A stretch of 64,000 bases of DNA from Bacteroidales bacterium (GTDB lineage: Bacteria; Bacteroidota; Bacteroidia; Bacteroidales; UBA4181), in NCBI GenBank assembly GCA_017523725.1, contig JAFWVY010000065.1:1-64000 (forward strand), read 5' to 3'. Shown here piece after piece: positions 1 through 64,000 of this stretch (its first letter is position 1; the number at the start of each line of letters is the position of its first letter). The notes beneath the pieces are model-generated. The model had not been told where the DNA came from. It saw only the letters and a program-made list of their open reading frames with translations, and made no database searches. A program made the translations under genes and the position numbers.

Positions 1-68
1 ATAGGCTGCAGGTGTAAAGACAGCGATGTCAAAGCCGAGCAGTACTAATTGCCCGAGACTTTATCGGA
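1..68 (+). rRNA. 23S ribosomal RNA, 3' end (partial)
   Basis: The first bases carry the conserved end of 23S rRNA, including the AGCAGTACTAATTGCCC segment at about 38-56 just before the mature 3' end. The body of the gene lies upstream of the window. The 3' boundary is estimated from the usual distance after this segment. It is followed by a spacer of about 60 bases and then 5S rRNA, the normal rRNA operon order. Confidence 0.85.
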
Positions 69-127
69 CTTGTTTGTATCTTTCCGGCATGTCTGTCATA
101 CGCGCGGGCTTCGGTCCGGGCGGCACG

Positions 128-240
<113 letters not shown>

Positions 241-244
241 TCAG

Positions 245-276
245 GAGCGGATCAGCAATGGTCCGCTCTTTTTTTT
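245..276 (+). terminator. Intrinsic terminator of the rRNA operon
   Basis: GAGCGGATC (245-253) pairs with GGTCCGCTC (260-268), nine pairs with one T-G wobble around a 6-base loop, followed at once by eight T residues. It lies directly after 5S. Confidence 0.9.
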
Positions 277-357
277 GTGCCTGCTGGAACCTGCGGCCGA
301 TGCCGGGCGGGAAAGCAAAATTCTTCCGTCCGATGCAGACAGTCACCGAAGTTTTTA

Positions 358-365
358 TAAATTTG
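358..365 (+). promoter_or_regulatory. Candidate -7 box upstream of glycosyltransferase gene
   Basis: TAAATTTG fits the Bacteroidota -7 consensus TAnnTTTG and lies 60 bases before the glycosyltransferase start. I see no good -33 TTTG at the usual 19-21 base spacing, so this rests on one box. Confidence 0.4.
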
Positions 366-425
366 ACATTTTAACGATTGATATCCGTCTGCAGCAGGCG
401 GCCACTGACATAAAACGGACTGAAT

Positions 426-1907
426 ATGCAGAGAATCGTAATCTTCGGCGCGGGTCCCCTGTTCAAGGGCGGCATCGCTCATTATACGCAGTCGCTCGCG
501 ACGGCGCTGGCGGAGATGGATGACATTGAAGTGCACGTTGTTTCGTGGACGGCGCCCTATCCGTCTTTCATTCCGCACGATTTTATCGACGAAACACCGC
601 ACAAGTGGGTGCCCGGCAACGTGTCGGTGCACTATATTACCAACTGCAACGATTTTCGTTCGTGGCGCGACACCTACAAATTTATCAGCCTGCTGCGCCC
701 TGACCTGGTCATTTTTGAATGGTCGACCGTCGTACAGGGACTGCCCATAGCCTACATCGCCCGCAAGCTGCGCCGGAAAACCGACATCAAACTCGTATTC
801 GACCTGCATTACGTCAAGAGCGTGCGTCACACCGCTTTTGCGGCTTACATCACGCGAAAGACCATCGGACATGCGCACCACTACATTGTCCATTCGTTGA
901 AGGCTGCGTGCGAACTCAAGGAAATGTTCCCTGCCACGTCGTTTACCCTGACGGAGAACATCGTGCCGTTGCAGGACGGTTCCACCAAAATCATCCTGCA
1001 GATTTTCCATCCGGTGTACGACATGTTCAAGCCTGAGAAACCCGTTGATACGGAGGCGCTGAAGAAAGAACTGCATCTGTCGCGCTATGTCTTCCTGTTT
1101 TTCGGATTTATAAGCCGTTACAAAGGACTGCATCACGTCATCGATGCATTCGCTGAACTGTGCAAAGAGCGTGACGATGTATCACTTCTCATCGTGGGTG
1201 AATCGTCATGGCAGACCGCCGGCGCGCGTGCCAAGAACAAGAAACTCCGTTCCAGACTTTTAAGCATACTCAAGTCGATGTTCCTGAGCGAAGCCGATGA
1301 CGAGGGACGCTACCATCCGCTGGACAAGATCGAGGCGCTCGGGCTGCAGGACCGGGTGACACTGATTAATCATTATGTACCTGACAATGAGGTTGCTGGT
1401 TATTTCGCTGTGAGCGATTATGTGATGTTGTACTACGAGGCGGCGAACAGTGCGGGCATTGAAGCGATTGCCGACGGATTCGGCGTGCCGGTGCTGTGCA
1501 CGCGGGTCGGTCATTTCCCGGAGACGGTGGAAGACGGGGTCAATGGCTACATTGCCGAAGTGGACAACCTGACTTCGATGGTGGAAACCATGCGCAGGGC
1601 TCTGGCGCATCCGATAGACCGGAAGAATGTGCTGGCCGCTGCCCAGACGCTGACTTGGAAACGCTATGCGGAAACCGTGGCGCGACTGCTGCCGCAGGAA
1701 CGGACTATTGCACCGAAAGCGCCGAAAGCTTCGGACACGCCTGGCGCGGATGTCGCATCGGAAGGCGCTGCTGCGTCAACCGCCGCGGAACATGTTCCCT
1801 CTGCAACGTCCTTCGCTGCAGAATCTCCTGCCGCACCGACTACCGCCTTGACAGACGGCCTTCCCGTATCGCCTGTGACGAAGACGGAAAAGCTTGGTAA
1901 TCAGTAA
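426..1907 (+). CDS. Glycosyltransferase, GT4-like (GT-B fold)
   Basis: Retaining GT-B glycosyltransferase of 493 residues that would transfer a sugar from an activated donor in the cytoplasm; the acceptor cannot be read from sequence. The N-terminus has a Rossmann-type strand and a glycine-rich turn (FGAGPLFKGGIAHY, residues 7-20). The C-terminal donor domain has FGFISRYKG (226-234) and the GT4 E-x7-E motif (YEAANSAGIEA, E338 and E346) followed by GVPVL. Two oddities stand out. A charged segment of about 45 residues (about 262-306) is inserted early in the donor domain. The last 65 or so residues are a low-complexity Ala/Pro/Thr/Ser tail. nadD begins 26 bases downstream and is probably co-transcribed. 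Family assignment is secure, substrate unknown. Confidence 0.85.
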   Translation: MQRIVIFGAGPLFKGGIAHYTQSLATALAEMDDIEVHVVSWTAPYPSFIPHDFIDETPHKWVPGNVSVHYITNCNDFRSWRDTYKFISLLRPDLVIFEWSTVVQGLPIAYIARKLRRKTDIKLVFDLHYVKSVRHTAFAAYITRKTIGHAHHYIVHSLKAACELKEMFPATSFTLTENIVPLQDGSTKIILQIFHPVYDMFKPEKPVDTEALKKELHLSRYVFLFFGFISRYKGLHHVIDAFAELCKERDDVSLLIVGESSWQTAGARAKNKKLRSRLLSILKSMFLSEADDEGRYHPLDKIEALGLQDRVTLINHYVPDNEVAGYFAVSDYVMLYYEAANSAGIEAIADGFGVPVLCTRVGHFPETVEDGVNGYIAEVDNLTSMVETMRRALAHPIDRKNVLAAAQTLTWKRYAETVARLLPQERTIAPKAPKASDTPGADVASEGAAASTAAEHVPSATSFAAESPAAPTTALTDGLPVSPVTKTEKLGNQ

Positions 1908-1933
1908 ATATTACAGGTGAATTTCTTCCCGCC

Positions 1934-2548
1934 ATGATAATCGGCTTGTTTTTCGGATCGTTCAACCCAGTGCATAACGGCCATCTGGCCATTGCGCAGT
2001 ATATGCTGGCCCATGGCGGACTTGACGAACTCTGGATGGTGGTCAGTCCGCGCAATCCGTTCAAACGCGAAGAAGATCTGCTTGCCGACGAGGAACGTCT
2101 GCGGATGGTACAACTGGCCGTGGCCGGCTGCAACGGCATCCGGGCCTGCGACGTGGAGTTCGGCCTGCCGCGTCCGTCCTATACCATCAATACGCTCAGG
2201 TATCTGTCCGAGACATTTCCGGATAACCGTTTCGTCCTGATTATCGGGTCGGATTGTCTCAATCAGTTCCACAACTGGCGTGCGGCGGACGAAATCATCC
2301 GCGACTATCCGCGCCTGGTCTATCCGCGGCCCGGTACCGATCCGGCCGTGTTGGCGCAAATCCCGAACGGCCGGCTGGTCGAGGCCGAGTATCTGGATAT
2401 TTCCTCTACACGCGTTCGCGACATGATACGCAGCGGCCTGTCCGTCGATGCGCTGTTGCCGCCGCCGGTCGCTGCCTACATTCGCGGACACCGGCTTTAC
2501 GCCGCCCCCGCTGCTTTGCCGCCCAGTTTAGAAATTGGGACGAAGTAA
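1934..2548 (+). CDS. nadD: Nicotinate-nucleotide adenylyltransferase
   Basis: Transfers AMP from ATP to nicotinate mononucleotide to make deamido-NAD in cytoplasmic NAD synthesis. The 204-residue protein has the nucleotidyltransferase signature GSFNPVHNGH at residues 8-17, where the HxGH histidines bind ATP, and the second signature ISSTRVRD near residue 156, both diagnostic of NadD. Length is normal. The gene follows the glycosyltransferase on the same strand. Its 3' end overlaps the convergent LOG-family gene by 21 bases. Confidence 0.93.
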   Translation: MIIGLFFGSFNPVHNGHLAIAQYMLAHGGLDELWMVVSPRNPFKREEDLLADEERLRMVQLAVAGCNGIRACDVEFGLPRPSYTINTLRYLSETFPDNRFVLIIGSDCLNQFHNWRAADEIIRDYPRLVYPRPGTDPAVLAQIPNGRLVEAEYLDISSTRVRDMIRSGLSVDALLPPPVAAYIRGHRLYAAPAALPPSLEIGTK

Positions 2549-3241
2549 ATACTTGGAATAGAATCTGTTGATGTGGGACACCACCTCGTCGGCCGTGTCT
2601 GCAATTTCAAAGAGACCGGTATCTCCGTCGCTGATGTAGTGATACTGGTCGCACAACACCCGTTCCATCCATTCTATCAGACCCTGCCAGAATTCACTCC
2701 CGACAAGAATAATCGGGAAGCGGCCTATTTTTTCGGTCTGGATGAGCGTGACAGCCTCGAAGAATTCATCCAGCGTGCCATAGCCGCCCGGCATGACGAC
2801 AAATCCTTGCGCATACTTGACGAACATGGTCTTGCGCACGTAGAAATGGTCGAAAGTTTTCAGTTTGTCGGCATCGATGAATTTGTTGTGTGTCTGTTCG
2901 AACGGAAGTTCGATGTTCAAGCCCACGGAACTTCCTTTGGCATCCTGTGCACCGCGGTTGCCGGCCTCCATGATGCCCGGCCCGCCGCCGGTGATGATGC
3001 CGTATCCCCACTGACTCAGCTTGTAGGCAATTTCACGGGCAAGTTCGTAATATCGTTCGTCCTCTTTCGTGCGCGCCGAACCGAAAATCGAAACGCATGG
3101 CCCGATCCGGCTGAGCATCTCGAATCCGTCCACAAATTCGGACATAATCTTGAAGATGCGCCAGGCATCATCGGTCTTGACATCGTTCCAGGATCTGGGC
3201 TTGAATGCATTCAGGGTCTTTTCGTCTTGCTGATAACTCAT
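2528..3241 (-). CDS. LOG-family (TIGR00730) Rossmann-fold protein
   Basis: Cytoplasmic protein of the lysine-decarboxylase-like/LOG family, whose characterised members are nucleoside 5'-monophosphate phosphoribohydrolases (cytokinin-activating type). The 237 residues contain GGGPGIMEAGNRGA near residue 83 and the family hallmark PGGYGTLDEFFE near residue 150, which forms the active site. The N-terminal extension of about 45 residues is common in the longer bacterial subgroup. The physiological substrate in this organism is not known. The gene appears to be monocistronic and overlaps the end of nadD tail to tail. Confidence 0.85.
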   Translation of the reverse strand: MSYQQDEKTLNAFKPRSWNDVKTDDAWRIFKIMSEFVDGFEMLSRIGPCVSIFGSARTKEDERYYELAREIAYKLSQWGYGIITGGGPGIMEAGNRGAQDAKGSSVGLNIELPFEQTHNKFIDADKLKTFDHFYVRKTMFVKYAQGFVVMPGGYGTLDEFFEAVTLIQTEKIGRFPIILVGSEFWQGLIEWMERVLCDQYHYISDGDTGLFEIADTADEVVSHINRFYSKYLLRPNF

Positions 3242-3416
3242 GGGTTGACAATTGAAATGATGAGGTTTCTATGCAAATTTCTGTTCCGGGCCGGTCGGCC
3301 CCGGCGGTTATTCTGTTGTTAAGTCCGTGCAGTCTGTGACATGCCGAACGCAGGCCGTCCGCCGCCCTCCCGCCGCATCCGCGATCCGGGGGAGGAACGG
3401 CGTGTTGCCGGAGGAA

Positions 3417-3968
3417 TTACTTGAAGTATCTGTTGTACAGACCTTCGAATCCTTTGCCGTGCCGTGCTTCGTCCTTGGCCATCTCGTGCACCGTGTCGTG
3501 GATGGCGTCCAGATCCAGTTTCTTGGCCAGCGTGGCGATGCGTTTCTTGTCTTCGCAGGCACCGGCTTCGGCCAGCATGCGTTTTTTGAGATTGGTCTTG
3601 GTGTCCCAGACAATCTCGCCGAGCAGTTCTGCGAACTTGGCAGCATGCTCAGCCTCTTCCCAGGCGTAGCGTTTGAAAGCCTCGGCCACTTCGGGATAAC
3701 CTTCGCGGTCGGCCTGACGACTCATGGCCAGATACATGCCGACTTCGGAGCATTCACCCGTGAAATGGGCCTTGAGCCCTTCGAGCACTTCGCTGTCCAC
3801 GCCCTTGGCAACGCCGAGGACATGCTCATCGACAAATTGCAGTTTGTCGTCTTCATTGGTGATCTCGACGAATTTCGATGCCGGCTGTTTGCACTGCGGG
3901 CAGAATTCGGGTGCGGAATCTCCTTCGTGGATATAGCCGCAAACGGTACATCTGAATTTCCTTTTCAT
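3417..3968 (-). CDS. Reverse-type rubrerythrin (NADH peroxidase-like)
   Basis: Non-haem iron protein that would reduce hydrogen peroxide in the cytoplasm of an anaerobe. The 183 residues begin with a rubredoxin-like knuckle ([10 protein letters not shown] at 8-17 and CPQCKQP near 24-30), followed by a ferritin-like di-iron four-helix domain. The helices carry repeated E and ExxH ligands, such as EEAEHAAKF near 104-112 and DEARHGKG near 166-173. This order, rubredoxin first, is the reverse of classical rubrerythrin. It is probably a single-gene unit, with 267 bases separating its start from the divergent antiporter gene. Confidence 0.9.
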
Positions 3969-4210
3969 GTTAATGCTTTTAAATGAACAAATTATGATGA
4001 ATGAAAATGATTTGTGCCATGAAAAATTCCGGTCGGTAGATGTAATCCGGCCGGCTTTCCATATTCGTACGAATATACGGAATTATTTTCGAAAAATCAA
4101 ATTGAAATTCCGGCTTGCATGATACCTGAAATTCCGGCAGGAGCCGGACGTGCCGTCCCTGTAAAACGGTATCTCCGGCATCCATTCTTCCAGGAGGCCG
4201 TCGAATTATC

Positions 4211-4218
4211 TATCTTTG
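4211..4218 (+). promoter_or_regulatory. Candidate -7 box for antiporter gene
   Basis: TATCTTTG, a perfect TAnnTTTG box, 17 bases before the ATG of the antiporter gene. No clear TTTG at -33. Confidence 0.5.
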
Positions 4219-4235
4219 CATGGTAATCTCCTGCT

Positions 4236-6629
4236 ATGAGCCATCTGCCTGCCTTGATATCCGACCTGGCCCTGATTCTTATCGTGGCCGGTATTGTCAC
4301 CATCGTGTTCCGTTGGCTGAAACAACCGTTGGTGCTTGGGTACATCGTGGCGGGGTTGCTGGCCGGTCCGCATATCGGTTTGCTTCCCGCTGTGGCCGAT
4401 ACGGCCGACATTGCCATCTGGGCCGACATCGGCGTCATCTTCCTGTTGTTTGCACTCGGTCTGGAATTCAGTGTCAAGAAACTGGTCCGTGTGGGCAAGA
4501 CGGGCGTGGTGACCGCTGTGACAGAGGTTGTTACAATGTTCGTTATCGGTCTCGTGACCGGCCGGGCCCTCGGCTGGACATCCACCGACAGTATGTTCCT
4601 CGGCGGTATGCTGTCGATGTCTTCGACCACCATCATCATCAAGGCGTTCGACGATTTGGACCTGCGGCGGGAGCGCTTCGCCTCGCTGGTCTTCGGCGTA
4701 CTGGTCGTGGAGGACCTCGTGGCCGTGCTGCTCATGGTGTTGCTTTCGACGATATCAGTGAGCCAGTCTTTTTCGGGTGCCGAGCTGTTACAGAATCTTC
4801 TGAAGCTGGCTTTCTTCCTGACCATCAGTTTTGTGGTCGGTATCTACCTGGTGCCGACCCTGCTTCGGAAAAGCGAACATATGATGAGTGATGAAACGCT
4901 GCTGGTGATTTGTGTGGGACTTTGCCTGGTGATGGTGATATTGGCTGTGACGGCTGGATTCTCTTCGGCGCTTGGCGCTTTCATGATGGGTTCCATTCTG
5001 GCCGAAACCGTGCTGGTGGAGCGTATCGAACGTGTACTCAAGCCGTTGAAGGATTTCTTCGGGGCAATCTTCTTCGTATCGGTGGGCATGATGGTCTCGC
5101 CGCAGGTACTGCTCGACTATGCGCTGCCGATTGCTGTCATCACGGTGGTGACGGTCTTGGGCAAGCTCGCCTGTTCTTCGATGGGCCTTCTGCTTTCGGG
5201 GCAGTCGCTCAAAGTGTCGCTGCAGTCGGGTTTCAGTCTGGCTCAGATCGGTGAATTCGCCTTCATCATCGCCTCGCTCGGGCAGAGCCTTCACGTGACG
5301 AGCGACTTCCTGTATCCGGTTGTCGTGTCCGTGTCGGTTGTCACGACCTTCTTTACGCCGTATCTCATCAGCATGGGCGAGCCTGTCTATCATTTCGTCG
5401 AACGGCTGCTGCCGGATGCCTGGCGGAAACGTCTGTGCCGTGAGCCCGGTGAGGTATCACGGCCTGCCGGTGCCATGCCGGACGATGGTGTCTGGCGCGA
5501 GGTGCTGAAAGGCTATACGCTCAAATTCATGGTCCTGGCCGTCATTCTCTATGCGCTGACCTTCCTTTCCTTTACCTATCTCGTGCCGTTCTTGCAGCGC
5601 GAACTGCCGGCACCGTACGCTGACATCGCATCGGCCGTCATTACCCTGCTGGCCATGGCCCCCTTCCTGCGTGCCATGATGTACGGAGCCGATTATCAGC
5701 CTTCCATTGTATTGAACCTGTGGCTTGAGAATGCACGGAATAAACTGGTGCTTTCGCTGCTGATGATGCTCCGCATGTTGGCAGCCTTCGCTTTTGTGGT
5801 GTATGTGTTGATGCGTCTGTTCGCGGTGCCGCCGCTCATCACCTTCCTGATCACTCTTTTGCTGCTGGCCGTGTCGGCCCGTTCAAAGGGGCTTCTGAAA
5901 TGGTACTGGCATATCGAGTCGCGGTTTCTGGTCAATCTCAACGAGCGCCAGATCGAGGCGAAACGGCAGCAGGAACTTGCGCGCGGCGTGCGTGATGTGG
6001 CCGACGTCGAGTCGCTGCACTGGCTTGACAGTGAGATGTATGTGGTGGCCATGAAGTTGTATGGAGGCAATCCTTATATCGGTAAAGTGTTGAAAGAGAC
6101 CGATTTGAGATCGAAATACAACATTTTTGTCATCCGGGTGCAGCCGTCTTCCGGTGCAGCTGCAGCAGAGGACGTTTCGGACTATGATGCGCCGGATGCC
6201 TTTCTTGAGCCGGCGCGCAACATTCCTTCGGGCGACTACCTGCTACGCGAAGGCGATGTGCTGTATCTCACCGGTGGCAAAGTGTCTCTGATGCGTCTGC
6301 CACAGATACAGTCCGGATGGCGTGTCGTCGGACGCTCGCTCCGGACGCTGCGCGAGTTCTCATTGCATGAACGGCAATATACCGAAGGCGCTGAGCCGCT
6401 CATGTGCATGGCTATTTCCGTGGACGCCAAGTCTGGCTTGCTGCATGCATCGCTGCGCGAGCAAGACTTGTCGAAAAAGACGGGGTGCCTGATTATCGGG
6501 TTGGAGCGCAGAGGCCGTCAGATGGTGAATCCGTTTCCCGATACCGTGCTGCAGGAGAACGACATGATCTGGATAATCGGGGAGGAGAAACCGGTCTCGG
6601 AACTTATCGAACGCAACGTCGGGTTATAA
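4236..6629 (+). CDS. KefB-type cation:proton antiporter with TrkA-C domains
   Basis: Inner-membrane monovalent cation/proton antiporter of the CPA2 family, 797 residues. The first 390 or so residues are a run of hydrophobic helices with CPA2-type segments (LGYIVAGLLAGPHIG near 33-47, GLEFSVKKL near 76-84, GFSLAQIGEFAFI near 331-343). A second block of membrane helices follows at about 425-570. The C-terminus holds two beta-rich TrkA-C-like regions (about 600-690 and 715-797) that in this family sense ligands and gate the channel. There is no obvious full nucleotide-binding TrkA-N domain, so this differs from E. coli KefB/KefC. Which ion is moved (K+ or Na+) cannot be told. It stands alone with its own -7 box. 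Confidence 0.87.
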   Translation: MSHLPALISDLALILIVAGIVTIVFRWLKQPLVLGYIVAGLLAGPHIGLLPAVADTADIAIWADIGVIFLLFALGLEFSVKKLVRVGKTGVVTAVTEVVTMFVIGLVTGRALGWTSTDSMFLGGMLSMSSTTIIIKAFDDLDLRRERFASLVFGVLVVEDLVAVLLMVLLSTISVSQSFSGAELLQNLLKLAFFLTISFVVGIYLVPTLLRKSEHMMSDETLLVICVGLCLVMVILAVTAGFSSALGAFMMGSILAETVLVERIERVLKPLKDFFGAIFFVSVGMMVSPQVLLDYALPIAVITVVTVLGKLACSSMGLLLSGQSLKVSLQSGFSLAQIGEFAFIIASLGQSLHVTSDFLYPVVVSVSVVTTFFTPYLISMGEPVYHFVERLLPDAWRKRLCREPGEVSRPAGAMPDDGVWREVLKGYTLKFMVLAVILYALTFLSFTYLVPFLQRELPAPYADIASAVITLLAMAPFLRAMMYGADYQPSIVLNLWLENARNKLVLSLLMMLRMLAAFAFVVYVLMRLFAVPPLITFLITLLLLAVSARSKGLLKWYWHIESRFLVNLNERQIEAKRQQELARGVRDVADVESLHWLDSEMYVVAMKLYGGNPYIGKVLKETDLRSKYNIFVIRVQPSSGAAAAEDVSDYDAPDAFLEPARNIPSGDYLLREGDVLYLTGGKVSLMRLPQIQSGWRVVGRSLRTLREFSLHERQYTEGAEPLMCMAISVDAKSGLLHASLREQDLSKKTGCLIIGLERRGRQMVNPFPDTVLQENDMIWIIGEEKPVSELIERNVGL

Positions 6630-6647
6630 CCATCTGCCGGAAACAGA

Positions 6648-6687
6648 ACGGCCCGGAAACCGGCGAAATTGCCAGCCTCCGGGCCGT
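6648..6687. terminator. GC-rich hairpin between convergent genes
   Basis: ACGGCCCGGA (6648-6657) and TCCGGGCCGT (6678-6687) are perfect inverted repeats of 10 bases with a 20-base loop. They lie between the ends of the antiporter gene and the convergent GH2 gene. There is no strong T tract, so termination is inferred from position. Confidence 0.45.
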
Positions 6688-6709
6688 CCGGTCATTAGAC
6701 TTCAACTTC

Positions 6710-9028
6710 TTATTTGACAGCTTTCAACGTCACGGAAGCCGGTTCCAGTCCGGCCGCGGAAGCCTTGACCGTGATTTTGCCTTTGTCAGCCGTAGCTTTG
6801 ATGAGCGCCACGCATTCCCCCAGGTAGGCGGAGTGCTTGGTGCTTTTCAGCATCTCGTGGCAGGTCGGGTCGCTGTTGTCGGTGGCGAAAATCTCACCGG
6901 CTCCCTCGATTTCGAACTGTACTTCGTAGTTGCCGTAAGGATAGCGGTTACCTGCGGCATCGGCCACATAGGCCCGTACGAAATTGACGTCCTCGAAATC
7001 GTTCTGTACCTCATCTCCTTCGGAAACAAGCACCAGCTTGACAGGCTCGCCGGCACTCTTCAGCGTGAATTCGGCCACAGCTTTGCCGCCGTTCATGCCG
7101 ACAGCCTTGAGTTCGCCCGGCTCGTACGGAATCCGGTACTGGATGGCCGAGTCATCTGCATTCTTGGGCTTTACGCCCTGCGATTTGCCGTTCAGGAAGA
7201 CTTCCACCTGCTCGCAGTTGGAATACACGTTGACAGCCTGCTCGGTCCCGTTTGCGGCGTTGGCCGGCGTCCAGTCGATCTGGGCGCTCCGGGCCTCCTG
7301 ACGGCTCATGCTGACGACCGGCTGTTCGGCCCACCAGCTCTGGCGCTCCAGACCGGCCACCTTGATGACGTTGGTGCGCGAGATCAGACCGCTGTTGAAA
7401 TAAATCTGCGGCCACTGAGACTCACCGGTATAGTCGATGCCCGGCCACAGGAACTGGCCGGCCAGGTAAGGCTGGTCACGCAGATACAGCCAGGTCTGGC
7501 GCGAGTGGGCATTCTCGGTGCCCAGCACCTTCCGGTTGGGATTCTGCTTCCAGGCGGCCTCCAGCTCGTTGTCGCGGTAGTTCTGGCCCACCACATCCAT
7601 CTTGTCGGCGAAACCGTTGTCGTACACCCGCTGGGTGTTCGGGCGGAACAGGGCCATCGTGACCGGACGCGTCGGGTCGTATTCGTGCATCAGGTTCTGC
7701 TGGTCGAGGTACAGTTTAAGACCGGCCTCGCTGTTCAGGTTCTCACGGATCTCGTTGCCGACGCTGTAGATAACCACGCTCGGGTGGTTGCGGTCGCGCA
7801 GCACGACGTCGCGCGTGTCTTCGTCCCACCATTCCTCGAAGAACAAGTGGTAGTCATAGGGTTTCTTGGCATAGAGCCATGTGTCGAACGTCTCCACCAT
7901 GACCACGAAGCCCATCTCGTCGCACAGGTCCAGGAAACCCGGATCCACGGGGTTGTGTGCGCAGCGGATACCATTGACACCCAGCTTCTTGAGATTCTCG
8001 AAACGTTTGCGCCAGACGCTGAGAGGCACCGCAACACCCACGGCTCCTGCATCTTGGTGTAAGCAGACACCTTTGATTTTCAGATTCTTGTCGTTAAGCC
8101 AGAATCCGGTGGCCGCTTCGAAACGGGCCGAACGGATGCCGAAAACGGTGGTCACCTCGTCCAGGACGTCCGCACCCGACTTGACTGTCGTGACGGCGGT
8201 GTACAGGTTCGGGCTGTCCAGATTCCAGAGGGCCGGAGAGGACACTTCAATACTCTGGGTGATGACACCGGACTGGCCGGCCGCCACGTTCGCCGCTTTC
8301 GAGACATCGGTGGCCACGACCTTGCCGGCCGGATTCTGGATAGCCGTCGTGACAGTTACGTCTGCCGAGGCACCGGAACCGTTCTGCACCGTGGTCTGGA
8401 CGCTGACGGTCGCTGCCGAAGCAGAAACCTGGGGCGTGGAGACGAAGACGCCGCCCGCCAGATCCACATGGACCGGGTCCACCGCAATCATGCGCGTATG
8501 ACGGTAGATACCGGCTCCCGCATACCAGCGCGATGCCGGCTGGTCGGCGTTGTCGGCCTTCACCGCAAGGACGTTGGCGGCACCGAATTTCAGATGCGGC
8601 GTCATGTCGTAGCGGATGACGATGTAGCCGTACGGCCGTTTACCGAGCGATACACCGTTGATCCACACTTCGCTGTTGGCCATGATGCCGTCAAACTCGA
8701 TGTAGACCTGTTTCCCTTCCCAGTTGGCAGGAACCTCAAATGTTTTGCGGTACCAGCCGATGCCGGCCGGGAAGTAAGCCCCTCCGCTGCCGGTCGGATT
8801 CTGTTCGTCCACTTGCCCTTCGGCGCTCCAGTCGTGCGGTACGTCCAGCGTGCGCCATCCGGCATCGTTGAAGGCCACAGCTTCAGCTCCCGAAGGATTG
8901 CCGAGCATGAACTTCCAGTTCTTGTCCATACCGGTAACCTCGCGCGGTACCGATGGTTTCGCTGCTACGGTCATCCCGACCAGCAGGATCAGGCAACACA
9001 GCGCCTGCCATTTGATGAAATGTCTCAT
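6710..9028 (-). CDS. Glycoside hydrolase family 2 (beta-galactosidase-like), exported
   Basis: Exo-acting retaining beta-glycosidase of 772 residues with an N-terminal signal peptide (hydrophobic LCCLILLVGMTVAA then AKPSV). The order is GH2 sugar-binding jelly roll with VPHDWSAEG, an Ig-like middle domain, then the TIM barrel. The acid/base glutamate is in NHPSVVIYSVGNEI (about 360-373) and the nucleophile in VLGTENAHSR (about 445). C-terminal beta domains follow, including a GH2 C-terminal Ig-like segment. It is the last gene of the minus-strand RG-I operon, 28 bases after the acetylesterase. It most likely removes beta-galactosyl side chains from rhamnogalacturonan I in the periplasm; galactose specificity is inferred from family and context. 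Confidence 0.88.
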   Translation of the reverse strand: MRHFIKWQALCCLILLVGMTVAAKPSVPREVTGMDKNWKFMLGNPSGAEAVAFNDAGWRTLDVPHDWSAEGQVDEQNPTGSGGAYFPAGIGWYRKTFEVPANWEGKQVYIEFDGIMANSEVWINGVSLGKRPYGYIVIRYDMTPHLKFGAANVLAVKADNADQPASRWYAGAGIYRHTRMIAVDPVHVDLAGGVFVSTPQVSASAATVSVQTTVQNGSGASADVTVTTAIQNPAGKVVATDVSKAANVAAGQSGVITQSIEVSSPALWNLDSPNLYTAVTTVKSGADVLDEVTTVFGIRSARFEAATGFWLNDKNLKIKGVCLHQDAGAVGVAVPLSVWRKRFENLKKLGVNGIRCAHNPVDPGFLDLCDEMGFVVMVETFDTWLYAKKPYDYHLFFEEWWDEDTRDVVLRDRNHPSVVIYSVGNEIRENLNSEAGLKLYLDQQNLMHEYDPTRPVTMALFRPNTQRVYDNGFADKMDVVGQNYRDNELEAAWKQNPNRKVLGTENAHSRQTWLYLRDQPYLAGQFLWPGIDYTGESQWPQIYFNSGLISRTNVIKVAGLERQSWWAEQPVVSMSRQEARSAQIDWTPANAANGTEQAVNVYSNCEQVEVFLNGKSQGVKPKNADDSAIQYRIPYEPGELKAVGMNGGKAVAEFTLKSAGEPVKLVLVSEGDEVQNDFEDVNFVRAYVADAAGNRYPYGNYEVQFEIEGAGEIFATDNSDPTCHEMLKSTKHSAYLGECVALIKATADKGKITVKASAAGLEPASVTLKAVK

Positions 9029-9056
9029 CTTCTCTCTCTATTTGTTTGGTTCAGAA

Positions 9057-9920
9057 TTATTTCGCAAGCGTGCAGGTCGGCATCCCCGCGGTCATACCCG
9101 GATACTTGCCGTCGTCCGCCTTTTCCTTGACGAGATATTTGTTGATTTTTACTTTCGGGAAATGCTCCTGTACATAGCCCATTACAAGGCGCGCATTCTG
9201 TTTGGCACCTTCCATCGTGGTGTGTACGTAATCGTTGGCCGGATAATAGAATCCGGTGGTCTTCTCCTGGCCGACCGACGTATAGAAATCAGCACACAGG
9301 TCGTTCAGCGGGATGAAATAGGCTCCGGTCTGCTCTGCCGCTTCTTTCGCCCACAAGGCATAGTCGTTCGTGTTGCGTCCCATGGCACCGTTGCTCCAGT
9401 TGTTGCGCGGGATGAGCGAACATACGAACACGGTGGCACCTTTGGCCTGTGCTTCGGTGATGTAGGCCCGGATGTACCAGCCGAACGAATGGACGGTCTC
9501 GGTCCTGCCGTTTTCTTCGGCAATCACGGTGTCTTCGCCGTTGCCCCGGATGGAAGATTTGCCACGGGGGCCGGTGTACGAACTGCCGCCGTCGTTGTGG
9601 CCAAACTGGATGAACAGATAGTCGCCTTTCTTGATATCATCTATAACGCAGGGCCACAGTTGATTGTAGAATGTACGACTGCTCATGCCGCCCAGTGCAC
9701 GGTTGTCCAGGTTGACTTTGTCCGTGTTGAAGAGCGTGTTGGTCATGGCGCCCCAGCCCCAGCGGGCCTCTTCGGAACCGTCCCCCTTGACGCCGTGGCG
9801 GACCGTCGAGTCGCCGATGAAATAGACGGTGGGTTTCTGTTTCTTCGCCTCTGCGTTCCATGCCATGCCACAGAGGAGCAGCACGGCCAGCATGGCGAAT
9901 CGGTATTGTTTCAGTTTCAT
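9057..9920 (-). CDS. Rhamnogalacturonan acetylesterase (CE12, SGNH fold)
   Basis: SGNH hydrolase of 287 residues with a signal peptide, predicted to remove acetyl groups from galacturonate in the RG backbone so that lyases can act. The serine block is FIGDSTVRHG (about 34-43), block III is FGHNDGG (about 105) and the catalytic Asp/His block is NDYVHTTMEGA (about 232), with the DxxH-equivalent histidine preceding a CE12-like TT. Residues and length fit CE12. It sits between the PcRGLX/YetA-like lyase gene and a GH2 gene with gaps of 28 bases on both sides, forming one operon. Confidence 0.87.
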   Translation of the reverse strand: MKLKQYRFAMLAVLLLCGMAWNAEAKKQKPTVYFIGDSTVRHGVKGDGSEEARWGWGAMTNTLFNTDKVNLDNRALGGMSSRTFYNQLWPCVIDDIKKGDYLFIQFGHNDGGSSYTGPRGKSSIRGNGEDTVIAEENGRTETVHSFGWYIRAYITEAQAKGATVFVCSLIPRNNWSNGAMGRNTNDYALWAKEAAEQTGAYFIPLNDLCADFYTSVGQEKTTGFYYPANDYVHTTMEGAKQNARLVMGYVQEHFPKVKINKYLVKEKADDGKYPGMTAGMPTCTLAK

Positions 9921-9948
9921 GAGATGTTGTGTTTAAAAGGTTCGGACA

Positions 9949-12804
9949 TTATTGCTGTGCGGGTCTTGCACCTTGCGGGCTACCTTGCGGGCCACCGGGG
10001 AATCCCGGGAATCCCTGGAAACCGCCTTGTGGTGCGCCCGGTGCACCTGCGCCCGGTGCACCTGCTCCGCCCTGGCCGGCGGGACGTCCCTGGCCGAAGC
10101 CGAACATACCCATGCCCATGGATGCGGGTTCTGGCAACGTGAATTCAAAGCCCAGTTCCTTCAGGAAACCGGGGATGAATACGGCGTTGATGCCCCACTG
10201 GGCCACGCTGTTGGTGCTCACGCCGCGGTTCTCCTCGATGGGATTCAGCACATACGGCACTTCAACGGGGGTCAGCGAGAACATCGACCGACTGCCGAAC
10301 ATCCGTCCGGCGAATTCAGACCATGCGCGTTCTGCCAGATGCATGTCCTTCTTCTGGAAGGCGGCGTAGGCCGTCATGCGCGGAATCAGGAAACTGTTGG
10401 TGGGCAGCCGTTGATATTTCTCTTCGCGGGCCTCGTCGTTTCTCGGCATCGAATAATATTCGCAGTAATGGATCCAGGCTTTCTTGAAGTCTTTGTTGTC
10501 GATGAGGTCCATAAGTTCGAACATCATTTCGGCGCCGCCCATGATGGTGGCCAGATGCTGTGAGTTCACCTCGTCCATATACTGTTCGTCCAGCGTAATC
10601 TCAGCCGTCACCGGATCGAATCCGTACACCTGACGGCCGGTGAACAGCATGTTCGGCATCTTTGCGAAGCTGTTCATACCGCGCTCGATACGCTCTTTCC
10701 ATTTGTTGTCACCGGTGCGTTCCCACTCCGTCATCCAGTTGGCCACCAGACTGATCCAGTCGGGACCGAAGCGGACACGCGTCGGCGCGTTCATCGGCGC
10801 CTCGCTCACCGGCAGGGCGATGCGCATCGGGTCGAGCACGGCCACCGCCTGGTCGGCGTGCAGCATCTCGCGCATGATGTCACCGGCCCGTTCGTCGGTG
10901 GTGAGATAATAGAAGTAACGGCGGAAACCGGCCTGTGCGATACGGGCCTCCTTGGCGCCGCAGCCCCAGTGCGACACATTGTGGCGCGAACCGAGACCCT
11001 GCAGGTCGCCGATGTGGTAGCAATCCACCTCGCCAGTGTGGCGGGTGAGCGCCTCAGCCATCTTGTAAACGGCCGGGTCACCGCTGCGCAGGAAACCGAG
11101 CCACAGCCAGTTGTCGGGCGACAGTTCGGAGTTGTCCCAGGCGTTGCCGCCGATGTCGTAGTTCCACGTATGGCGTGTGCCGTCCTGCGAATGCATGAAG
11201 TCACCGTAATTCCAGAATCCGTACCATTTGTGGTATTCGCGCATCTTGCGGTAGAACATGAAGCTGCTGTCCAGCTGGTTCTCCACCCATTCGAGCGCCG
11301 GGACGGAACGGTCGGGCAGTGTCCAATAGCCGCCGAAAGCCTTGGCCTCCTTGTAGTAGGCCGGATCGCAGAACAGATGTGCCGGGCTGGCGCCCAGGTG
11401 GCTCATCGCCACAGTCATTTCGCGTGAGGGAATCGAATCGAGTGCGAACAGCGTCAGTTCGCTCGTGCGGGCGATGCCGTACGGCGTTTCAAGACCGATG
11501 ACGACATCCTCGTACGAAGAGTTCAGGTCGTGCGCGACGGTATCGTAGTGCTGAAGATCCATCGCCTCGGCGTCGGGAGACCACATCCAGACCGTCATGC
11601 GGGCCTTGTCGCTGCGCATGTCGTTCACTTCCAGCGAGGCTGGATACGACTGCCAGAAGTTTTTGAGGCTGACCGCCAGACCGCCGCTCACGTCACCGGC
11701 CATGACCAGACCTTCGGCCCGGTTGCCGCCGGCCGTGCCAATCCACGAGGAAGTGCTGCCGGTACGTTTGCGCACCGTGAACCCGTCGGGAGACAGCTGG
11801 TTCAGTTTGAACTGGTTCCATACCGCCCAGTCGTCCAAAAGTTTTATGTTGCGCTGGTCGAGGTCCTCCCGGTTCGGAATCCGGCCGCCTTCGAGTTGTA
11901 CGGCATACGGACTCCGCATGCCCCGGATGGACATCATGGCCCGTCCGGTCAGCGGCTGGATCGGTTCGGCCCAGAGACCGCCGTCTTCACCCGAGAAACG
12001 CACATGGCGGTTCTGTATCTCCTCGCGGAGCGGTATGTCGAACATGACACCCAGTCCCTTGATGAAATCCTTGTGCTGGTCGCCGTCGAACACGATGCTG
12101 TGAACCATCTGTACAGTCTGTAAGCCCGCATAGAAATACAGACGGACCGTGAACGGCATCCAGGCCCGGTTGAACCGGTCGGAATTATGCATACCCTCGA
12201 TTTTCACCGTGGCGCGCGCCGGCCCTTTCTGCTCCAGCGTGACGCTGTTGATCTTACCGATGAACTCCTGGTACTGGACGATGCCGTCTCCCTCCAGCCG
12301 CGAGCGGTCTTCGAGGATGGTGACCAGTTGGCCGTTTTCGGCGATGACCGTGCCGTTGGCCGCCAGTGAGGCGATGATATTGTCACCCTGTTTCATGATT
12401 TTGGCATGCAGTACACCGGTCTCGATCTCGATGGCGTCGGCCGTTTCCTCAGCCGTCACCCGACGGTCCGATACGGCGCTTGCTTTCTTGACGGCCGTGA
12501 TGGTGTAGGGGCCCTGCTCGCCGGCCACGGACGTAGCCACGCCGCTCCATTTCACCGAACCGTCGGGCCAGTAGGCCATCGGCCAGGTCTGGACCGGCAG
12601 GATGGTGCCGTCAGCCGCTTTCAATTCAAACGCCTGGGTCGTTTTCACTTCGCCCTGCTTCCAGGGAATACCCCAACTCACGCCAACCGGCATGCCGGGT
12701 GCGTCTTCCAGCCAGTGCATGGTAGCCGTTGCCGGCGATGTCTTGGCTGCGAACACAGATGCGCAGAACAGCAAAGCCGCACATCCCATGAAAAAATGTC
12801 TCAT
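9949..12804 (-). CDS. PcRGLX/YetA-like exo-rhamnogalacturonan lyase family protein
   Basis: Exported protein of 951 residues with signal peptide MRHFFMGCAALLFCASVFA. The ATG at 12804 is chosen because an upstream extension of 46 residues lacks signal features and would cover the promoter. The N-terminal beta domain has GVSWGIPWKQGEV and YWPDGSVKWSGV, typical of the PcRGLX/YetA family, whose fungal founder is an exo-acting RG lyase (PL26). A middle beta domain and a helical C-terminal domain (WNYGDFMHSQDG, HNVSHWGCGAKEARIAQ) follow. The end is odd: about 45 residues of Gly/Pro/Ala/Gln with collagen-like GxP triplets. It is the first gene of the operon, followed by CE12 and GH2. Lyase activity is inferred from family; bacterial members are little characterised. 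Confidence 0.75.
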   Translation of the reverse strand: MRHFFMGCAALLFCASVFAAKTSPATATMHWLEDAPGMPVGVSWGIPWKQGEVKTTQAFELKAADGTILPVQTWPMAYWPDGSVKWSGVATSVAGEQGPYTITAVKKASAVSDRRVTAEETADAIEIETGVLHAKIMKQGDNIIASLAANGTVIAENGQLVTILEDRSRLEGDGIVQYQEFIGKINSVTLEQKGPARATVKIEGMHNSDRFNRAWMPFTVRLYFYAGLQTVQMVHSIVFDGDQHKDFIKGLGVMFDIPLREEIQNRHVRFSGEDGGLWAEPIQPLTGRAMMSIRGMRSPYAVQLEGGRIPNREDLDQRNIKLLDDWAVWNQFKLNQLSPDGFTVRKRTGSTSSWIGTAGGNRAEGLVMAGDVSGGLAVSLKNFWQSYPASLEVNDMRSDKARMTVWMWSPDAEAMDLQHYDTVAHDLNSSYEDVVIGLETPYGIARTSELTLFALDSIPSREMTVAMSHLGASPAHLFCDPAYYKEAKAFGGYWTLPDRSVPALEWVENQLDSSFMFYRKMREYHKWYGFWNYGDFMHSQDGTRHTWNYDIGGNAWDNSELSPDNWLWLGFLRSGDPAVYKMAEALTRHTGEVDCYHIGDLQGLGSRHNVSHWGCGAKEARIAQAGFRRYFYYLTTDERAGDIMREMLHADQAVAVLDPMRIALPVSEAPMNAPTRVRFGPDWISLVANWMTEWERTGDNKWKERIERGMNSFAKMPNMLFTGRQVYGFDPVTAEITLDEQYMDEVNSQHLATIMGGAEMMFELMDLIDNKDFKKAWIHYCEYYSMPRNDEAREEKYQRLPTNSFLIPRMTAYAAFQKKDMHLAERAWSEFAGRMFGSRSMFSLTPVEVPYVLNPIEENRGVSTNSVAQWGINAVFIPGFLKELGFEFTLPEPASMGMGMFGFGQGRPAGQGGAGAPGAGAPGAPQGGFQGFPGFPGGPQGSPQGARPAQQ

Positions 12805-12859
12805 ATGTCTTTGTTTTAAGATATCCGGTACTGCACGCACAGTCCGGCCGAAAATCCTA

Positions 12860-12890
12860 CAAAGATTGCGATTTTTTCGTGGAAAACAAA
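12860..12890 (-). promoter_or_regulatory. Promoter of the RG-I operon (minus strand)
   Basis: On the minus strand TTTG (12887-12890) is followed after 19 bases by AATCTTTG (12860-12867), one base off TAnnTTTG. It lies about 56 bases before the lyase ATG. Confidence 0.6.
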
Positions 12891-12952
12891 GGAGTGGTGG
12901 GCAATTCGGCGGGAAAAAATACGGAGGCTGTGCAGGACGCAATCCGGTTGCA

Positions 12953-13474
12953 TCAGCACATCTCCCGCCATGCGGCCGTCAGCCTGTCGAACGTCCACCG
13001 GGCATTGGCCGGACTCGTGCTCGGCATCTTCAACACGCGGATGTGCTGCAGCGGACCCGTCATCGCTGCCTGGTGCCTGGTACAGTACGCCTCGAACGCC
13101 GAAGCCGCTTTCTGGCCGTTCAGCGCAATGGTCTTGATGGACGGGCACTGGCGGAGCAGTCCTTCCAGGTCGTTGAACGCCGTATCGCGGATGTCCGCAT
13201 CCATGCTGCCGGGACGGTGTGCCGACGCATACACGTCCCATAATGCGATGTGCGCCCGGGCCAGCATCTCCCGCTTGATTTCGTACGATGTCGGCATTGG
13301 TTCCTCGCATAGCGCCGCCATCACCCGCCAGAACCTGTTCTGCGGATGGCCGTAGTATTCCTGCAGGGCCAGCGAACGGTCGCCGGGCAGAGATCCCAGC
13401 ACCAGTGCCTTCGGCATCGGACACATCATCGGCGCCAGGCCGTCTTTCCGGCCGGATGGGACGGGGCAGTCCAT
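12953..13474 (-). CDS. DNA-deoxyinosine glycosylase (UDG family 6, hypoxanthine-DNA glycosylase)
   Basis: Base-excision repair enzyme predicted to remove hypoxanthine arising by deamination of adenine in DNA. The 173 residues contain VLGSLPGDRSL (about 25-35), YYGHPQNRFW (about 40-49), ALWDVYASAHRPGS (about 77-90) and a C-terminal PSTSPANA, all in the order seen in uracil-DNA-glycosylase-superfamily family 6. An internal ATG just before CPMPKALVLG is an alternative start. The gene lies 12 bases after a lipoprotein gene and is likely co-transcribed with it, though a functional link is not evident. Confidence 0.85.
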   Translation of the reverse strand: MDCPVPSGRKDGLAPMMCPMPKALVLGSLPGDRSLALQEYYGHPQNRFWRVMAALCEEPMPTSYEIKREMLARAHIALWDVYASAHRPGSMDADIRDTAFNDLEGLLRQCPSIKTIALNGQKAASAFEAYCTRHQAAMTGPLQHIRVLKMPSTSPANARWTFDRLTAAWREMC

Positions 13475-13486
13475 GGTGGTAAAATG

Positions 13487-14311
13487 CTACTGTTCCTCTA
13501 TCTTGAATCCGTCCACCGTCAAACCGTTCTCCCCGAAATGAATGGAGGCGGTGATGGCGGGCATTTCGTCATAGACAAGCACAGGGCCGGCGGTAAAACG
13601 GAGTCCCGGTACGACACACACTTTCGGGGTCGGTCCGCTGATGTCGTAGGTGAGTTGTTCGCCTATCCAGACTGCGTCGCGGTCAAGTTCGCCCATGTTC
13701 TCCACGGAACTCACCATGGTGAAAATCTGCCGGCCGTCGGCGTAGAGCGTCACCGTGCTGCCATCGACATCGTAGGCCAGATGTTGCTGCAGGACGGTCT
13801 GCACATCGAAGGGGTCGACAGAGGCGGCGATGCCGGCCTGGCCGTCGCGGTCGAGCGACAGCCGGTAGAGTCGTTCCACTTGGGTGCCGGTGCCTTCCAT
13901 GTCGGCGCCCACCAGCCAGAGGCAGTTCTCCGTTTCGAGGTACCGGGCCCGTGGCATCCGGCCGTGCCGGATGTCGGGGAACCGGCTGGTGACCTCCCCT
14001 TTGCAGACCAATATGCCGTATCCTTCGGCCGAAACCGAGTCGGGACACAGCATCAGTGCCGCCGCACGCACGCCTTCGCTTTCGAGCAGATCTTCGTATT
14101 CTCCGGCGGGCTCATCTGCCAGTATGGCATCCCGGACGGCCTGCGGTGCGGTATCCGGGCTTGTCTTTTCAAGAAGTGCGCCGTGCACTTCTTTCTCAGT
14201 TTCCAGCTTGCTGTCGCCGGCCTGGCCGTTGCCGGCGCTGCCGCAACCTGCCAGAATGCCGCATGTCCATATGACGATGGCGGCCAGCATGACGATATGC
14301 CTGTTTCTCAT
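13487..14311 (-). CDS. Hypothetical lipoprotein
   Basis: Not recognised. The 274 residues start with a lipoprotein signal (hydrophobic stretch ending ILAGC, cysteine near residue 23), so the protein should be anchored to the outer or inner membrane. The mature part begins with a polar linker, then a mixed alpha/beta region with acidic patches and no cysteine pattern, metal site or repeat that I can see. It is transcribed together with the downstream deoxyinosine glycosylase gene, and a TATCTTTG box lies 53 bases upstream. Confidence 0.75.
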   Translation of the reverse strand: MRNRHIVMLAAIVIWTCGILAGCGSAGNGQAGDSKLETEKEVHGALLEKTSPDTAPQAVRDAILADEPAGEYEDLLESEGVRAAALMLCPDSVSAEGYGILVCKGEVTSRFPDIRHGRMPRARYLETENCLWLVGADMEGTGTQVERLYRLSLDRDGQAGIAASVDPFDVQTVLQQHLAYDVDGSTVTLYADGRQIFTMVSSVENMGELDRDAVWIGEQLTYDISGPTPKVCVVPGLRFTAGPVLVYDEMPAITASIHFGENGLTVDGFKIEEQ

Positions 14312-14363
14312 TGTTCCCTGAAATGTCCGTAACGTATGCTCCTCCCTGAGGAGAAGAATTTTA

Positions 14364-14371
14364 CAAAGATA
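14364..14371 (-). promoter_or_regulatory. Candidate -7 box for lipoprotein/deoxyinosine glycosylase operon
   Basis: TATCTTTG on the minus strand, a perfect -7 box, 53 bases before the lipoprotein ATG. No good -33 TTG. Confidence 0.5.
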
Positions 14372-14451
14372 CGAATTTTTTTACGGGTGCTGTTGCCCCG
14401 GACCCCTCGGCTTCCCGCCGGACCGTCGAGGCGGCCTTTGCGGACACGAAA

Positions 14452-14490
14452 TAAAAAAGAAAGCGACCGATAGTCATTATCAGTCGCTTC
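14452..14490 (-). terminator. Intrinsic terminator of the DUF4419 gene
   Basis: Read on the minus strand, GAAGCGACTGATA and TATCGGTCGCTTTC form a 12-13 pair stem with a short loop, followed by TTTTTTATTT. It lies just after the stop of the DUF4419 gene. Confidence 0.85.
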
Positions 14491-14509
14491 CGTCAGACCG
14501 CGGTCCTTC

Positions 14510-15913
14510 CTACTTCGAATTCGGCAGCCTGATTTTCGGGAATCTCCGTTTCAATTCCTCTTTCTGCTCATCGGTCATGCGGCCGCGCACGGTGAATTGC
14601 TGGATGGTCATGGTGTCCATCCATGCGGGCAGTGCGACTTCGCCGGCGAAATCGAGGGTCAGATTTCTGATTCCCTGTACTTTGGACAGTACTTCTGGCA
14701 CCTCGGATATGCTCAGCCAGAGGTAACTGGCCTGTTCCTGCATCCGTTTCAGCTGTTCGTCGTCGCTGTCGGCCAAGCTGACCATCCAGCCCAGTTTGGG
14801 GCGCATCGTTTTCGTTTTTTCATCTACTTCGGCACCCACGAACCCGGCGGTCAGTTCCATCGGAGTGGTAACGGTCTCGCCGCTCGCAGGGTCAACCTGG
14901 ACAAATTTGAAACCCACATGCACCAGTTCTGACGGCATGCTCTCCGTATATTTCACGCTGGTTTTGGTGTTGCCCTCCTTGTCCGGGAAGAAGGCGAGGA
15001 ACCAACCGTCCAGGTCGGTCCATTCTCCGGCGATGCAGCCGTTGCCGCGCAGTTCGTCCACGCGCATTTGCCTGACGATGCTCTGCCAGAAGATTTTTTC
15101 AGGCTTGCCTTTCGCCGCTTTGATGAATTGTTCCAGTATCGGCGTCAGACGGTCGGTCCATGCCTTCAGGCCGAACTGCTCCAACAGCTTCGTCTTTGCA
15201 AGCACCTGTTGCCAGTCTTCGGGTGTGCCTTCGAGTTTGATGTGGGGGATGCCGCAGATCAAGTCTATGGCTACGTATCCGAAATACGATTCCACGGCTT
15301 TCATCAGTGTGATCCGCGAAGCGACATGCTCGACCGGTCCCGTTGTCGAGAAATCTTTTACCAGCGCCTCGGCCAGCTCTCCCTTGGTGTTCTGCATGAT
15401 GGCCGTGCTGAAACTGTCGACCAGCGCACCCCAGTTCACCGCGCCCGACATCGGGTCGCGGGTCGTTTCAACCACCAGGTCAATTTTGCCTTCGTGGTCC
15501 ACCAGCAGATGACGCACTTCTTCGGGATGCGCGTTCACGTAGCTTGCGAATCCCTGGCTGATGCTCATCCAGACCATGTCCGGCGACAGGACCAACGGCC
15601 GGTGTCCGGCATAGGCTTCGACCATCGTGCGGTAGAAAGCGTCCTCCTCCAGATAACGGAGTTCCTCCTCATCGTCGAAACTGGCCGCCACGATCTGCGG
15701 CGTAGCTGACGTGTGGTTCATCAGCAGAAGATGTTTGACGGCCGCACCGTTACGAATCTCGTACTGGCGAAACCCGGTGGGTGCAGGCAGATCCTCGTCG
15801 ACGACGAAGGTGATGCTTCCCTTTTCCCGCTCAATGACGGCAGCGCGTTTTCCACCCGTTTGCGTCCCGCAGCAGGTGAGGGCCATCAGCCCGATGACAA
15901 GCAGCTTTTTCAT
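14510..15913 (-). CDS. DUF4419 lipoprotein
   Basis: Exported protein of 467 residues. The ATG at 15913 gives MKKLLVIGLMALTCCG, a lipoprotein-type signal; the longer ORF adds 25 residues without signal character. The mature protein carries DUF4419-type features such as HRPLVLSPDMVWMSISQGFA followed by YVNAHPEEVRHLLV (about 105-140), and GNGCIAGEWTDLDGWFLAFFP (about 305-325). The function of DUF4419 is not known; the family is found in bacteria and fungi. It is a single gene with its own terminator. No enzymatic motif that I recognise is present. Confidence 0.8.
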   Translation of the reverse strand: MKKLLVIGLMALTCCGTQTGGKRAAVIEREKGSITFVVDEDLPAPTGFRQYEIRNGAAVKHLLLMNHTSATPQIVAASFDDEEELRYLEEDAFYRTMVEAYAGHRPLVLSPDMVWMSISQGFASYVNAHPEEVRHLLVDHEGKIDLVVETTRDPMSGAVNWGALVDSFSTAIMQNTKGELAEALVKDFSTTGPVEHVASRITLMKAVESYFGYVAIDLICGIPHIKLEGTPEDWQQVLAKTKLLEQFGLKAWTDRLTPILEQFIKAAKGKPEKIFWQSIVRQMRVDELRGNGCIAGEWTDLDGWFLAFFPDKEGNTKTSVKYTESMPSELVHVGFKFVQVDPASGETVTTPMELTAGFVGAEVDEKTKTMRPKLGWMVSLADSDDEQLKRMQEQASYLWLSISEVPEVLSKVQGIRNLTLDFAGEVALPAWMDTMTIQQFTVRGRMTDEQKEELKRRFPKIRLPNSK

Positions 15914-16150
15914 ATCTCGTGTATTATGGTGAATAATCTGTGATGATATCCCGTCCTTTGTTTTTTTTTCAAAAAAAATCGTGTGCAATATACATTAATT
16001 ATTTGAAAAAAGCAAGGGATAAATGAAAAAAGTTAGTTATCCGGTTCGGTTGTTCGATCTACGACTTCTCGAATTGCTTGATATAAATGTCCTTTTTTGC
16101 GATGTTTTTCATATGGGACTTACATATTTTTTTTTGTGAAGAACAGTTTG

Positions 16151-16158
16151 TATATTTG
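16151..16158 (+). promoter_or_regulatory. -7 box for rod-like RNA
   Basis: TATATTTG is a perfect TAnnTTTG box placed 5-10 bases before the predicted start of the structured RNA. A T-rich run ending TTTTTG (to 16136) lies upstream, but its spacing of 14 bases is shorter than usual. Confidence 0.6.
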
Positions 16159-16162
16159 CAAA

Positions 16163-16390
16163 GCTGTCTTTGGACAGCATGACATACAGAGAGCGTTTAT
16201 CTTGTCCCAATTTGATGAATCTGGACAATTCATAGTGGATTTGGGAAGAATGAAGACGTTTTACACTGGCTATGTTTGGGTTATCCCATGCAATAGCAGA
16301 AAGTGTGCGTACATCCTATTCTTATTCAATCCACGGTTGTCCAGAACCAAATCAAATGGGTAAGTCTAAAGGAAGTCCACGCTTTCTTTC
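16163..16390 (+). ncRNA. ssrS: Rod-like structured RNA, candidate 6S RNA
   Basis: The region folds back on itself over about 200 bases. Helices I can pair by eye are 16188-16195 with 16380-16387 (8 bp), 16196-16199 with 16367-16370, 16206-16209 with 16357-16360, 16211-16216 with 16351-16356, TCTGGACAA 16220-16228 with TTGTCCAGA 16337-16345 (9 bp), 16235-16241 with 16328-16334 (7 bp), 16246-16251 with 16318-16323, 16263-16267 with 16302-16306, 16269-16273 with 16293-16297, and an apical TGGG-TTAT-CCCA hairpin 16277-16288. Asymmetric internal loops interrupt the rod, the largest around 16229-16234. A small hairpin (16163-16178) precedes it. Length, rod shape, internal bubble and strong -7 box fit 6S RNA, which binds RNA polymerase; a Bacteroidales 6S form is known. 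Ends are approximate. An open frame of 88 codons across it (16097-16363) looks accidental. Confidence 0.6.
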
Positions 16391-16433
16391 GTTTATACAA
16401 TCTCCTTGGGACTTCGGGAGAACTTAGAAGTTC

Positions 16434-16679
16434 ATGAAAAGCATCGAACGTAAACATTTTTGCGATATTGCGAAAGGGCTGGCTTATTATGTATTGGCGA
16501 AATTGTCTGAACTTGAAGACAAAGATGGCATGGATGTCAATCCAAGTTATCTGGCCGAAATGGTATTCTCTCGATTAAACAATATAAACTACAATGAGCA
16601 GATGATTCGAGAATGGCTCTCCAGCGAGTCATTACGTGCATCCGTTACTGCAATCTTTATGGAAAACTTAAGGCGCTAG
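16434..16679 (+). CDS. Hypothetical small protein (81 aa)
   Basis: Not recognised. The 81 residues are soluble and look mainly helical (AKGLAYYVLAKLSELEDKDG, then SYLAEMVFSRLNN and ESLRASVTAIFMENLRR), without signal peptide or cysteine pattern. It begins about 45 bases after the rod-like RNA, and a palindrome GAACTT-AG-AAGTTC (16420-16433) abuts its ATG. Base composition is AT-rich like the following genes. Coding status is plausible but not certain. Confidence 0.5.
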   Translation: MKSIERKHFCDIAKGLAYYVLAKLSELEDKDGMDVNPSYLAEMVFSRLNNINYNEQMIREWLSSESLRASVTAIFMENLRR

Positions 16680-16846
16680 TCCTAACTATCTGTTTGGAAA
16701 TGTTCTTGCATTCCTTAGGTAGGCCTATGTAGTATGTAGTTTTCATAAGTAGACCCAAGTGATGTCGTGTTGAGGATACATTTATGTCGTCTTAATATGC
16801 TTCTTCAATTACTTTTTTTATTAACCATTTTAAATTTTACTTTATC

Positions 16847-17317
16847 ATGAAAAGATTAATTTGTATTATCCTTTCACTTTTTGTTGTCAGCGTTTTGGCT
16901 AATGCGCAATCTAGTCAGAAGCAAAGCACAACTGGCGATCCTATCTCTTATAAGTTGGGGAATCTTTATGACTCAAATGGTCGTGTTATCAAAGGCCAGA
17001 AGAATGTTATTGCTTATATTGGGAGTGATAACTATTTCAATGTTTATCAAAAGGCTCATAAAAATTACAGGATTGGCGCAATTGTCTTTGCGGCAGGTGT
17101 AGGTATGTTGGCGGGAGGAATGGCATCTGCAGGACATGATGAATCGGCTCCTGGGACTATGTTATGGTCGTGGCCTGTAATAGGTGTGGGAGCAGGTATG
17201 TTTCTTAAAAGCAATGGAAAACTGAAGCAACTTGCGAAGAAATATAATTATAATCAGGGGATGTCTTTGTCTTTTGGTCTAACAAATAAAGGTGTCGGAT
17301 TAACGTATAGTTTTTAA
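16847..17317 (+). CDS. Hypothetical exported protein with glycine-rich membrane segments
   Basis: Not recognised. The 156 residues begin with a signal peptide (LICIILSLFVVSVLANAQ). The mature part has an N-terminal polar region resembling a small beta domain, two hydrophobic Gly-rich segments (IGAIVFAAGVGMLAGGMA near 85-102 and SWPVIGVGAGMFL near 114-126) and an amphipathic C-terminus ending GVGLTYSF, the aromatic end typical of outer-membrane proteins. AT-rich, single gene, with a strong terminator directly downstream. Confidence 0.75.
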   Translation: MKRLICIILSLFVVSVLANAQSSQKQSTTGDPISYKLGNLYDSNGRVIKGQKNVIAYIGSDNYFNVYQKAHKNYRIGAIVFAAGVGMLAGGMASAGHDESAPGTMLWSWPVIGVGAGMFLKSNGKLKQLAKKYNYNQGMSLSFGLTNKGVGLTYSF

Positions 17318-17330
17318 CTGAAAAGTTTTG

Positions 17331-17366
17331 AAACGGTCCTAGAGTACTCTGGGACCGTTTTTTGTT
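17331..17366 (+). terminator. Intrinsic terminator
   Basis: AAACGGTCC and GGACCGTTT form a 9-bp stem with a 12-base loop, followed by a T run. It lies 14 bases after the preceding stop codon. Confidence 0.85.
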
Positions 17367-17616
17367 GTTGGAGCCTCTCTAATGCAGTTGTTTGTGGGAA
17401 GATCATTATTTCAGTCGTACGTAGAAGAATGGATAAATAACTACTACAACGTACAATGGTCTTCCATTCTAGATGATTAACGTTAGGCGTTGGGGCTCGT
17501 TAAAATTGACTGTTTCGATGGAAACGACATAGAACATGCCTATAGCAGAGGTCCAGATGAAATTTTTTAGTTAGCATAGGATGCGTCTAAAGTAGTTATA
17601 GTTCCAATGACACTTT
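17367..17616. other. AT-rich stretch without recognisable gene
   Basis: Between the terminator and the XRE gene I see no credible ORF, RNA fold or mobile-element end. Short inverted repeats exist (GTTTC-GATG-GAAAC near 17512-17525; AGAATGG and CCATTCT near 17426 and 17463) but have no clear meaning. It could be a decayed gene. Confidence 0.4.
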
Positions 17617-17817
17617 TCAATCCTCCTCGTCCAATTGGAATATGTCGTTCACGCTTTTGCCGAACACGACGGACATTTTTAGGGCGATGACTGTGGAGGG
17701 CACGTACTTCCCGGACTCTATGGCATTGATGGTCTGCCGTGTAACGCCGATGCTTTCGGCCAGTTGCTGTTGTGTCATGCGCAGGACGGCGCGTTCTACG
17801 CGGATGTTATTCTTCAT
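17617..17817 (-). CDS. Small XRE-family HTH regulator
   Basis: Compact Cro/CI-type repressor of 66 residues: helix-turn-helix at about 13-37 (RMTQQQLAESIGVTRQTINA) followed by IESGKYVPSTVIALKMSVVF and a short acidic tail. This minimal architecture is the widespread YgzD-like type, usually paired with a membrane protein. Its start overlaps the end of the upstream membrane-protein gene by 11 bases, so the two are translationally coupled. It probably autoregulates the pair. Confidence 0.9.
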   Translation of the reverse strand: MKNNIRVERAVLRMTQQQLAESIGVTRQTINAIESGKYVPSTVIALKMSVVFGKSVNDIFQLDEED

Positions 17818-18301
17818 CGCTTGCCTCTTTTTTAAAATAATGCAACTCCCATTGAAACTTCAGGATATAGACAAGAAACAGCGAAAACATCCAGAAGAAA
17901 ACAAAGGATACATACAGGGTATAAAAGAAGAACCAGGTGCCGAGGATGAGCAGCACCGTATTGACCTTGACAGCCCACACGAATGCATGTGTACGCAGGT
18001 ATTCCACATATTCGTCTTCGTTGCGTTCGCGCGCAAATGCTACAGAGAGCAATCCCAACAGGATGAAGATCAGAGAGATTTCGTCAAACATTCCTTCGTC
18101 TTCAAATGTAGCGGTGAATCCGCCGTATGGAACCGAGAGGTTTTTGTACGAAATCGCCAATGTCCGGAAATGGATGAAGTAATCATCGATGTCGAAGAGC
18201 GGTTTCCCGCATTCTCCGAGAAAAAAGTTCAGGGCAAAAGGCAGGAAAAGACACCATCCTATCCATTTGAAACAGTGCGGCAACAGATAATTTTTTTTCA
18301 T
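17807..18301 (-). CDS. Membrane protein paired with XRE regulator
   Basis: Not recognised at family level. Starting at the ATG at 18301 the protein has 164 residues. This start is chosen because MKKN begins the first membrane helix and sits about 30 bases after a good -7 box; the longer ORF would begin upstream of the promoter. Predicted membrane segments are about 11-28 (GWCLFLPFALNFFLG), 73-87 (ISLIFILLGLLSVAF) and two adjacent helices at about 110-150 rich in Phe, ending in a charged tail. The arrangement, a small polytopic protein followed by a tiny XRE regulator, is common in Firmicutes and Bacteroidota; its role is generally unknown. Confidence 0.75.
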   Translation of the reverse strand: MKKNYLLPHCFKWIGWCLFLPFALNFFLGECGKPLFDIDDYFIHFRTLAISYKNLSVPYGGFTATFEDEGMFDEISLIFILLGLLSVAFARERNEDEYVEYLRTHAFVWAVKVNTVLLILGTWFFFYTLYVSFVFFWMFSLFLVYILKFQWELHYFKKEASDEE

Positions 18302-18337
18302 TTCGCATGAGGTTGGGTTAATACTTTGTTCACGGTG

Positions 18338-18369
18338 CGAATGTAACGGACTTTTTTCAAAATGCAAAA
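18338..18369 (-). promoter_or_regulatory. Promoter of membrane protein/XRE pair
   Basis: Minus strand TTTTG (18365-18369), 19 bases, TACATTCG (18338-18345), one mismatch to TAnnTTTG. It predicts a leader of about 30 bases before the ATG at 18301. Confidence 0.6.
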
Positions 18370-18488
18370 TGTACAGGACAAAAAGTAAAATATACTTTAC
18401 TTTCTGGGGCTTCATTCTGCGGGTTGATATGAAATGAGCGGGCGGCCGCCTCCGGTCTGGCCTTGGTCAGGCGGTCGCTTCGATTGAC

Positions 18489-18526
18489 CTGAATGATGTT
18501 TCAACACAAATGAAACATCACTTCAG
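18489..18526. promoter_or_regulatory. Long inverted repeat, candidate operator or RNA hairpin
   Basis: TGATGTTTCA (18494-18503) and TGAAACATCA (18511-18520) are perfect inverted repeats around ACACAAA. Outside them CTGAA (18489-18493) pairs with TTCAG (18522-18526) with one unpaired base, giving 15 pairs. There is no T run, so it is not a usual terminator. It lies 74-111 bases before the lipoprotein gene of the downstream trio. Confidence 0.6.
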
Positions 18527-18587
18527 CTATCATGTACAGGATTGTCAATATTTTCGCATCGCAGACAAACAGTTCTCAATATTTTAA

Positions 18588-18595
18588 TAACTTTG
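18588..18595 (+). promoter_or_regulatory. -7 box immediately before lipoprotein ATG
   Basis: TAACTTTG fits TAnnTTTG but lies only four bases before the ATG at 18600, so transcription would begin at or next to the start codon. No clear -33 element at the expected spacing. Confidence 0.4.
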
Positions 18596-18599
18596 AAAA

Positions 18600-19550
18600 A
18601 TGAAAACAGCTTTTTTTTCATCGGCGATAGTACTGATGATGATCATCTGCTCGTGCAGTGACAGCAGCAATTCATTCGAATTCTTTTCATCCAAGGATGA
18701 TTATCGCACGTCCTTAACACGCAGCCAAGATACGATAATAATAGATGATACATCATGGGAGGGTGTATTGGACATCTTGAAAGAAAAAGGGAATGATCTT
18801 ATCCCCGGAATCAACATATCATTGTCGGGCTATGAAGTAGTTTGCAAAATATCTGAGAAGAACCTGCAAGACGTGAAAAACACGGTAAAAGAAAACATAA
18901 CCCTTATACCATGCTATGATGATGCAAATAACATTTATGATATTCAAACGAACCTGAATGAAGTCGCGAATTCCATAAACATAAGCAATGTGCGTTATGA
19001 TTTTGACCGACGCAATAACTATATTGAAAAAGAGACCAGGCCCGGAATGAGTTTACTTAAACTACATTGGAGGTATAATGGCAACTTAGTAGATTCTTAT
19101 TGCATCGTTTCCGATGCCTTCGGAATAGTCTACGAGGATTTTATTGTAAATACGATGTTGTTTGATAGTCGGACTGTTGAGAGAATCAGCAAACGTCTAA
19201 AAAGTAGAGATGAGAATCCCTTCTTTTCAGGGACTAAAACATGGGAGCGTTCTGTTACGGCATATTGGTTATGGGGCAACGAAAGGGGAAGGGCTGAAGT
19301 TGCCCATAATGGTTATTTCTCCAATGGCGTCGTTATAGGGCAGGATTCTCAAGCTCTTGCATATATAAGCATTGGGAATGCCGAGGCAGAAAGGACAGAA
19401 ATAGCACACAATAAGATTGCTTATGGATTGGGATTGTCAACACCTCTTATTGACATAACCCTTTCGTTTAATGTCGATAGTTATACTTTGTCTTTCTCTG
19501 CCAGTGTCGGCTCAAAGATAGGTGAAACAGGCACGCATACACATCTTTAG
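18600..19550 (+). CDS. Hypothetical lipoprotein of AT-rich trio
   Basis: Not recognised. The 316 residues start with a lipoprotein signal (SSAIVLMMIICSCSD, cysteine near 18 or 20). The mature part has a polar linker with FFSSKDDYRTSLTRSQD, a region that looks alpha/beta, and a C-terminal Ser/Gly-rich segment with short beta-type stretches (LSFNVDSYTLSFSASVGSK), ending GTHTHL. No later methionine would keep the signal peptide, so the start is firm. Six bases separate it from the HTH gene, indicating an operon. Base composition is AT-rich compared with the pectin genes nearby. Confidence 0.75.
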   Translation: MKTAFFSSAIVLMMIICSCSDSSNSFEFFSSKDDYRTSLTRSQDTIIIDDTSWEGVLDILKEKGNDLIPGINISLSGYEVVCKISEKNLQDVKNTVKENITLIPCYDDANNIYDIQTNLNEVANSINISNVRYDFDRRNNYIEKETRPGMSLLKLHWRYNGNLVDSYCIVSDAFGIVYEDFIVNTMLFDSRTVERISKRLKSRDENPFFSGTKTWERSVTAYWLWGNERGRAEVAHNGYFSNGVVIGQDSQALAYISIGNAEAERTEIAHNKIAYGLGLSTPLIDITLSFNVDSYTLSFSASVGSKIGETGTHTHL

Positions 19551-19556
19551 ATTGCC

Positions 19557-20123
19557 ATGCACATTCTTTTCATAACATGTCTGTTTATGACGGCAGAGTT
19601 ATATGCCATCATAAAGTTGTCTCATGGTAAAGACAGTATAAAGCATCCCCTGTGGGCATCTTTTTGCCCGGTAGTGTACATTATGGTGACATACATCAGA
19701 AGGAGGGGGAATAATAATGATTCGGCAACGGAGCAATTGAGAGCCGTTCTGAAATCTGCCGATGAAAAGATGAGGCAAAGTGACGGCTATGGAATAATGG
19801 AAAGTGTAATCAGGACCGGTTCTGTCAGCCGGAGGGAGCACGACATCCTGATTGATTCTCTGACAAAGTGTTACAACGATTTTTTTGCCCGTCTGCCGGA
19901 AGATTTGACTGATAATGAAAAAGCGGTCTGTGTATTGCACCATTGGGGAGTTAAGCCCCAGATAATCGGAGATGTACTCTTCATCTCTTACGCTACAGTC
20001 CGTACATATAAGGGTCGGCTTAAACTGAAACTGTCAGCCCAGGTTTATGATTTGTTTTTCATTTCAGTACATAGAGCAGATGAAACAACATGCAACGACA
20101 ATCAAAATGAAACAGTATATTGA
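19557..20123 (+). CDS. Membrane-anchored LuxR-type HTH protein
   Basis: Putative transcription factor of 188 residues. The N-terminus is hydrophobic (LFITCLFMTAELYAII, about 4-19, and FCPVVYIMVTYI, about 36-47), suggesting one or two membrane segments. A coiled or helical linker follows. Residues about 115-160 resemble a LuxR/GerE-type helix-turn-helix: LTDNEKAVCVLHHWGV, then IIGDVLFISYATVRTYK and LKLKL. Similar HTH ends occur on Bacteroidota regulators. It lies between the lipoprotein gene and a small membrane protein gene whose start overlaps its end, so it may regulate its own operon. Recognition of the HTH is by pattern only. Confidence 0.65.
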   Translation: MHILFITCLFMTAELYAIIKLSHGKDSIKHPLWASFCPVVYIMVTYIRRRGNNNDSATEQLRAVLKSADEKMRQSDGYGIMESVIRTGSVSRREHDILIDSLTKCYNDFFARLPEDLTDNEKAVCVLHHWGVKPQIIGDVLFISYATVRTYKGRLKLKLSAQVYDLFFISVHRADETTCNDNQNETVY

Positions 20124-20346
20124 AACCATTTACTCTGTATCGAGAATCGTTATGGCCTGCATAATGATTTGTTTGCCGTATGGATTGTGTCGGCTGGCAG
20201 GCTGGCTTATATTGGATTTTTGTCTCGCCCTTTTCCTTATACAAAAAATCAGCAATAAACGCCTGCTGATCTTTTTGATTGTGATACAGATTCTGCTTAC
20301 CCTGTTGGTGCTTATTGCGCTGAATTCGTTCAGGGTGTCTGATTGA
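20107..20346 (+). CDS. Small membrane protein of AT-rich trio
   Basis: Not recognised. From the ATG at 20107 it has 79 residues with two strongly hydrophobic helices separated by a short basic loop (about 12-42, VMACIMICLPYGLCRLAGW onward, and about 52-70, LLIFLIVIQILLTLLVLIAL). An in-frame ATG at 20080 is an alternative start. It overlaps the end of the HTH gene by 17 bases, which points to translational coupling. A bidirectional terminator lies 70 bases downstream. Confidence 0.6.
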   Translation: MKQYIETIYSVSRIVMACIMICLPYGLCRLAGWLILDFCLALFLIQKISNKRLLIFLIVIQILLTLLVLIALNSFRVSD

Positions 20347-20411
20347 TTGGACAGATGCCGTGCGGTTCTTCTCAATAACCGTAACGTATTCACCGCTTCA
20401 GAAACCCATAA

Positions 20412-20447
20412 TAAAAAAAGCCCCTCACAAACGTGAGGGGCTTTTTT
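20412..20447. terminator. Bidirectional intrinsic terminator
   Basis: GCCCCTCAC and GTGAGGGGC form a perfect stem, flanked by AAAAAAA on the left and TTTTTT on the right, so it can stop both the plus-strand trio and the minus-strand tRNA-Asp transcript. Confidence 0.9.
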
Positions 20448-20452
20448 GTCGG

Positions 20453-20526
20453 CGGTGCGGAAGGGGCTCGAACCCTCGACCTCCGGCGTGACAGGCCGGC
20501 ATTCTAACCAGCTGAACTACCGCACC
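20453..20526 (-). tRNA. tRNA-Asp (GTC)
   Basis: On the minus strand the sequence begins GGTGCGGTAGTTCAGCTGG and ends GGTTCGAGCCCCTTCCGCACC plus a G discriminator. All arms fold: acceptor GGTGCGG/CCGCACC, D arm, anticodon stem CCGGC/GCCGG with loop CTGTCAC (anticodon GTC) and T arm with GTTCGAG. CCA is not encoded. The 3' end faces the AT-rich segment. Confidence 0.95.
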
Positions 20527-20557
20527 GTTTCGGATAGTGTCTTCGTTAGAAGCGGTG

Positions 20558-20587
20558 CAAAGGTAATGCTATTTTCCATTGGTGCAA
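20558..20587 (-). promoter_or_regulatory. Promoter of tRNA-Asp
   Basis: Minus strand TTG (20585-20587), 19 bases, TACCTTTG (20558-20565), a full match to the Bacteroidota consensus, 32 bases before the tRNA 5' end. Confidence 0.75.
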
Positions 20588-20657
20588 GTGTTTTTTTTAT
20601 TTTTTTTCGGGCGGCGTCGTCGCGGATGACGATGCATGCGCCGGGGCGCCGGGGCGC

Positions 20658-20688
20658 TTGCAATAGTCGCCGCGTTACGTTATCTTTG
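20658..20688 (+). promoter_or_regulatory. Promoter of the pectin operon
   Basis: TTG (20658-20660), 20 bases, TATCTTTG (20681-20688), a full consensus match, 56 bases before the CE8 ATG. No SusR/HTCS-type operator is recognisable next to it. Confidence 0.75.
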
Positions 20689-20743
20689 CAAGATAGTACC
20701 TTGCCATGCCGGCGGGATGCCGGCATCCGAAAATTTGAAACAT

Positions 20744-22243
20744 ATGAAAAGATTTTTGTGTCTGGCGGCCGCGGCTTTTGCCGTTTCTGTCGGACTGGCG
20801 GCGGAGATGCCGCAGCAGCTTTTGCCGGCCGACGGCGCGCTGTCGGTCAATGTCGATACACACCTGACGCTGACGTTCGATGCGGCGCCGACTGTGAACC
20901 GGACGGGGCGCATCGTGGTGACGGAGGTGGTTTCGGGCCGTCAGGCGGATGTTATCGACATGTCCATTCCGGACGGGCCGGTGGCATCGGTGTCGGGCCC
21001 CAAAGCGCCTTATACGTCCACGCCTTACGACTATACGCTGAAGGGGCCGCGGGCGACCAACGCCAACACGGTGCCCGGTACGCCGTCGGGCGAAGCGCAG
21101 CCCACGTCGAATACGGAATACCAGCTCACCATCATCGGTGGATTCAGCGACGGTTTCCACTTCCATCCAATCATTGTGAAGGGAAATACGGCGGTCATCT
21201 CGCTGCATAACAATTTGCTGGAATACGGCAAGACCTACCGGGTGACGGTTGACGCCGAGGTGTTCGGTACGCCGCAGCCAGTGACATGGTCGTTCTCCAC
21301 CAAGGCGAAAGCTCCGAAGGGCAAACGGCTGGTGGTGGATGCTTCCGGCGCAGGCGACTTCAGCACGGTGCAGGGGGCGCTGGACCATGTACCCGAGGGC
21401 GTGCGTGGCTACCGCATTTTCATCCGGAACGGGGATTACGAGGAGATTGTGTATTTCCGGAACAAACGGGGTCTGATTCTGCAGGGCGAGAGCCGCGACG
21501 GCGTGGATGTGCATTACGCCAACTGCGAGGTGTTCAACCCGCATCCGGTGAATGTGAGCACCAACGAGTGGCCGGGGACGTTCCCGTCGCGCCGGGCGGC
21601 GTTCATGGTGGACAATTGCACCGACGTGCAACTCCGCGACATGACCATCCGCACCACCATGTTCGGACAGGCGGAAGGCCTGCTCATCAACGGCGAAAGG
21701 ATTCTGGTGGACAACGTGACAGTGCGCGGCAGCGGCGATGCGTTGCAGGCCAACGGGCTCATTTATTTCAGCCGGTCGCTTATCCATGGCGATGGCGACA
21801 ACATCCTGGGCCGCGGTTCGGTCTTCTTCGAAGATTGCACGCTGACGGCCACCGGCGGACCGTTCATGTGGATCAGGAACACAGAGGGACACCACGGCAA
21901 CGTGTTTGTGCGCTGTGCATTCTCCACGACGTCTCCGATGGGACAGGCTTATCTGGCGCGGCTGCCCAAGAACGGGACTCCGGGTTATCTGTTTGCAGAG
22001 ATGGTGCTGATAGATTGTACGCTGAGCAATATCCGTCCGGAGGCCGTCTATCAGATCGAGGGCGACCAGACGAACATGCGTTTCCTGGAATACAACAGCG
22101 TGGATGCCGAAGGCCGGAAAATCGATGTGTCGGCGCGGCATGAGGTGATGCAGCAGCTGTCGGCCGACAGCGAGCTGGTGAAACTGTACTCCACCCCGTC
22201 GTATGTGCTCGACGGCTGGAATCCCTACAAAGTGAAGAAATAA
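20744..22243 (+). CDS. Pectin methylesterase (CE8) with N-terminal Ig-like domain
   Basis: Hydrolyses methyl esters of homogalacturonan so that polygalacturonases can cut it. The ATG at 20744 starts a clear signal peptide (FLCLAAAAFAVSVGLAA); the longer ORF has none. Of 499 residues, about 25-195 form Ig-like beta domains (LPADGALSVNVDTHLTLTF), and about 197-495 form the right-handed beta helix of CE8 (VDASGAGDFSTVQGALDHVP). Equivalents of the two catalytic aspartates lie in SGDALQANG and DGDNILGRG. These replace the usual QDTL and DFIFG, so the site is divergent but the acids are kept. First gene of a four-gene operon with GH35, GH43-like and GH28. Confidence 0.87.
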   Translation: MKRFLCLAAAAFAVSVGLAAEMPQQLLPADGALSVNVDTHLTLTFDAAPTVNRTGRIVVTEVVSGRQADVIDMSIPDGPVASVSGPKAPYTSTPYDYTLKGPRATNANTVPGTPSGEAQPTSNTEYQLTIIGGFSDGFHFHPIIVKGNTAVISLHNNLLEYGKTYRVTVDAEVFGTPQPVTWSFSTKAKAPKGKRLVVDASGAGDFSTVQGALDHVPEGVRGYRIFIRNGDYEEIVYFRNKRGLILQGESRDGVDVHYANCEVFNPHPVNVSTNEWPGTFPSRRAAFMVDNCTDVQLRDMTIRTTMFGQAEGLLINGERILVDNVTVRGSGDALQANGLIYFSRSLIHGDGDNILGRGSVFFEDCTLTATGGPFMWIRNTEGHHGNVFVRCAFSTTSPMGQAYLARLPKNGTPGYLFAEMVLIDCTLSNIRPEAVYQIEGDQTNMRFLEYNSVDAEGRKIDVSARHEVMQQLSADSELVKLYSTPSYVLDGWNPYKVKK

Positions 22244-22281
22244 TCCGGCGCCGGCATTTCCGGCCCTTTATACGCGATATC

Positions 22282-24633
22282 ATGAAACAATTCCGTTGGG
22301 CGGCCCTGACCGCAACCCTGCTGCTGGCCGCGCCGGCACTGTATGCTGCGACGTACACCATTTCGGCACCGGCCGTCGCCAAGAAGATCGTCGAAGGCGG
22401 CCTGAAACTCGGCGGTACGTCACCGTCGGGCGGCTCGATAGCTTTCAACAGTTATTACATGTCCATCGACGGCCAGCCTGCCATCCCGGTGATGGGAGAG
22501 ATGCATTACGCCCGCTACCCGCGTGACCGTTGGGAGGAAGAGATTCTGAAGATGAAGGCCGGCGGTCTGACGGTGATCCCGACGTATGTTTTCTGGAATC
22601 TGCATGAGCAGCGCGAGGGCCAGTTCGACTGGAGCGGCCAGCTCGACCTGCGGGCGTTCGTCGAACTGTGCGGCCGTCACGGCATGCCGGTGATTGTGCG
22701 CATCGGTCCGTTCTGCCATGGCGAGATGCGCAACGGCGGGCTCCCGGACTGGCTTTTTGCCCGGCCGCTGGAGGTGCGGTCGAACGATTCACTGTATCTT
22801 CACTATGTTGACCGGCTGTATGGCCAGATTGCGGCCCAGCTCCGGGGTCTCTATTACAAGGATGGCGGTCCGGTCATCGGCATCCAGATCGAAAACGAGC
22901 ATCAGCATTCGGCAGCACCCTGGGCCATTGCGTACCAGGGGGAGGCCGTGGACCGTACGACGGCGGTGTACGACGCTTCGACCACGTTGGCCGGCGTCGG
23001 GGTGCAGACCGGGCAGCTGTCTTATCAGGAGATGGGAGAGCTGCACATGAAAACCCTGAAGGATATCGCTGTAAAACATGGCATGGAGGTGCCGGTCTAC
23101 ACGGCGACGGGCTGGGGCATGGCAGCGGTCATCGGCAACGAGGCCGTTCCGGTGACGGCGGCCTATACCTATCCCACATGGGTGGATAACGGCACGATGT
23201 CTGATTTCTGTCTGTTCAAGGACATCCAGCGCAATCCGGATTATTCGCCGGTGCGCTATGACGGGGAACATTTTCCGTCGTTTGCAGCCGAGATGGGCGT
23301 CGGCATCCAGATGACTTATCCGCGCCGTCCGGTGGTGCTGGCCGATGCGGCGGAAGCCCTGGTGGTGCGTACCCTCGGCAGCGGTTCGAACGGCATCGGC
23401 TATTATATGTTCCATGGTGGCTCGACACCCAAGCAGATCGGAGGCGTAGGGTTCATGAGCGAGGAGCCGGGCTGTCCCAAAATCTCGTACGATTTCCAGG
23501 CGCCGCTCGGCGAATTCGGTCTGGAGAACGGTTCGTACCGCCGGTTGCGTCTGCTGCATGCGTTCTTGAACGATTTCGGACACCTGCTGGCGCCTATGGA
23601 AACGGTCCTGCCGGAGGGTAATGCGCAGATCAAACCCTCCGACCGGGAGACGTTGCGCTATGCCATCCGTGTGAAGGACGGGCAGGGGTTCATCTTCATG
23701 GTGAATTTCCAGGACCACGACCTCGACCGGCACGACCAGACGGGCTTGCAGCTGCGGCTGAATCTCGGCGGGGAGGAGCTGGCCATCCCGTTCTCGGGCA
23801 CGTTTACGCTGCCCAAGGATGTCAGTGCCATCCTGCCGTTTAATTTCCGGATGCAGGACGCGGTGCTGAAGTATGCCACGGCGCAGCTGATGATGAAGCT
23901 CGACGACAACGGCATCGAGCACTATATTTTCTTTGCCCACGACGGTATGTCACCCGAGTATCTGTTTGATGAGACGACGGTCCGGGGCCGGAGTTTCCAT
24001 GCGCCGACGGCGGGCTTCAAGAGCACGTTCACGGTGCGGACGAAGGCCGGCAGACAGATAAGAATCACCACGCTGACCCGCGAGCAGGCGCTGCAGGCCA
24101 CCCGGGTGGACGGCCGTTTGCTGATCACGTCGGCCACGGTGGTGCCGCAAGCCGACGGCTCGGTGGATCTGCTCAGCCTGGACAATCCCCGGTTCAGCTA
24201 TGTACTGTATCCGTCGAAGGCGGGCTGGAATGTCCAGACGGTATCGGTGCAAGGGGTGGACCCGCAGGTCACCACGAAGACCATTTCGTCTCGCCGCCTG
24301 ACGGTGCATTTCGATACGCCGCGGCCGCCCCAGGTACATGAGTTTTTCCTGCGCATGGACTACACGGCCGACGTGGCCATGGCTTTCCTGAACGGCGAGA
24401 TGGTACTCGACCATTTCTATCACGGCGTGCCGTGGACCATCGGCCTGAACCGGTTTGCCGGGCAGATGCAGCAGGAAGACATGGTCTTTTATTTCCGGCC
24501 CATCACGGCCCAGGTGCCATACCTGGCCGATCTGCCTGCCAAGGCTGTTCCTGATTTCTCGGCCGGCGACATCTGCCGGATTAATCAAATCCGGGTGATT
24601 CCCCAGTATATCAAAACCATTCAATTGAAATAA
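22282..24633 (+). CDS. Glycoside hydrolase family 35 beta-galactosidase, exported
   Basis: Retaining exo-beta-galactosidase of 783 residues with signal peptide (WAALTATLLLAAPALYA). The TIM barrel starts at about 55 with MGEMHYARYPRDRWEEE, and has VIPTYVFWNLHE, GPFCHGEMRNGGLPDWL and the acid/base motif GPVIGIQIENEH (about 194-205). The probable nucleophile is in FAAEMGVGIQ (about 335). C-terminal beta-sandwich domains fill the rest. Within the pectin operon it should remove terminal beta-galactose from galactan or arabinogalactan side chains. The next gene begins one base after its stop. Confidence 0.88.
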   Translation: MKQFRWAALTATLLLAAPALYAATYTISAPAVAKKIVEGGLKLGGTSPSGGSIAFNSYYMSIDGQPAIPVMGEMHYARYPRDRWEEEILKMKAGGLTVIPTYVFWNLHEQREGQFDWSGQLDLRAFVELCGRHGMPVIVRIGPFCHGEMRNGGLPDWLFARPLEVRSNDSLYLHYVDRLYGQIAAQLRGLYYKDGGPVIGIQIENEHQHSAAPWAIAYQGEAVDRTTAVYDASTTLAGVGVQTGQLSYQEMGELHMKTLKDIAVKHGMEVPVYTATGWGMAAVIGNEAVPVTAAYTYPTWVDNGTMSDFCLFKDIQRNPDYSPVRYDGEHFPSFAAEMGVGIQMTYPRRPVVLADAAEALVVRTLGSGSNGIGYYMFHGGSTPKQIGGVGFMSEEPGCPKISYDFQAPLGEFGLENGSYRRLRLLHAFLNDFGHLLAPMETVLPEGNAQIKPSDRETLRYAIRVKDGQGFIFMVNFQDHDLDRHDQTGLQLRLNLGGEELAIPFSGTFTLPKDVSAILPFNFRMQDAVLKYATAQLMMKLDDNGIEHYIFFAHDGMSPEYLFDETTVRGRSFHAPTAGFKSTFTVRTKAGRQIRITTLTREQALQATRVDGRLLITSATVVPQADGSVDLLSLDNPRFSYVLYPSKAGWNVQTVSVQGVDPQVTTKTISSRRLTVHFDTPRPPQVHEFFLRMDYTADVAMAFLNGEMVLDHFYHGVPWTIGLNRFAGQMQQEDMVFYFRPITAQVPYLADLPAKAVPDFSAGDICRINQIRVIPQYIKTIQLK

Positions 24634-24634
24634 A

Positions 24635-26236
24635 ATGAGACGAATCATCTTCAGCATTCTGGTTGGCCTGCTTGCCGGGACATCCATGCTACTCAGCGCG
24701 GCGCAGCAGCCGTGGCTGCGTATCGAGAACGACCGTTTCTGGGACACTGCCGACGGGCAGCCCATCTTCAGCCAGGGCGGCGGTATCTTCAGGTTCAGCG
24801 ACCCGGCCACGGGCGAAGACCGTTACTATTGGTATGGCGTGGAGTATGAAGAATGTGCCAGATACCGTGAGAATCCGGCCGTGACGCTGCCGAACGCCAC
24901 GTTCCGTAATGTCACCTGCTACTCCTCGACCGACCTGGTCAACTGGCGTTTCGAGGCGAATGTCATGACGCCGGCCGAGGCCTTCGCCAACGGCCGTCGC
25001 ACGTGGGTCGGCCGCCTGGGCGTGGCATACATCCCCGAAGTAAAGAAATATGCCATGGTGGTGCAGAACGGCTCCGTGGTGATGATTGCGCTGAGCGACA
25101 CGCCGACGGGCACCTTCACGGAGCACCAGAAAATCAACATGACATCGCGTATCGGCACCAGCAATACCGGCGACCAGACGGTATTCACGGATTACGACAC
25201 CGGCAAGTCGTATCTTATCTGCTCCTATGGCAGCGGTCGCAGCAGGGCCTATGTGGCCGAGATCGGCCTTTGCGACGACGGCAAGGTCGGCCTCAAGACC
25301 TGCGTCGAAGTGTTCCGCGGTGCGGGCCGCGAGGGCAACTGCATGTTCAAGTACAAGAACCAGTATTACCTGTGCGCATCGAATCTGTACGGCTGGGACT
25401 GTTCGTATGCCTACTATCTGGTGGCTGATGATATTTACGGACCGTATCTGCCGAAGAACGACATGCAGGTGATGCCGGGCTGCGGCTACGATTTCGCCCA
25501 TGTCACGCAGACGGGTTTCTTCTACACGCTGAAGGGCAGCAAGCAGGAGACGGTGATCTATTGCGGCGACCGTTGGTGCGACTTCGCCGGCAACGGGCTC
25601 GGCTACAACCAGTGGGTGCCGCTGTCATTCGAAGCGGACGACCGTACGCCGCACTTCAATTCACTGCACGCCTGGGAATTGAACCCGGAGACGGGCGAAT
25701 GGCGGGTGGCCCGCGACAACAACTATGTGCTGAACGGTTCGTTCGAGGCCGACCGCCGGCCGATCCCTGAGCCGACGAAGCCGCGGCAGGATACGCTGAT
25801 CGGCTGGAACACGGTTGTCGTCAAAGGCAGCATTGTCAGTGCGGACGAAAAGGATACGCCGTACCTGAATTACCTCAATACAGAGGAAGACCGCCACCAT
25901 GTGGTTGGCGAGAAGAGCCTGCTTATCAACGACCACCAGCCGTTCGAACGCAGGGTCAGCCAGACGCTGACGCCCTCTGAATACATTCCGTTGCCGAAAG
26001 GCAACTATGTGTTGCGGCTGAAAACACGCAACAAGGGTGGATTCTCCACATTGAAGGTGTTTGCTGAGAGCGGCGGAAAACGGGTGGAGCAGGCGTTGCC
26101 CGGCCCCGGCGAGGCATGGCAGGAGGTGACGCTGCCGGTCAAGGTGGACGGCCGCAAGGTCCGCTATGGTTTCGAGGCGGTGGGAGATGCCGGCGCCTGG
26201 TGCGTGGTGGACGATATTTCACTCATACGCAAATAA
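24635..26236 (+). CDS. GH43-like beta-propeller glycosidase with C-terminal jelly roll
   Basis: Exported protein of 533 residues with signal peptide ending about SAAQ. Residues about 30-340 look like a five-bladed propeller of the GH43 type: FSQGGGIFRF, YYWYGVEYEE, the repeated blade motif CYSSTDLVNWRFE, TGDQTVFTDYDTGKSYL and GPYLPKND. The opening and WYGVE resemble the galactan exo-beta-1,3-galactosidase group of GH43. Residues about 365-533 (NGSFEADRRP onward to VVDDISLIRK) form a carbohydrate-binding-like jelly roll. The subfamily and bond cut are not certain. It is translated almost directly after GH35 (one base gap) and is followed by GH28 after 21 bases. Confidence 0.75.
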   Translation: MRRIIFSILVGLLAGTSMLLSAAQQPWLRIENDRFWDTADGQPIFSQGGGIFRFSDPATGEDRYYWYGVEYEECARYRENPAVTLPNATFRNVTCYSSTDLVNWRFEANVMTPAEAFANGRRTWVGRLGVAYIPEVKKYAMVVQNGSVVMIALSDTPTGTFTEHQKINMTSRIGTSNTGDQTVFTDYDTGKSYLICSYGSGRSRAYVAEIGLCDDGKVGLKTCVEVFRGAGREGNCMFKYKNQYYLCASNLYGWDCSYAYYLVADDIYGPYLPKNDMQVMPGCGYDFAHVTQTGFFYTLKGSKQETVIYCGDRWCDFAGNGLGYNQWVPLSFEADDRTPHFNSLHAWELNPETGEWRVARDNNYVLNGSFEADRRPIPEPTKPRQDTLIGWNTVVVKGSIVSADEKDTPYLNYLNTEEDRHHVVGEKSLLINDHQPFERRVSQTLTPSEYIPLPKGNYVLRLKTRNKGGFSTLKVFAESGGKRVEQALPGPGEAWQEVTLPVKVDGRKVRYGFEAVGDAGAWCVVDDISLIRK

Positions 26237-26257
26237 TTATCACTTAACGTTATACTG

Positions 26258-27658
26258 ATGAAAAAGAATCTTTTCAAACTGATGGCGGCGGGACTCGTGC
26301 TGCTGCTGGCTTTCACGGGTTCGTGTACGAAGACGCCCACACCGTGGGACGAAATGGAGGAAGTGCTGGCGCGGATCGTGCCGCCGACATTCCCCGACAA
26401 GGATTTTCTGATTACCGACTATTATGACGGGACCGATTCGCTCTACACATCGGCCATCCATGCGGCCATCGCGGATTGTTCTGCGAAGGGCGGCGGCCGT
26501 GTCGTGGTGCCGGCGGGCACCTGGCTGACCGGTCCGGTCCGGCTGCAGTCGAATGTCAATCTGTATCTGGCAGAGGGTGCCACGCTGCTGTTTGCCGACG
26601 ACATCGATCTTTACGATTTTGTGCTGACACACTGGGAAGGCATCGAATGCTACAATGTGCAGCCGCTGGTCTATGCGGCCGATGCGGAAAACATCGCCGT
26701 CACGGGCAAAGGGATCCTCGACGGCCAGGCCGGTCCGAACAACTGGTTCGGTCCGCTGACACGCGGATACATGCGCGAGGACGGTCGTTTCGTCACCGGC
26801 AAGACGCTGCTTTACGAGTGGGTTGCCAACGAAACGCCGCTGGAGGAACGTCATCTCACGAAGGCCTGCCCGGCACGTCCGCAGACCATCAATTTCATGA
26901 ACTGCCGCAATATTCTGCTCGAAGACTTCACGATCCACCGTTCGCCGTTCTGGGACATCCATCCGGTGTTCTGCACCAATGTGACGCTGCGCAGGGTCAC
27001 GATGGACAGCCATATGGGCAACAACGACGGCTGCGATCCGGAGTGCTGTACTGACGTGCTGTTTGATGCCTGCATCTTCGATACCGGCGATGACTGCATC
27101 GCCATCAAGTCGGGCCGTGATGCCGACGGTCGCCGCTGGGCCACGCCGTCGAGCAATATCATCGTGCGCGACTGTGTGATGCGCGACGGCCATGCCGGAG
27201 TGGCTATCGGCAGCGAGATCAGCGGCGGGTTCAAGAATCTGTGGGTGGAGAACTGCGAGATGAATTCGCCCAACCTGCAGCGCATCATCCGCATCAAGTC
27301 GAACCCGCAGCGCGGCGGCTCTGTGTCGAACATCAACGCCCGCAACATCACGGTGGGCGAATGCGACCGGGCCATCCTGGGCATCGAACTGACCTACGGC
27401 CGTACTTATACTGGTCCTTATCCGCTGGACTTCAGAGATATCACCATTGAAAACGTCACCAGCAAGAAGAGCCGTTACGTGGTGCATGTCGATGGCACCG
27501 ACGATGCGGTAGGTGTCCGGAACATCACCTTCCGCAACTGCGACATCAACGGGGTCACCGAGAAGGAACTCAGCCATATCGTCGGCGCGGAGAACGTGGT
27601 GTTCGAAAACGTCAAGGTCAACGGAGAACCTTATACCTGGACGCCGCCCGAGAAATAA
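26258..27658 (+). CDS. Polygalacturonase-type GH28, lipoprotein
   Basis: Inverting beta-helix hydrolase of 466 residues that cuts galacturonan or rhamnogalacturonan. A lipoprotein signal (LVLLLAFTGSC, Cys near 23) anchors it. All GH28 motifs are present: NNDGCDPE (NxD, about 255), FDTGDDCIAIKSG (DD, about 276), GHAGVAIGSEISGG (GH, about 310) and RIKSNPQRGG (RIK, about 346). Last gene of the pectin operon. Whether it prefers homogalacturonan or RG-I, and endo- or exo-action, cannot be read from motifs alone; the position next to CE8 favours demethylated homogalacturonan. Confidence 0.9.
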   Translation: MKKNLFKLMAAGLVLLLAFTGSCTKTPTPWDEMEEVLARIVPPTFPDKDFLITDYYDGTDSLYTSAIHAAIADCSAKGGGRVVVPAGTWLTGPVRLQSNVNLYLAEGATLLFADDIDLYDFVLTHWEGIECYNVQPLVYAADAENIAVTGKGILDGQAGPNNWFGPLTRGYMREDGRFVTGKTLLYEWVANETPLEERHLTKACPARPQTINFMNCRNILLEDFTIHRSPFWDIHPVFCTNVTLRRVTMDSHMGNNDGCDPECCTDVLFDACIFDTGDDCIAIKSGRDADGRRWATPSSNIIVRDCVMRDGHAGVAIGSEISGGFKNLWVENCEMNSPNLQRIIRIKSNPQRGGSVSNINARNITVGECDRAILGIELTYGRTYTGPYPLDFRDITIENVTSKKSRYVVHVDGTDDAVGVRNITFRNCDINGVTEKELSHIVGAENVVFENVKVNGEPYTWTPPEK

Positions 27659-27718
27659 AGGCCGTCTTTTGTCAAATCTGGTGCGGCCGCCATGGCTGCA
27701 CCGTTCAGTCTTATACCG

Positions 27719-28462
27719 ATGGAAACGATTTTTTCGCATCGCTCCATCCGCCGTTACCTGCCGGATGCGGTGGACGATGCCTTGCTCCAGAAAATACTGG
27801 AGGCGGGAACCCGGGCTTCGAATACCGGGAACATGCAGGTTTACAGTATCGTGGTGACACGTGATGCAGCATTGCGCCGGAAACTGTGGGAAGCGCACAT
27901 GCGGCAGGACATGGTGCTCGAAGCACCGGTGGTCTTGACGTTCTGTGCCGATGTGCATCGTTTCTCGGCCTGGTGCGAGATGAACGACGCCACGCCGGAC
28001 TATCATAATTTCCTATGGCTCTATACCGCATCGATCGATGCGGTGCTTGCCGCCCAGAATGTAGCCTTGGAGGCCGAAGCGAACGGACTGGGCATTTGTT
28101 ATCTGGGTACCACGAACTATGCGCCGGAAGAGATTATCGACATTCTGCAGTTGCCGCGCGGCGTGATGCCGGTTACGACCCTCGTGATGGGTTATCCGGC
28201 GCAGACGCCGCCGCTGACCGACCGCCTGCCGCTTGCGGCAGTGGTGCACGATGAAACGTACCAGGACTACACCGACGACACGCTCAGGGTGCTTTATGCG
28301 CGCCTGGAATCGTCGGAAGAGACCAAACGCCTGTTGGCCCTGCACGGGAAACAAAAAATAGCGCAAGTCTTTACGGACGTGCGCTATGCTTCAGACGGCA
28401 ACCGGGCGGCTTCGGCGGCATGCCTGAAGGCGCTCGTGCGTCAAGGGTTCCTTCCCGGTTAA
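27719..28462 (+). CDS. Nitroreductase-family NAD(P)H oxidoreductase
   Basis: FMN-dependent cytoplasmic flavoenzyme of 247 residues. [11 protein letters not shown] (about 5-15) binds FMN phosphate, ASNTGNMQ (about 34-41) is the second FMN segment, and GLGICYLGT plus LVMGYPA follow, with a C-terminal helical extension as in NfsA-like proteins. An in-frame ATG at 27692 would add nine residues; the inner start METIF matches family N-termini better. It is a single gene whose end overlaps aqpZ by four bases. Substrate unknown. Confidence 0.85.
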
Positions 28463-29151
28463 GCTTCTTCTTCGGGTGACAGACAACGATAGACCAGACC
28501 GGCCAGAATGGCGCCGATGATCGGGGCTACCCAGAAGAGCCACAGTTGGTCAATGGCCCATCCGCCGGCGAAAATCGCCTGCGAGGTGCTACGGGCGGGG
28601 TTGACGGACGTGTTCGTCACGGGAATGCTGATCAGGTGGATCAAGGTCAGGCAGAGACCGATGGCCAGACCGCCGAAGCCTTTCGGAGCTTTGCTGTGGG
28701 TTGCGCCCAGAATGACAATCAGGAAGATGAAGGTCATGACGATCTCGCATACCAGTGCTGCGCAGAGACCGTAACCTCCCGGGGAGTGCTCCCCGTAGCC
28801 GTTCGAGGCGAATCCGTCGGAAAGTGAAAAGCCGGATTTGCCGGAAGCAATGAGGTAAAGGATGGCGGCACCGGCGATGGCGCCGAGCACCTGCGCGATG
28901 ATGTAGGGCAGCAGTTCCTTTTTGTCGAAACGTCCGCCGACACACAGACCGACCGAAACGGCCGGATTCAGATGGCATCCGGAGATATGTCCGATGGCGT
29001 AGGCCATGGTCACGACCGTGAGACCGAAGGCGATGGCCACACCGGCGAAGCCGATGCCCAGTTCAGGATAAGCGGCGGCCAGCACAGCGCTGCCGCAACC
29101 GCCCAGCACCAGCCAGAGGGTGCCGATGAATTCTGCGACTAATTTTTTCAT
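28459..29151 (-). CDS. aqpZ: Aquaporin Z
   Basis: Inner-membrane water channel of 230 residues in the MIP family. Six membrane helices, two half-helix NPA motifs (GCHLNPAVS at about 58-66 and SVNPARS at about 183-189) and the selectivity arginine directly after the second NPA are visible. [17 protein letters not shown] at the N-terminus is typical of AqpZ. The wide orthodox-type spacing and absence of an aspartate after NPAR favour water rather than glycerol. Monocistronic, convergent with the nitroreductase gene. Confidence 0.92.
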
Positions 29152-29196
29152 GTGTCTATAAGTTTAGAGATAAGAGTCTGAGATATCTGCAGGTAT

Positions 29197-29646
29197 TTAC
29201 ACCCTGACTTTTACGACAATTTTCCTGACGTTTTCCGAACACGCGGCTACGCCCGGCTGGTGGGCGTCCTGTGGGAAATAGACTGCGAACAGACCCGGTT
29301 TGAGCAGGATGTAGTGAGCCGATTTGACCCGCAGGAATTCAATGTCGCGCTCGGCGATGTATCCTTCGGAATCGGTGCTTTCCGACATCGGTGCGAATCC
29401 CTGTTTCTCTTCGCCGGCCACGATGACCTGGATGTCGGCATATTTCCGGTGCGCTTCCCATTTAGCGTCTCCGACCGGTTTCGGGGCATAGGTGCTGACC
29501 AGTGCAAAGGCGTTGTCGCCGTCGATGTCGTGCCGGCCGATTTCCAGGGAACCGAGATCGGTATTCTTCAGGAACGCGAACGCTTTCTGAAAGGCTGGAC
29601 TGATGGCCGCGTAACAGTCGGTAAAAGAGAGTGCGTCAAAAATCAT
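29197..29646 (-). CDS. YhcH/YjgK/YiaL (DUF386) family protein
   Basis: Cupin-like beta-barrel protein of 149 residues. The ATG at 29646 (MIFDALSF) matches family starts, and a perfect -7 box lies 31 bases upstream of it. Motifs: ALVSTYAPKP, KWEAHRKYADIQVIVAGEE, DIEFLRV and FAVYFPQDAHQPG, whose histidines and glutamates probably bind metal. The family (including EbgC) is linked to sugar or sialic acid metabolism, perhaps as an anomerase. Monocistronic here, so no substrate can be inferred. Confidence 0.88.
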   Translation of the reverse strand: MIFDALSFTDCYAAISPAFQKAFAFLKNTDLGSLEIGRHDIDGDNAFALVSTYAPKPVGDAKWEAHRKYADIQVIVAGEEKQGFAPMSESTDSEGYIAERDIEFLRVKSAHYILLKPGLFAVYFPQDAHQPGVAACSENVRKIVVKVRV

Positions 29647-29676
29647 GATTTGGAATTTTAAGGTTGAAAATATGTC

Positions 29677-29684
29677 CAAATGTA
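29677..29684 (-). promoter_or_regulatory. -7 box for YhcH-type gene
   Basis: Minus strand TACATTTG, a perfect TAnnTTTG box, 31 bases before the ATG at 29646. The -33 element is weak. Confidence 0.5.
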
Positions 29685-29728
29685 CGGAAAAAAATGGAGT
29701 CCGTTAAAGATTTTTTCTAAAAAAAGTG

Positions 29729-29736
29729 TAGGTTTG
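29729..29736 (+). promoter_or_regulatory. -7 box for polyprenyl synthase gene
   Basis: TAGGTTTG matches TAnnTTTG and lies 19 bases before the ATG at 29755. It falls inside the longer open frame, which supports the later start. No -33 TTG is apparent. Confidence 0.45.
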
Positions 29737-29754
29737 TCGGCTTTCAGAGAGGAT

Positions 29755-30741
29755 ATGAGGACTATTGAAGATATCCGGGCGGCCGTCTCGTCGGAATTGT
29801 CCGCTTTCGAGCGCCAGATGGATGAGGCGATGTCGTCGCGCCAGCCTGAACTGGCGGCCGTGCTGGACTATATACGCAGTGCCCGTGGCAAGCGGCTGCG
29901 TCCGCTGCTGGTGCTGTTGTCGGCCGGAATGTTCGGTGACGTGACGGCGCAGGCGTACCATGCGGCCGTGATGATAGAAATGTTTCACACGGCGTCACTC
30001 GTGCATGACGATGTGGTGGACGGGGCTGACATGCGCCGTGGCCGGGCTGCCGTCCATGTGGCGTGGTCGCCCAAGGCGGCGGTGCTGCTGGGCGATTTTC
30101 TGCTGGCCCGGGCTCTGCAGCTGGCGGTGCAGTACCGCGAGTACGAGATGATGGAAGAGGCCTCGGCCGTGGTGGCTGCCATGAGCGAGGGCGAGATGCT
30201 GCAGCTGGAAAAGGCAGCGACGCTCGACATTACAGAAGAAGAATACTACCGGGTCATCTCGGCCAAGACGGCGGCTCTGCTGGCCATGTGTACGCGTTGG
30301 GGCACGACTGCGGCCGGGGGTGGTGCCGACGACACGGCCCGGATGCGCCGGTTCGGACATGCGCTGGGCATGGCGTTCCAGATCCGGGACGACCTGTTCG
30401 ACATCGCGCCGTCCACTGCGGCAGGTGTCATCGGCAAACCGACCGGCAACGACCTGCGTGAGAGAAAACTCACGCTGCCGGTCATACATGCGCTCCGGCA
30501 GGCTTCGCCGGAACGGCGGGAAGAACTGCTGCGGCTGTTGTCCAAAGGCGACGGACTGACAAATGAAGATGTAGTCTGCATAGCAACCGCGGTGACGGAA
30601 CTCGGTGGCGTGGCCTATGCCCGGCAGCGGATGGAAGCGTTCGCGGACGAAGCGGCCCGGGCACTGTCCTTCTACGAGGACCGCCCCGGGACCGGCCTGT
30701 TGCGGGATTTGTTGCAATATATCATTCACCGCGACTGCTGA
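29755..30741 (+). CDS. Polyprenyl (octaprenyl-type) diphosphate synthase
   Basis: Trans-prenyltransferase of 328 residues that extends an allylic diphosphate with isopentenyl diphosphate, giving the isoprenoid tail of menaquinone. GKRLRPLLVLLSA (about 43-55) binds substrate, the first aspartate-rich motif is HDDVVDGADMRRG (about 84-96) and the second is FQIRDDLFDI (about 210-219) followed by GKPTGNDLRERK. The start at 29755 is preferred over a longer frame that runs through the promoter. holB starts one base after the stop. Chain length of the product is not determinable by eye. Confidence 0.9.
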   Translation: MRTIEDIRAAVSSELSAFERQMDEAMSSRQPELAAVLDYIRSARGKRLRPLLVLLSAGMFGDVTAQAYHAAVMIEMFHTASLVHDDVVDGADMRRGRAAVHVAWSPKAAVLLGDFLLARALQLAVQYREYEMMEEASAVVAAMSEGEMLQLEKAATLDITEEEYYRVISAKTAALLAMCTRWGTTAAGGGADDTARMRRFGHALGMAFQIRDDLFDIAPSTAAGVIGKPTGNDLRERKLTLPVIHALRQASPERREELLRLLSKGDGLTNEDVVCIATAVTELGGVAYARQRMEAFADEAARALSFYEDRPGTGLLRDLLQYIIHRDC

Positions 30742-30742
30742 C

Positions 30743-31789
30743 ATGCAATTCAAGGACGTCATCGGCCACGAGACCCTGAAGTCCCGTCTGATCGCCTCGG
30801 TCCGGAGCGGCAGGATTCCTCATGCCCAGCTTTTCGCAGGCCCCGAGGAGGCGGGGACGTTGCCGCTGGCGCTGGCCTACGCGCAGTATCTGCAATGTCA
30901 GAACCGTACCGAAACCGATTCGTGCGGCCGCTGTCCTGCCTGCCTGCAGATGGCCGGCTACATGCATCCGGAGGTGCATTTCGTGTTTCCGGTCATCAAG
31001 GAACGGAGTGACAAGGCGGCCGTCAGCGATGACCGGCTCTCCGTGTGGCGTGAGGCGCTGCTTGCCAATCCCTACATGACGTACAACGACTGGATGGACC
31101 GCATCAAGGACGGAACGAAGCAGGGCGGCATCTTTGTGGAGGAAAGTGCGGCGTTATTGCGCAAACTGGCCTTTGCCGCTTCGGAGAAGAGTTACAAGAT
31201 TGTCATTCTGTGGATGGCCGACCGGATGGGACAGGCCACATCGAACAAACTGCTCAAATTATTGGAGGAGCCGTCCGAGAAGACAGTGTTCCTGCTGACG
31301 ACGCCGTCGCCGCAGGATCTGCTGCCGACGGTGTTGTCGCGCATGCAGACGGTCCGGGTGCCGCTGGAAAAGGGACGTCACCGCGCCGGTGCGGGCGAAA
31401 AGACCTGCTTCGACAGTTTCGTCACCATGATGCGGACTGCTTACATGGCCTTCAGCGGGAATCCGGTGAAGAACGAGATGCAGCATTTGTTCGACTGGGC
31501 GGCCGGTATGGCGCAGCTGTCCCGCGATGAGCAGAAAACCTATCTGATGTATGCGCTGCGCATGATCCGCGAGAGTTATCTCATTACGATGGGCATGGCT
31601 TCCATGACCGACCTTTCGCCGGAGGAGCAGGCGTTTGTGGCGCGTTTCGCCCCATTCGTCAACAGCCGCAATGTGGAGGATATCGCCGGACTTTTGAATA
31701 CGGCCTGTGCACATATCGAGATGAACGGCAACCAGTCGCTGGTTTTTTTTGACACCGGATTGCAATTGGCTGTCTGTTTGCACCGATAA
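30743..31789 (+). CDS. holB: DNA polymerase III delta' subunit
   Basis: Clamp-loader subunit of 348 residues. MQFKDVIGHETLKSRLIASV and GRIPHAQLFAGPEEAG are typical of delta'; the P-loop lacks the GKT, as expected for delta', which does not hydrolyse ATP. A zinc module follows (CQNRTETDSCGRCPACLQM, four cysteines at about 52-67), then HPEVHFVFPV, and KLLKLLEEPSEKTVFLLTT (about 170-188). The start is set by the previous stop codon and the family N-terminus. It is followed by ricT, an arrangement common in Bacteroidota, where ricT is often adjacent. Confidence 0.88.
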   Translation: MQFKDVIGHETLKSRLIASVRSGRIPHAQLFAGPEEAGTLPLALAYAQYLQCQNRTETDSCGRCPACLQMAGYMHPEVHFVFPVIKERSDKAAVSDDRLSVWREALLANPYMTYNDWMDRIKDGTKQGGIFVEESAALLRKLAFAASEKSYKIVILWMADRMGQATSNKLLKLLEEPSEKTVFLLTTPSPQDLLPTVLSRMQTVRVPLEKGRHRAGAGEKTCFDSFVTMMRTAYMAFSGNPVKNEMQHLFDWAAGMAQLSRDEQKTYLMYALRMIRESYLITMGMASMTDLSPEEQAFVARFAPFVNSRNVEDIAGLLNTACAHIEMNGNQSLVFFDTGLQLAVCLHR

Positions 31790-31795
31790 TTTCCT

Positions 31796-31803
31796 TATCT
31801 TTG
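31796..31803 (+). promoter_or_regulatory. -7 box upstream of ricT
   Basis: TATCTTTG, perfect -7 box, 45 bases before the ricT ATG and just after the holB stop. TTTG upstream (31777-31780) is only 15 bases away, shorter than usual. Confidence 0.5.
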
Positions 31804-31848
31804 ACATTTGGCGCAGACCGGTCTGGCCTGTGCGAAAACGAGCAACCG

Positions 31849-33279
31849 ATGAACGACAACATATCAGAGAGCCGCGGTACGTTCAACAGCATGGACGCTT
31901 CGGGTGAGAACATCATCGTCGCGCCCGACACCGGGGCCAACAAACTCAATGTGACCAACTGGCTGGAGGGGATTCCGGGTACGGAAAACCTCTGCGACGT
32001 GGTGGAGGTCCGTTTCAAGAACACCCGCAAGGGATATTATGCCACTGTGAACAAACTGCCGCTCTCCAAGGGCGACGTGGTGGCGGTCGAAGCATCGCCG
32101 GGTCACGACATCGGTGTCGTGTCGCTCGTCGGTCCGCTGGTCCGCCTGCAGATGAAGAAGAACGGCGTGAACGAGCCGGAGGCAGCGCTGAAGAAGATTT
32201 ACCGCAAGGCCAAACCTGTCGATTTCGAAAAATGGTATCAGGCCGTGGCGCTGGAACATGACACGATGCTCCGGGCACGCCAGCTGGCCGCCTCGCTGAA
32301 TCTGAGCATGAAAATCAGTGATGTGGAGTACCAGGGCGACAAGACCAAAGCCATTTTCTACTATATATCGGACGACCGGGTTGATTTCAGGGAACTTATC
32401 AAACTCTACGCCGACGCCTTCAAGGTCCGTATCGAGATGAAACAGATCGGGGCGCGTCAGGAAGCGGGCCGCGTGGGAAGCATCGGGTCGTGCGGCCGGG
32501 CGCTGTGCTGCGCTTCGTGGATGTCGAACTTCGTGTCGGTTTCGACCAGTGCGGCGCGCTACCAGGACATTTCGCTCAATCCACAGAAACTCGCCGGCCA
32601 GTGCGGCAAGCTGAAATGCTGCCTCAACTATGAGCTCAAGAGTTACGTGGATGCCCAGAAGGAATACCCGAGCACGTCTGTCGTACTCGAAACGGAGGCC
32701 GGTCCGGCGTATCATCGCAAGACCGACGTGTTCCGCCGTCTGATGTGGTATTCGTACCGCAAGGATGCCGAGGCAACCGACTTGATTCCGCTGGATGTGG
32801 ATACGGTGAAGGAAATCATCGCCATGAACAAGAAGGGCATCAAGGCACCGGAACTGATTTCTTCGCTGGTCGATGAGAACGAGGAACTGGGCTACTTGAA
32901 TGCGGCCGGTGAGGACAGCATCTCGCGGTTTGAGGAAAAACGCAAGAAAAAGAAGAAAAAGAAACGTGGGCCCGAAGCGTCGGCCGGAGACCGGAGTGCC
33001 CGGCCGGCCGGACAGAACGGGCCGTCTCAGAATGCGGGCGGCGCACCGTCCGACGGCCGCCGTGGCGGTCCGCAACCACAACGCGGGGACAGTCGTCCGA
33101 ACGGCAACCGCTCCCGTCACAAAGGCCCCAGACCCGGCGGCCCGAACGGACAGGGAGGCCAGAACCGTCCGAATAATCCCAACGGACAGAATCGTCAGCG
33201 CAACGCCGGCGGTCAGAACGGTCAGAACGGTCAGAACCGGCCGGCCGGCACGCCGCCGTCCCAAAGTCAGCAGGCATGA
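31849..33279 (+). CDS. ricT: RicT/YaaT-type PSP1 domain protein with Asn/Gly/Gln tail
   Basis: Homologue of Bacillus RicT (YaaT), part of an iron-sulfur complex that affects RNA processing there. The 476 residues contain the PSP1 core (YATVNKLPLSKGDVVAVEA, about 64-82, and FKVRIEMKQIGARQEAGRVG, about 190-210) and the cysteine-rich signature CGRALCCASW (about 214-223) with KLKCCLNYEL (about 252-261). After about 385 the sequence becomes a disordered basic then Asn/Gln/Gly/Pro-rich tail of roughly 90 residues with repeated GQN units, absent from Bacillus RicT. Its stop overlaps the gldH start (ATGA). The role in Bacteroidota is not established. Confidence 0.88.
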   Translation: MNDNISESRGTFNSMDASGENIIVAPDTGANKLNVTNWLEGIPGTENLCDVVEVRFKNTRKGYYATVNKLPLSKGDVVAVEASPGHDIGVVSLVGPLVRLQMKKNGVNEPEAALKKIYRKAKPVDFEKWYQAVALEHDTMLRARQLAASLNLSMKISDVEYQGDKTKAIFYYISDDRVDFRELIKLYADAFKVRIEMKQIGARQEAGRVGSIGSCGRALCCASWMSNFVSVSTSAARYQDISLNPQKLAGQCGKLKCCLNYELKSYVDAQKEYPSTSVVLETEAGPAYHRKTDVFRRLMWYSYRKDAEATDLIPLDVDTVKEIIAMNKKGIKAPELISSLVDENEELGYLNAAGEDSISRFEEKRKKKKKKKRGPEASAGDRSARPAGQNGPSQNAGGAPSDGRRGGPQPQRGDSRPNGNRSRHKGPRPGGPNGQGGQNRPNNPNGQNRQRNAGGQNGQNGQNRPAGTPPSQSQQA

Positions 33280-33773
33280 TGATGCACAGGTGGACAGCCA
33301 CTGCCGTGAAATGCTGTGCAGCCGTGTGGCTGTGCGGTGTGGTTGCGTGCAGTACCGACAGGAACGAGTGGGGCGAGATGACGCGGATTTCCGGGTCGTC
33401 ATGGCATGTCAACGAGCCGGTACGGATTGCGCTGCCGGTGACCGATTCCCTGTCAGCCTATAACCTGTCGGTTCATGTGCGTCACAACAGCACCTACCGC
33501 TACGCCAATATGTGGGTATTCGTCTCGGTCTATACGCCCGACGGCGTACTGTGGCGCAGGGACACCGTCGATCTGGCCCTCGCTTCAGCCGACGGCCGGT
33601 GGCTAGGCAAAGGCTGGGGCGACCTTTACGCGGTCGAAGCACCGTTCGGAGCGGAACGGATTCTGTTCCCGGTCTGCGGTACCTGGCGTTTCAGCGTGGA
33701 ACAAGGCATGCGTGAGCAGTCGCTGCGCGGTGTGCACGACGTGGGCATCCGCATGGTCAAAAGCCGGCCGTAA
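33276..33773 (+). CDS. gldH: GldH-family lipoprotein
   Basis: Gliding-motility lipoprotein family member of 165 residues. The signal has WLCGVVAC with the lipid-modified Cys near 25. The mature part is a compact beta domain with YNLSVHVRHNSTYRYANMW (about 61-79), the GldH hallmark, and a conserved G-W-G-D segment (GKGWGDLYAVEAPF). In Flavobacterium GldH is needed for gliding. In non-gliding Bacteroidales it persists, often beside ricT as here, with unclear role. Start codon overlaps the ricT stop; stop overlaps the uvrC start, so the three are translationally coupled. Confidence 0.85.
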   Translation: MMMHRWTATAVKCCAAVWLCGVVACSTDRNEWGEMTRISGSSWHVNEPVRIALPVTDSLSAYNLSVHVRHNSTYRYANMWVFVSVYTPDGVLWRRDTVDLALASADGRWLGKGWGDLYAVEAPFGAERILFPVCGTWRFSVEQGMREQSLRGVHDVGIRMVKSRP

Positions 33774-35620
33774 TGGAAGGCCGGGACAGATTCTCCCCGC
33801 ATATTCAGGCTATTCTTGCGGGGTTGCCGATGTTGCCTGGGGTTTACCAGTTTTTCAACGCTGCGGGTGAAATCATTTATGTCGGGAAGGCGAAAATTCT
33901 GAAAAACAGAGTGCTGTCTTATTTCAGGGAGCAAGCCGACCGGCCGCGCAAGGTCGCGGCAATGATTGCCAAGATCGCCGACCTCAAGTACTTCATCGTG
34001 GACAGCGAGACCGATGCGCTGCTGCTCGAGAACAACCTGATCAAAAAATACCAGCCGCGATACAATATCCTGCTCAAGGACGACAAATCCTATCCATGGA
34101 TCTGCATCCGGAAAGAGCCGTTCCCCCGGGTATTTGCCATGCGCAACCCTGTACAGGACGGCTCGCAGTATTTCGGACCCTATTCCTCGGTGACGGTGAT
34201 GCGTACGGTGTTGGAACTCATCAAGCAACTGTACCCGCTCAGGACCTGCAATCTTCAACTTTCCGAAGATGCGGTGCAGCAGGGCCGGTACAAAGTCTGT
34301 CTGGAATACCACATCGGCAACTGCAAGGGTCCGTGTACGGGCCGGCAGGACCGCGCCGACTACGACCGTTCGGTGGACGAGGTGCGCGACATCCTGCAGG
34401 GCAACATCCACCGCGTCATCCGGATGCTGCGGCAGCAGATGAACGACTTGGCCGCGCAGTACCGTTTCGAGGAGGCAGAGCAGATCCGGCGGCGCATCGC
34501 AGCGTTGGAACGTTACCAGGCCCGTTCCACGGTGGTCAATCCGTCCATCCACAACGTCGATGTTTTTTCACTGTACGACGATATCGATGCGGCATATGTC
34601 AATTTCCTGAAGGTGTCGAACGGAGCCATTATTCAGGCATATACCGCCGAAATGGTCCGGAAACTGGACGAGACGAAGGAGGAACTGCTGGGCTATGCCA
34701 TAAGCGAAATCCGCGAAAAGTTCCACAGTACCTCCACGGAGGTGATTGTGCCTTTTCTGCCGGCCGACAGTTTGCCGGGCGTGACGTTTACCGTGCCCCG
34801 TATCGGCGACAAGAAGAAATTGCTGGAATTGTCCGGGCGCAATGTCGTGTTCTACCATACGGAGAAGAAGAAACAGCTTGAACGCATCGATCCGGAACGT
34901 CATACGCGCCAGTTGCTGGAGACGATGCAGCGTGACCTGCATCTGGCGGAACTGCCGGTGCACATCGAGTGTTTCGACAATTCGAACATCCAGGGCACCG
35001 ACGCCGTGTCGTCCTGCGTGGTGTTCCGCGATGCCAAGCCGTGCAAGCGCGACTATCGGCATTTCAATGTCAAGACCGTACAGGATGCCAACGATTTCGC
35101 TACCATGCAGGAAGTCATCGCCCGGCGTTATACGCGGCTTGTCGAAGAAGGAAAGCCGCTGCCGCAACTCGTTGTCATCGACGGCGGCAAGGGGCAGCTG
35201 AGTGCTGTGATGGAAACTCTCGACCGGCTGGGACTGCGCGGCCGCATGGCGGTCATCGGCATTGCCAAACGGTTGGAGGAGATCTATTTCCCCGGCGACA
35301 GCTACCCGCTTTCGCTGGACAAACGCTCCGAAACGCTGAAGATTATCCAGCAGCTGCGCGACGAGGCGCACCGATTCGGCATCACGCACCACCGGGACAA
35401 ACGTTCAAAGCATATGCTGGTGTCTGAAATCGAACAGATTCCGGGCATCGGATCCCAGTCGCGTGACAAGCTGCTGCAGCATTTTCACACGCTGTCGCGC
35501 ATCAAGGCGGCTTCGGAGGACGAACTGTCGGCGGTGGTTGGGCGGAGCCGGGCGGCGGCCATCCGCCGCTACCTGAGCGGGAAAGACGATGCTTCGGCTT
35601 CTCCGGGTGTTGTTTCGTAA
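33773..35620 (+). CDS. uvrC: Excinuclease ABC subunit C
   Basis: Nucleotide-excision repair nuclease of 615 residues that makes both incisions after UvrAB damage recognition. Domains in order: GIY-YIG (LPGVYQFFNAAGEIIYVGKA, about 22-41), UVR/UvrB-binding helices (YRFEEAEQIRRRIAALE, about 230-246), the RNase H-like endonuclease (CFDNSNIQGTDAVSS at about 400 and VIDGGKGQL at about 470) and C-terminal helix-hairpin-helix motifs (IPGIGSQSRDKLLQHF, about 560). Length is normal. TAATG overlap with gldH. Confidence 0.95.
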   Translation: MEGRDRFSPHIQAILAGLPMLPGVYQFFNAAGEIIYVGKAKILKNRVLSYFREQADRPRKVAAMIAKIADLKYFIVDSETDALLLENNLIKKYQPRYNILLKDDKSYPWICIRKEPFPRVFAMRNPVQDGSQYFGPYSSVTVMRTVLELIKQLYPLRTCNLQLSEDAVQQGRYKVCLEYHIGNCKGPCTGRQDRADYDRSVDEVRDILQGNIHRVIRMLRQQMNDLAAQYRFEEAEQIRRRIAALERYQARSTVVNPSIHNVDVFSLYDDIDAAYVNFLKVSNGAIIQAYTAEMVRKLDETKEELLGYAISEIREKFHSTSTEVIVPFLPADSLPGVTFTVPRIGDKKKLLELSGRNVVFYHTEKKKQLERIDPERHTRQLLETMQRDLHLAELPVHIECFDNSNIQGTDAVSSCVVFRDAKPCKRDYRHFNVKTVQDANDFATMQEVIARRYTRLVEEGKPLPQLVVIDGGKGQLSAVMETLDRLGLRGRMAVIGIAKRLEEIYFPGDSYPLSLDKRSETLKIIQQLRDEAHRFGITHHRDKRSKHMLVSEIEQIPGIGSQSRDKLLQHFHTLSRIKAASEDELSAVVGRSRAAAIRRYLSGKDDASASPGVVS

Positions 35621-35640
35621 CGGCGGGATGACTATATTTG
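35610..35640 (+). promoter_or_regulatory. Promoter of DUF4450-like gene
   Basis: TTG (35610-35612), 20 bases, TATATTTG (35633-35640), a full consensus match, 23 bases before the ATG at 35663. The -33 part lies inside the end of uvrC. Confidence 0.7.
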
Positions 35641-35662
35641 TCAGTTCCCAGATATTTTCCCT

Positions 35663-38600
35663 ATGAAAACCATAACCCGGATGCTTCTGGCGGCTCTGGC
35701 AGGGCTGCAACTTGCCGGTGCGGTGAAGGCACAGCCGCGCACCATGCATTACATACCCGACGGACGTGACATTGTGTGCGTGAACGGGCAGAACCGCTAC
35801 ACGCGGGCGCTGTATGGCTCGCATACGCTGTTTCGCATCGAGACGAGCGACCGGCCGCTGTTCGCTACGTACAACAAGACAAAGAGCCAAAACCTGCGTT
35901 TCTACCTGACCTGCGGCGGACAGGAAATCCGTCTGGACAGCACGTCGTACTGTGAGGCCCGTTTCCAGGGCGGCCTGCGCACGTATGTGGTGCGCGATAC
36001 GGCCTGGGGGCAGGGCGAACTGCAACTTTCGGTGCTGGCACTTTCGGAAGAGGAGGGGGGCATATGGCGGTTCCGGACTTCCGGTTTCGACGGCCCGGTG
36101 ACGATGCGCGTCAAGATGTGCCAGATTGCCAACACGCGGATGAACCGCGACGGTGACCTCGGGACCGATGACCGGGAGAAGTTTGATCCGTCGCCGGCGG
36201 AAATCGGATTGGTTGAACTGCATTGGGCTGCAGAAGGAGAAAGCTACGTACTGCTCCGGCAGGACGAGCGGCTGGGGCTGCCTTCCACGGCCGAGGGATC
36301 GGCTATCTATGCGCAGGAGGAGGCGGTCCGGCAGGCACTTGTTTCGCGTGTGCAGTTCGATACACCCGATCCATTCATCAATACACTGGGCAGCGTACTG
36401 ATGGCTGCCGCCGACGGCCTTTGGGACGGCAAAACCTGGCTCCACGGCTGCATCGGCTGGCGGACGCAGCTGGCCGGCTGGCGGGCGGCGTATGTGGGCG
36501 ATGTCGTGGGCTGGGACGACCGGGCCGATTCGCATTTCCGGGCCTATGCCAACAGTATGGTCACCGATGTGCCGGCTGTCATTCCGCATCCGGCACAGGA
36601 CACAAGCAATAACCTGGCCCGTGCCGTGGAGCAATGGGGCACACCCATGTACAGCAACGGCTATATCTGCCGTTCGCCCGACAACAACGGACGCATGCAC
36701 CATTACGACATGAACCTCAACTATATCGACGAGTTGCTGTGGCATCTGAGCTATCACGCCGACACGGCGCTGATGCGGGAACTGTGGCCCAAACTAAAGT
36801 TGCATCTCGACTGGGAGAAGATGAATTTCGACCCGGACGACGACGGGCTGTATGACGCCTACTGCTGCATCTGGGCCAGCGATGCGCTGTACTACAACAG
36901 CGGCGCAGTGACCCATTCGTCGGCCTACAACTACCGGGGCAACCGGCTTATCGCCCGCATCGCCGAACTTATCGGCGAAGATCCGACCCCTTACAAGGCC
37001 GAGGCCGACCGCATCCTCAAGGCCATGAACGAACGGCTGTGGCTGAATAACCGCGGCCACTGGGCCGAGTTCCAGGATTTCATGGGACTGAAACGGCTGC
37101 ATGAGCATGCGGCGCTCTGGAGTATCTACACGCCGATCGACTGCGGCGCATGCACGCCGGAACAGGCTTATCAGGCCACGGAGTACGTGGACCGCTGCAT
37201 TCCGCATATCCCCATGGAATTCAATGTCGATGCTGAGGCGCTCCGCGTACTCGGCATTACACAGGAATCGCTCGGGCTGGACGGCAGATTCGCCACCCTC
37301 TCGACCACCGACTGGATGCCCTATGTGTGGAGTACCAACAACGTGGCCCATGAGGAGGTAGCGCACATGGCGCTGGCTTATTTCCTGGCCGGGCGCACCG
37401 ATATCGGATTCAACCTGCTCAAGAGCGACCTGCTGGACGAGATGTTCCTGGGACAGAGTCCCGGCAATTTCGGGCAGATCAGCTATTATGACCAGGCACG
37501 GCAGGAGGCGTACCGCGATTTCGGAGACAATGTGGGCATAACATCCCGGGCCATCCTGAACGGTCTGTTCGGCATCCGTCCCGATGCGCTCTACGGCCGT
37601 TGCGTGCTGCAGCCGGCCTGGCCGGAAGACTGGAACGAGGTGAAGGTGCGTACGCCGTACCTGAGCTATCATTTCCACCGCGAAGGGACTGACGATATCT
37701 ATGAAATAGAGCAGCACTTCGCGCAACCGTTGCAGATCCTGGTGAGGGCGCATGCCGGTGGCGGCGCTTTCCTGGAGGTGACGGGCGACAGCTCTGAGAA
37801 GCAGACCATTGTGGTTGACCGCACCAAACTGCCGCCGGCGAATGTGTTTCCGTCGCTGCCGTCCGCCCGGAGCAATGTCTCTGATCCGGTTTACATGACC
37901 AGGATGGGGTTGGATGACGTGACGCCCGATGCCCTCGGCCGTCAGCGTCATGTTAACTTGGACAAAGCTTTCAATGCATTGGCAGATACTATTTTCCGCG
38001 ACAGATACCTGTCACCGCGCTCGCCTTACACCACGCTGGAGATTCCGGTGCAGGGCATGGGAGACTGGTGCGTACCGTCGCTGTTGGCCAACATTGAGGA
38101 TGCCGGCCTCCGACGCACCATCAAGGACAATGTCTTTGACACAGGGCTCGGCGTCACCTTCCGTTCACCGGCACAGGGATTCAACGTGGCCTACACGTCG
38201 CTGTGGGACAATTATCCCGACAGCCTGTCGTTCGCCTTGGAAGGTAAGGCCAGCTGGGCCTATCTGATGCTGGTGGGCAGCACCAACAATATGCAGAGCC
38301 GCATTGACAACGCCGTGATTACGGTGACCTACCGCGACGGATCGCAGGATATGCTGCCGCTGTACAATCCCATCAACTGGTGCCCGATTGAGCAGGACTA
38401 CTTCTATGATGACTACGCCTACTGGAGTGCGCCGGTGCACCCGTATCGCATCCATCTGGGGTCGGGTATCGTGTCGCGTACACTCAAGGCGGACCTGGCC
38501 GGCAAATTCATGGACGACGGTTCCGGTGTGCACACGTCCGACCTGACGAGCGCCAGTACGCCTATCGCCCAAGGTCTCGGCATACCGGACGGAGCGGCCA

Positions 38601-38710
38601 TGATGCTGAAGATGCCGCTCAATCCCCGGAAGAAACTCCGCAGCCTGCAGCTCCGCACGCTCTCGAACGACGTGGTGGTGGGCTTGATGGGAATCACGCT
38701 GGAGAAGTAG
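35663..38710 (+). CDS. DUF4450-like exported alpha/alpha-barrel protein, putative glycosidase
   Basis: Large exported protein of 1015 residues with signal peptide (MLLAALAGLQLAGAVKA). The N-terminal beta domain has NRYTRALYGSHTLFRIET, the middle is helical with WLHGCIGWRTQLAGWRAAYV and WDDRADSHFRAYANS (about 255-300), then DPDDDGLYDAYCCIWASDA and LWSIYTPIDCG, features of the six-hairpin glycosidase superfamily and, by pattern, of DUF4450. Several conserved acids (D, E) lie in the helical core, but I cannot assign catalytic residues. A C-terminal beta domain follows. It stands alone between uvrC and the convergent rhamnose operon, sharing the operon's terminator. A role on a rhamnose-containing glycan is inferred only from this. 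Confidence 0.6.
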   Translation: MKTITRMLLAALAGLQLAGAVKAQPRTMHYIPDGRDIVCVNGQNRYTRALYGSHTLFRIETSDRPLFATYNKTKSQNLRFYLTCGGQEIRLDSTSYCEARFQGGLRTYVVRDTAWGQGELQLSVLALSEEEGGIWRFRTSGFDGPVTMRVKMCQIANTRMNRDGDLGTDDREKFDPSPAEIGLVELHWAAEGESYVLLRQDERLGLPSTAEGSAIYAQEEAVRQALVSRVQFDTPDPFINTLGSVLMAAADGLWDGKTWLHGCIGWRTQLAGWRAAYVGDVVGWDDRADSHFRAYANSMVTDVPAVIPHPAQDTSNNLARAVEQWGTPMYSNGYICRSPDNNGRMHHYDMNLNYIDELLWHLSYHADTALMRELWPKLKLHLDWEKMNFDPDDDGLYDAYCCIWASDALYYNSGAVTHSSAYNYRGNRLIARIAELIGEDPTPYKAEADRILKAMNERLWLNNRGHWAEFQDFMGLKRLHEHAALWSIYTPIDCGACTPEQAYQATEYVDRCIPHIPMEFNVDAEALRVLGITQESLGLDGRFATLSTTDWMPYVWSTNNVAHEEVAHMALAYFLAGRTDIGFNLLKSDLLDEMFLGQSPGNFGQISYYDQARQEAYRDFGDNVGITSRAILNGLFGIRPDALYGRCVLQPAWPEDWNEVKVRTPYLSYHFHREGTDDIYEIEQHFAQPLQILVRAHAGGGAFLEVTGDSSEKQTIVVDRTKLPPANVFPSLPSARSNVSDPVYMTRMGLDDVTPDALGRQRHVNLDKAFNALADTIFRDRYLSPRSPYTTLEIPVQGMGDWCVPSLLANIEDAGLRRTIKDNVFDTGLGVTFRSPAQGFNVAYTSLWDNYPDSLSFALEGKASWAYLMLVGSTNNMQSRIDNAVITVTYRDGSQDMLPLYNPINWCPIEQDYFYDDYAYWSAPVHPYRIHLGSGIVSRTLKADLAGKFMDDGSGVHTSDLTSASTPIAQGLGIPDGAAMMLKMPLNPRKKLRSLQLRTLSNDVVVGLMGITLEK

Positions 38711-38720
38711 CCGGAGTCTG

Positions 38721-38757
38721 AAAAAAAAGGCTGACCAATCGGTCAGCCTTTTTTTCT
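38721..38757. terminator. Bidirectional intrinsic terminator
   Basis: AAGGCTGACC (38727-38736) and GGTCAGCCTT (38741-38750) form a perfect 10-bp stem with loop AATC, flanked by A and T runs. It serves the DUF4450-like gene and the convergent rhamnose operon. Confidence 0.92.
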
Positions 38758-38772
38758 TTCTTGAACCCCTTT

Positions 38773-40116
38773 CTAGAAGTCGTCGCCGTAACGTTCTTTC
38801 GTAATCTGGGCGAGAGATTTGCCGCGGGTGTCGGGCGCACCGATGACACCGACGATGAGCGATATCAGCAGCAGTACGATCATGCACCAGGCAGCAACCG
38901 TGAAACCTTCACCGTTTTCTCCGTAGATGGAAGTGAAGACGAGGCCCCAGATGGCGGACAGACCGCGCACGATGAAGAACATCAGTCCTTGGGCGCCGGC
39001 ACGGAACTTGGCGGGGAACAGTTCAGAACCCCACAGAGCATAGAAAATCTGTACGGAAATACCGCCGTTGATGCCCCAGAGGATCGAGAACGCCCAAAGA
39101 TCCACCATGCCGTTCACACCCTTGATGATAATCACCCATGTTGCGAGGGCGGCCACCAGACCGAGGATATAAAGGACGCGGTGAGGAATCTTGTCAAAGA
39201 CAAACGATATGCAGAAGGTGATGGCCACTACGATGACCCAGCCCACGCACGAAAGCATGTTCGCATACTCGTTTGAGAGGCCGCCGGCCGTCTCGTAGAT
39301 GTGCGGCTGGAAGAATCCCATGACGGAAGCTACAAGGTTCCATGTGAGATAGATGGTTGCCAGGAAACATACGGTCGCGATGGCTTTCTGGTTGCTGAAG
39401 AGCACACCGATGGCATGAACAATGCCGCTGTCCTCTCCCTTGGCCTTGGCCGCTTCGCGGGTGGCTTTCCAGTCACCCGACTCTTCGAGCTTGCGCTGCA
39501 GGTTCCATGCAATGAAAGCCACCACAAAGAGCGAGAAGAATACAACGCGGGAGCTGAATACGTTCAGGGCGTCTCCGCTCAGCGAAGCACCGCCGAAGGC
39601 ATGGCCGATGGATTCCACCCAGCCGAAGAGCACGCCGCCGGGAGCGAAGAGCATACCCAGAAGCAGGATGATCATCGGACCGCAGCCCCACGACATCTGC
39701 GAGATGCAGATGTTGCGTCCACGTTTGTTATCCTCCGAACTTTCAGAAATATAGGTCCATGAAGCCGGCACGCCGATACCTACCGAGATACCTGTGACGA
39801 GGAAGCCCAGGAGCAGCATCGGGAAGTTGACCGAGCACATGACCAGAAGGACTCCTATCATATAAACGATAAGGTTGTAGGTATAGATGAACTTGCGTCC
39901 GTATTTGTCGGCCAGGAAACCGCCGATGATGGCGCCGAGGGCGGCACCGAGACAGTTTGCACTGATGAAATTGAGCCAGCCGAGATGTAACTCGGTAAGC
40001 CCTAAGTATTTCTGCCACAGCGTAAGACCACTGGCACCGGCCACGATGGCACCGGCGTCCAAGTAGTTGGTGAGCGATACGGCGATCGTACTTTTCAGAC
40101 TGCTTTTCTTTTCCAT
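38773..40116 (-). CDS. MFS sugar transporter (probable L-rhamnose carrier)
   Basis: Inner-membrane major facilitator of 447 residues with about 12 membrane helices. Sugar-porter-like loop motifs are present: GGFLADKYGRKFIY after helix 2 (about 65-78) and a second related loop FDKIPHRVLYI (about 305). GSELFPAKFRAGAQG (about 370-384) matches the sugar porter PESPR-type region. Last gene of rhaM-rhaA-transporter, 12 bases after rhaA, so rhamnose is the most likely substrate. The carrier is unrelated in sequence to E. coli RhaT as far as I can judge. Proton coupling is assumed from the family. Confidence 0.82.
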   Translation of the reverse strand: MEKKSSLKSTIAVSLTNYLDAGAIVAGASGLTLWQKYLGLTELHLGWLNFISANCLGAALGAIIGGFLADKYGRKFIYTYNLIVYMIGVLLVMCSVNFPMLLLGFLVTGISVGIGVPASWTYISESSEDNKRGRNICISQMSWGCGPMIILLLGMLFAPGGVLFGWVESIGHAFGGASLSGDALNVFSSRVVFFSLFVVAFIAWNLQRKLEESGDWKATREAAKAKGEDSGIVHAIGVLFSNQKAIATVCFLATIYLTWNLVASVMGFFQPHIYETAGGLSNEYANMLSCVGWVIVVAITFCISFVFDKIPHRVLYILGLVAALATWVIIIKGVNGMVDLWAFSILWGINGGISVQIFYALWGSELFPAKFRAGAQGLMFFIVRGLSAIWGLVFTSIYGENGEGFTVAAWCMIVLLLISLIVGVIGAPDTRGKSLAQITKERYGDDF

Positions 40117-40128
40117 GGTTCTGTGTAT

Positions 40129-41385
40129 TTATCGTTTGGAGGTCACGTCTTTTTCGTACTGCTCGATGACGGCGATAAATTCGTTGCCAACCGGTACGTT
40201 GTTTTTGAGGCAGAACATGTCGTAAACTGCGTTCCACGGCAGAGCCTTGGCCTCTTCGAGTTCGGCCAGCACCTGGAAGCCCTTGCCCGCGATTTCCATC
40301 TTGCTGATCATCGCAGTGGGTTCGAGCAGGGCGCGGATCATGCATTTCTGGGCGGCACGGCTGCCGATGACGTAGGCACCGATGCGGTTGATGGCACCGT
40401 CGAAGTAATCCAGACCGAAGTGTACGCGGTCGATGGCGCCGGCCCTCACGATCTCGAAGAACAGTTCGGAGGTCGGATCGTCCATGATCGTCACATGGTC
40501 GGAATCCCAACGGACAGGACGGCTCACGTGCAGCATCAGTTCAGGAACGAACTGCAGTACCGCGGAGACCTTGTCGGCCGGGCTTTCGGTCGGGTGATAG
40601 TGGCCGGTGTCGATGGTGAGGATCTTGTTGTTTTTCGCAGCGTAAGCCGTGTAGAAGTCGTGGGAACCCACGGTGAAGCTCTCCAGGCCGATGCCGAATA
40701 CCTTGCCCTCGATGCAGTCCTTCATACAGGCCTTCTTCTCGGCGAAGATTTCGTCCAGCGATTCCTTCAGGAATTTACGGTACATGTAATGGTTGACGGA
40801 CATGTCCTTGCATCCGTCGTGTACCCATACGTTCATGATACACGGGTCGCCCTGGGCCTTACCCATGGCGTCGGCGATGTCGCGGCAGCGTTTGGTATGC
40901 TCGATCCAGAAATCGCGGATGCCCTTGTCAGGATTGCTGAGGGACAGATTGCCGCTCTTGGGGTGTGAGAACGAGGTGGAATTGAAGTCCAGCAAGGTGT
41001 TGTTGGCCTTGCCCCAGTCGATCCAGCTCTGGAAGTAGCTGACGTCCACTTCGTCGCGGTCTACCACTTTGCCTTTGAAATCACCGTAGATTTCGTGCAG
41101 GTTGAGACGGTGTGAGCCGGGGATCAGGGATTTTGCTTTCAGGATATCCTGACGCAGCTCGTCAATGTTGCGGGCCTGGCCTTTGCAGTCGCCCGTCACG
41201 CCCAAACCGCCGCCCAGTGCGCCGGCCTGAACTTCAAATCCTTTGACGTCATCCGCCTGCCAGCAGTGCATGCTGAGGTGGAAATCCTGCATCTGCTGCA
41301 GCACCTTGTCGGTATCGACGCCATACGCGGCATAGCGTTCTTTCGCTATCTCGTAAGCTTTCTGAATAAGTTGTTCTTTTGCCAT
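40129..41385 (-). CDS. rhaA: L-rhamnose isomerase
   Basis: Interconverts L-rhamnose and L-rhamnulose in the cytoplasm using Mn2+. The 418 residues match the E. coli type throughout: SMHCWQADDVKGFE (about 38-51), GKARNIDELR-like segment, IPGSHRLNLHEIYGD (about 87-101), DFNSTSFSHP (about 132-141), the metal ligands in LTIDTGHYHPTE (about 253-264) and HVSRPVRWDSDHV (about 284-296), and FGLDYFDGAINRIGAYVIG. Length equals the family norm. Middle gene of the rhamnose operon; rhamnulokinase and aldolase genes are not in the window. Confidence 0.95.
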   Translation of the reverse strand: MAKEQLIQKAYEIAKERYAAYGVDTDKVLQQMQDFHLSMHCWQADDVKGFEVQAGALGGGLGVTGDCKGQARNIDELRQDILKAKSLIPGSHRLNLHEIYGDFKGKVVDRDEVDVSYFQSWIDWGKANNTLLDFNSTSFSHPKSGNLSLSNPDKGIRDFWIEHTKRCRDIADAMGKAQGDPCIMNVWVHDGCKDMSVNHYMYRKFLKESLDEIFAEKKACMKDCIEGKVFGIGLESFTVGSHDFYTAYAAKNNKILTIDTGHYHPTESPADKVSAVLQFVPELMLHVSRPVRWDSDHVTIMDDPTSELFFEIVRAGAIDRVHFGLDYFDGAINRIGAYVIGSRAAQKCMIRALLEPTAMISKMEIAGKGFQVLAELEEAKALPWNAVYDMFCLKNNVPVGNEFIAVIEQYEKDVTSKR

Positions 41386-41418
41386 TATTGTATGAATATT
41401 GATGAATTGCGAATATGA

Positions 41419-41733
41419 TCAGTCGAGATGGAAAACTTCCTGCAGTTCGACGCTGACGGGGGAGTTGTCGGGGTTGACCCGCATGATGTCGGCCATGTAG
41501 TCCCACCATTTCTGCTGGATGTCGTTGGCACCGAGGTCCTGCGAGGAGGTTTCGCCTTCGATTTTCTGGGTGCTGAACAAGATGTTGGTTTCCTTGTCCC
41601 AGTAAATGGTATAGTCGGAAACACCGCTCTTCTCAAGCAGTTCTTTTATTTCGGGCCACAGGTTGGCATGACGCTTGGCGTATTCTTCCTCGCAACCCGG
41701 GTTCAGATACATTTTGAATCCAAATCTTTTCAT
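41419..41733 (-). CDS. rhaM: L-rhamnose mutarotase
   Basis: Catalyses alpha/beta anomer exchange of L-rhamnose before isomerisation. The 104-residue ferredoxin-like protein has MKRFGFKMYLNPGCEEEYAKRH-type N-terminus with the conserved Y and H (the first 20 residues fit RhaM), HANLWPEIKELL, YTIYWDKETNILFST and WWDYMADIM. First gene of the operon, 33 bases before rhaA. Confidence 0.93.
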   Translation of the reverse strand: MKRFGFKMYLNPGCEEEYAKRHANLWPEIKELLEKSGVSDYTIYWDKETNILFSTQKIEGETSSQDLGANDIQQKWWDYMADIMRVNPDNSPVSVELQEVFHLD

Positions 41734-41763
41734 GAGTGTGTTGTGTGTTTAATGTGAGAAATA

Positions 41764-41795
41764 AAAATATACGATACGTAAGATAGGGAACAAAA
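41764..41795 (-). promoter_or_regulatory. Promoter of the rhamnose operon
   Basis: Minus strand TTTTG (41791-41795), 19 bases, TATATTTT (41764-41771), one mismatch to TAnnTTTG, about 31 bases before rhaM. No clear RhaR operator was identified. Confidence 0.6.
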
Positions 41796-41833
41796 TTATA
41801 GAAAAATATATGATATTGCAATACGTTTTAACG

Positions 41834-41877
41834 AAAAAAACGGGACCGGATGCAGCTCGCGCATGTATCCGGTCCCG
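41834..41877 (-). terminator. Intrinsic terminator of argG
   Basis: On the minus strand ACGGGACCGGAT and ATCCGGTCCCGT form a 12-bp perfect stem with a 13-base loop, followed by TTTTTTT. Confidence 0.92.
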
Positions 41878-41941
41878 TCGCACAGCGGCCTGCCTGACGG
41901 GGCAGGCACGCCTTTCACGCCAGACAGACGTGTGATGGGAA

Positions 41942-43141
41942 TTATCTTATACTCTCGTGATTGACAGAGAAATAAATCTTCATCTGATTGCTGAGGATTT
42001 TGGTGAAACCCACTACATCCTGTCCGTTGAACGCGGTCATTTCTTCGCCGTACTTGGCGAACTTGGCGTTCATCAGATCGTGGTCGGAAGAAATTCCCTT
42101 GACCTCGAAACGGTACGGCATGAGCTTGACAAACACCTTGCCGGTGACATATTTCTGGCTGCTTTCCAGGAAACGTTCGATGTCGCGCATGACGGGTTCG
42201 AGATACTGGGCCTCGTGCAGCAGCATGCCGTACCATACCGACAACTGGTCTTTCCAGTATTGCTGCCATTTGGTGAGGGTGTGTTTCTCGAGCAGGTGGT
42301 GCGCCTTGATCAGGATGAGCGGCGCGGCGGCCTCGAAACCGACGCGGCCCTTGATGCCGATGATGGTGTCGCCGACGTGGGTGTCGCGGCCGACGGCGTA
42401 GGCACCGCCCAGTTTCTCGATGAGCCGGATGGCGTCCACTGCTTTCATTTCCTGGCCGTTGACGGCGGTGATTTCACCTTTCGTGAATGTCAGTTCCAGC
42501 ATTTCCTCGCCGTCTTTCTGCAGCGGCGTCGGATAGGCGTCATCGGGCAGCCATGTGGCGGAATTCAAGGTTTCGCGGCCGCCGACGCTGGTGCCCCACA
42601 GCCCCTTGTTGATGGAGTAGGCCGATTTGCGTTCCCAGTTGTCCTGCACGCCTTTCTTCTTGAGGTATTCAATCTCCTCGTCGCGTGAGAGTTTGAGGTC
42701 GCGGATGGGGGTGATGATCTCCGCTTCCGGCATCATGATCTGGAACACCAGGTCGAAGCGCACCTGGTCGTTGCCGGCACCGGTGCTGCCGTGGGCAATC
42801 GCCTTGGCACCCAGTTCCTTGGCGTAGTTCACGATGGCGATGGCCTGGAAGATGCGCTCAGAACTGACAGACATCGGATAGGTGTTGTTCTTCAGCATGT
42901 TGCCGAAGATCATATACTTGATACAATGCTGATAGTACGCCTCTGTAATGTCGATGGTACGGTGGGAAGCGACGCCCAGCGCATAGGCTTTCCGCTCGAT
43001 GGCGGCCACTTCCTCGCTGTCGAATCCGCCGGTGTTGACGATGACGGAATGTACCTCATAACCTTTTTCATCGCTGAGATACTTGACGCAGAACGAGGTG
43101 TCGAGTCCTCCGCTGAAAGCTAAAACCACTTTTGTTTTCAT
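41942..43141 (-). CDS. argG: Argininosuccinate synthase
   Basis: Condenses citrulline and aspartate with ATP in arginine synthesis. From the ATG at 43141 it has 399 residues and begins MKTKVVLAFSGGLDTSF, the PP-loop, which fixes the start. Further motifs are IAHGSTGAGNDQVRFD (about 109-124), SINKGLWGTSVGGRE (about 167-181) and GRVGFEAAAP (about 270). Other arginine genes are not seen; upstream is the DUF5106/thioredoxin-like gene 13 bases away, so the two may share a transcript without obvious functional link. Confidence 0.93.
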   Translation of the reverse strand: MKTKVVLAFSGGLDTSFCVKYLSDEKGYEVHSVIVNTGGFDSEEVAAIERKAYALGVASHRTIDITEAYYQHCIKYMIFGNMLKNNTYPMSVSSERIFQAIAIVNYAKELGAKAIAHGSTGAGNDQVRFDLVFQIMMPEAEIITPIRDLKLSRDEEIEYLKKKGVQDNWERKSAYSINKGLWGTSVGGRETLNSATWLPDDAYPTPLQKDGEEMLELTFTKGEITAVNGQEMKAVDAIRLIEKLGGAYAVGRDTHVGDTIIGIKGRVGFEAAAPLILIKAHHLLEKHTLTKWQQYWKDQLSVWYGMLLHEAQYLEPVMRDIERFLESSQKYVTGKVFVKLMPYRFEVKGISSDHDLMNAKFAKYGEEMTAFNGQDVVGFTKILSNQMKIYFSVNHESIR

Positions 43142-43154
43142 GATGTTATATAGT

Positions 43155-44636
43155 TTATGGTTGCTGACTGTTTTTCGTCCGCTGCTGGAACTGCAGGAAA
43201 TCTTCGAGCTGTTCGGGCTGGAGCTGCTTGGCGACAATCTTCCGGTCTTTGTCGAGCACGTACAGGATGGGCACGAGGTCGGTGTCGTACAGATGCCGGT
43301 ATTCGGCCGAATACGGACTCCAGGTGTTCATCCAGTCGTACAGCTGGTGCTCGTTGATGTAATCCACCCATTTGGACTTGCCTTCGCGTGAGATGAGAAT
43401 CTGCACGGTCATGACGGTGACACCGTATTTCTTGAGTGCCGGATAGACTTCATGCAGCTTGAGGATGAATTCCCGGCAGTGGCTGCAGGTCACGTCCCAG
43501 AAAAAGATGACGATATAGTCGCTCTGGATGCTTTTCCGGAAGTCCGGCAGCATGGTGCCTGCATGCAGGTCGTAGCGTGTGGCTGTGTCGGTGACGGCCA
43601 GCTTGAAGTGGTCGGCCGGCAGTGACATGAGCATGTCGAGCGCCGGAGCGTCCAGCCCGATGAGGTTGTACTTCTTGCGCAGCACTTCATCATTGATGGT
43701 CTTGCGCTCCTCGTCAGAGAGCCAGGTGCCGTGCGGCAGATACCAACGTTCGGCCAGATGCACCCAGACGGCGTCCATGCCCATCTGCTTGGAAGTTACA
43801 TAGGTGTTCCACAGCGTGATGAGGTTGAAGCGGAACAATTCCGGACTGGCCGCGGTCGCGGTAAGTATTTTGTCGGCTTCTTCGATGATGGAATCGGCCT
43901 GCGCCGGAACATACTGGCTGAAGAACGAAGTCAGCCGGCTTTCGTAGAAAGGTGTCCGGAGCATGGTGGAATCGCCCAGGTCGAAATGGTCGAAATAATG
44001 TCGCCGGAACCAGCGGGCCTGCCAGTCGGCGTCGGCGCCCGCAGGCGGATCGGGGACCTCGGGCTCCAGGATGGCGCCGAGCACTTTGCTCAGATAGGTG
44101 CCCGGGTGCGCCTGCCGCAGCGAGTCGATGAAGCGGTTTTTCTCCTGCGACATCCGGCTCATCTGCTGCCGGATGGCGTTCTTGCCGGCGGCGTCGGCTG
44201 AGGCGTAGCTGTTGCTGAGGGTCCGGAATTCCGTGTATTTCGCGCGGTTGTAATCGTTATACCTATAAAAGGCCTCGTTTTCGGCGGAACCGGTGAAGAC
44301 TGGATGTGCAGCCAGACCGGCCGTGTCGGTGCGGACGCTGAATGTCTGGTCATCGCCGACCAGGACATCGAATTTCGCCTTGCCGGGCAGATAGAAGAAG
44401 TACATGCCCTGCGGCAGCGGCTCTGCGGTCTGTACCACGGCAGTGCCCTGCGCATCGAGGTGCAGGGTGTCGTCTGCGATGAGCCGACGTTCCCCGCCGA
44501 GATAATGCCCGAAAATCACTTCCCCTCCGTGGAGCGGCGCGATAGTGCACCGGATGTCGGCGCCCGCGCGCAGGCCGGGTGACAGCAGAAGCAGCAGGGC
44601 CGGCAATATCATCTGTAGGAATCTGTTCGTTCGCAT
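43155..44636 (-). CDS. DUF5106/thioredoxin-like exported protein
   Basis: Periplasmic or lipid-free exported thiol protein of 493 residues. The ATG at 44636 starts a signal peptide (LQMILPALLLLLSPGLRAG) and follows a consensus promoter. The N-terminal half is beta-rich then helical with many charged residues (DUF5106-like). The C-terminal thioredoxin fold has FFWDVTCSHCREF (about 393-405) with a CSHC active site and a cis-proline-like VPILYVLDKDRKIV. Such proteins are common in Bacteroidota and may act in redox maintenance or cytochrome maturation. argG follows 13 bases later. Confidence 0.82.
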   Translation of the reverse strand: MRTNRFLQMILPALLLLLSPGLRAGADIRCTIAPLHGGEVIFGHYLGGERRLIADDTLHLDAQGTAVVQTAEPLPQGMYFFYLPGKAKFDVLVGDDQTFSVRTDTAGLAAHPVFTGSAENEAFYRYNDYNRAKYTEFRTLSNSYASADAAGKNAIRQQMSRMSQEKNRFIDSLRQAHPGTYLSKVLGAILEPEVPDPPAGADADWQARWFRRHYFDHFDLGDSTMLRTPFYESRLTSFFSQYVPAQADSIIEEADKILTATAASPELFRFNLITLWNTYVTSKQMGMDAVWVHLAERWYLPHGTWLSDEERKTINDEVLRKKYNLIGLDAPALDMLMSLPADHFKLAVTDTATRYDLHAGTMLPDFRKSIQSDYIVIFFWDVTCSHCREFILKLHEVYPALKKYGVTVMTVQILISREGKSKWVDYINEHQLYDWMNTWSPYSAEYRHLYDTDLVPILYVLDKDRKIVAKQLQPEQLEDFLQFQQRTKNSQQP

Positions 44637-44663
44637 GGTCGGGCATGTTTCGCAAAAACTCTG

Positions 44664-44693
44664 CAAAGATAGCGCTTTGTGCGAAACGGGCAA
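44664..44693 (-). promoter_or_regulatory. Promoter of DUF5106/thioredoxin-argG unit
   Basis: Minus strand TTG (44691-44693), 19 bases, TATCTTTG (44664-44671), a full consensus match, about 28 bases before the ATG. Confidence 0.75.
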
Positions 44694-44732
44694 CCGGGTC
44701 CGTCCAAAACCGTGCCGGCCAGCCTCGAGGGC

Positions 44733-44782
44733 TTAACAGATTTTAAGAGACCCTTTAACTTCTTTTAAGTGTCGGCGCTTAA
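44733..44782 (+). promoter_or_regulatory. Regularly spaced TTAA boxes, candidate response-regulator site
   Basis: Two copies of TTAACnnnTTTTAAG (44733-44747 and 44755-44769) lie 22 bases apart, and another TTAA stands at 44779-44782. The TTAA cores fall at 44733, 44743, 44755, 44765 and 44779, intervals of 10, 12, 10 and 14. Half-sites about one helical turn apart are typical of OmpR/PhoB-type regulators. They lie 79-128 bases before the repeat-protein ATG. The downstream gene has no clear TAnnTTTG box. Confidence 0.5.
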
Positions 44783-44860
44783 ACGGGCATGGAGCGTGTC
44801 CGTCAAAGGGCCAAAACAACGAAAAAGGAACAAAACAAGAAACACTTAAAAGAAATGACC

Positions 44861-45211
44861 ATGAAAAAAATGATGTTGACCCTCGCTCTGATTCTGACCG
44901 CGGTACTGACGCGTGCAGCTTCCATAGAAAACGAATATGCCTATGCCATCGACCTGGCGCCGGTGGAGGTGACGGCTCCGGCCCTGGACCTGCCGATGAT
45001 GGTGCTGAACCTGGAGGCCGTCGAGGTGACGGCTCCTGCGCTGGATGCAGTGGCCATGGTCGTCGATGCGGCGCCCGTGTTTGTAACGGCTCCGGCCCTG
45101 GATGCGGCCATCGTGCTGAATCTGGACCCGGTGGTGGTGACAGCTTCTGCGGTTGACGTCCTGTATGCGGAGACGTTGGAGGCCGATTCTGCCGCCGTTG
45201 AGATGTACTAA
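44861..45211 (+). CDS. Small exported acidic protein with four VTAPALD-type repeats
   Basis: Not recognised. From the ATG at 44861 the protein has 116 residues: signal peptide (MMLTLALILTAVLTRAAS, cleavage near 20) and a mature part of about 95 residues. Four repeats with period 18-19 cover residues 35-108: VEVTAPALD, VEVTAPALD, VFVTAPALD and VVVTASAVD, each preceded by an acidic/hydrophobic strand such as VLNLEA or VVDAAP. The mature part has no Cys, no Lys and almost no basic residues and ends DSAAVEMY. Alternation of polar and hydrophobic residues suggests stacked beta strands. No modification or transport gene is adjacent. A strong terminator follows, so it is a one-gene unit. Confidence 0.75.
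   Translation: MKKMMLTLALILTAVLTRAASIENEYAYAIDLAPVEVTAPALDLPMMVLNLEAVEVTAPALDAVAMVVDAAPVFVTAPALDAAIVLNLDPVVVTASAVDVLYAETLEADSAAVEMY
44963..45160 (+). repeat. Tandem coding repeats (period about 57 bases, degenerate)
   Basis: The DNA encoding the four VTAPALD-type units repeats with period 57, 57 and 54 bases. The first three share GTGACGGCTCC or close variants, and codons differ at silent positions, so the duplication is not recent. Confidence 0.8.
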
Positions 45212-45237
45212 ACAGATTAATCTGAAATTGGATAGAG

Positions 45238-45265
45238 GGATGGCCGTCGGGTCATCCTTTTTTTT
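45238..45265 (+). terminator. Intrinsic terminator of repeat-protein gene
   Basis: GGATGGCC and GGGTCATCC pair over eight positions (one G-T) around GTCG, followed by eight T residues. Confidence 0.88.
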
Positions 45266-45269
45266 GCCC

Positions 45270-47135
45270 CTATGATGTCCGGTCGGGCAGAATCTGCATC
45301 TCGCAGCGCCGGCAGTCGAAACGCAGCCTGAAACGCCGGTCGCGGGCACGGAGGAAGAGCGGCTCTGCGTATGGCATGGGCTTGCCTGTGCGGGTGCACC
45401 AGCCCATCGCATGGCGGATGCAGTATTTGCAGGTCATCAGCACAGGGGCGGTGGTGCGCGGCCGGTCGGCGAAATCCGGATTGACGAATTCCGCCTCAAG
45501 GGCAGCCTCGATGGCCGGAATGCCGTGCGCCCGGTAGAAATCGGCCGCAGCGTGGTTCAGAATATTGAGCCGGTAGCCAGCAGCATCACCGTCAGTTGGA
45601 TACGTTGCAGGTAATTGGACGGTGCGTTGGCGGCGGAGCGGTTGCCAGGCGGCAATACGGGCCTCTTCGAGTGCCTCTGCGGCTTCTTTCCGCCAGGCTG
45701 AAAGCCGGGCCGATGGGATGAACCGGGGTCCGGGCCAGTCGATGTCGCACGACACGGCTTCGTAGATGGTGCCGCCCCATCGCATCAGCCGGTCTCGGAC
45801 GGTCTCGGTCGCCTGTTCGGGCTTGACGGCGGGTATTTTCTCGCAGACGAAGCGTCGCGTGATGCGGACACCTTCCTCGTCGGTTATTTGAATGGCGAAT
45901 CCTTCCGCAGTCTCCGTGAACCGGAGGTGCAGCCGGATGGTGCGGCGTGCACTGTCACCTTCGAGCAGCCGGAGGAAAGCCGTGTCGGCGTTGCGCCGCA
46001 GCGGCTGCCCGGTCCGGAGTGCACCGGTGTCGGTGCCGGCCGCCGGATAGACGCGCCAGCGTCCGGGCCCCGTCTGTTCCGCGCGGTTGATGCGGAACCC
46101 GATGCGTCCCTGACACAGCCCGTCGCCGTTTCGGAGCGTTTCATCGGTCGCGACGTCCAGAAAGCCGCGGCCGCATTGTATCAGCCGTCCGATTTCCGCA
46201 CCGACCGACTTCGGAGTTCCCCATTGCGTCATGTCTTTGTCGCGGCCGTTCAGAAAGTAGTCGGTGCCGCCCCGGTAGAATGTCCGGGCCGGATCGGGCG
46301 TGAAGGTGAACACCGTGCGTCCGGCCGAGGCGGGTTCCAGCCCGTCCCGTCCGAGGATGCCGTCCAGCAGCGTCCGGTAACGGGCCGTGACGTTCTTGAC
46401 GTAGGCGATATCCTTCAGCCGGCCCTCGATCTTGAAAGAAGTGATGCCCGCCGCCATCATCTCCCGCAGATATTGGCTGCGGTCCATGTCTTTGAGCGAC
46501 AACAGATGCTTGTCTTTCAACAGGATGTTGCCTTTTCCGTCTTCCAGATCCCAGGCCAGGCGGCATGGCTGGGCGCAGGCACCCCGGTTGGCGCTGCGTC
46601 CGGTCAGCGCATGGCTCAGATAGCATTGCCCGCTGTAACAGACACAGAGTGCGCCGTGTACGAAAGCCTCGAGGTCGATGTCGCACTTGGCGTGGATGTC
46701 GGCAATCTGCTGCAGGGACAGCTCCCGGGCCAGTACGGCGCGGTCGAATCCGACATCCTGCAGAAACCTGACTTTTTCGGCGGTCCGGTTGTCGGCCTGG
46801 GTGCTGGCATGCAGCGGTACCGGAGGAAGGTCCAGCGAAAGGAGTCCCATGTCCTGTACGATGAAGGCGTCAATGCCGGCTTCGTACAGCCGCCAGGCCA
46901 GACGGCCGGTCTCTTCCAATTCCCGGTCTGTCAGAATCGTATTGACAGTCACGTGGATGCGGGCCCGAAACCGGTGCGCATAGGCTGCCAGCCGCTCAAG
47001 GTCTTCGATGGAGTTCCCCGCTGCGGCGCGGGCACCGAAACGCGGTCCGCCGATATACACGGCGTCGGCCCCGTGGTTGACGGCAGCGATGCCTGTGGCC
47101 AGGTCTTTGGCGGGTGAAAGCAGTTCTATCTTCAA
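45270..47135 (-). CDS. rlhA: U32 peptidase-like 23S rRNA hydroxylase, RlhA homologue
   Basis: Homologue of E. coli RlhA (YdcP), which is needed for hydroxylation of C2501 in 23S rRNA. The 621 residues align by eye over the whole length: GADAVYIGGPRFGARAA (about 20-36), VTVNTILTDREL, IVQDMGLLSLDLPPVPLHAS, the cysteine cluster GALCVCYSGQCYLSHAL and GACAQPCRLAW (about 158-190), FKIEGRLKDIAYVKNVT, FYRGGTDYFLNGR, the DUF3656 region and the C-terminal CKYCIRHAMGWC...FDCRRCEMQI. The cysteines probably hold an iron-sulfur cluster. No ATG fits; the frame starts with TTG at 47135 giving MKIELLSPAKD. A long in-frame extension upstream is not conserved and should be ignored. Confidence 0.87.
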   Translation of the reverse strand: MKIELLSPAKDLATGIAAVNHGADAVYIGGPRFGARAAAGNSIEDLERLAAYAHRFRARIHVTVNTILTDRELEETGRLAWRLYEAGIDAFIVQDMGLLSLDLPPVPLHASTQADNRTAEKVRFLQDVGFDRAVLARELSLQQIADIHAKCDIDLEAFVHGALCVCYSGQCYLSHALTGRSANRGACAQPCRLAWDLEDGKGNILLKDKHLLSLKDMDRSQYLREMMAAGITSFKIEGRLKDIAYVKNVTARYRTLLDGILGRDGLEPASAGRTVFTFTPDPARTFYRGGTDYFLNGRDKDMTQWGTPKSVGAEIGRLIQCGRGFLDVATDETLRNGDGLCQGRIGFRINRAEQTGPGRWRVYPAAGTDTGALRTGQPLRRNADTAFLRLLEGDSARRTIRLHLRFTETAEGFAIQITDEEGVRITRRFVCEKIPAVKPEQATETVRDRLMRWGGTIYEAVSCDIDWPGPRFIPSARLSAWRKEAAEALEEARIAAWQPLRRQRTVQLPATYPTDGDAAGYRLNILNHAAADFYRAHGIPAIEAALEAEFVNPDFADRPRTTAPVLMTCKYCIRHAMGWCTRTGKPMPYAEPLFLRARDRRFRLRFDCRRCEMQILPDRTS

Positions 47136-47242
47136 AATGAGTTTTTTAGAGATAGTGCGGCGGTGACTCCGCACGCACAAAAATACGCTTTTTCCCGCGC
47201 ATTTTCCGGGTGTCAGTTGTCGCGTCATCCGAAAGATATGTA

Positions 47243-47250
47243 TATATTTG
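47243..47250 (+). promoter_or_regulatory. -7 box for DUF4954 operon
   Basis: TATATTTG, perfect -7 box, 23 bases before the ATG at 47274. A TTG at 47217-47219 is 23 bases upstream, slightly too far. Confidence 0.55.
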
Positions 47251-47273
47251 TAATTTCCGTAATATGTAGCAAA

Positions 47274-49478
47274 ATGGACAATGTCAAGATATTGCCAGCC
47301 GGATACACCGAGTCGGCGCCCTTCATGGCTCCGGAATTCATCGTCGAGGGCCATGACGAATTTTATTTCCGGAACCTGCAGGTACAGGCCCCGGCATCGG
47401 GCTGGCGTCAGCTGCGGGCCGAGGAGGTGGAACGGCTGGTCAAGAATAACAACACATCGGACAACTGGGACAACATCTGGGTGACCGACTGTTTCGAACC
47501 GCGCCAGATCAAGAACAGCCATTTCTTCGGCATGGTCCGGATCGGCGACGTCCACAAAGCCGTGCTGCAGCACCATGACCTGCATCTGGCGGTAGGCATC
47601 GTCAACAGCGTGATCATTTCGTGCGACATCGGCAACGACGTGGCCATCCATAACGTGCATTATCTTTCGCACTACATCATCGGCGACCGCTGTATTCTGT
47701 TCAACATCGACGAAATGTGCACGACCGACCATGCGAAGTTCGGCAACGGCATTGTCAAGGAAGGGGAGCCGGAGAGCGTCCGTGTATGGATGGAACTCAT
47801 GAACGAGACCGGCTGCCGTCAGGTGATGCCGTTCGACGGCATGATCACGGCCGACGCCTATCTCTGGGCCAAATACCGCGACGACGAGGAACTGCAGCGT
47901 CGGCTGGAGCAGATAACCCAGCACACGGTGGACAACCGGCGCGGTTACTATGGCACGGTCGGCATGCAGACAGTTGTCAAGAACTCGCTGATAATCAAAG
48001 ATGCAAAAATAGGTTCCCACTGTTATATCAAGGGCGCGAGCAAATTGAAGAACCTGACTGTCAACTCATCGGAAGACGAACCGTCTCAGATTGGCGAAGG
48101 CGTCATCCTGGTAAACGGCATCGTCGGCTACGGCTGTCACATCTTCTATTCGTGCACGGCCGTCCGGTTTATCCTGGGCAACAACTCGAACCTCAAATAC
48201 GGTGCGCGTCTGATCCATTCGTTCCTGGGAGACAACTCCACCATCTCGTGCTGCGAGGTGCTGAACAATCTGATCTTCCCGGCGCACGAGCAGCATCACA
48301 ACAACTCTTTCCTCGTGGCCGCCGTGCTGATGGGACAGAGCAACATGGCCGCCGGCGCCACGCTGGGGTCGAACCACAACAGCCGGACCAACGACAATGA
48401 GATCCAGGCGGGACGCGGTTTCTGGCCGGGCTTGTGCTCCAGTGTGAAACACTCCTGCAAGTTCGCTTCATATACGCTGCTTTCCAAGGCGGACTATCCG
48501 GCCGAGATGAATATCCCGCTGCCGTTCGCACTGGTCAACAACAACGTATCGGAGAACTGCCTGGAAGTGATGCCGGCCTTCTGGTGGATGTACAACATGT
48601 ATGCGTTGAAGCGCAACGCATGGAAGTACGGCCACCGTGACAAACGCATCCGCAAGGTGCAGCACATCGAGTTCGATACGCTGGCCCCCGACACGGTCGA
48701 AGAAATCCTGTCAGCGCGTCAGCTGCTGGCGGAGGAAGCGGCCAAGGCCCTGCTCAGGACACAGGACAACGGCGAGGCCCTGCCTGCCGCCGGGGTGCTG
48801 CGGGCCATGGGGCGCGACGTCCTCGAAAACAGTCCGGAACGTCTGGAAGGCTGTGAAATCCTGGGCGAGAACATGGAAAAGGGACACCGCCGGGTCCGCA
48901 TTCTCAAGGCGGCCAAGGCCTATGCGGCTTATGGCGACATGGTGCTGTACTATGCTGCGACCAATCTGATGAAATACATGGAGGAGCATCCGCGGGCGGC
49001 GTTCGCCGACATGGCGGCGGAACTTCGCGGCAAACGCCAGTCCGAATGGGTCAATCTGGGCGGCCAGCTGGTGAACCGGATCGACCTTGACCGGCTCCGC
49101 CGCGACATCCGTTCGGGCGTACTCGACACCTGGGCCGACATCCACCGCCGTTACGACCGCCTCTGGAAACGGTATCCCGCCGACAAACAGAAACACGCCT
49201 TCGCTGCATGGTGCGCGCTGACGGGCAACATGTCACCGACGGAGGCCGACTGGAAGACACTGCTGGAAAAAGGCGCGGCCCTGCAGGAATATATCTATGA
49301 GGCAGTGTATTCCTCGCGTCGCAAGGATTACGACAACATCTACCGCAAGGCCACGTTCCGCAATCCCGAGGAGATGAAGGCCTGTATCGGCGTTATTGGC
49401 GACAATACGTTCATTGTGCAGGTCGCCGAAGAGACCAAAGTCTTCCTTGATCGTGTTAAGAAATTATTAAAACGTTGA
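47274..49478 (+). CDS. DUF4954 left-handed beta-helix protein
   Basis: Cytoplasmic protein of 734 residues, by pattern a DUF4954 family member. The central 80-400 region carries hexapeptide-type beta-helix turns as in sugar-nucleotide acyl- or uridylyltransferases (VIISCDIGNDVAIHNVHYL, KIGSHCYIKGASKLKNL, ILGNNSNLKYGARLIHSFLG, MAAGATLGSNHNSRTND). The last 230 residues are helical and charged. No signal peptide. The ATG at 47274 is favoured by the promoter just upstream. The family is frequent in Bacteroidota without a known function; the fold suggests a nucleotide-sugar or acyl transferase or a binding relative. First gene of a five-gene plus-strand series. Confidence 0.75.
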   Translation: MDNVKILPAGYTESAPFMAPEFIVEGHDEFYFRNLQVQAPASGWRQLRAEEVERLVKNNNTSDNWDNIWVTDCFEPRQIKNSHFFGMVRIGDVHKAVLQHHDLHLAVGIVNSVIISCDIGNDVAIHNVHYLSHYIIGDRCILFNIDEMCTTDHAKFGNGIVKEGEPESVRVWMELMNETGCRQVMPFDGMITADAYLWAKYRDDEELQRRLEQITQHTVDNRRGYYGTVGMQTVVKNSLIIKDAKIGSHCYIKGASKLKNLTVNSSEDEPSQIGEGVILVNGIVGYGCHIFYSCTAVRFILGNNSNLKYGARLIHSFLGDNSTISCCEVLNNLIFPAHEQHHNNSFLVAAVLMGQSNMAAGATLGSNHNSRTNDNEIQAGRGFWPGLCSSVKHSCKFASYTLLSKADYPAEMNIPLPFALVNNNVSENCLEVMPAFWWMYNMYALKRNAWKYGHRDKRIRKVQHIEFDTLAPDTVEEILSARQLLAEEAAKALLRTQDNGEALPAAGVLRAMGRDVLENSPERLEGCEILGENMEKGHRRVRILKAAKAYAAYGDMVLYYAATNLMKYMEEHPRAAFADMAAELRGKRQSEWVNLGGQLVNRIDLDRLRRDIRSGVLDTWADIHRRYDRLWKRYPADKQKHAFAAWCALTGNMSPTEADWKTLLEKGAALQEYIYEAVYSSRRKDYDNIYRKATFRNPEEMKACIGVIGDNTFIVQVAEETKVFLDRVKKLLKR

Positions 49479-49483
49479 ATATC

Positions 49484-50197
49484 ATGAAAAAAAGAATTAT
49501 TTTCGTTGCGATGTGGGCTGCATGCCTGCTGCTGATGCTTCCGGTTGCCCTCTGGGCGGCGCCTGTCAAAATCGCCTGTGTAGGCAACAGCATCACCTTC
49601 GGGTACGGTCTGCGCAACCCGATGCAGGATTCCTATCCGTCGGTGTTGCAGCGCATGCTGGGCGACGGGTATGAGGTGCGGAACTACGGCGTTTCAGCCC
49701 GGACGATGCTACGCAAGGGCGACCGGCCCTATTTCCGCGAAAAGGCGTTCCGCGATGCGCTGGACTTCCGGCCGGACATCGTCATCATCAAACTGGGCAC
49801 CAACGATTCGAAGCCTGAGAACTGGAAATACGGTGCCGAATTCGAACAGGACATGAACGATCTTATCGACTCGTTCCTGTATTACGCTCCGTCGGCCGAA
49901 GTATTCTTGTGCAGGCCGGTGCCGGTGCGTGCCGAAAAATGGGGTATCACCGAGGAAGTGATGAGCGGGGAGATATATCCCATCATCCACCGCATCGCCG
50001 GCTATCGCGGTCTGCGGGAGATAGACCTTCATAAAGTGTTGGCTGACAAAGTCGAACTTCTTGAGGACAATATCCATCCGAACGCAGAGGGCGCCCGGCT
50101 GATGGCCGAGGAAGTGTACCGCGTGCTGCAGACGCCTCCCACCAAGAAGGAGGCGAAACGTCTGAAAAAGGCGCGGAAGGCCTACGCCAAACGGTAG
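49484..50197 (+). CDS. SGNH/GDSL-type esterase, exported
   Basis: Serine esterase of 237 residues with signal peptide (IIFVAMWAACLLLMLPVALWA). Block I is CVGNSITFGYGL (the usual D of GDS is N), block III is KLGTNDSKPENW and the Asp/His block is DNIHPNAEGARLM. A basic tail (KKEAKRLKKARKAYAKR) ends it. A likely job is removal of acetyl or other acyl groups from pectin or another glycan, inferred from neighbours. The ATG at 49484 lies six bases after the DUF4954 stop; the in-frame TTG just upstream is less likely. GH2 follows six bases later. Confidence 0.85.
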   Translation: MKKRIIFVAMWAACLLLMLPVALWAAPVKIACVGNSITFGYGLRNPMQDSYPSVLQRMLGDGYEVRNYGVSARTMLRKGDRPYFREKAFRDALDFRPDIVIIKLGTNDSKPENWKYGAEFEQDMNDLIDSFLYYAPSAEVFLCRPVPVRAEKWGITEEVMSGEIYPIIHRIAGYRGLREIDLHKVLADKVELLEDNIHPNAEGARLMAEEVYRVLQTPPTKKEAKRLKKARKAYAKR

Positions 50198-50203
50198 CGG
50201 GCC

Positions 50204-53032
50204 ATGGGAAGACGTCTTCTGTTTTGGACGGTTGCCTGTCTGTCGCTTTGCCTGACAGGCTGTCGCCGGACACCGGAGGTCATGGATCTTTCGGGCGTCT
50301 GGCAGCTGGCACTTGCACCGTCGCCGGCCGATTGGGATCAACTGGCCTTTTGTGATGACTTTGGCGACACCGCATCGCTGCCGGGCACGCTGGATGAGAA
50401 TCAAAAGGGTACGCCCGTCACCGACACGACGACCATGCACCTGAACCGCGTTTACACGTTTACGGGTACGGCCTGGTTCAGCCGTGAAGTTGAGATTCCG
50501 GCCTCGTGGAAAGGGCTGGGTGCCGTGCTGTATCTGGAGCGGACCAAGCTGTCAGCAGTCTGGGTGGACGGTGTGAAGGTGGGCGTCAGCACCATTCTTT
50601 CCGCCTCGCAGCAGTATGACCTGCGGCAGGTTCTGACACCGGGACGGCACCGGCTGACCATCGCGGTGAACAACGATCCGGCTCTGCATACCGTGGGCGG
50701 TTCGCATGCCTATACCGACCATACGCAGACCAACTGGAACGGCATTCTGGGTCGGATGGAGCTGCAGCCGTACGGCGACCTCCGGCTGACATCGCTGCAG
50801 GTGTATCCGCAGGTGCAGGACCGCAAAGTGACGGTGAAACTCTATGTGGACAACGCAGGGGATACCATCAAGAACGCCCGCATCCGGCTGCAGGCCGAAG
50901 CATGGAATACGCCGGAGAAACACCGGGCGCCCGAGCGTGATCTCCGGATGGATCTGGCTCCCGGTCTCAATATTGTGAAAGCGACCTATCATCTGGGTGA
51001 GGACGCCCTTTTGTGGAGTGAATACCATCCGGCGCTGTACCGGCTCGAAGCTGTCATCCGCACCCGGGACCATGCGGCTGTGCAGGCCGGGACGCATTTC
51101 GGTCTGCGTGATTTCAGCGCAGGGGAATATCATTTCGCAATTAACGGCGTACCGACTTTCCTGCGCGGCAAGCACGATGGCGGCACATTCCCGCTCATAG
51201 GCTATCCGCCGGTCGATACCGCACAGTGGCTGAGATACTTCAGAATTTGCCGGACCTATGGCATCAACCATGTGCGATTCCATTCCTATACGCCGCCCGA
51301 AGCTGCGTTCCTGGCAGCCGACATGACGGGCATGTACATCCAGGCCGAGCTGCCGAACTGGGCGAATTTCACCTCCGATGACCCGCGCCATACCGAATGG
51401 ATGATGCGCGAAGGACGTGCGCTTCTGGAAGATTTCGGCAACCATGCGTCCTTTGTGATGTTCACGCTCGGCAACGAGATTGCCGGAGAATCCGACATCG
51501 CCGAGAAAATGGTGCGCGACCTGCGGACGCTCGACAACCGCCGGCTGTACGCCTTCGGTTCGAACAATTTCCTCGACGCCCCGTTCTTCGGGCGGAACGA
51601 CGATTTCTGGGTCACCTTCCGGACGGGACCCGGCAATCCGGCACGGGATACCGACGTACGTGGCTCTGCATCGTGCAACGAAGATGCGGGCAGCGGTGTC
51701 ATCAACAGCACCTGCCCTTCGTCCCGCCGTTCGTATGATGCGGCCGTCGCGCCGTACCACATGCCGATTATCGGCCATGAGACAGGCCAGTACCAGATGT
51801 ATCCCGACTATGCGGAAATCGAAAAATACACAGGGGTGCTGCGGGCCTGGAATCTCGAAGTGTTCCGCGACCGTCTCGCCGCGGCAGGCATGCTCGACCA
51901 GGCCGGAGATTTCTTCAAGGCATCGGGTGCATCGCTCTGCATGCTGTACAAGGAGGAGATGGAGATGGCCCGTCGGACCGAGCATTTCGCCGGCTATCAG
52001 TTGCTTGACCTGCAGGATTATCCGGGACAGGGGACGGCCCTTGTCGGGATTCTGGATGCATTCATGGACAGCAAGGGCGTCATCACGCCGGAGAAATTCC
52101 GCGAAACCGGCGGCGATGTGGTGCCGCTGATTTGCATGGACCGCTATTGCTGGACCTGGGACGACACTCTCTCGGCCGACGTGAAGGTGTCGTATTTCGC
52201 ACCTGCACCGCTCGCCGGTGCAAAGGTGCAGTGGCAGTTGCTCCCGGTTGGAGGACAGATGGCGGCGTCGGGGGTGTTCGATGCGGCCGAGATGCGCCCC
52301 GGCACGCTGCTGACGGCAGGTACCGTCCGGTTACCGCTGCGTCAGACGTTCGGGACCGACGGGACGGCACGGGCACTCCGTGCGGATCTGGTCGTATCCA
52401 TCGAAGGCACGTCTTACCGGAACAGTTCGCCAGTCTGGATTTATCCGGCCGCCCGGCAGGAAAACATACCGGCCGGTGTGACCGTGACGCGCCGTCTCGA
52501 CGGGGCGGCGTTCCGGGCGCTTGACGCCGGCGGCGCGGTGGTCTTTCTGCCTCAGGCGGAAGACATCCGGGACCGTTCGGTGGGGCCGCAGTTTATTAAT
52601 GAATTCTGGAACTGGTTGATGTTTAAAGGTATATGTGAGTCAAACAACCGTCCGATATCCCAAGGGACGTTGGGTCTGCTGCTCAATCCTTCCCATCCGC
52701 TCTTTGCAGACTTTCCGACGGAAGGCCATACGGAGTGGCAGTGGTGGAGCATCATGCAGCACGCACGGCCGTTCATCCTGGACGGCACTGCGCCGGATTA
52801 CCGCCCGCTGGTGCAGGTCATCGACAACATAGACCGCAACCACAAGCTGGGCATTGTGTTCGAATGGAAAGTCGGCGCCGGGCGCCTGGTGGTTTGCACT
52901 GCAGATTTGCCCGCGTTGCAGGCGTATCCGGAAGCCCGTCAATTCTACGGGGCGTTGCTCCGTTATGCGGCATCACCGGATTGCAATCCGTCTGCGTCCA
53001 TCTCGGCGGAGACGTTGCGGCAGATGTTCTAG
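50204..53032 (+). CDS. Glycoside hydrolase family 2, lipoprotein
   Basis: Retaining exo-glycosidase of 942 residues with a lipoprotein signal (WTVACLSLCLTGC, Cys near 20). Domain order is the GH2 jelly roll (WFSREVEIPASW and LYLERTKLSAVWVDG), Ig-like domain, TIM barrel with GINHVRFHSYTPPEAAFLAAD, acid/base glutamate in FVMFTLGNEIAGES (about 415-428) and nucleophile in MPIIGHETGQYQMYP (about 520-534). C-terminal beta domains follow. It departs from classical beta-galactosidases and resembles Bacteroidota GH2 enzymes that act on complex pectins; the sugar cannot be named. Probable operon partner of the SGNH esterase. Confidence 0.85.
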   Translation: MGRRLLFWTVACLSLCLTGCRRTPEVMDLSGVWQLALAPSPADWDQLAFCDDFGDTASLPGTLDENQKGTPVTDTTTMHLNRVYTFTGTAWFSREVEIPASWKGLGAVLYLERTKLSAVWVDGVKVGVSTILSASQQYDLRQVLTPGRHRLTIAVNNDPALHTVGGSHAYTDHTQTNWNGILGRMELQPYGDLRLTSLQVYPQVQDRKVTVKLYVDNAGDTIKNARIRLQAEAWNTPEKHRAPERDLRMDLAPGLNIVKATYHLGEDALLWSEYHPALYRLEAVIRTRDHAAVQAGTHFGLRDFSAGEYHFAINGVPTFLRGKHDGGTFPLIGYPPVDTAQWLRYFRICRTYGINHVRFHSYTPPEAAFLAADMTGMYIQAELPNWANFTSDDPRHTEWMMREGRALLEDFGNHASFVMFTLGNEIAGESDIAEKMVRDLRTLDNRRLYAFGSNNFLDAPFFGRNDDFWVTFRTGPGNPARDTDVRGSASCNEDAGSGVINSTCPSSRRSYDAAVAPYHMPIIGHETGQYQMYPDYAEIEKYTGVLRAWNLEVFRDRLAAAGMLDQAGDFFKASGASLCMLYKEEMEMARRTEHFAGYQLLDLQDYPGQGTALVGILDAFMDSKGVITPEKFRETGGDVVPLICMDRYCWTWDDTLSADVKVSYFAPAPLAGAKVQWQLLPVGGQMAASGVFDAAEMRPGTLLTAGTVRLPLRQTFGTDGTARALRADLVVSIEGTSYRNSSPVWIYPAARQENIPAGVTVTRRLDGAAFRALDAGGAVVFLPQAEDIRDRSVGPQFINEFWNWLMFKGICESNNRPISQGTLGLLLNPSHPLFADFPTEGHTEWQWWSIMQHARPFILDGTAPDYRPLVQVIDNIDRNHKLGIVFEWKVGAGRLVVCTADLPALQAYPEARQFYGALLRYAASPDCNPSASISAETLRQMF

Positions 53033-53039
53033 GCTACCT

Positions 53040-53741
53040 ATGCTGGATATCCACCGACATTGGCACTTTTCCGGCGAAGGTCCTGTACCTTGCTCGCCGG
53101 ACACTGGCAGCCGGGCGGTCATCCAGCTGACACCGGAGCAGGCGAAGCTGGCCGAAGACCTGCCCGGACAGATGTTCTCGGTGGGGCTGCATCCTTGGGA
53201 CATTCCTGCGGACAGCGATGCGATGCGGCGGCAGATGGCCGCGGTGGCGCAGACGGCCCGGCTTCCGAATGTCCGGCTCATCGGGGAAGCAGGTTTGGAC
53301 AGCCTGAAGAAAGACCGGATGCCGGAAGCCGCATACGACCGGCAGGCAGCGGTGCTTGCACAGCATGCCGACATCGCCGAAAAGGTGCGCAAACCATTGC
53401 TGCTGCACATTGTACGGCGCTATGGCGAAGTGCTGCAGATATACCGGATGCGTCGCCCGACGGTGCCCTGGATCGTCCATGGTTTTGGCCGGGGTCCTGA
53501 ACTGATGCGGCAGCTGACGGAGGCCGGCCTGTACGTTTCGTTCGGCGCGGCGCTGCTCGACCGGCCGCAGACGGCGGAGGCCTGGGCAGAAGCCGACATC
53601 CGGCGCGTGTTCCTGGAGACCGACGACCGGGACGTGGACATCCCGGATATTTACGAAGCCGCTGCGCGTATCCGGCATACGACAGTGGCGGAACTTCAGC
53701 GTCTCATCGACTTGAATTTTGCCGGACTGTATGATATGTAA
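53040..53741 (+). CDS. TatD-family metal-dependent hydrolase
   Basis: Cytoplasmic hydrolase (deoxyribonuclease-type) of 233 residues. The ATG at 53040 gives LDIHRHWH, in which H-x-H replaces the usual THCHLD but keeps both metal histidines. Others are HPWDIPAD, IGEAGLDSL (metal Glu), LLLHIVRRYG, WIVHGFGRG and FLETDDRDVDI. Shorter than E. coli TatD (about 260), as in other Bacteroidota. It starts eight bases after GH2 and precedes PL11; a link to pectin use is not implied. Confidence 0.82.
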   Translation: MLDIHRHWHFSGEGPVPCSPDTGSRAVIQLTPEQAKLAEDLPGQMFSVGLHPWDIPADSDAMRRQMAAVAQTARLPNVRLIGEAGLDSLKKDRMPEAAYDRQAAVLAQHADIAEKVRKPLLLHIVRRYGEVLQIYRMRRPTVPWIVHGFGRGPELMRQLTEAGLYVSFGAALLDRPQTAEAWAEADIRRVFLETDDRDVDIPDIYEAAARIRHTTVAELQRLIDLNFAGLYDM

Positions 53742-53772
53742 CCTTATTGAATACCAGAAAAAACGGTTCGCT

Positions 53773-56700
53773 ATGAAAGAGAAAAGAATCAACAGAGTAT
53801 ACGGCATGCTGTCAGTCATCATGCTGTCAGTATGGATGAGTGTACTGCCGCTGGCGGCGCGCCAGGCGGAACAACTCGACCGCGGGGTGGTGGCCTCGCG
53901 GGCTGTGACGGGCAACAAGGCGCTGGTGAGCTGGCGCATGTTCGAGACCGATCCGTCCGACATCGCTTTCAACGTCTATCGGTCTGCCGGCAGCGGTGCT
54001 CCGGTGAAACTCAATGAAACACCGATAACTACGACGACCAATTTCATGGATGCGACGCTCAGTTTCAGCGTTGCCAATACCTATACTGTCAAGTCCGTGA
54101 GGAACGGTGTTGAGACAGAAGAGCCGGGCCGGTTCGTCCTGCCGGCCAATCCGGAGAAACTGTTCTTCCGGATTCCGGTGGATTACATCCAGGCGCCGTC
54201 GAGCGATTATACCTATTCGCTGTCGGACTGTGCCACGGGTGACTTGGACGGAGACGGCACTTACGACATCGTGGTCAAGTGGGATCCGAGCAATGCCCAG
54301 GACAATTCCAACGCCGGGGTGACCGGCAACGTCTATCTTGATGCCTACAAGCTCGACGGCACCAAAATGTGGCGCGTCAACCTCGGTCCGAATATCCGTG
54401 CCGGCGCCCATTATACGCAGATGGTAGTCTATGATCTGGATGGTGACGGCAAGGCGGAGGTTGCGGTCAAGACGGCCGAACTGACCGTTTTCGGCGACGG
54501 GCAGCAGATTGGCGACACCGATGGCGACGGCAAAACCAATTATGTGAATACTTCCACCGGTTACATCCTCGATGGTCCTGAATTTTTTTCCATTATCGAA
54601 GGGAGCACGGGCAAGGAACTGGCCCGGACCGATTACATTCCACGCGGACCGCGGTCGGAATGGAAGTCGGAATGGGGGGATGACTACGGCAACCGCATCG
54701 ACCGCTACCTGGCCGGCATGGGTTACTTCGACGGCGAACAGCCGAGCCTGCTGATCTGCCGTGGCTACTATTCCAAGACCGTGCTTGAGGCGTGGGATTA
54801 CCGGAACGGTCAGCTGACCAGACGGTGGAATTTTACGGCCGATTCCAAACAGAATTCTTCGTACCGTGGCCAGGGCAACCACAGCCTGATCATCGGTGAC
54901 GTGGACGGCGACGGCAAGGACGAAATCATTTACGGAGCCTGTGCCATCGACCATGACGGCACACCGCTGTACAACACCCGGATGGGGCACGGCGATGCCA
55001 TGCACATGAGCGACATGGATCCCCGCCGGCCCGGTCTGGAAGTCTGGCGCGTGCACGAATCCACGTCGGCGGAATACGGATCTGATCTCCGTGATGCGGC
55101 GACGGGCGAGCTTATTTTCGGCATTCATGCGGGCTCTGATGTGGGACGCGGCATGGCGGCGGACATCGATCCAAACAGCTTCGGATACGAGATGTGGAGC
55201 AGCCGTACAGGCGGTGTACGCAGTTTGACGGGACAGGTGCTGAACAGCAAGGTACCGTCGATCAACTTCGGCATCTTCTGGACCGGCGGTCTCAACCGAG
55301 AACTGCTGGATGGTACGGAAGTCGTCAATTATCAGAAAGGCTCGGTGCTGTCGGCCAAGTCGTACGGTACGGCCACGGCCTGCAACGGTACGAAGAACAC
55401 CCCGAACCTTTCGGCCGACATCCTGGGCGACTGGCGCGAGGAAATCATTTATCACTCGTCCGACAGCCGCTATCTGCTGGTATTCGTTACGGCTGATGAA
55501 ACGCCATACCGTTTTTATACCCTTATGCACGACCCGCTTTACCGCAGTATGATTGTCACGCAGAATGTGGCCTACAACCAGCCGCCGCACCTGAGTTATT
55601 ACCTGGGCAGCGACCAGGGCCGGCTGATCCAGGACCGGAACGTCATCGTGTCTGAGGATTTCTATATGGCCGATGCCGGCTATGACTACGACTCGGTGGT
55701 ATGGTCCACGGGCGCCACGGGACGTGTGGCGCGCCTGGAGGCGGATGCCTATGATGTCAAGACCAAATACACCGCCGACGTTTATCTCAGGGGGCAATGG
55801 TTCCGCGACAGCCTGTATGTGACATTCCGTTCTCACATGCCGCTCATTACCCGGCAGCCGCTGCCTTCCGACACGGTGCTCTGTACCGGGGAGGAGGTGA
55901 CGATGCGCGTGGAGGCGGAGCCCGGCGAGGGCCAGCCCATCACCGGATACCAATGGTACCGGGACGGGGAGGCCATTGAGGGTGCCATCGGCACAGGCTA
56001 TGTTACATCAGAACCGGGTGTCTATCATGTCGTAGTTTCCAGCGGTCCGTTTGATGCTGTTTCGCGTGAGGTCAGGGTGTCGGTGCAGGACATGCCGGTC
56101 ATCACCATGCAGCCGGAGGGCGGCGACTGGTGTATTGGCGGGCCTTCGCTCCGGCTGGAGGTTCAGGCATCTCCGGCAGAGGCCTATGTCTGGACGCGGA
56201 ACGGTCAGGCGTTGTCGGATGGCTTGACGTCCGTCTTGCAGGTGTCGGAAGGTGGAATATATCAGGTGGAAGTGCGTAACGGCCGTTGCAAAGTCACATC
56301 GGAAACGGCCACGGTGTACCGTCGTAAGCCGCCGGTGGTGAGCCTGACCGTGCCGGAGAACTCGAACCTGCTGACGGCTGAGACAGCCGGGTCGTCTTTT
56401 CCGGTTACGGCGTATGTCTGGTCGGATGCGCACGGCACGATTGCCGGTGCCACGGAGAAAACCTACCGCGCCATGACGTCCGGCACCTACGGGGTGCAGG
56501 TGACCGACGCCAACGGTTGTACGGCCTCGGCGTCACGGACGCTGACCGGCGTGACATCGGCCGAAGCCGACCTGAAACTGAAGGGAATCAGTATTTTCCC
56601 GAACCCTGCGGATGACGCGCTGACGGTGCAGCTGCCGACGCTGTCCGGCCCTGCGGAACTCCGGGTGACCGGCGTTGCGGGCGAGCTGATATACAATGGC

Positions 56701-56817
56701 ACAGCCACGGGCGGCGAAACCGCCGTCATTCCATTGGAAAACTGTCCGGCCGGGCTGTATCTGCTCGACATCCGGGCGGACGGCGCATCAGGAAGTTACA
56801 AGTTTATGAAGCGTTGA
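53773..56817 (+). CDS. Rhamnogalacturonan lyase (PL11) with Ig domains and T9SS sorting domain
   Basis: Cleaves the RG-I backbone by beta-elimination at the Rha-GalA bond. Of 1014 residues, about 1-30 are a signal peptide and about 32-640 the PL11 beta-propeller, with DRGVVASRAVTGNKALVSWR, the calcium sites DLDGDGTYDIVVKWD, DLDGDGKAEVAVK and DVDGDGKDEIIYGA, and RMGHGDAMHMSDMDP. About 690-925 are Ig-like repeats (ITRQPLPSDTVLC, VITMQPEGGDWC). The last 80 or so residues (SIFPNPADDALTV through YLLDIRADGASGSYKFMKR) are a type A C-terminal sorting domain for type IX secretion, which predicts a cell-surface or secreted lyase. The ATG at 53773 starts the signal peptide. Its end overlaps the convergent acyl-CoA synthetase gene by 14 bases. 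Confidence 0.9.
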   Translation: MKEKRINRVYGMLSVIMLSVWMSVLPLAARQAEQLDRGVVASRAVTGNKALVSWRMFETDPSDIAFNVYRSAGSGAPVKLNETPITTTTNFMDATLSFSVANTYTVKSVRNGVETEEPGRFVLPANPEKLFFRIPVDYIQAPSSDYTYSLSDCATGDLDGDGTYDIVVKWDPSNAQDNSNAGVTGNVYLDAYKLDGTKMWRVNLGPNIRAGAHYTQMVVYDLDGDGKAEVAVKTAELTVFGDGQQIGDTDGDGKTNYVNTSTGYILDGPEFFSIIEGSTGKELARTDYIPRGPRSEWKSEWGDDYGNRIDRYLAGMGYFDGEQPSLLICRGYYSKTVLEAWDYRNGQLTRRWNFTADSKQNSSYRGQGNHSLIIGDVDGDGKDEIIYGACAIDHDGTPLYNTRMGHGDAMHMSDMDPRRPGLEVWRVHESTSAEYGSDLRDAATGELIFGIHAGSDVGRGMAADIDPNSFGYEMWSSRTGGVRSLTGQVLNSKVPSINFGIFWTGGLNRELLDGTEVVNYQKGSVLSAKSYGTATACNGTKNTPNLSADILGDWREEIIYHSSDSRYLLVFVTADETPYRFYTLMHDPLYRSMIVTQNVAYNQPPHLSYYLGSDQGRLIQDRNVIVSEDFYMADAGYDYDSVVWSTGATGRVARLEADAYDVKTKYTADVYLRGQWFRDSLYVTFRSHMPLITRQPLPSDTVLCTGEEVTMRVEAEPGEGQPITGYQWYRDGEAIEGAIGTGYVTSEPGVYHVVVSSGPFDAVSREVRVSVQDMPVITMQPEGGDWCIGGPSLRLEVQASPAEAYVWTRNGQALSDGLTSVLQVSEGGIYQVEVRNGRCKVTSETATVYRRKPPVVSLTVPENSNLLTAETAGSSFPVTAYVWSDAHGTIAGATEKTYRAMTSGTYGVQVTDANGCTASASRTLTGVTSAEADLKLKGISIFPNPADDALTVQLPTLSGPAELRVTGVAGELIYNGTATGGETAVIPLENCPAGLYLLDIRADGASGSYKFMKR

Positions 56818-58468
56818 CGTCCTTCTCCCGGATCTCGTGGCGCTTGATCTTGCCGCTGATGGTCTTGGGAAGTTCATCGACGAACTCAATGACCCTCGGA
56901 TACTTGTAAGGCGCCGCCACCTTCTTGACATGTTGCTGGATTTCCTTGATGAGGGCCTCCTTGTCGGGATGGTCGCGGTATTCCTTCGACAGTACGATGG
57001 TGGCTTTCACGATCTGGCCCCGGATGGGATCGGGAACGCCCGTGATGGCGCATTCCACTACGGCGGGATGCGTCATCAGTGCGCTCTCGACCTCGAACGG
57101 GCCGATGCGGTAGCCGGAACTCTTGATGACATCGTCGGTACGGCCGACAAACCACAGGTAGCCGTCCTGGTCACGCCAGGCAACGTCGCCGGTATGGTAG
57201 ATGCCGTTGCAGTGCACGGTCTTGGTGAGTTCTTCGTTACGGAAGTATGACTGGAACAGGCCGACGGGCCGGTTGCGGTCGGTGTGGATGATGATTTCGC
57301 CGTGCTCTCCGTCTTCGGCCGAACGACCGTCCGGTGTCAGCAGGTCGATGTCATAGGCCGGATTGGGCACGCCCATCGAGCCGGGCTTGGGTTCCATCCA
57401 CGGGAACGTGGCGATGGTCAGCGTCGTCTCCGTCTGTCCGAAGCCCTCCATGATCTTGAGCCCGGTGACCTTGTATAAGGTGTCGAACACGGTCGGGTTC
57501 AGCGCTTCGCCTGCCGTCGTGCAGTACTTCAGTGAGCTGAGGTCGTACTTGCTCAGATCTTCCCGGATCATGAACCGGTAGATGGTGGGCGGTGCGCAGA
57601 ACGACGTGATGTGGTATTTCTGGATCATGTTCAGGATGTCGGCGGCGTGGAACTTCTCGTGGTCGTACACGAAAACGCGGGCGCCGGCGAACCACTGGCC
57701 GTACAGCTTGCCCCAGACCGCCTTGCCCCAGCCCGTGTCGGCGACGGTGAGGTGCAGGCTCTTTTCGTCCAGATTGTGCCAGTATTTGCCGGTGACGATG
57801 TGTCCCAGCGGGTACAGGAAGTTGTGGGCCACCATTTTGGGCTGTCCGGTGGAACCCGACGTGAAGTACAGGAGCGAGATATCCTCGTTGTCGTTGACAT
57901 GTTCCGGTCTCTTGAAGGCAGGTGCCTTGGCCAGACCTTCGGAGAAGTTGATCCACGGCCGGGCATTGTACGTACCGACTGCCACCAGTTTGCGGACCGA
58001 CGGTGAATCGTGCAGCGATGCGTTTACATGGTCGATCATTTCCGGGTCATCAGCCGAGACAATCATCTTGATCTCAGCCGAATTGTTCCTGTAAATCAAA
58101 TCTTTGGGAGTTAAAAGATGCGTGGCGGGGATGGCGATGGCGCCAATCTTGTGCAGGGCGATGAGACAGAACCAGAATTCTACGCGCCGTTTGAGCATGA
58201 GCATCACACGGTCGCCCTTTTCAATGCCCTGCTGCATGAAGAATGCGGCAGTCCGGTCGCTGTACTGCTTGATGTCGGCGAACGTGTACGTACGGTACAT
58301 GCCCTGGTCGTTGGTCCAGCAGAGCGCCGTTTTCCGCGGGGCTTCCTCCGCCCAGGCGTCCACGACGTCGTAGGCGAAATTGAAGCAGGTGGGTACTTTT
58401 ATTTTGAAATGTTGCCGAAAATCCTCCAATGAAGAGAATTCGGTTTGTTCGAGAAATCTTTCCAGCAT
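56804..58468 (-). CDS. Acyl-CoA synthetase (AMP-forming)
   Basis: ANL-superfamily ligase of 554 residues that activates a carboxylic acid to acyl-CoA via acyl-AMP. The P-loop is LLYFTSGSTGQPKM (about 199-212), followed by EGFGQTETTL (about 333-342), HTGDVAWRDQDGYLWFVGRTDD (A8/hinge, about 418-439, only the hallmark residues H, D, R noted), and the catalytic lysine in PKTISGKIKR (about 540). It is the medium-chain/acetyl-type found in Bacteroidota beside an XRE-cupin gene. Chain length not determinable. Located 36 bases after the XRE-cupin gene, so an operon. Confidence 0.88.
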   Translation of the reverse strand: MLERFLEQTEFSSLEDFRQHFKIKVPTCFNFAYDVVDAWAEEAPRKTALCWTNDQGMYRTYTFADIKQYSDRTAAFFMQQGIEKGDRVMLMLKRRVEFWFCLIALHKIGAIAIPATHLLTPKDLIYRNNSAEIKMIVSADDPEMIDHVNASLHDSPSVRKLVAVGTYNARPWINFSEGLAKAPAFKRPEHVNDNEDISLLYFTSGSTGQPKMVAHNFLYPLGHIVTGKYWHNLDEKSLHLTVADTGWGKAVWGKLYGQWFAGARVFVYDHEKFHAADILNMIQKYHITSFCAPPTIYRFMIREDLSKYDLSSLKYCTTAGEALNPTVFDTLYKVTGLKIMEGFGQTETTLTIATFPWMEPKPGSMGVPNPAYDIDLLTPDGRSAEDGEHGEIIIHTDRNRPVGLFQSYFRNEELTKTVHCNGIYHTGDVAWRDQDGYLWFVGRTDDVIKSSGYRIGPFEVESALMTHPAVVECAITGVPDPIRGQIVKATIVLSKEYRDHPDKEALIKEIQQHVKKVAAPYKYPRVIEFVDELPKTISGKIKRHEIREKDVNAS

Positions 58469-58504
58469 GTTTGTGTTTGAATAGCTGCAGTCAGCTGCAG
58501 CAGA

Positions 58505-59056
58505 TTAAAGGATGATTGCAAAAAATTTGACCGGCTTTCCGCCCATGGCCAGCATACCGTGCGGCTGGGCCGCATCGAAATAAATGCTGTCGCCTTCGTG
58601 CAGGAAGAGCTCCTTGCCGCCGATGCTCAGCATCAGTTCCCCTTCGAGCACCATGTTGAATTCCTGTCCCGGATGGGTGTTCAGGAAAATCTCCTTGCTC
58701 TCCTTGGGCTCCACCGTAACGATGAACGGGGCGGCCTTGGCGTGCTTGAACCCCATGGCAAGCGCCTGGTATTTATAGGCTTTCTGGCGCTCCACTATCT
58801 CGCCCTTGCCTTTGCGGGTGAGCCAGTAGTTGCTCATGGTGGGCTCGTTGCCGGCAATCAGTGCGGATGGTTCTACGCCGAATGTCGTGGCCGCGTTGCA
58901 CAGGAAGTTCATGGGAATGTCGGATTCGCCTGATTCATATTGCAGGTAGGTTTCTACGGGAATATGGCAGGCAGCAGCGGTCTCCTCAGCCGAAAGATCG
59001 AGCGCATCGCGCAATCCGCGGAGACGCTCGGCAATTTGTCTAATTTGTTCGTTCAT
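58505..59056 (-). CDS. XRE-cupin transcription regulator
   Basis: Regulator of 183 residues: N-terminal XRE helix-turn-helix (RGLRDALDLSAEETAAACHI then VETYLQYESG, about 13-42) and C-terminal cupin barrel (HPGQEFNMVLEGELMLSIGG, about 128-147, and HEGDSIYFDAAQPHGM). Such proteins bind a small ligand in the cupin and control adjacent metabolic genes. The acyl-CoA synthetase gene directly downstream suggests a fatty acid or acyl-CoA derived signal, by inference. Confidence 0.88.
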   Translation of the reverse strand: MNEQIRQIAERLRGLRDALDLSAEETAAACHIPVETYLQYESGESDIPMNFLCNAATTFGVEPSALIAGNEPTMSNYWLTRKGKGEIVERQKAYKYQALAMGFKHAKAAPFIVTVEPKESKEIFLNTHPGQEFNMVLEGELMLSIGGKELFLHEGDSIYFDAAQPHGMLAMGGKPVKFFAIIL

Positions 59057-59110
59057 TTCAATATTAAATACATCGAAGGCGCGAAGATATACGATTTCGG
59101 GACAAAAAGT

Positions 59111-59118
59111 TATCTTTG
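59111..59118 (+). promoter_or_regulatory. -7 box for tgt
   Basis: TATCTTTG, perfect -7 box, 24 bases before the tgt ATG. -33 element not clear. Confidence 0.55.
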
Positions 59119-59142
59119 TGCACGATTTCGGGAAAAAAACTG

Positions 59143-60273
59143 ATGAAATTCACACTCCAGACCACTGATGCGCAATCACAGGCCCGTGCCGGACAGCTGA
59201 TGACCGACCACGGCGTCATCGAAACCCCCATTTTCATGCCGGTGGGCACGCAGGGCACGGTCAAGAGTGTAGGGCAGGAACAGCTGAAAAACGATGTCCG
59301 GGCACAGATTATCCTGGGCAACACCTACCATCTGTATCTCCGGCCGGGCACGGAAGTGCTCAGGGCCGCCGGCGGCCTGCACCGTTTCATTTCGTGGGAC
59401 CGTCCCATCCTGACCGACAGTGGCGGTTATCAGGTTTTTTCGCTGGCCGAGCGGCGCAAGATCCGCGAGGAGGGGGCCGAGTTCAGTTCCCATCTGGACG
59501 GATCCCGGCATATCTTCACACCAGAGAATGTGGTGGATACCCAGCGGGCTATCGGAGCTGATATCATGATGGCTTTTGACGAATGCATGCCATATCCGTG
59601 CGATTACGCTTACGCGCAACGGTCGCTCGCCCTGACTCACCGCTGGCTGCACCGCGGCCTCCGGCGGTTTGGGGAAACCGAGCCCTTGTACGGCTATCAG
59701 CAGAGTTTTTTCCCCATCGTGCAGGGCAGTGTCTATCGCGACCTGCGTATCCGGTCGGCCGAGGAAGTCGCGGCCTGCGGCTGCGACGGAAATGCCATCG
59801 GCGGTCTGTCGGTCGGCGAACCGGCCGGACAGATGTACGAAATGATCGAAGTGGTCAACGGTATCCTTCCTGCCGATAAACCACGCTATCTGATGGGGGT
59901 TGGAACGCCGGCCAACATCCTCGAAGCCATTGCGCTCGGTGTTGATATGTTCGACTGTGTCATGCCGACCCGCAACGGCCGCAACGGCGGCATCTTCACC
60001 TGGCAGGGCGTTATCAACATCCGCAACGAGAAATGGAAGAACGACTTCTCACCGCTTGAGGAGGGAGGCGCGTCGTATGTGGATGAAATGTACAGCAAGG
60101 CCTATCTGCGGCATCTGGTCTATGCCAAGGAAATTCTTGGCGCGCAGATAGCATCCCAGCATAACCTCGCCTTCTTCCTCCGGCTGGTGCGCGAGGCCCG
60201 CCGGCAGATTGTCGAAGGTACTTTTTCGGCGTGGAAGACACGCATGGTGGAACAATTGTCTAGACGGCTATGA
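59143..60273 (+). CDS. tgt: tRNA-guanine transglycosylase
   Basis: Exchanges guanine-34 for preQ1 in tRNAs for Asp, Asn, His and Tyr, the first tRNA step of queuosine synthesis. The 376 residues have TPIFMPVGTQGTVK, GNTYHLYLRPG, LTDSGGYQVFSL with the catalytic Asp (about 88-99), IVQGSVYRDLR, GGLSVGEP and MFDCVMPTRNGRNG with the nucleophile Asp. Odd: the zinc site CxCxxC of E. coli Tgt is lost. The aligned positions read GASYVD before EMYSKAYLRHL, while the later histidine (SQHNL) remains. From memory other Bacteroidota share this. The start at 59143 matches family N-termini. Overlaps the permease gene by four bases. Confidence 0.93.
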   Translation: MKFTLQTTDAQSQARAGQLMTDHGVIETPIFMPVGTQGTVKSVGQEQLKNDVRAQIILGNTYHLYLRPGTEVLRAAGGLHRFISWDRPILTDSGGYQVFSLAERRKIREEGAEFSSHLDGSRHIFTPENVVDTQRAIGADIMMAFDECMPYPCDYAYAQRSLALTHRWLHRGLRRFGETEPLYGYQQSFFPIVQGSVYRDLRIRSAEEVAACGCDGNAIGGLSVGEPAGQMYEMIEVVNGILPADKPRYLMGVGTPANILEAIALGVDMFDCVMPTRNGRNGGIFTWQGVINIRNEKWKNDFSPLEEGGASYVDEMYSKAYLRHLVYAKEILGAQIASQHNLAFFLRLVREARRQIVEGTFSAWKTRMVEQLSRRL

Positions 60274-61367
60274 TGGAGCGATTCAAACTGAAGACCCTGG
60301 ACTGGTACATCATGAAGAAGTACCTCGGTACGTTCTTCTTCTCGCTGCTGCTCTGCATCGTGGTCATCGTCGTGTTCGACTTTTCGGAGAAGATCGACGA
60401 TTTCATCGAGAAGGAAGCACCGCTCAAGGCCGTTATCTTCGACTACTATGTGAACCTGATCCCGTACTATTCCACCATGTTCACATCGCTGTTCACGTTC
60501 ATCGCGGTCATCTATTTCTCGTCCAAGATGGCGTACAATTCGGAGATTATCGCCATCCTGAGCAGCGGTATCAGTTTCCGGCGGCTCATGTACCCGTACC
60601 TGTTGTCGGCTCTCATTCTCGCGCTGTTTTCGTTCGGGCTGAAGGACGGTATCATTCCTTCGGCCAACCGGCACCGTTTCAAATTCGAAGAACAGTACCT
60701 CAAGAAACGCGCCGTGCAGTTCACACAGCGCAACGTGCACAAACAGATTGAGAAAGGCCTCTTTATGTACATGGAGTCGTACAGCAACAACACCGAGACG
60801 GGTTACAAGTTCTCGCTGGAGCGTTTCGAAAACGGCGAACTGCTGTCCAAGCTTACGTCGGAGAGCGTCAAGTGGAATCCGCAGACTGGAAAATGGACCA
60901 TCCGGAACTATACGGTCCGCGACTTCGACGGATTGGAGGAACACCTGTCGTCCGGCCGGGTGCTCGACACGCTGCTGAATATGTCTCCCGACGAGTTCAA
61001 GCGCTCGGAACATTTCGTGGAAACCATGAATATCCGGGAACTGCGCGCATACATGGACGAGCTGCGGATGCAGGGTGCCGACAATCTCAACTCCTATATT
61101 ATTGAATATCAGAACCGCCTGTCGTTCCCGTTTGCCACTTTTATCCTGACCCTCATCGGTGTCTCGCTGTCGACGCGCAAAGTCCGCGGCGGTATCGGCA
61201 TCCAGATAGGCATCGGCATCGGCCTGAGTTTCGCTTACATTCTCTTCCAGCAGTTCTCGGCGCAGTTCGCCACCAAGGGCAGCCTGAGCCCGATGGTTGC
61301 GGCCTGGATTCCGAATATCATCTTCCTTGCCGTGGGCTTGCTGCTGTACAGCAAGGCGCAGAAATAA
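60270..61367 (+). CDS. LptF/LptG (YjgP/YjgQ) family permease
   Basis: Inner-membrane part of the LPS export ABC transporter LptBFGC, 365 residues. N-terminal helices (KYLGTFFFSLLLCIVVIVVF) and MAYNSEIIAILSSGISFRRL (coupling helix) are followed by a large periplasmic beta-jelly-roll region (about 120-270) and three C-terminal helices (FPFATFILTLIGVSLSTRK, GLSFAYILFQQF, IPNIIFLAVGLLLYS). Whether it corresponds to F or G is not clear. ATGATG allows a start at 60270 or 60273. The tgt-lptF/G adjacency is typical of Bacteroidota. Confidence 0.9.
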   Translation: MMERFKLKTLDWYIMKKYLGTFFFSLLLCIVVIVVFDFSEKIDDFIEKEAPLKAVIFDYYVNLIPYYSTMFTSLFTFIAVIYFSSKMAYNSEIIAILSSGISFRRLMYPYLLSALILALFSFGLKDGIIPSANRHRFKFEEQYLKKRAVQFTQRNVHKQIEKGLFMYMESYSNNTETGYKFSLERFENGELLSKLTSESVKWNPQTGKWTIRNYTVRDFDGLEEHLSSGRVLDTLLNMSPDEFKRSEHFVETMNIRELRAYMDELRMQGADNLNSYIIEYQNRLSFPFATFILTLIGVSLSTRKVRGGIGIQIGIGIGLSFAYILFQQFSAQFATKGSLSPMVAAWIPNIIFLAVGLLLYSKAQK

Positions 61368-61418
61368 TTCCCGTTTTCTCAGTACGGATCCGGGGTGGGA
61401 TGTCTATGTTTCCTGCAT

Positions 61419-61449
61419 CGGAGCCGTTCAAACGGCATGAACGGCTCCG
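61419..61449. terminator. Perfect hairpin between convergent genes
   Basis: CGGAGCCGTTC and GAACGGCTCCG are perfect 11-base inverted repeats around a 9-base loop, between the permease gene and the convergent GH2 gene. No T run, so terminator function is inferred. Confidence 0.55.
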
Positions 61450-61460
61450 GTCATGGCAGG

Positions 61461-63866
61461 CTATCGGGTTTCAATTTCGATTTTGCCGTCTCCCAGTTCG
61501 CTGGAAACTTTCAGGGTTGCATGTCCCTTCTGGTTGCGGATGGAACGGACTACCGCGAGTGCCTTGCCGCTGAAAAGCGCCTTCCGCGTGCCTTTGAGAC
61601 AGAGCGTGTCAGCCGCGTTGCCATTGTCCACGCCAAAGAGTTCGCCGCTGCCCTCCACACTGAAATTCAACATCATGTCGGCATCCGGGATGGCGCGACC
61701 CTGTGCATCCACTGCTTCCACGGTGACGAAACTCAGGTCGTAACCATCGGCGTCAATGACCTTCCGGTCGGCCGTCAGGCGCAGGGACGCCGCCGGGCCG
61801 GCCGTTTCGCGCGAGGTCCGGGCGACCTCGTGTCCGTCTTTGTAGGAAACAGCCTCGATCTTTCCGGGTTCGAACACTACCTCCGGCCAGAAAGCGTGCA
61901 GGCAGTCAGGTGTTTTTGCGCTGCGTCCCAGCGATTTGCCGTTCAGGAAAAGTTCCACCTCGTCTGCATTGTTGTAATAGGCCCAGACGTCGATCTTCTC
62001 GCCCGGGGTCCAGTTCCAGTGGGGGAGCAGATGTATCATTGTTTCATCCGTCCATTCGGACTGATACATGTAATAAGGATCCTTGGGGAATCCGGCCAGG
62101 TCCACGAAGCCGAAATAAGAGCTGCGGGACGGCCATCCGAAAGCCGTGGGCTCACCCAGGTAGTCGAATCCGGTCCAGACGAAGGTGCCGGCGATGAAAT
62201 CCCGGTCGCGTACCGGAATCCAGGCATTCTGGTGCGTATCGGTGACATCCCAGATCGAACGGCTGTTGTCGTAGGCCGTGCACTGGTTCGGCACTTCGCC
62301 GGCCGGTGCTGCGGCTGCCTGCATGAAACCTCTGCCGAAGGCAGACCGTCCGGCAATCCGGATGCCGGTGGAAGGCTGGTAATAGATGCCGCGGCTGTTC
62401 TGGGCGGATACGGTCTCGGATGCCACAATCGGCTTGCCGGGGAACCATACGCGCAGTGAATCATAACCCTTGGGACGATAATTGAGCCCGATCACATCCA
62501 GGGCGCCGCTGGCGTAGAGATTGTTCTCGCGGTTGAGCTGGTGTCCGCCGCAGGTGATGGCGCGGGTGGCGTCCTGGGCGCGGATGATGTCTGCGATGTG
62601 CCGGGTGAGGGCCCGGTTGGCCTCGCTGGCCTCGGGGGTACGGCCGCCCTGTTCGGAAATCTCATTGGCGATGCTCCACATGATGACGCTGGGGTGGTTG
62701 CGGTCGCGGCGGACCAGGTCCGTCAGATCCCGCTCGTACCATTCATCGAAGAACCGGCTGTAGCCGCCGCGGGTCTTGCCGGAGCGCCATTCGTCGAAAG
62801 CTTCGTCCATCACCAGCAGACCCGTTTCATCGCAGAGGTCAAGCAAATCGGGAGCCGGCGGGTTGTGTGCCGTGCGGACGGCATTGACCCCGGCCGCCAT
62901 CAGGATCTCGAGCTGGCGTTGCAGGGCCCGGCGGTGCACCGCACTGCCCAGGCAGCCCAAGTCGTGGTGCAGGCAGACACCCTGCAATTTGACGACGCGG
63001 CCGTTGAGCAGGAAACCCTTGTCCGCATCCCATGCCGTCTCCCTGAACCCGAATCGTGTCGTGACGCGGTCCACCACCTTGCGGCCCTCGCGGACTTCCG
63101 TCACCACGCTGTAGAGATAGGGATCGCTGACATCCCATCGGTGTGCCTTGCGGACGCGGATGGGGACGCCGTCGCCGCCTTTGGCCACGGTCTTGCCGCG
63201 GGCGTCACGGATCCGGTGCGAAACGGTATATGCGGTTCCCGCCGGAGCTTCCACATCGGTGTGTACCAGAACGGTGGCGGCTTCGTCGCCGATTTCCGGC
63301 GTGGTTACATAAATACCGTTATAGGCAATCCGGACCGCCGGTGTGGTGACGAGCCGGACGTTGCGGTAGATGCCGCTGCCGGTGTACCAGCGGCCGCTCG
63401 GCTGGACGGAATGGTCCACCCGGACGGCTATCACGTTGTCTTGTCCGGGGCCGTTGAGCGCGGACGTGATATCCACGCAGAACGAACTGTAGCCGTAAGG
63501 CCGGCCGCCGACTTCCTTTCCGTTTACCCAGACGGTGCTGTTCATATAGACACCGTCAAACTCAACGGCGACGCGTTCTGCCGCCGGCGTGGCAAAATGC
63601 TTGCGGTACCAGCCGATGCCGCCCGGCAGTGCACCGCCGTTGACACCGGCGGGATGCTTGGAAGAGAATTCCCCTTCGATGCTCCAGTCGTGCGGCAGGT
63701 GGAGGGAACGCCAGTCGCTGTCGTCCAGGTCCGGCTGGCTCCATGCGGCCTCGTCGCCGAGACGGAACTGCCAGTCGAAATTAAAATCGGTTGTCGTGCG
63801 CCCTTTGTCCTGTCCGCCGGAGAAGAACAGGAAAGCGAGTGTGATGCAGATAATAATTTGTCTCAT
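61461..63866 (-). CDS. Glycoside hydrolase family 2 (beta-galactosidase-like), exported
   Basis: Retaining exo-beta-glycosidase of 801 residues with an N-terminal signal (MRQIIICITLAFLFFSGG). The GH2 jelly roll has LHLPHDWSIEGEFSS and PGGIGWYRKHF, and VNGKEVGGRPYGYSSF. The TIM barrel has GVCLHHDLGCLGSAVH, VNAVRTAHNPP, acid/base glutamate in NHPSVIMWSIANEI (about 392-405) and nucleophile in IVASETVSAQNSRG (about 478-491). C-terminal Ig-like domains follow. Similar overall to the GH2 gene at 6.7-9.0 kb but clearly divergent. The partial gene upstream suggests a further glycan locus beyond the window. Confidence 0.88.
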   Translation of the reverse strand: MRQIIICITLAFLFFSGGQDKGRTTTDFNFDWQFRLGDEAAWSQPDLDDSDWRSLHLPHDWSIEGEFSSKHPAGVNGGALPGGIGWYRKHFATPAAERVAVEFDGVYMNSTVWVNGKEVGGRPYGYSSFCVDITSALNGPGQDNVIAVRVDHSVQPSGRWYTGSGIYRNVRLVTTPAVRIAYNGIYVTTPEIGDEAATVLVHTDVEAPAGTAYTVSHRIRDARGKTVAKGGDGVPIRVRKAHRWDVSDPYLYSVVTEVREGRKVVDRVTTRFGFRETAWDADKGFLLNGRVVKLQGVCLHHDLGCLGSAVHRRALQRQLEILMAAGVNAVRTAHNPPAPDLLDLCDETGLLVMDEAFDEWRSGKTRGGYSRFFDEWYERDLTDLVRRDRNHPSVIMWSIANEISEQGGRTPEASEANRALTRHIADIIRAQDATRAITCGGHQLNRENNLYASGALDVIGLNYRPKGYDSLRVWFPGKPIVASETVSAQNSRGIYYQPSTGIRIAGRSAFGRGFMQAAAAPAGEVPNQCTAYDNSRSIWDVTDTHQNAWIPVRDRDFIAGTFVWTGFDYLGEPTAFGWPSRSSYFGFVDLAGFPKDPYYMYQSEWTDETMIHLLPHWNWTPGEKIDVWAYYNNADEVELFLNGKSLGRSAKTPDCLHAFWPEVVFEPGKIEAVSYKDGHEVARTSRETAGPAASLRLTADRKVIDADGYDLSFVTVEAVDAQGRAIPDADMMLNFSVEGSGELFGVDNGNAADTLCLKGTRKALFSGKALAVVRSIRNQKGHATLKVSSELGDGKIEIETR

Positions 63867-63916
63867 GATATTTATTCAAATTGTCCGCCAGAGCAAACAT
63901 GCCCGGGAGGAGTGCT

Positions 63917-64000
63917 CTATTTGCTGATAATGAATGTTGTGACAGAATTCGGCGCCAGCGTGAACTGGGCGGCACCTTTCTTTATGCGGGCGTTGCCGGC
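63917..64000 (-). CDS. C-terminus of exported glycoside hydrolase (partial)
   Basis: The window ends inside a minus-strand gene. The last 27 codons read in frame to a TAG at 63917-63919 and encode a strand ending with APNSVTTFIISK. This is the closing beta-strand pattern of the C-terminal beta domain in families such as GH30 and related TIM-barrel hydrolases. Family is a guess from this short tail; 50 bases separate it from the GH2 gene, so the two may be co-transcribed. Confidence 0.5.
   Translation of the reverse strand, partial: AGNARIKKGAAQFTLAPNSVTTFIISK

Follow-up and report, generated by a model that had tools for sequence, protein, structure and literature searches.

What could a Bacteroidales bacterium do with a small, apparently exported protein that consists mostly of four copies of a segment centred on V-x-V-T-A? 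A 116-codon gene raises this question in the window, the stretch of 64,000 nucleotides analysed here (contig JAFWVY010000065.1, positions 1 to 64,000). We consider below whether the gene is genuine, what its repeats resemble and which role that resemblance may indicate.

A duplicated gene for a predicted exported repeat protein

The frame runs from an ATG at 44861 to a TAA ending at 45211, exactly as first read, and this start is supported because neither upstream ATG, at 44789 or at 44855, recurs in a second copy of the gene, which lies on another contig of the same genome (C40, locus L002). The sequence-only reading had described a signal peptide followed by four cysteine-free repeats of 18–19 residues, and our analysis agrees. 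The predicted signal peptide, MKKMMLTLALILTAVLTRA, has a basic n-region, a hydrophobic core and small residues at the putative cut site, and on this evidence the protein would be exposed to the periplasm. The mature chain of about 96 residues is devoid of C, K, R, H and G; its calculated pI is 4.05, its net charge about −16.5 and its GRAVY +0.92. In order, the chain reads MKKMMLTLALILTAVLTRA / ASIENEYAYAID LAPVEVTAPALD LPMMVLN LEAVEVTAPALD AVAMVVD AAPVFVTAPALD AAIVLN LDPVVVTASAVD VLYAETLEADSAAVEMY.

The repeats share the consensus [LA]x[PA]VxVTA[PS]A[LV]D, and the V of VTA falls at residues 37, 56, 75 and 93, giving spacings of 19, 19 and 18. Repeats 1 and 2 both contain VEVTAPALD, yet four of the codons differ, and codon choice often differs wherever the residues of the repeats agree. 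In the 840 kb of loci examined, no other frame of at least 50 amino acids holds at least three such motifs within 75 residues, so the pattern is more than chance.

Table 1. Features of the repeat-protein locus, in window coordinates.
Feature	Position (strand)	Sequence or basis
Upstream region and 5′ leader	44730..44860 (+)	TTAACA..TTTAACTTCTTTTAAG..GCTTAAACGGGCA.., then A-rich leader; conserved with the paralogue
Coding sequence of the predicted exported repeat protein, 116 aa	44861..45208 (+)	Uninterrupted frame; purifying selection when the copies are compared
Predicted Sec signal peptide	44861..44920 (+)	MKKMMLTLALILTAVLTRA(A); no lipobox cysteine; read directly from the sequence
Repeat 1	44954..44989 (+)	LAPVEVTAPALD; TonB-box matrix 9.6 bits, rank 3 within the protein
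Repeat 2	45011..45046 (+)	LEAVEVTAPALD; TonB-box matrix 12.4 bits, rank 2 within the protein
Repeat 3	45068..45103 (+)	AAPVFVTAPALD; TonB-box matrix 3.0 bits, rank 4, weakest match
Repeat 4	45122..45157 (+)	LDPVVVTASAVD; TonB-box matrix 17.7 bits; highest of the 73,898 background 10-mers in the window, 14.2 bits
Stop codon	45209-45211 (+)	TAA
Likely intrinsic terminator	45235..45262 (+)	GGATGGCC-GTCG-GGTCATCC plus T8; RNAfold of both copies and alignment

The two copies are 95% identical in amino acids and 90% in DNA. Their homology spans 44730 to 45268 and covers everything from the promoter region through leader and gene to the terminator; beyond it, blastn shows no relation between the flanks. 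Comparison of the copies gives a dN of 0.024, a dS of 0.18 and a dN/dS of 0.13, with 15 of the 21 codon changes synonymous (p about 4e-5). The dN/dS value, together with duplication of the promoter–gene–terminator unit only, therefore marks a maintained gene: it is real, intact, duplicated and under selection. The earlier proposal that the amino-acid repeat is maintained despite codon differences is borne out by the same ratio and by the four differing codons of repeats 1 and 2, and the paralogue, the sole homologue at hand, keeps the repeats. Codons 25–74 (44933–45082) carry 3 changes relative to the C40 copy and the other 66 codons carry 18; the smaller number of differences mid-gene may be a trace of gene conversion between the two.

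The blastn alignment of the loci begins at 44730 and drops off there abruptly. Exact matches to the 16-mer TTTAACTTCTTTTAAG occur in the genome only at these two genes, and the common promoter region or this 16-mer may be a site for a dedicated regulator. A regulon shared through the 16-mer was rejected: when 3 mismatches or fewer were allowed, it had 14 sites and the control had 43. Both 44730–44790 and the matching C40 stretch are rich in TTAA and TTTTAAG words. Downstream, the paralogue keeps the terminator stem with changed bases (GGACGGCC..GGCCGTCC); a consensus terminator scanner did not flag the hairpin, and Rfam gave no match around the gene.

The window copy neighbours a thioredoxin-like/DUF5106 protein and a peptidase U32, a housekeeping-type family, and the C40 copy neighbours RmuC and an alpha-2-macroglobulin-like protein. 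The neighbours differ between the loci, and nothing points to an operon partner. No TonB or TonB-dependent transporter (TBDT) gene lies beside either copy in the stretches read; genes for modification enzymes, proteases or immunity proteins were likewise not recognised at the two loci. Elsewhere in the window, RhaA (L-rhamnose isomerase) adjoins RhaM (L-rhamnose mutarotase) at 40129–41733, minus strand, in an apparent rhamnose-use cluster flanked by an MFS-like transporter frame (38773–40116), with a large secreted-looking frame (35663–38710) upstream.

Pfam and NCBIfam hold no family for the protein, and PDB sequences hold no match to it, in keeping with the initial impression that the pattern belongs to no known family. 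The paralogue matches Pfam DUF4969 far below cut-off, and MacpD, the single match of the repeat profile among PDB sequences, was set aside as chance-like. Profile and protein searches of about 780 Bacteroidota genomes found no copy at a convincing E-value beyond these two; the relative searches covered 99 relatives, 11 genomes of the same GTDB family, 393 of the same order and 392 phylum-wide. Weak matches at five loci (L004, L006, L025, L026 and L027) proved on reading to be chance or wrong-frame. Phage and plasmid records yielded no relative. Nor did GTDB and IMG/VR scans, which were seeded mainly on the signal peptide and are thus weak evidence of absence, and no locus fetched by a GTDB scan seeded on the adjoining U32 peptidase held a similar repeat frame. 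The gene is known from one genome only, in two copies, and may be genus-restricted or simply unsampled, because the searched genomes include no other member of its genus.

Likeness of the repeats to the TonB box

The strongest lead, missed in the sequence-only reading, is that the repeat resembles the TonB box, which pairs as a beta-strand with the C-terminal domain of TonB (PMC11658791) and which precedes the plug in the Bacteroides levan SusC (PMC7618045). A motif learned without supervision from 30 TBDT N-termini reads L-[DEN]-[EDQ]-V-V-V-T-[AG]-x-[RG] (LDEVVVTAxR), and its four best 10-mers in the repeat protein are the four repeats, in register. Agreement with the consensus is strong for repeat 4, moderate for repeats 1 and 2 and weak for repeat 3 (Table 1); repeat 4 also outscores all 5,000 shuffles. 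In the reverse direction, for a matrix built from the repeats only, the TonB box is the best among about 720 sites in 18 of the 29 TBDTs and one of the best 6 in 26 of them; column-shuffled or reversed matrices give 0–3 top matches among the 29. Repeat 4 alone puts the box on top in 21 of 29 TBDTs; the other half of the repeat does so in 2 of 29.

A two-repeat profile run against the roughly 780 Bacteroidota genomes gave, apart from self-matches, weak matches only (best E 0.003). Of the thirty-three that were read, six fall on the TonB box of a TBDT confirmed by Pfam (L028, L030, L219, L221, L222 and L224): two transporter boxes, ‘VMNLDAVVVTAIG’ and ‘SVLNLDEVVVTGTG’, came from the order search and four more from the phylum-wide search, among them that of L224, where ‘SLAPVEVYAPAVD’ directly follows the signal peptide. 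About 0.01 such matches would be expected, by a rough estimate that allots TonB boxes a generous share of the searched sequence and counted seven matches including L225; this seventh was dropped, as Pfam did not confirm it as a TBDT. The succession of signal peptide, short linker and box is also that of the genome’s TBDTs that have no CarboxypepD domain, such as L010 (‘SEDMHLDQVVVTGTRVP’).

The repeats depart from the transporter motif in several respects. Before the first V they have P or A in place of the E, D or Q of TBDTs, and they lack the R or G that follows VTAx there. The repeats add a leading L, and repeats 2 and 4 an acidic residue as well. Conservation extends to the PALD segment and to the period of 19 residues, neither of which a decoy for TonB would need.

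How much of the signal lies in the V-x-V-T-A core can be gauged from phage repeats. An IMG/VR pattern scan for three VTA at 57-nt spacing returned 55 loci, mostly phage tail-like or other repeats and wrong frames. Viral tandem 19-residue repeats of the form TATxVVVTASxxKQVNK were seen at L150, L151, L156, L157, L158, L161, L164, L168, L173, L179 and L193. Used as a control, the phage 19-residue ‘TATTVVVTASxxKQVNK’ repeats rank the TonB box first in 11 of the 29 TBDTs, and a good part of the TonB-box signal is therefore due to the VxVTA core, at which other beta-repeats can arrive convergently. The resemblance between repeat and TonB box is statistically strong; as a likeness between sequences, it proves neither descent nor function.

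A possible TonB decoy and its rivals

TonB-dependent transporters far outnumber TonB proteins in bacteria, and how access to TonB is shared or limited is an open question. This genome encodes nine Plug proteins, two TonB_C proteins above cut-off and one just below it. C-terminal domains of TonB proteins lie at C29:29333–29566 and C50:33026–33292. Our best reading, to which we assign a probability of about 0.42, is that the protein is an exported, soluble array of TonB-box-like strands that would act as a decoy or buffer for TonB. The signal peptide would deliver a soluble, acidic and largely extended chain to the periplasm, where its strands would bind TonB by strand addition in competition with transporters. 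Two to four strands could bind by avidity and occupy TonB, with repeat 4 the best candidate binder and repeat 3 the poorest, and this occupation would limit TonB-driven uptake and perhaps also the entry of TonB-dependent phages or bacteriocins. The more far-reaching form of this proposal, in which a genome-encoded, multivalent periplasmic ligand kept in two selected copies titrates TonB and thereby sets or gates every import that TonB drives, or else keeps out phages or bacteriocins that depend on TonB, we advance more tentatively.

Isolated TonB boxes bind TonB with a Kd of about 9–36 µM, and ETVIV, as a free pentapeptide, blocks the action of TonB in vivo (PMC5413942). Among the papers listed by a search of open-access full texts, whose coverage is incomplete, none has a title or abstract that describes a protein with tandem or multiple TonB boxes. 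To our knowledge no natural TonB decoy has been known before; if the decoy reading is right, a soluble TonB-box protein would be the first, and would offer both a simple handle on how transporters compete and a template for agents that block nutrient uptake.

The main rival, a serious one although we doubt it, is a beta-solenoid or beta-stack that would coat the surface or form a fibre there, by folding or by polymerising. Each 19-residue, two-strand rung would comprise a VxVTA strand, the PALD turn, a second strand and a D/N turn, and the TonB-box likeness would be convergence on a good beta-strand. The regular period and the hydrophobicity of the chain (GRAVY 0.92) fit such a fold, and unrelated phage proteins do have 19-residue VVVTAS tandem repeats. 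AlphaFold2, run on a two-sequence alignment, places two short strands in each repeat, at a mean pLDDT of 53, about 60 in the repeats, and a pTM of 0.47; the Foldseek neighbours, none of them significant, are ice-binding solenoids, bactofilin and CsgA/FapC fibrils, with probability at most 0.14 among the matches listed. A model of such low confidence, with non-significant neighbours, neither supports nor excludes a fold. There would, however, be just four rungs and no caps, and a solenoid does not predict that the genome matches of the repeat profile land on TonB boxes. Should the protein be a 19-residue beta-repeat instead, it would be a minor, though clean, addition to the orphan repeat proteins.

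It is unlikely that the gene is a young orphan lacking any specific partner, for instance the detached and tandemly duplicated 5′ end of a TBDT gene (signal peptide and TonB box), retained for some slight advantage through metal binding, envelope acidity or the like. Such an origin would account for a layout equal to the N-terminus of a short TBDT and for the occurrence in one genome only, but a dN/dS of 0.13, with promoter and terminator both conserved, implies that the gene has a definite function, and the DNA search returned no match to the genome’s TBDTs. Highly improbable is a secreted precursor with several cores, from which four similar peptides such as signals or antimicrobials would be cut. 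The near-identical tandem units behind a signal peptide speak for it; against it, a mature chain without K, R or H offers no dibasic or other regular processing site, and neither locus, with their differing neighbours, holds a recognised modification, protease or immunity gene. Of the earlier interpretation, the maintained, exported-looking and repetitive protein stands and the beta-stack is a live rival; the multi-core role found no support, and nor did calcium binding.

Comparison with known systems

The calcium-binding RTX beta-roll is built of GGxGxDxUx nonapeptides, and such GGxGxD motifs are absent from the repeat protein, whose mature chain has no glycine. With curli (CsgA) and other strand–turn–strand functional amyloids the protein shares repeats of about 19 residues, predicted as two strands each; unlike them, it has no Gln/Asn ladder, neither Pfam nor NCBIfam matches it to the curlin repeat family, and its Foldseek E-values are non-significant. 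The phage TATxVVVTASx proteins (for example L150, L156 and L173) share its period of 19 and its VxVTA core, whereas they are 189–568 residues long, contain K, Q and N, have more repeats and lack the L-x-P-V context; viral-contig and phage searches gave no sequence match between them and the query.

With the TonB box of TBDTs and of TonB-dependent colicins and pyocins, the repeats share a V-x-V-T-A core after L-x-x, placed near the signal peptide as in short TBDTs, and they would likewise face the periplasm if the protein is exported. They differ in forming four tandem copies, spaced by 18–19 residues, on a free-standing chain of 96 residues that has no plug, barrel, receptor-binding or toxin domain. 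A Pfam scan of the 116-residue chain found neither Plug (PF07715) nor the 22-strand barrel (PF00593), and it is thus not a TBDT; for colicins and pyocins, Pfam and NCBIfam found no receptor-binding or toxic domain, and none of the scanned adjacent genes is toxin- or immunity-like. The nearest parallel in proposed mechanism, a soluble TonB-box strand that competes for TonB, is the pentapeptide ETVIV (PMC5413942). That peptide is synthetic and monovalent, whereas the repeat protein, by analogy, would be a genome-encoded, exported and multivalent counterpart.
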